Made by a program: the position numbers and the translations under genes. The notes under the pieces were generated by a model, which did not search any database, was not told the origin of the DNA, and saw nothing but the letters and a program-made list of their open reading frames with translations. From positions 1 to 14,776 of the forward strand of contig JANOHV010000105.1 in assembly GCA_031406795.1 (NCBI GenBank): 14,776 bases of DNA. The letters run 5' to 3'. Shown here in pieces: positions 1-14,776 of the stretch; within the stretch, counting starts at the first letter, position 1, and every line of letters begins with the position of its first letter. The DNA comes from DATDCY01 sp031406795 [NCBI: Candidatus Rokuibacteriota bacterium] (GTDB lineage Bacteria; JAUVQV01).

Positions 1-1
1 A

Positions 2-370
2 GTTGCCCGCTATCTGGCGCCGCCGGGGGTGACTGTCTCGTCGGCTGGATCGTCCCCGGCCTTTGTGCGGCCGCAGGCGATCCAGGTGCTCAAAGAAATA
101 GGCATCGACATCTCAGGGCATCGTTCGAAGTCGATCGAGGAGATCGATGCCGCCTCGGTGGACGCCGTCGTCACCCTGTGCGCCGAGGAGGTCTGCCCCG
201 TCTTCCTCGGCAATGCGGTAAGACTGCTTTGGGGGTTGTCCGATCCGGCGAAGGCGCCGGGGGACGAGGATGCGCGTTTGAACGCCTTTCGAGGGACGCG
301 TGACGAGCTCTTCCGTCGCATGAAGCTGCTCTTCGATGGCTGGGCGCCCGAAGAGAAAGAGAGAGCCTGA
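2..370 (+). CDS. arsC: Arsenate reductase ArsC, thioredoxin-coupled (low-MW phosphatase fold), 5'-truncated by window
   Basis: The reading frame is open from base 2, so the N-terminus, with the CxxxxxR phosphate-binding loop and first catalytic Cys, lies outside the window. The visible 122 residues match the rest of the low-molecular-weight phosphatase-like ArsC family: SAGS near the start, IDISGHRSKSI, VVTLCAEEVCP and WGLSDPA, then a helical tail with RDEL. The two cysteines at bases 179 and 194, five residues apart, are the expected pair that relays the disulfide after arsenate is reduced to arsenite, to be re-reduced by thioredoxin in the cytoplasm. A GTG at 29 is an internal codon and not a start. 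Two CxxC proteins follow directly, which fits a thioredoxin-dependent enzyme, and acr3 downstream would export the product. The family call is confident; the substrate rests on the family and the acr3 context. Confidence 0.9.
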   Translation, partial: VARYLAPPGVTVSSAGSSPAFVRPQAIQVLKEIGIDISGHRSKSIEEIDAASVDAVVTLCAEEVCPVFLGNAVRLLWGLSDPAKAPGDEDARLNAFRGTRDELFRRMKLLFDGWAPEEKERA

Positions 371-388
371 GCCGAAAGGGAGGATGAC

Positions 389-622
389 GTGAAGATCACG
401 GTCTACGGTCCGGGGTGCAAGAAGTGCCACGAGGCGGAGGATCTGGTGAAGAAGGTGGTCGCCGAGAGCGGCTCCGACGCGGTCGTCGAGAAGGTCAGCG
501 ACCTGCAGGCGATGATGAAGATGGGCATCATCAGCACGCCGGGCGTCGCCGTGGATGGCGTGCTCAAGGTCGCCGGGCGCGTCCCGAAGCCGGAAGAGAT
601 CAAGGGCTGGCTCGGGAAGTAG
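389..622 (+). CDS. Small thioredoxin/glutaredoxin-like CxxC protein (TM0996/MTH895 type)
   Basis: A 77-residue protein starting at GTG 389, with an AGGGAGG-like ribosome site just upstream and 18 bases after the arsC stop. It opens with a beta strand (MKITVYGPG) leading straight into C10-KK-C13, followed by a helix, a second strand, then ISTPGVAVDG with the cis-Pro expected in a thioredoxin fold, and VLKVAGRVPKPEEI. Length and layout fit the small archaeal/bacterial glutaredoxin-like family often filed as 'thioredoxin family protein'. It has no signal peptide, so it should be cytoplasmic. Placed directly after arsC, it is the obvious candidate reductant for that enzyme, or for the cytoplasmic side of the CcdA-like membrane protein encoded two genes on. 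Both roles are inferences from position. A similar small redox protein occurs in arsEFG-type aromatic-arsenical operons, which is an alternative context. Confidence 0.85.
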   Translation: MKITVYGPGCKKCHEAEDLVKKVVAESGSDAVVEKVSDLQAMMKMGIISTPGVAVDGVLKVAGRVPKPEEIKGWLGK

Positions 623-638
623 GCGGTAAGGTGCTGTC

Positions 639-1175
639 ATGAAGAATGGAGCGAAGATCGCGATCGTCGCCCTCCTCGCGGTGGCGGTGGCTGCCACGTT
701 TGCCCTGCGGGGAGGCAAGCGGGCCGAGTATGTAGCGCCGCCTGAACCACCCGCAGCGGTAGCACCAGCGGCCCAAGTAGCCTCGGACTCTGTAAGACAG
801 ACGGCTGCTCCAGCGGTCCCGGGCGCGGCAAAGCCGGCGCCCACACCGGCGGCGGGACTGGAAGCCGCGGCGAGGCCCGCAGCCTATCCCGCGTCCGCAA
901 AGCCCCGTCTCCTCGAACTCGGTTCGATGCGCTGCCAGGCCTGCCTGGAGATGGCGAAGGTGCTCGATGCCCTGCGCGCCAGCCAGGGAGAAAGACTACA
1001 GGTCGATTTTATTGATGTCTTCGAGCAACCCGAGGCCGCCGACCGCTACAAGGTCTCTCTGATCCCGACACAGATCCTTTTCGACGCCGCCGGGAAGGAG
1101 ATCTTCCGGCACACCGGGTACTTCGCCCACAACGACATCCTCGCCAAGTTTCGCGATCTGGGTGTGAGAATCTAG
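639..1175 (+). CDS. Membrane-anchored thioredoxin-domain protein
   Basis: 178 residues from ATG 639, with AAGGTG about six bases upstream. Residues 1-23 are a short positive start followed by an Ala/Val/Leu-rich membrane segment with no obvious lipobox, so it is probably an uncleaved anchor or Sec signal. Residues 30-85 are a low-complexity Ala/Pro/Val spacer, typical of a tether. The thioredoxin domain occupies about 88-178: LLELGSMRC-QA-C with the redox pair at C99 and C102, the strand VDFIDVF, then VSLIPTQILFDAAGKEI, which carries the cis-Pro, and FRHTGYF. The fold is clear. The active site should face the periplasm. The stop is 8 bases before the CcdA-like gene, so this protein is the natural periplasmic electron acceptor of that membrane protein. 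Whether it serves arsenic chemistry, cytochrome maturation or general disulfide reduction cannot be told from sequence. Confidence 0.85.
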   Translation: MKNGAKIAIVALLAVAVAATFALRGGKRAEYVAPPEPPAAVAPAAQVASDSVRQTAAPAVPGAAKPAPTPAAGLEAAARPAAYPASAKPRLLELGSMRCQACLEMAKVLDALRASQGERLQVDFIDVFEQPEAADRYKVSLIPTQILFDAAGKEIFRHTGYFAHNDILAKFRDLGVRI

Positions 1176-1183
1176 GGCTGCTG

Positions 1184-1882
1184 ATGGAAACCCTATTCGC
1201 AGCACTCAATAGAGCCGTCGAGGGCGCGCCGTTCATCGCGCTCAGCGCCGCCTTTGCCTGGGGTCTCATTAGCGTGCTGCTCTCCCCTTGCCACCTCGCG
1301 AGCATCCCGCTCATCGTCGGCATCATCGGCGAGCAGAAAGGAATGACAGTCGGTCGCGCCTTCCGCACCGCGCTGCTGTTCTCCCTCGGGGTGCTGGCCT
1401 CGATTGCGCTGATCGGCGCGATCACGGCGGCGCTCGGGCAGATGCTCGGCAATGTGGGCGGCTGGGTCAACTATCTCGTGGCGGCGGTTTTCTTCATGAT
1501 GGGGTTGCACCTGCTCGATGTGATTCCGCTGCCGATGGGCGGCCCCGCCGGGATGCCGACGGCCCGCCGCGGCTATCTCGCCGCACTCATTATCGGATTC
1601 GTCTACGGAGTCGCTCTCGGCCCCTGCACCTTCGCCTACATGGCACCGGTGCTCGCCGTGGCATTTAAGGCTGGAGCGAGTGCGCCATTTTTCGCAGCTG
1701 GGCTTTTCACGGCGTTCGGACTCGGACACTGTACGGTGATCACCGCGGCCGGAACCTCGGTCCGGCGGGTGCAGGAGTACCTGCGGTGGAGCGAAGACTC
1801 ACGGGCGATGCTGATTGGGCGACGCGTCTGTGGCGTGCTCGTGCTCGCCGGCGGGCTCTATTTCCTGTACACGGCCCGGTGA
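1184..1882 (+). CDS. CcdA/DsbD-family membrane thiol-redox protein, possibly ArsG-type permease
   Basis: 232 residues with about six strongly hydrophobic segments. Two repeat halves carry the diagnostic cysteines: SPCHLASIPLIVG (C36) and GPCTFAYMAPVLAV (C148), the pair that shuttles electrons across the inner membrane in CcdA/DsbD proteins. Further cysteines lie at C183, in a GHC motif, and C216. Start ATG 1184 lies 8 bases after the thioredoxin-domain gene, preceded only by a weak AGGG. In the CcdA family electrons pass from cytoplasmic thioredoxin to periplasmic partners; both kinds of partner are encoded immediately upstream. From memory, proteins with this SPCHL...GPCTF...GHC pattern in arsenic operons are also annotated as ArsG-family efflux permeases for aromatic arsenicals. 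I cannot decide between redox relay and permease from sequence alone. Confidence 0.85.
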   Translation: METLFAALNRAVEGAPFIALSAAFAWGLISVLLSPCHLASIPLIVGIIGEQKGMTVGRAFRTALLFSLGVLASIALIGAITAALGQMLGNVGGWVNYLVAAVFFMMGLHLLDVIPLPMGGPAGMPTARRGYLAALIIGFVYGVALGPCTFAYMAPVLAVAFKAGASAPFFAAGLFTAFGLGHCTVITAAGTSVRRVQEYLRWSEDSRAMLIGRRVCGVLVLAGGLYFLYTAR

Positions 1883-1914
1883 TAATGGAACAAACTGCTA
1901 TGAGGACGCGCTGG

Positions 1915-2011
1915 GCGGAGGGGTGGCGCGAAGGGGAGGTCTCCAGCGGCGGAACGAAGTGAGGCCGATGGAGGTCCGCAGCGACAGGACCCCGCAGCCC
2001 GCACGGGAACG
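1915..2011 (+). repeat. Dispersed 97-bp repeat, copy A (intergenic, upstream of acr3)
   Basis: Matches 7635-7731 inside the uvrA linker without gaps, 88 of 97 bases identical by hand alignment. It fills most of the 161-base gap between the CcdA-like gene and acr3. It contains two short hairpins: GGTCC (1973-1977) pairing with GGACC (1987-1991), and CCCG (1991-1994) pairing with CGGG (2004-2007). They share base 1991, so they may be alternatives or the first may be one pair shorter. The stem bases are unchanged in copy B. Function unknown. Confidence 0.85.
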
Positions 2012-2025
2012 AAAGCGTTCATTCA

Positions 2026-2031
2026 AGGAGG
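2026..2031 (+). promoter_or_regulatory. Ribosome binding site of acr3, unusually distant
   Basis: A perfect AGGAGG. An ATG one base after it opens only a four-codon frame whose TGA overlaps the acr3 start codon (ATGA). The acr3 ATG at 2044 is 12 bases away, longer than usual. No other in-frame start lies between, so 2044 is retained. Confidence 0.6.
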
Positions 2032-2043
2032 CATGATCTATCC

Positions 2044-3099
2044 ATGACCCCCCACGTCTCGAAGAAACTCTCGTTCCTCGACCGTTACCTGACGCTCTGG
2101 ATCTTCGTCGCCATGGCGGCCGGTATCTGCGCCGGCTGGCTGATCCCCGGAACGAAGGCTTTCGTCAATTATTTCACCGTCGGGACGACCAACGTTCCCA
2201 TTGCGATCGGCCTGATCCTGATGATGTATCCCCCGTTCGCCAAGGTGAAGTACGAGGAGCTGGGGGACGTCTTTCGCAACAAGAAGATCCTCGCGCTCTC
2301 ACTGGTGCAGAACTGGGTCATCGGCCCGGTGCTGATGTTCGTCATCGCCGTGGTCTTCTTGCACGGTTACCCGGAGTACATGGCGGGACTGATCATGATC
2401 GGGCTGGCGCGCTGCATTGCGATGGTCATCGTCTGGAACGAGTTGGCCAAGGGCGACAGCGAGTACGCCGCCGGATTGGTCGCCTTCAACAGCATCTTCC
2501 AGGTGCTGTTCTACAGCGTGTTCGCCTGGTTCTTCCTGACTGTCCTGCCGCCCCTATTCGGGCTGCAGGCCACGGTGGTCGATATCACCATCGGTCAGAT
2601 CGCAGAGAGCGTTTTCATTTATCTCGGCATCCCCTTCATCGCCGGGGCGCTGACCCGCTTCGTGGGGATCAGGCTGATGGGCCGCGACCGCTATCAGTCC
2701 GTGGTGGTGCCCCGGATCAGCCCCCTGACGCTGATCGCGCTGCTGTTCACCATCGTCGTCATGTTCAGCCTCAAGGGCGATCTCATCGTTTCGATACCGA
2801 TGGACGTGGTGCGCATCGCCATCCCGCTGCTGGTCTACTTCGTGGTGATGTTCCTGGTATCCTTCTGGATGGGCCGGAAAATTGGCGCTGACTATTCAAA
2901 GACCACCACGCTGGCCTTCACCGCCGCGAGTAACAACTTCGAACTGGCAATCGCCGTGGCGGTGGCGGTCTTCGGCATCAACTCCGGGGCCGCATTCGCC
3001 GCAGTCATCGGACCGCTCGTCGAGGTGCCGGTGATGATCGGGTTGGTCAACGTGGCCTTTTGGTTCCAGCGGCGGTGGTTCGTGCCGGCGCGCGGTTGA
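2044..3099 (+). CDS. acr3: Arsenite efflux permease Acr3 (ArsB-2 / ACR3 family)
   Basis: 351 residues, the normal length of bacterial Acr3, with about ten hydrophobic segments. Family hallmarks are present: [19 protein letters not shown] at the N-terminus, [43 protein letters not shown] carrying the essential transmembrane-4 cysteine (here C124), and [16 protein letters not shown] with the conserved glutamate (here E300), ending in [18 protein letters not shown]. It exports As(III), using the proton gradient, across the inner membrane. It follows the arsC-thioredoxin-CcdA cluster on the same strand, but a 161-base gap holding a dispersed repeat separates them, so it may have its own signals or depend on readthrough. 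Start at ATG 2044 is the only in-frame choice after an AGGAGG site. Confidence 0.96.
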
Positions 3100-3146
3100 G
3101 CTGAGTGCCTTTCGGTGCTGACACAGGAGAATTCGAGTGAGACACA

Positions 3147-3151
3147 GGAGG
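3147..3151 (+). promoter_or_regulatory. Ribosome binding site deciding a GTG start
   Basis: GGAGG (AGGAGG from 3146) lies 6 bases before GTG 3158. An ATG at 3154 is closer but in another frame and meets a stop after nine codons, so GTG 3158 is the start of the 197-aa gene. The phrase GACACAGGAG occurs twice here, 23 bases apart. Confidence 0.6.
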
Positions 3152-3157
3152 CCATGA

Positions 3158-3751
3158 GTGGAAGACATCTTCGTTCTCCCTGACGCAGTTGTGGCCGGTC
3201 CCGGACAGGTCTCCGTCAAGTTTCTGGAGCTGGGAGTGACTTCCTTCCGGATGGCGTGCACGTTTGTCCACGAACTCCCCTATGGATACAACTCCGACCG
3301 CGAGGACCTGATGGTTCTCTTCCGGGAGAAGAGGGGGAGCTGTACAACAAAGCATGCGGTGATCGCCACATTGGCTGAGGAATTGGGTCTGTCCGTGAGG
3401 AAGAACGTCGGAATCTACAAAATGACGGAGACCCTGGTAACCGGCACCGACAAGATTCTGGAACGACACCGCCTGCCCTATCTGCCGATGATTCACTGCT
3501 TCCTTGCTTCGGGGCCACATCGGGTTGACCTGACAGAAGGGAATCGCAACGGGAAGAACGGGCCGGTCAACACCTTCCTATTCACGAAGGAAGTCGCGCC
3601 GACGTTCAGCGAGAAGGAGGAGTACCTGCTCTATCGTCGCGTGCTGACTGATCAAATCCTTCTTCAGGAGGAGTTCCGCGGCGTCGATCTCAAGACCGTC
3701 CTGCTCGCGAGGGGTGAGGGCCTTTCACTGCTCCGAGACCACATCTCCTGA
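3158..3751 (+). CDS. Uncharacterised protein with transglutaminase-like Cys-His-Asp pattern
   Basis: 197 residues, soluble, no signal peptide. I do not recognise a named family, but the layout resembles transglutaminase-like (papain-fold) proteins. Residues 57-69 give EKRGSCTTKHAVI, a Cys (C62) at the start of a helix, followed by LAEELGLSVR, like the 'LLRALGIPAR' helix and strand of that superfamily. H113 sits in a strand (LPMIHCFLAS) and D124 in the next (HRVDLTEG), 51 and 11 residues on. The spacing fits a Cys-His-Asp triad. The C-terminal third is charged and probably helical. It begins 58 bases after acr3 with a strong ribosome site and looks cotranscribed. No link between this fold and arsenic is known to me. 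It could be a protease, amidase or a non-catalytic relative. Real gene: confident. Function: speculative. Confidence 0.75.
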   Translation: MEDIFVLPDAVVAGPGQVSVKFLELGVTSFRMACTFVHELPYGYNSDREDLMVLFREKRGSCTTKHAVIATLAEELGLSVRKNVGIYKMTETLVTGTDKILERHRLPYLPMIHCFLASGPHRVDLTEGNRNGKNGPVNTFLFTKEVAPTFSEKEEYLLYRRVLTDQILLQEEFRGVDLKTVLLARGEGLSLLRDHIS

Positions 3752-4082
3752 CCTCGGCACTGAAAAGGGGGCTGGACCCGATCTACACCTCCCGGCCATA
3801 TCCCGCCTGCATCGACGCTTCGAGGCGATCAGCGAGGGCAGAGCCGACGATGCGGCTGCCGGCCGGCCGCCGGAGGCGGGGGCATCCCCGTCGCTGGAGG
3901 ATATCCGGGATCGCTTCAGGGCCTCGTATGTCCTGGTGCTGAACGACCACCCGGGCCTGTACCGGCAGCTCATGCGCCGCGGGGATCTGTTCACCCTGAT
4001 CTACCCCGCATGGCGGGGGACGGGCCTCGCCGATCGGAAGCAGCCCGCCGTCGCGCTTTTCGGGGTAACGGGCCAGGACTGA
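3714..4082 (+). CDS. Short orphan ORF of unknown function (possible gene remnant)
   Basis: 122 codons overlapping the previous gene's last 38 bases. Third positions are strongly G/C and the second half has a natural strand/helix pattern (RFRASYVLVLNDHPGLYRQLM, then GDLFTLIYPAWRGTG), so at least 3870-4082 looks genuinely coding. The start is unclear: GTG 3714 has GAGGG jammed against it, and no in-frame ATG occurs before the internal Met at about 3973. Residues 35-60 are Ala/Gly/Pro-rich and probably disordered. The phrase VLxLNDHPxLY faintly recalls the C-terminal region of D12-class DNA adenine methylases, but at this length no catalytic DPPY motif is present, so at most it would be a remnant. 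The gene ends at a hairpin shared with the convergent pilZ-type gene. Confidence 0.45.
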   Translation: MRAFHCSETTSPDLGTEKGAGPDLHLPAISRLHRRFEAISEGRADDAAAGRPPEAGASPSLEDIRDRFRASYVLVLNDHPGLYRQLMRRGDLFTLIYPAWRGTGLADRKQPAVALFGVTGQD

Positions 4083-4104
4083 GCCGGCGCTACAGATCGC
4101 CGGC
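4083..4104. terminator. Hairpin at the convergent gene ends, possible weak terminator
   Basis: A perfect 7-bp G/C stem, GCCGGCG (4083-4089) and CGCCGGC (4098-4104), with an 8-base loop. It sits exactly between the convergent + strand ORF ending at 4082 and the - strand PilZ gene, whose stop codon is in the loop. No T-tract on either side, so it is not a classical intrinsic terminator. Confidence 0.35.
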
Positions 4105-4599
4105 GCCGCGCATCAGCGACTGCACGCGCACGGCATCGGCGGCGTCGGGAGCGAAGGGCATTGCCGAGCCCAGCAGCAGGTGCGCGATCAGGTCAATGAC
4201 CGCGGTCTCGGCGGCGGCATCCAGTCCACAGAACTCGATCCCGATCTGGACCGGCGCGTCCGGCTTGACGGGGCAGCGCAGCCATTCGACGCGGCCCTGG
4301 ATCGACGAGAGGACCGTTCTTCCCTGGCTGTCCGCGGCGGTGCGCGGAATGTCGATGAGGATGTTCAGCAGCGGCCGGCGGGCGAGCCTCTCGGCGAGCT
4401 GCTCGGGGCAGTCGGCGACCGCGAGGCACGCCCCACCGTGGCTGATATCGTGAGTGACGGCGCCGGTGAGCGTTCCTGGCTCCTCGCCGGCGATCGAGAA
4501 GCCGACCTCGAGCCGCACCTCGACGCGGACGTGCCGGCGTCGATCCGCGAGGGATTTCCCCCCCTCGCCCGGGGCGCCGACGTGCAACGCGGCGGCCAT
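4090..4599 (-). CDS. PilZ-domain protein (putative c-di-GMP receptor)
   Basis: 169 residues from ATG 4599. PilZ hallmarks are in the right order: DRRRHVR (residues 19-25, the RxxxR c-di-GMP binding arginines) and THDISHGGACL (D51-x-S53-x-x-G56, the DxSxxG motif). A beta-rich stretch follows, including GRVEWLRC and IGIEF as seen in PilZ barrels, then a helical C-terminus. PilZ proteins bind cyclic di-GMP and relay it to motility, polysaccharide or transcription targets; nothing here shows which. Longer forms from TTG 4659 or ATG 4620 are possible, but TTG 4659 is the -35 box of a good promoter, and ATG 4599 has AGAGGA eight bases upstream, so 4599 is preferred. It stands alone, convergent with the arsenic operon and divergent from uvrA. 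Confidence 0.88.
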   Translation of the reverse strand: MAAALHVGAPGEGGKSLADRRRHVRVEVRLEVGFSIAGEEPGTLTGAVTHDISHGGACLAVADCPEQLAERLARRPLLNILIDIPRTAADSQGRTVLSSIQGRVEWLRCPVKPDAPVQIGIEFCGLDAAAETAVIDLIAHLLLGSAMPFAPDAADAVRVQSLMRGAGDL

Positions 4600-4607
4600 C
4601 GCGCGGG

Positions 4608-4613
4608 TCCTCT
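4608..4613 (-). promoter_or_regulatory. Ribosome binding site deciding the PilZ start
   Basis: AGAGGA on the - strand, eight bases before ATG 4599. It overlaps the codons that would follow ATG 4620, which itself has no comparable site, and so supports the shorter start. Confidence 0.55.
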
Positions 4614-4630
4614 GCAGCATCACGGTAGGG

Positions 4631-4659
4631 ATTCTCGTGGCGGGGCCGGACTTTGTCAA
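4631..4659 (-). promoter_or_regulatory. Sigma70-type promoter of the PilZ gene
   Basis: On the - strand a consensus -35 TTGACA (4659-4654) is followed by a 17-base spacer and GAGAAT (4636-4631, four of six matches to TATAAT). Transcription would begin near 4624, giving a leader of about 25 bases with the AGAGGA site inside it. Confidence 0.65.
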
Positions 4660-4696
4660 GGCGGCCCGGGCCCGGCCCCCGTCGGGCGTGGCGCAA

Positions 4697-4705
4697 TGAT
4701 ATAGT
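4697..4705 (+). promoter_or_regulatory. Possible extended -10 promoter of uvrA
   Basis: TGATATAGT reads as an extended -10 (TGn plus TATAGT) 19 bases before the uvrA ATG. There is no recognisable -35 at the right distance; the region upstream is a run of G/C. The implied leader would be very short (about 13 bases), which weakens the call. Confidence 0.35.
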
Positions 4706-4724
4706 TGCCCGGGAGAACCGGGCG

Positions 4725-7700
4725 ATGCGCAGACCAGGAAAGGCCATTCTCGTCGAGGGGGCGCGGCAGAACACCCTCAAGAACGTCACGGTGCGTTTGC
4801 CGATCGGGGAGTTCACCGTCGTCACCGGGGTGAGCGGGTCGGGCAAGTCCTCATTCGCATTCGACACCGTCTATGCCGAAGGGCAGCGGCGGTATGTCGA
4901 GACATTCTCCCCCTACGCCCGCCAGTTCCTCGAGCGCATGGACCGCCCGCGGGTCGACCGCGTCGACGGCATCCCCCCGGCGATCGCGATCGACCAGACC
5001 AACCCGGTGCGTACCTCCCGCTCGACGGTCGGGACGATGACCGAACTCGCTGATCACCTCAAGCTGCTCTATGCGCGCGCCGCCCGGCTCTTCTGCGGGG
5101 GATGCGGGCGCGAGGTGCACCGGGACTCGCCGGAGTCGATCGCGGACGCCGTCCTGGCGGCGCGGGCGCCGGGCACGCTGCGGGGTTCCGCCGCTCCACA
5201 GCCCGCTCCGTCCGCACCGGCGAGCGGCGCGGGGGCCGCGTCGCTCGCCGCCCGTTCGCTGACCCTCGTGACTTTTCCCGTGCCGATCCCCGCCAACTTC
5301 ACCCGCGAGGAGATCGAAGGGCACCTGGCGCGCCAGGGCTACACGCGGGTGCGGCCGGTGGGGGAGGGCGCGCTCGAAGTCGTCCAGGACCGGGTGCCGC
5401 TGACCCCGGAGAATCGCGGTCGCCTCGTCGATGCGCTCGAGGCCGCGCTGCGCGTCGGCGGCGGGCGGGTGGCGCTCGTCCCGGTGGACGGCGACGGCCG
5501 CGAGGGCGCGCCGCGGCGTTTCTCGGCGGATTTGCATTGCCCGGATTGCGACCGGCACTACGCGGACCCGGCGCCGCACGTCTTCTCCTTCAACTCGCCG
5601 GTCGGCGCCTGTCCGGTCTGCCGGGGCTTCGGCCGGACGATCGGCATCGACGCACGACTGGTGGTGCCCGACGAGTCGCTGACGCTGCGCGGCGGCGCGA
5701 TCCGGCCCTGGCAGAGCGGCATCTCGCGCGAGTGCCAGGCCGACCTCGTGCGCCTCGGCAAGAAGCGCGGCGTCCCGCTCGACGTTCCGTGGCGCGACCT
5801 CACGGCCGCGCAGCGCGGCTGGGTGCTGGAGGGCGAGGGCGAGTGGGCGAAGGATGTCTGGTACGGGGTGCGCCGCTACTTCGCGTGGCTCGAGTCCAAG
5901 GCCTACAAGATGCACATCCGCGTTCTGCTCTCGAAGTACCGCTCGTACAGCACCTGCGCGAGCTGCGGCGGCGCGCGCTTGAAGCCGGAGGCCCTGAACT
6001 GGCGCCTCGGCGACGGGAAGCTCAACTTGCACGAGCTGACGTTGCTGCCGATCTCGGGCTGCCTGGCGTTCTTCGGCGCGCTCTCGCTGCCCAGGCCCCT
6101 CGACGAGGCTGCGGACCTGCTGCTGCGCGAGATCCGCACCCGACTCGGGTATCTGGTCGACGTCGGCCTCGGCTACCTGACGCTCGATCGGCAGTCGCGC
6201 ACGCTCTCGGGCGGGGAGGTCCAGCGCATCAACCTGACGACGGCGCTCGGCACTTCGCTCGTGAATACCCTCTTCGTCCTCGACGAGCCGAGCGTGGGGC
6301 TCCACGCCCGCGACATCCGGCGCGTGATCGGGGTCCTGCAGCGCCTGCGCGACGCGGGGAACACGCTGCTGGTGGTGGAGCACGACGCCGGGATCATGCG
6401 CGCGGCGGACCGCATCCTCGATTTCGGCCCGGGACCCGGCGAGCGTGGCGGCGAAGTGGTCTTCTTCGGGCCGCCCGCGGATCTGCGCAAGGCGCGCCGC
6501 TCGCTGACGGCGGACTACCTGCTGGGTAGACGCCGGGTCGGCGCCGGCGGGGTCCCGCGCCCGCCGGATGCCGCGACCTCCTGGCTGGAGGTGATCGGCG
6601 CCGCCGAGCACAATCTCAAGGGGATCGACGTCCGGGTGCCGCTCAACCGCCTCGTCTGCGTGACCGGGGTTAGCGGCTCGGGCAAATCGACACTCGTCGA
6701 GGACATCCTGCACCGCGGGCTCAGGGCGGCACGCGGGCTTCCCGTCGATGCCCCGGGCCGGCATGCGGGGCTGCGCGGCCACGAGCATCTCGGCGAAGTG
6801 ATGCTGGTCGATCAGTCGGCGATCGGCAAGACGACGCGCTCGAACCCCGCCAGCTACGTTGGCGCCCTCGACGGCGTGCGGGCGCTCTTCGCCGCCGAGC
6901 CGCTGTCGAAGGAGCGCGGCTACACGGCCGGGACCTTCAGCTTCAATGCGGGAACCGGTCGCTGCCCGACCTGCAGCGGCACCGGCTTCGAGCACGTCGA
7001 GATGCAGTTCCTCTCCGACGTCTACCTGCGCTGTCCCGATTGCGACGGGCGCCGCTACCGGCCCGAGGTCCTCGAGGTGAAGCTGCGCGGGACGACTTCG
7101 GTCGCGGACGTCCTCGACCTGAGCGTCACCGAGGCCATGGCGTTCTTTGCCGACAGGGCCGACATCACGGCGGCGCTCGAGCCGTTGCTGGGCGTCGGGC
7201 TCGGCTATCTGAAGCTCGGTCAGCCGGTCCCGACGCTCAGCGGCGGGGAGGCGCAGCGCCTCAAGCTCGCCGGCCACCTCGCCTGGGCGCGCAGGAAGAA
7301 AGGCGGCGCGGGACGGCTCCTGCTCTTCGACGAGCCGACGACAGGACTGCATTTCGAGGACATCGCGGTGCTGCTCGGCGCCTTCAGACGGCTGATCGCC
7401 GAAGGGCACTCGCTCGTGGTCATCGAGCATAATCTCGACGTGATCCGCGCCGCCGACTGGGTGATCGACCTCGGCCCCGAGGGAGGCGACGAGGGCGGGC
7501 ACCTGGTCTGCGCCGGCACCCCGGCGGACGTGACGGCCTGCGAGGAGAGCCGCACGGGAGCCGCGTTACGAGAAACCGGCACTTTCCCAACGGATCCTCC
7601 GCACTCGGACGGCGAAACGGATTTCATGCGCACAGCGGAGGGGTGGCGCGGAGGGGAGGTCTCCATCGGCGGACCGGAGGGAGCACGATGGAGGTCCGCA

Positions 7701-10412
7701 GCGTCAGGACCCCGCAGCCTGCACGGGAACGTCGCGCAACGTCAGGACCCCGCAGCCCGAACGGGAACGATGGGTCCCCTCGTCCCGCCCCGGAACGAGA
7801 TCGTGATCCGCCACGCGAGAGAGCACAACCTCAAGGGCATCGACGTCACCATTCCCCGCGACCGCTTCACCGTCATCACCGGCGTCAGCGGCAGCGGCAA
7901 GAGCACCGTCGCGTTCGACATCCTCTTCAACGAAGGGCAGCGGCGCTACCTCGAATCCCTCAACGCCTACGCGCGGCAGTTCGTGCAGCCCGCCGCGCGC
8001 GCCGAGGTCGACGCCGTCTCGGGGGTGCCGCCGACCGTCGCCATCGAGCAGCGCACCAGCCGCGGCGGACGCAAGAGCACCGTCGCCACGCAGACCGAGA
8101 TCGCCCACTTCCTGCGCCTGCTCTATGCGCGCCTCGGCACGCAGTACTGCCCGGACTGTGACATGCCGATCACCCCGCAGAGTCTCGACGCGATCGCCGC
8201 CGCCGTGCTGAAACGCCACCGCGGACGCCGTGTGGCGCTGCTCGCGCCTCTGGTGACCGCGCGCAAGGGCTATTACACCGACCTGGCGGCCTGGGCGGCC
8301 AAGCAGGGGTTCGCGCATCTGCGCGTCGACGGCGCGCCGACGCCGGTTGTCCCCTGGCCGCGCCTGGACCGATTCCGGGAGCACACGATCGAGTTGCCGG
8401 TCGCCGAGATTGCGGTTTCGCCGCGAGGGGAGGGAGATCTGCGAGCCGGTCTTTCATCCGCGCTCGGGTACGGCAAGGGGGTGGTTCACGTCCTTTCCGC
8501 CGGCACGGAGACACCGGAAATATTCTCGTCGATCCGGGCCTGCCCCAGTTGCGGCCGGGGTTTCCCCGAACCGGACCCCCGGCTGTTTTCGCACAGCACC
8601 AAGCACGGCTGGTGCCCCGCCTGCTACGGGACGGGACTCGCGATCGAGGGCTTCGACGCCGACCAGTCCGGCGAGGAGATCTGGTGGAACGAGTGGTACG
8701 AGGGCTCCGAGCGCGCGTGCACGGTCTGTGCCGGCCGGAGGCTGCGCCCGGAGGCGCTGGCGGTGCGCTTCGCCGGGCGTTCCATCGCGGCGGTCCTCGG
8801 TCTCCCGGTCGAAGCGGTCGAAGCGTTCGTCGGCTCGCTGAAGCTCGATGCGCGTGAGGCCGCGATCGCCCGCGACCTGCTGGCAGAGGTCGGCTCCCGC
8901 CTCGCCTTCCTGCGCCGCGTCGGACTCGGGTACCTCCAGCTCGACCGCGCCGCCCCGACCCTCAGCGGCGGCGAGGCCCAGCGCATTCGACTCGCCGCTC
9001 AGCTCGGATCGAGCCTGCGTGGCGTCTGCTACATCCTCGACGAGCCGACGATCGGCCTGCATGCGCGGGACAACCGCCTGCTCCTCTCGACCCTCAAGGA
9101 ACTCGGGAAGGCCGGGAACACCGTGGTCGTGGTCGAGCACGACGAGGAGACGATCCGCGCCGCCGAGCACCTCATCGACCTGGGTCCGGGAGCCGGCGTC
9201 AACGGCGGCCGCGTCGTCGCCGCCGGGTCGCTGCGGGACCTGCTGCGCTCGAAGGAGTCGGTGACTGCGAGATTTCTGCGCCAACCGCTGGTTCACCCGC
9301 TGCTACCGCCGCGGACCGGCGAGCCGCCGGGGGCGATCGAGGTCCGCGGCGCGCGCCTGCACAACCTGCGCGATCTCACGGTGGCGGTCCCGCTCGGGCG
9401 GCTGGTCTGCGTCACCGGCGTCAGCGGCAGCGGCAAGAGCACGCTGGTCGGCGATGTGCTCCACGGGAACCTGCGGCGTCTGGTCATCGAGCGCCGCCGC
9501 CCGGCGGTCCGGCGCGACGCCCGTCCCCCCGCGAAACCGGCGCGAACCCGCCGTGAGAGCGCAGACGCGCTGCGCGGGTGCGATGCGATCACCGGTTGGG
9601 AGTCGCTCCGGCGGGTGCTCGAAGTCGACCAGACGCCGATCGGCAAGACGCCGCGCTCCTGCCCGGCAACCTACGTCGGCTTCTGGGACGCCGTTCGCCG
9701 CCTCTTCGCGGCCACCCCGGAGGCCAAGATGCGAGGTTGGGGGCCGGGCCGTTTCTCCTTCAACGTCGCGGGCGGGCGCTGCGAGGCCTGCGAGGGGCAG
9801 GGAGTGCGGCGGATCGAGATGAGTTTCCTCCCCGACGTGACCGTGCCCTGCGACGCCTGCCGCGGCGCGCGCTTCGCCCCCGAGACGCTGGCGGCGCGCT
9901 ACCGCGGGCGCACGGTGGCCGAGGTGCTGGCGATGAGCGTCGACGAGGCGGTGGGTTTCTTCGAAGTCCACCCGCCGGTCTACAACGCGCTGCGCCTGCT
10001 CCAGGACGTCGGTCTCGGCTACCTGACCCTCGGCCAGCGCTCGCCATCGCTGAGCGGAGGCGAGGCCCAGCGCATCAAGCTCGTGACCGAACTGGCGCAG
10101 GCCTCCGGCGCCGTTCTCTACCTCCTCGACGAGCCGACGGTCGGGCTGCACATGGCCGACGTGGAAAAGCTCATTCGCGTGCTGCACCGTCTCGTGGACG
10201 CGGGCAACACCGTCGTCGTCATCGAACACAATCTCGACGTCATCGCGGAAGCGGACTGGATCATCGACCTCGGCCCGGAAGGGGGGGCGGCGGGCGGGCG
10301 GGTCGTCGCGTCAGGAACGCCGGCCGCCGTGGCCCGCAAGACGAGACGCTCGCACACCGCGGCGTACCTCGCCCCGTTCCTCAAGGCCAGGAAAGGCGGC
10401 AGCAAGAAGTGA
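4725..10412 (+). CDS. uvrA: Double-length UvrA: two excinuclease A modules fused in one chain
   Basis: 1895 residues, about twice a normal UvrA (~940). Module 1 (1-950) and module 2 (1022-1895) each hold two ABC ATPase halves. Walker A lysines: K41, K654, K1059, K1571, all in [13 protein letters not shown] signatures start at 494, 838, 1413 and 1776. Walker B Asp-Glu pairs: 520/521, 869/870, 1439/1440, 1802/1803. Zinc-type CxxC pairs occur at 272/275 with 296/299, 747/750 with 770/773, 1273/1276 with 1297/1300, and 1686/1689 with 1709/1712. UvrA binds damaged DNA as a dimer and loads UvrB in nucleotide excision repair; this chain could act as a built-in dimer. The insertion-domain interval is 112 residues in module 1 (C299-C411) but 32 in module 2 (C1300-C1332). 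ATG 4725 has GGGAG nearby; an upstream GTG at 4653 lies in promoter DNA. I recall double-length UvrA paralogues being annotated in other Proteobacteria, so the fusion itself may be known. Confidence 0.93.
7635..7769 (+). repeat. Dispersed repeat, copy B, within the uvrA inter-module linker
   Basis: Bases 7635-7731 match the intergenic copy at 1915-2011 at 88 of 97 positions without gaps. The last 30 bases (7702-7731) recur at 7740-7769 with 28 of 30 identical, a part-duplication with period 38. All of it is read in frame as uvrA residues 971-1015, a Gly/Arg/Ala-rich stretch with no UvrA counterpart. An in-frame ATG lies just past it at 7770 and another just before at 7627. Confidence 0.85.
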
Positions 10413-10513
10413 TCAACCGGACTTCTGCCGCACGCTTTTGAGACATCATTTTCCGTAGCCCAGCGAGGTGAGGGCAACGTACACGTAACGCGCTTCGTCT
10501 TTCCGTGCACGTG

Positions 10514-10543
10514 CCGCCCGAGTCGATCGGGAGCGGATTTTTT
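10514..10543 (+). terminator. Intrinsic terminator downstream of uvrA
   Basis: CCGCCCGA (10514-10521), loop GTCGA, then TCGGG, a two-base bulge and CGG (10527-10536), followed by ATTTTTT. The eight-pair stem plus T6 is a classical + strand terminator, about 100 bases after the uvrA stop. Its right half is also the left arm of a large palindromic element. Confidence 0.7.
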
Positions 10544-10647
10544 CGTCTCGGCAAGGCAGCGGGGGAGGGTGCGCGGAGGCGGGCTCGTGCCCGCCGCACA
10601 AGCAGCCCGACCCGCAACGCAGCCGGGGCGAAAAAAGCCCTCCCCAG
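10527..10647. repeat. Palindromic intergenic element, copy P1 (downstream of proA)
   Basis: An imperfect dyad of about 120 bp centred near 10587. At its centre is a perfect 7-bp stem, GGCGGGC-TCGT-GCCCGCC (10578-10595). Flanking boxes are GCAAGGC at 10551 and GCAACGCA at 10614. Mirror-image T6 (10538-10543) and A6 (10631-10636) tracts end the arms. Copy P2 on the other side of proA has the same boxes, order and near-identical spacing. Boundaries are approximate. Confidence 0.7.
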
Positions 10648-10657
10648 CGACCCGGGC
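10631..10657 (-). terminator. Possible intrinsic terminator of proA
   Basis: Read on the - strand, GCCC (10657-10654) and GGGC (10640-10637) form a short stem directly before T6 (10636-10631), starting one base after the proA stop. The stem is only four certain pairs, but it belongs to the right arm of palindrome P1, which gives it extra structure. Confidence 0.4.
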
Positions 10658-11914
10658 CTATTCTCTTGTCTGGCCGTCGCCGAAAACGACGAACTTGCTG
10701 CAGGTCAATTCCTCGAGTCCCATCGGACCCCGGGCGTGGAGTTTCTGCGTGGAGATCCCCATTTCGGCGCCGAGGCCGTACTGGAATCCGTCGGAGAACC
10801 GCGTCGAGGCGTTGACGATGACCGACGAGGAGTCGACTTCGGCGACGAAGCGCAGCGCCCGGGCGTAGTCCCTGGTGACGATGGCGTCGGTGTGCATCGA
10901 GCCGTAACGCGCGATGTGCTCCATCGCTTCCTCCAGCGAGCCGACGACCTTCACGGCGAGGATCAGCTCGAGGAACTCCTTGCCGAAATCCTCGGGTATT
11001 GCGGCTTTCACCCACGGGGCAAGTTTCTTCGTCCGCGCGCAGCCGCGGATCTCGACGCCGGCCTTGCGGTACGCCGGGAGCATCTTCTTGAAGAACGCCG
11101 GGGCGATCTTCTCGTGCACGAGCAGCGTCTCCATCGCGTTGCAGACCCCCGGGCGCTGCACCTTGGCGTTGAAGCAGACCTTGACCGCCATCGGGATGTC
11201 GGCCGCCTCGTCGACAAAGGTGTGGCAGACCCCCTCGTAGTGGAAGATCACCGGGATCGTCGAGCCCTCGACGACGGCGCGGATCAGCTCCTTGCCGCCG
11301 CGCGGGATGACCAGGTCGATCACGGAGTCGAGCTTGAGCAGCTGGGCCACCGCTTTTCTGTCGGTGGTCGGCAGCATCGTCACGGCGGCCGCCGGCAGAC
11401 CCGCCTCCTCCAGCGAGTGGGCGGCGAGGCGGGCGAGCGCCATGCTCGAGTGGAAGGCCTCCGAGCCGCCGCGCAGAATTACGGCGTTGCCGGACTTGAT
11501 GCACAGCCCCGCCGCGTCGCACGTCACGTTCGGGCGCGCCTCGTAGATGATTGCGATGACGCCGAGCGGCACGCGCATCCGGCCGACGCGCAGTCCGTTC
11601 GGACGCACGGTCATCCGGGTGATCTCGCCGACGGGGTCGGGCAGCGCGGCGATCTCGCGCAGGCCCTGGGCGATGGCCGCGAGTCGTTTCGCGTCGAGCA
11701 GCAGCCGATCCTGCATGGCCGGCGGGAGTCCGCGCCGCCTGGCCTCGGCGAGGTCCCGGGCGTTCGCTTCGAGCACCGGGCCGCCTTCGTTTTCCAGCCG
11801 GCGCGCGTAGGCGAGCAGCGCCGCGTTCTTCTCGCCGGTCGACGCCCCGGCAATGCGCCGGGCGGCCGCCTTTGCGGTTGATGCCAGTTCGAGCACGCTC
11901 TGCGCCTTCGCCAT
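10658..11914 (-). CDS. proA: Glutamate-5-semialdehyde dehydrogenase (gamma-glutamyl phosphate reductase)
   Basis: 418 residues, the usual ProA length. It performs the NADPH-dependent reduction of gamma-glutamyl phosphate, the second step of proline synthesis, in the cytoplasm. Diagnostic stretches: VPLGVIAIIYEARPNVT, IKSGNAVILRGGSEAFHSS, FHYEGVCHTFVD, and the catalytic cysteine C258 in VQRPGVCNAMETLLVH, then NASTRFSDGFQYGLGAEMGIST and the closing RGPMGLEELT. ATG 11914 is chosen because GGGAGG lies five bases upstream; an earlier in-frame start at 11968 would run through the palindromic element P2. It follows proB in the same direction but is separated by 164 bases containing P2, and ends at palindrome P1 facing uvrA. 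All key residues seem intact. Confidence 0.97.
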   Translation of the reverse strand: MAKAQSVLELASTAKAAARRIAGASTGEKNAALLAYARRLENEGGPVLEANARDLAEARRRGLPPAMQDRLLLDAKRLAAIAQGLREIAALPDPVGEITRMTVRPNGLRVGRMRVPLGVIAIIYEARPNVTCDAAGLCIKSGNAVILRGGSEAFHSSMALARLAAHSLEEAGLPAAAVTMLPTTDRKAVAQLLKLDSVIDLVIPRGGKELIRAVVEGSTIPVIFHYEGVCHTFVDEAADIPMAVKVCFNAKVQRPGVCNAMETLLVHEKIAPAFFKKMLPAYRKAGVEIRGCARTKKLAPWVKAAIPEDFGKEFLELILAVKVVGSLEEAMEHIARYGSMHTDAIVTRDYARALRFVAEVDSSSVIVNASTRFSDGFQYGLGAEMGISTQKLHARGPMGLEELTCSKFVVFGDGQTRE

Positions 11915-11926
11915 GTCCGCCTCCCT

Positions 11927-12053
11927 GGCAGGGCGCTGAAAAAGGCCCATCTGTTGCGTTGCGCTCACCCCGGCTCACTGCGGCGTGCACGAGCACGCCT
12001 CATTCGCCGGGTTTTCGCCCGCCTTGCAGCTGGACCTTTCTGAGCACCCTGCC
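11927..12053. repeat. Palindromic intergenic element, copy P2 (between proB and proA)
   Basis: A 127-bp imperfect dyad exactly centred on 11990. Outer 19-base arms (11927-11945 and 12035-12053) pair at 16 positions. The centre is a perfect 7-bp stem, GGCGTGC-ACGA-GCACGCC (11982-11999). Read on the - strand, the boxes GCAAGGC, the central hairpin and GCAACGCA match P1 in order and spacing. It occupies nearly the whole proB-proA gap and stops just short of the proA ribosome site. Confidence 0.8.
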
Positions 12054-12078
12054 CATCGTATGGGTTTCCAGCAACCTG

Positions 12079-13245
12079 TTATTGATGTTCGTCGGCACCG
12101 ATCGTCTCCGTCACGACCAGCTCGTTTCGGTGTACCACCTCGTCCTCGCGGTGACAACCGAGGCAGCGCACGCGCTCGGTCGTCAGACCCTTGATGCCGC
12201 CGATTTCGGCCGCGCTGTAGCGCGTCAGGCCGCGCGCGATCTCCCGTCCGTCGGCGCCGACGATCCGCACCGGGTCGCCGGCCGCGAACTCGCCGCGCGT
12301 GCCGGTCACGCCGGCGGGCAACAGGCTCTTGCCGCCGCGCAGCAGCGCCTTGGCCGCACCCGCATCGACGAGGATGTCGCCGGCGGCGGCGAGGGTGTGC
12401 CGGATCCAGTGCTTCTTGCCCGCGAGTCGTCGCCCCGCCGGGAGGAAGACGGTGCCGAGCGCCTCGCCGGCGAGCAGACGCCCGATGTTCCCCGCGTCCT
12501 GCCCCGAAGCGATCGCCATCGGAATGCCGTAGTCGTTCACGCGGCGCGCGGCGATGAGCTTGGTGCGCATGCCGCCGGTGCCGACGCTCGAGGAGGTGCC
12601 GCCGGCGCTCGCCAGCAACGCGGCGGTCACGCCGCGCACCGTCGGGATGAGCTCGGAGTCCGGGTCGTTGCGCGGGTCCCCGGTGTAGAGGCCCTCGACG
12701 TCCGAGAGGAGCACCAGCAGGTCCGCGCCGACGAGCACGGCAACGGTCGCCGAGAGCGTGTCGTTGTCGCCCACGCGCAGTTCATCGACCGCGACCGTGT
12801 CGTTCTCGTTGATCACCGGGACCACCCGGTACTCCAGCAGGGTAGCCAGCGTATTCTGAGCGTTGATGAAGCGCCGCCGGTCGGCGAGGTCGCCGCCGGT
12901 GAGCAGTACCTGGGCGACCTGCAGCCCGTGGCGGCGGAAAGCCTGTTCCCAGGCGGCCATCAGGTAACCCTGGCCGACGGCGGCCGCGGCCTGCTTCTCG
13001 GGTATGGAGCGGGGGCGCCGCGGCAGCTTCAGCCGCGCCGACCCGGCCGCGACGGCCCCGGAGGTGACGACGACCGGCTGGCCGCCTCGCGCCGCGAAGC
13101 CCGCGATCCCGTCGGCGAGCGCGTCGATCTTGCCGAGGCTGAGGGTTCGCTCCTCGGTGACCAGGCTCGAACCGACCTTGAAGACGACCCGGCCGACGGG
13201 CCCGACTTCGCGGACACGGGAACGGGCCACGGTCGATCGCTTCAC
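12079..13245 (-). CDS. proB: Glutamate 5-kinase with C-terminal PUA domain
   Basis: 388 residues. It phosphorylates glutamate with ATP, the first and normally proline-inhibited step of proline synthesis. The amino-acid-kinase domain (about 18-275) shows VVFKVGSSLV, VVVTSGAVAAG, QVLLTGGDL with INAQNTLATLL, VPVINENDTVAVDEL, GDNDTLSATVAVLVGADLLVLLSDVEGLYTGDP and GTGGMRTKLIAA. Residues from about 300 form a PUA domain (DAGAAKALLRGGKSLLPAGV, GDPVRIVGADGREIARGL), as in the long E. coli-type enzyme. Start GTG 13245 overlaps the obg stop by four bases (GTGA), so translation is probably coupled. A slightly later in-frame start at a Val codon cannot be excluded, since the first 15 residues are poorly conserved in the family. 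The partner enzyme ProA is encoded downstream after a palindromic repeat. Confidence 0.96.
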   Translation of the reverse strand: MKRSTVARSRVREVGPVGRVVFKVGSSLVTEERTLSLGKIDALADGIAGFAARGGQPVVVTSGAVAAGSARLKLPRRPRSIPEKQAAAAVGQGYLMAAWEQAFRRHGLQVAQVLLTGGDLADRRRFINAQNTLATLLEYRVVPVINENDTVAVDELRVGDNDTLSATVAVLVGADLLVLLSDVEGLYTGDPRNDPDSELIPTVRGVTAALLASAGGTSSSVGTGGMRTKLIAARRVNDYGIPMAIASGQDAGNIGRLLAGEALGTVFLPAGRRLAGKKHWIRHTLAAAGDILVDAGAAKALLRGGKSLLPAGVTGTRGEFAAGDPVRIVGADGREIARGLTRYSAAEIGGIKGLTTERVRCLGCHREDEVVHRNELVVTETIGADEHQ

Positions 13246-14303
13246 GCCTTCTTCGGCCCGCGTCGGACCGGACGCGCGGCCGCCTCCTTTTCGCGCTCGG
13301 CGCGCTCGATCGCGTCGAGTGTCTGCTTCGTGGTGTAGACCAGTTCCTTGAGCCCCTGGCGCGTCGCCGCCGAAATGACGTGGCAGGGGATGCGCCGGCG
13401 TTTCGCGAAGGCCAGCAGTTTCTTGAGGTTTTGCGCCGCCTCGGGGATGTCCGCCTTGTTCGCCACCAGCAGCTGCGGCTTCTTTTCGAGTCCTCCCCCG
13501 AAGCCGGCGAGTTCGGCGTTGATCGCGCGATACTCCTCGACCGGGTCGCGGCCGGTGTCCGGCGAGAGGTCCACGAGGTGCAGCAGCAGCTTCGTGCGCG
13601 CCAGGTGGCGGAGAAAGCGGGTACCGAGCCCGGCGCCGTGCGAAGCCCCCGGGATCAGGCCGGGAACGTCGGCGACGACGAAGCTCTCCCCCTCCTCGAG
13701 GCGCACGACGCCCAGGTGCGGCGTCAGGGTTGTGAAGGGATAGTCGGCGATCTTCGGTTTGGCCGAGGAGATCGTCGAGATCAGCGTGCTCTTGCCCGCA
13801 TTGGGGAAGCCGACGATGCCGACATCCGCGAGCAGTTTGAGCTCGAAGACGAGTTCGAACTCCTCCCCTTCCTCCCCCGGCTGCGTCTTGCGCGGCGCCT
13901 GGTTGGTCGCCGAGACGAAGTGCGCGTTGCCCAGGCCGCCGCGGCCGCCCTTCGCGACGATCACCCGCTGGCCGGGCTCGACGAGGTCGGCGATCACCTC
14001 CCCGGTGGCCTTGATGCGCACCAGGGTGCCTTGCGGGACCGGCAGGACAATGTCCTCCTCAGCCGCGCCGGAGGACCTGCTGCCGCGGCCGTGCCCGCCG
14101 TGCTTGGCGAAGGCGTGAGGCCGGAAGCGATAATCCACCAGCGTCCTGATGTGGGGATTGGCTTCGACGATGATGTCCGCTCCCTTGCCGCCGTTGCCGC
14201 CGTCGGGTCCCCCCAGCGGGATGTACTTCTCCCGGCGGAAGCTGCAGCAGCCTTTGCCGCCATGGCCGGCCCGGACGTGTATGGTGACCTCATCGACAAA
14301 CAT
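13242..14303 (-). CDS. obg: Obg-family ribosome-assembly GTPase (ObgE/CgtA)
   Basis: 353 residues. It is an essential GTPase that works on the large ribosomal subunit and in stress and replication control. The glycine-rich Obg fold fills residues 1-158 (FVDEVTIHVRAGHGGKGCCSFRREKYIPLGGPDGGNGGKGAD, VAKGGRGGLGNAHF). The G domain follows: G1 GFPNAGKST (165-173, K171), switch I DYPFTTL, G3 DVPGLI, G4 NKAD and G5 near VISA. The C-terminus is a short basic tail rich in Ala and Arg rather than a full TGS-like domain, which is usual for many proteobacterial versions. ATG 14303 has AAGGAG four bases upstream. It sits after rpmA, the standard order, but behind a strong terminator-like hairpin, and overlaps proB by four bases. 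Confidence 0.97.
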   Translation of the reverse strand: MFVDEVTIHVRAGHGGKGCCSFRREKYIPLGGPDGGNGGKGADIIVEANPHIRTLVDYRFRPHAFAKHGGHGRGSRSSGAAEEDIVLPVPQGTLVRIKATGEVIADLVEPGQRVIVAKGGRGGLGNAHFVSATNQAPRKTQPGEEGEEFELVFELKLLADVGIVGFPNAGKSTLISTISSAKPKIADYPFTTLTPHLGVVRLEEGESFVVADVPGLIPGASHGAGLGTRFLRHLARTKLLLHLVDLSPDTGRDPVEEYRAINAELAGFGGGLEKKPQLLVANKADIPEAAQNLKKLLAFAKRRRIPCHVISAATRQGLKELVYTTKQTLDAIERAEREKEAAARPVRRGPKKA

Positions 14304-14313
14304 CGTTCTCCTT

Positions 14314-14350
14314 AAAAACGAACGAGGCGTGCCCTGGTGGACACGCCTCG
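14314..14350 (-). terminator. Terminator/attenuator hairpin between rpmA and obg
   Basis: On the - strand a perfect 9-bp stem, CGAGGCGTG (14350-14342) and CACGCCTCG (14331-14323), with a 10-base loop, is followed by TTCGTTTTT. The T-tract abuts the obg ribosome site AAGGAG. It should cut or reduce transcription passing from the ribosomal protein genes into obg-proB-proA. Confidence 0.75.
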
Positions 14351-14387
14351 GTGCGTTCTGTCGGCGGTTGAGCCGCCGGGGCCGGTA

Positions 14388-14642
14388 CTAGACCGCCTCG
14401 ATACCGATGAGCTTGCGGCCGCCCGCGATGACGCGGAAGACCACCTTGCCCTGAATCTTGGCGAAAAGCGTGCAGTCACGCCCCATGCCGACATTCGGCC
14501 CGGGGTGGTAGACGGTGCCGTGCTGGCGCACCAGAATGCTCCCCGCGGTGACCGTCTGTCCGCCGTAGCGCTTGATGCCGAGCCGCTGGCCTTCGCTGTC
14601 GCGGCCATTGCGGGAGGCGCCTTGTCCTTTTTTATGAGCCAT
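14388..14642 (-). CDS. rpmA: Large-subunit ribosomal protein bL27
   Basis: 84 residues, full length. The start [16 protein letters not shown] is the highly conserved L27 opening without the N-terminal leader found in Firmicutes, and [41 protein letters not shown] is the family core. The flexible N-terminal tail reaches the peptidyl-transferase centre of the 50S subunit. It follows rplU by 12 bases with a GGAGAGG-type ribosome site and precedes obg, the usual L21-L27-Obg order. Identification is unambiguous. Confidence 0.98.
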
Positions 14643-14654
14643 GGTCCTCTCCCC

Positions 14655-14776
14655 TTACGCGACGGTGATCCCGCTGATCTTCACGCGGGTGTAGTGCTGA
14701 CGGTGGCCGGTCTTGCGCCGCATGTTCTTGCGCTTCTTGAACTTGAAGACGATGATCTTCGGCCCCTTCACCGGGT
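14655..14776 (-). CDS. rplU: Large-subunit ribosomal protein bL21, 3' end only
   Basis: The last 39 codons plus a TAA stop, cut by the window edge (two bases of a further codon remain). The sequence [17 protein letters not shown], then [19 protein letters not shown], is the conserved C-terminus of L21, a 23S rRNA-binding protein. It is the first visible gene of the leftward operon. The operon promoter lies beyond the window. Confidence 0.95.

Follow-up and report, generated by a model that had tools for sequence, protein, structure and literature searches.

Probable in-frame insertion of a hairpin-forming intergenic repeat into the linker of a double UvrA

How might a sequence that stands between two genes come to be read as protein inside a third? 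The window analysed here, the whole stretch of 14,776 nucleotides with a GC content of 68%, raises this question at a uvrA gene that encodes two UvrA modules in one chain. Part of the linker between the modules recurs in an intergenic region 5.7 kb away, next to acr3. The features on which the argument turns are these.

1915 to 2011, plus strand: repeat copy A, in the intergenic region that separates the CcdA-like gene from acr3, an imperfect nested hairpin (88/97 identical to copy B; RNA fold; frame scan).
4725 to 10412, plus strand: double UvrA (80 relatives, with 53-63% identity over the best segment; Pfam and NCBIfam).
7473 to 7841, plus strand: inter-module linker, from GPEGG to AREHNLKGI, 123 aa with the anchors included (longest of 81; pLDDT).
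7635 to 7731, plus strand: repeat copy B, read in frame within the linker of uvrA (BLAST, shuffles, flat codon-position GC over 7635-7769).
7740 to 7769, plus strand: extra copy of the 30-bp repeat tail, in frame (28/30 identical to 7702-7731; family D4).

BLAST and a direct count agree that copies A and B are identical at 88 of 97 positions without gaps, with a BLAST score of 135 bits (E about 5e-35 over 97 nt). The repeat family pairs 1908-2011 with 7628-7731, at 88% over 104 nt (family D3). When the linker was shuffled 500 times with dinucleotides preserved, the top score against the rest of the window was 35.6 bits, and the match between the copies is far above chance. The final 30 bases of copy B (7702-7731) are found again just downstream as the extra tail. 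Together, copy B and this tail (7635-7769) make up 135 nt, i.e. 45 codons, which correspond to residues 971-1015 counted from ATG 4725. The earlier note had proposed that these residues come from repeat DNA; the 88/97 match and the 28/30 tail, both in frame, bear this out, and its counts for the match and its description of the tail duplication hold as well. It had also taken the copy beside acr3 to be non-coding. Copy A occupies part of a gap of 161 bp (1883-2043), between the stop of the CcdA-like gene (1882) and the ATG of acr3 (2044), and the longest stop-free frame wholly covering it has 92 aa and is antisense. Copy B lies inside a single open frame ending at 10412. We call the repeat dispersed in the sense that there are two full copies within the 14.8-kb window, one of them intergenic. 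Read in the uvrA register, copy A has TGA where copy B has GGA: a stop-free variant might have been inserted, copy B might have lost a stop, or copy A might have acquired TGA later. Of the nine bases that differ between copies A and B, eight stand at first or second codon positions of the uvrA register, hence there is no sign of selection on the peptide.

The gene that carries copy B is a UvrA. Its product, 1895 aa from ATG 4725 (the ORF list begins the frame at TTG 4653), scores 1922.5 bits with TIGR00630, for a cut-off of 729.8, and carries the UvrA-specific Pfam domains PF17760 and PF17755. As relatives we kept the best 80 of 590 confirmed loci (at least 591 pattern matches), with one genome per species. 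In 80 of these 80 a single frame, running from stop to stop over 1765-2330 aa, encodes the double UvrA, with the best segment spanning both modules; some of the loci (e.g. L042, L050, L072) end at contig ends. Judging by record titles, the relatives are mostly Beta- and Gammaproteobacteria, and include members of the Verrucomicrobia (L002), Nitrospinota (L009) and Spirochaetia (L011). In the tree the window protein appears to branch among these last three, inside the doubles, its next neighbours being L010 and L020. We also drew 200 genomes evenly from the phylum to which Aquisalimonas lutea (L012) belongs. Five of them, L012's own included, match a module-2 query with E<=1e-100, and these five matches lie in open frames of 1904-2023 aa. 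To judge by these sequences, the double UvrA appears to be old. Since the relatives are all single-frame doubles and the repeat was not found in the DNA of their loci, the joining of two genes at the repeat is not needed to account for the locus. NCBIfam already holds a model of excinuclease A, NF001885 (PRK00635, 1809 aa), which like the window protein is one chain of double length. Yet the window protein scores 1093.5 bits with this model, for a curated cut-off of 3054, and falls outside it; in the tree it groups with the doubles from records titled Verrucomicrobia, Nitrospinota and Spirochaetia. Separate UvrA proteins, in frames of 951-994 aa, are encoded besides the double in all five genomes of L001, L002, L009, L011 and L013 (G001-G005).

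The linker of the window is unusually long. With anchors included it has 123 aa, against 67-117 (median 83.5) in the relatives, none of which has one as long (0/80), and removing the 45 repeat codons leaves 78 aa, an ordinary length. The earlier note had named, as the outcome that would speak against its reading, conservation of the linker across distant doubles together with no genomic copies beyond these two; we looked for such conservation at the protein level in the 80 relatives and the window and did not see it, and no peptide resembling the repeat-coded segment occurs in the linkers of the 80. Composition sets the segment apart from the modules: GC at codon positions 1/2/3 is 76/73/71 in 7635-7769; module 1 has 72/51/91, module 2 has 73/52/89, and the part just after the repeat has 67/38/92. 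Among 1762 overlapping 45-codon segments elsewhere in uvrA, none has a difference between GC3 and GC2 as low as the repeat, while 18 have a GC3 as low. The linker before the repeat (7473-7634), with 70/63/78, is also off the gene pattern, which lowers slightly our confidence in an insertion and raises slightly that in the repeat being a piece of uvrA copied outwards. Loose composition is in fact common in double-UvrA linkers, and that of the window, level with L004, has the seventh lowest GC3-GC2 among the 81. AlphaFold2, run with 30 of the 81 sequences aligned, gives pLDDT below 50 over residues 958-1017, with the repeat residues wholly inside; the input was a fragment cut from the longer protein, in which a second stretch near the end is also below 50, so that low confidence alone is no proof of disorder.

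A nested imperfect hairpin is possible in both copies, and the outer arms are partly complementary in the fold; terminal inverted repeats and a target-site duplication, the marks of a MITE, were considered. The region of copy A (1905-2030) folds as RNA at -53.7 kcal/mol, better than shuffles (z -2.34), and the region of copy B folds no better than shuffles (z 0.57). Passages of a 2013 study (PMC3733652) describe REPs inside coding regions, many of them in replication and repair genes, and place REPs in a Thioalkalivibrio uvrA and in both uvrA genes of Opitutus terrae. According to the same passages, most intragenic REP inserts are 20-30 aa and clusters are 43-82 aa, and flexible linkers are named as possible neutral sites for REPs (PMC3733652). 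A REP of the GTAG or CGTC class is marked by one of these tetranucleotides at an end of its palindrome, which measures 20-40 bp, by a high copy number with most copies between genes, and by an associated RAYT transposase gene. The window repeat resembles the intragenic REPs described there in being palindromic, dispersed and in frame in a DNA-repair gene, uvrA. It differs from GTAG/CGTC REPs in being longer (97 bp), in its imperfect nested hairpin and in the lack of GTAG or CGTC in copy A; the passages on uvrA in PMC3733652 do not state whether the genes are double, as the window gene is. By eye, GTAG, CTAC, CGTC and GACG are all absent from copy A (1915-2011) and CGTC is internal only in copy B. 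Hence no such tetranucleotide stands at a palindrome end, and we do not assign the window repeat to the GTAG/CGTC class. Rfam at gathering scores gave zero matches in the window, and no transposase family was found among the subset of window ORFs scanned with Pfam and NCBIfam.

The base composition of Rickettsia is unlike that of the window. The Rickettsia palindromic elements (RPE), described in passages of a review as about 150 bp long and in frame within ORFs (PMC10969869), nevertheless offer a parallel in mode, palindromic and in frame, the comparison being one of mode and not of sequence. The window repeat has the properties of an RPE-like, protein-coding palindromic insertion: both copies can form the nested hairpin; the insert is in frame, with 80 homologues (<=63% identity) that do without it and a linker that is of ordinary length once it is removed; and the repeat is also found outside genes, as the one intergenic copy A. 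In-frame insertion of repeats in uvrA is already known from PMC3733652, as far as its passages tell, and the window repeat itself has no convincing match in the data searched. Beyond PMC3733652 we found no account of repeats in a double UvrA linker, other papers being judged by their titles and the start of their abstracts.

We consider it very likely, from these sequence comparisons, that a non-coding hairpin repeat entered the linker of an existing double UvrA without breaking the frame. An element of about 97 bp, able to form a hairpin, would have inserted into the flexible linker of a pre-existing double UvrA, and its 30-bp tail would then have been duplicated, or would have arrived with the repeat. 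At about 135 bp in all, divisible by three and stop-free in the uvrA register, the inserted DNA would have given the protein about 45 probably disordered residues, and the UvrA with the longer linker presumably stayed functional. Such a small hairpin element might spread by copying, probably helped in trans by a transposase or through a conversion-like event. Insertions in the linker that were out of frame or carried a stop would have been lost. We infer that the direction was from repeat to gene and that the insertion was nearly neutral. The linker seems tolerant of insertions because little there is constrained. The empty site to which we compare it is that of relatives with at most 63% identity, rather than of a sister strain. 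If this is right, the locus would be a clean example of non-coding repeat DNA that has become protein, with an intergenic counterpart still close by.

Is this linker the only one of its kind to contain a repeat? We scanned 83 linkers for perfect inverted repeats (L109 and L112, two of four extra linkers, did not fit the search expression and were left out). The longest perfect arms are of 25 bp in L025 and 22 bp in L012, and the next longest are of 13 bp. L025 also stands out by its linker peptide, and L012 when each linker is compared with its own locus. In L012 (Aquisalimonas lutea, 8876-9014) the double UvrA linker contains an in-frame pair of palindromic units and a third unit; a 90-bp stretch of it has 118 matches in its own genome, with both strands and itself counted, and one of the repeat's ends is GTAG, by which the passages of PMC3733652 characterise GTAG REPs. 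Stop-free frames of up to 713 aa cover some of the REP-like copies in this genome. Nine frames were scanned among 16 non-uvrA loci inspected there and none of the nine has a Pfam domain at E<=1e-5, hence we treated them as spurious. In L025 (betaproteobacterial MAG FW602_bin.15, 8757-8847) the double UvrA linker contains an in-frame palindrome. Counting itself, the 88-bp element is matched 6 times in its own genome, at 3 places, and its 17-base core occurs 19 times with at most one mismatch. Three of these 19 are exact and two lie within uvrA; the reversed control gave 0. Its GGGGTCAG fits GGGGWSAS, given in PMC3733652, in the passages concerned, as a motif of the terminal repeats of some tyrosine transposase genes. 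We scanned 5 of the 10 non-uvrA sites in this genome: three have a domain, with the element outside it in all three, and two have none. A perfect hairpin with 13-bp arms in L051 (3242-3279) was rejected as a dispersed repeat, its arm being found elsewhere only with a mismatch, 6 times, where the reversed control gave 4. Other matches between linkers and their own loci are mostly short, many of them within the uvrA gene itself. At least three of the 81 linkers thus contain dispersed repeats, the whole-genome searches having covered the linker elements of L012, L025 and L051. The repeats of the window, L012 and L025 look unrelated in sequence. Three unrelated repeats in one linker would make it a site of recurrent tolerated insertion, and such inserts might serve as a natural length series for asking how much distance between its modules a double UvrA can bear.

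The locus might have arisen in other ways. Besides a frame-preserving insertion, the earlier note had proposed that two neighbouring uvrA-like genes were joined via an intergenic repeat, so that the second module may still have its own start. The repeat does lie between the modules, with an ATG directly after it at 7770, as the note had it and in frame (its other candidate, 7627, is off by one, since the in-frame ATG starts at 7626). But neither ATG has a clear Shine-Dalgarno by eye, the kept relatives are single-frame doubles without exception and have no trace of the repeat in their locus DNA (best E 0.03), the five long frames from L012's phylum and the apparent place of the window inside the doubles beside L002, L009 and L011 speak for an existing double gene, and NCBIfam had a double-length model already. 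We hold such a joining to be very unlikely, and linker length and composition favour the note's other alternative, insertion. Generally, the length of the linker or an ATG within the frame would seem poor evidence that a double UvrA arose by recent gene fusion. It is also highly improbable that a coding segment of uvrA gave rise to the repeat by being copied out to the intergenic region. Two copies cannot prove direction, and the linker upstream of the repeat departs from the coding pattern as well; yet the segment lacks the codon-position GC pattern of the gene, nothing similar occurs in the linkers of the 80 relatives, and a nested hairpin can form. An assembly artefact, i.e. a contig chimera or a repeat misplaced at the linker, comes to mind as the window is probably a metagenome record and assemblies can misjoin at repeats. 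This explanation is barely credible given that the two sides form a single double UvrA, collinear and without a change of frame, that the two halves agree in how similar they are to the 80 relatives (Spearman correlation of identities 0.77, a value that on its own a join of two strains might also give), and that a misjoin at a repeat would require a repeat to be in that linker already.

Insertion is compatible with a function of the inserted sequence. The mRNA hairpin or the peptide might be selected, for example through slower translation between the modules or an altered UvrA activity. The finding of three unrelated palindromic repeats in the double-UvrA linker among 81 may be taken this way, as may the presence of REPs in uvrA, uvrB, recB and DNA polymerase genes, with a role in REP-tagged repair genes speculated upon in passages of PMC3733652. 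Still, the same pattern would be expected under neutrality in a long disordered spacer, the region of copy B folds no better than shuffles, and by eye the peptides that the three repeats encode do not look related; we regard selection on hairpin or peptide as quite unlikely. One might go further and speculate that the linker is a preferred landing site for unrelated mobile palindromes in distant bacteria, which are kept because the hairpin or the longer spacer alters the making or the joint working of the UvrA modules, but we would put this forward as an unlikely conjecture.

We searched for further copies of the repeat. In the DNA around the 80 double-UvrA loci it was not found, the top match having E 0.03. 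In 77 genomes of one phylum a single genome gave a match at E<=0.01 (G018, 50 nt, 77%, E 0.001), which we judged to be chance, and none did at E<=0.001 in 80 genomes of a second. At E<=1e-4 the repeat was found in 0 of 240 and 0 of 398 further genomes, both weak negatives, since at most three and at most two first-look candidates per genome, respectively, were scored among the matches listed. The samples of 77, 80, 240 and 398 genomes represent four phyla, and with no positive genome among them absence is not demonstrated. Two patterns made from the repeat had 0 matches in viral_contigs, and plasmid records had zero matches to the repeat. Phage records gave three weak matches in Gordonia phages (E 0.1), inside a thymidylate synthase gene, and these too were judged to be chance.

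The genes on either side of uvrA can be named in part. The run at 1-3099 encodes, by Pfam and NCBIfam, an LMWPc-family (arsC-like) protein, two thioredoxin-like proteins, a protein with a DsbD_TM domain, which is the product of the CcdA-like gene, and acr3 (TIGR00832); to judge by these matches it looks like an arsenic resistance cluster. The 197-aa ORF that adjoins acr3 (3158-3748) has zero Pfam or NCBIfam matches at E<=0.001. On the other side, at 10658-14642, proA, proB and obg lie on the minus strand, convergent with uvrA, together with an ORF that we take to be L27-like.
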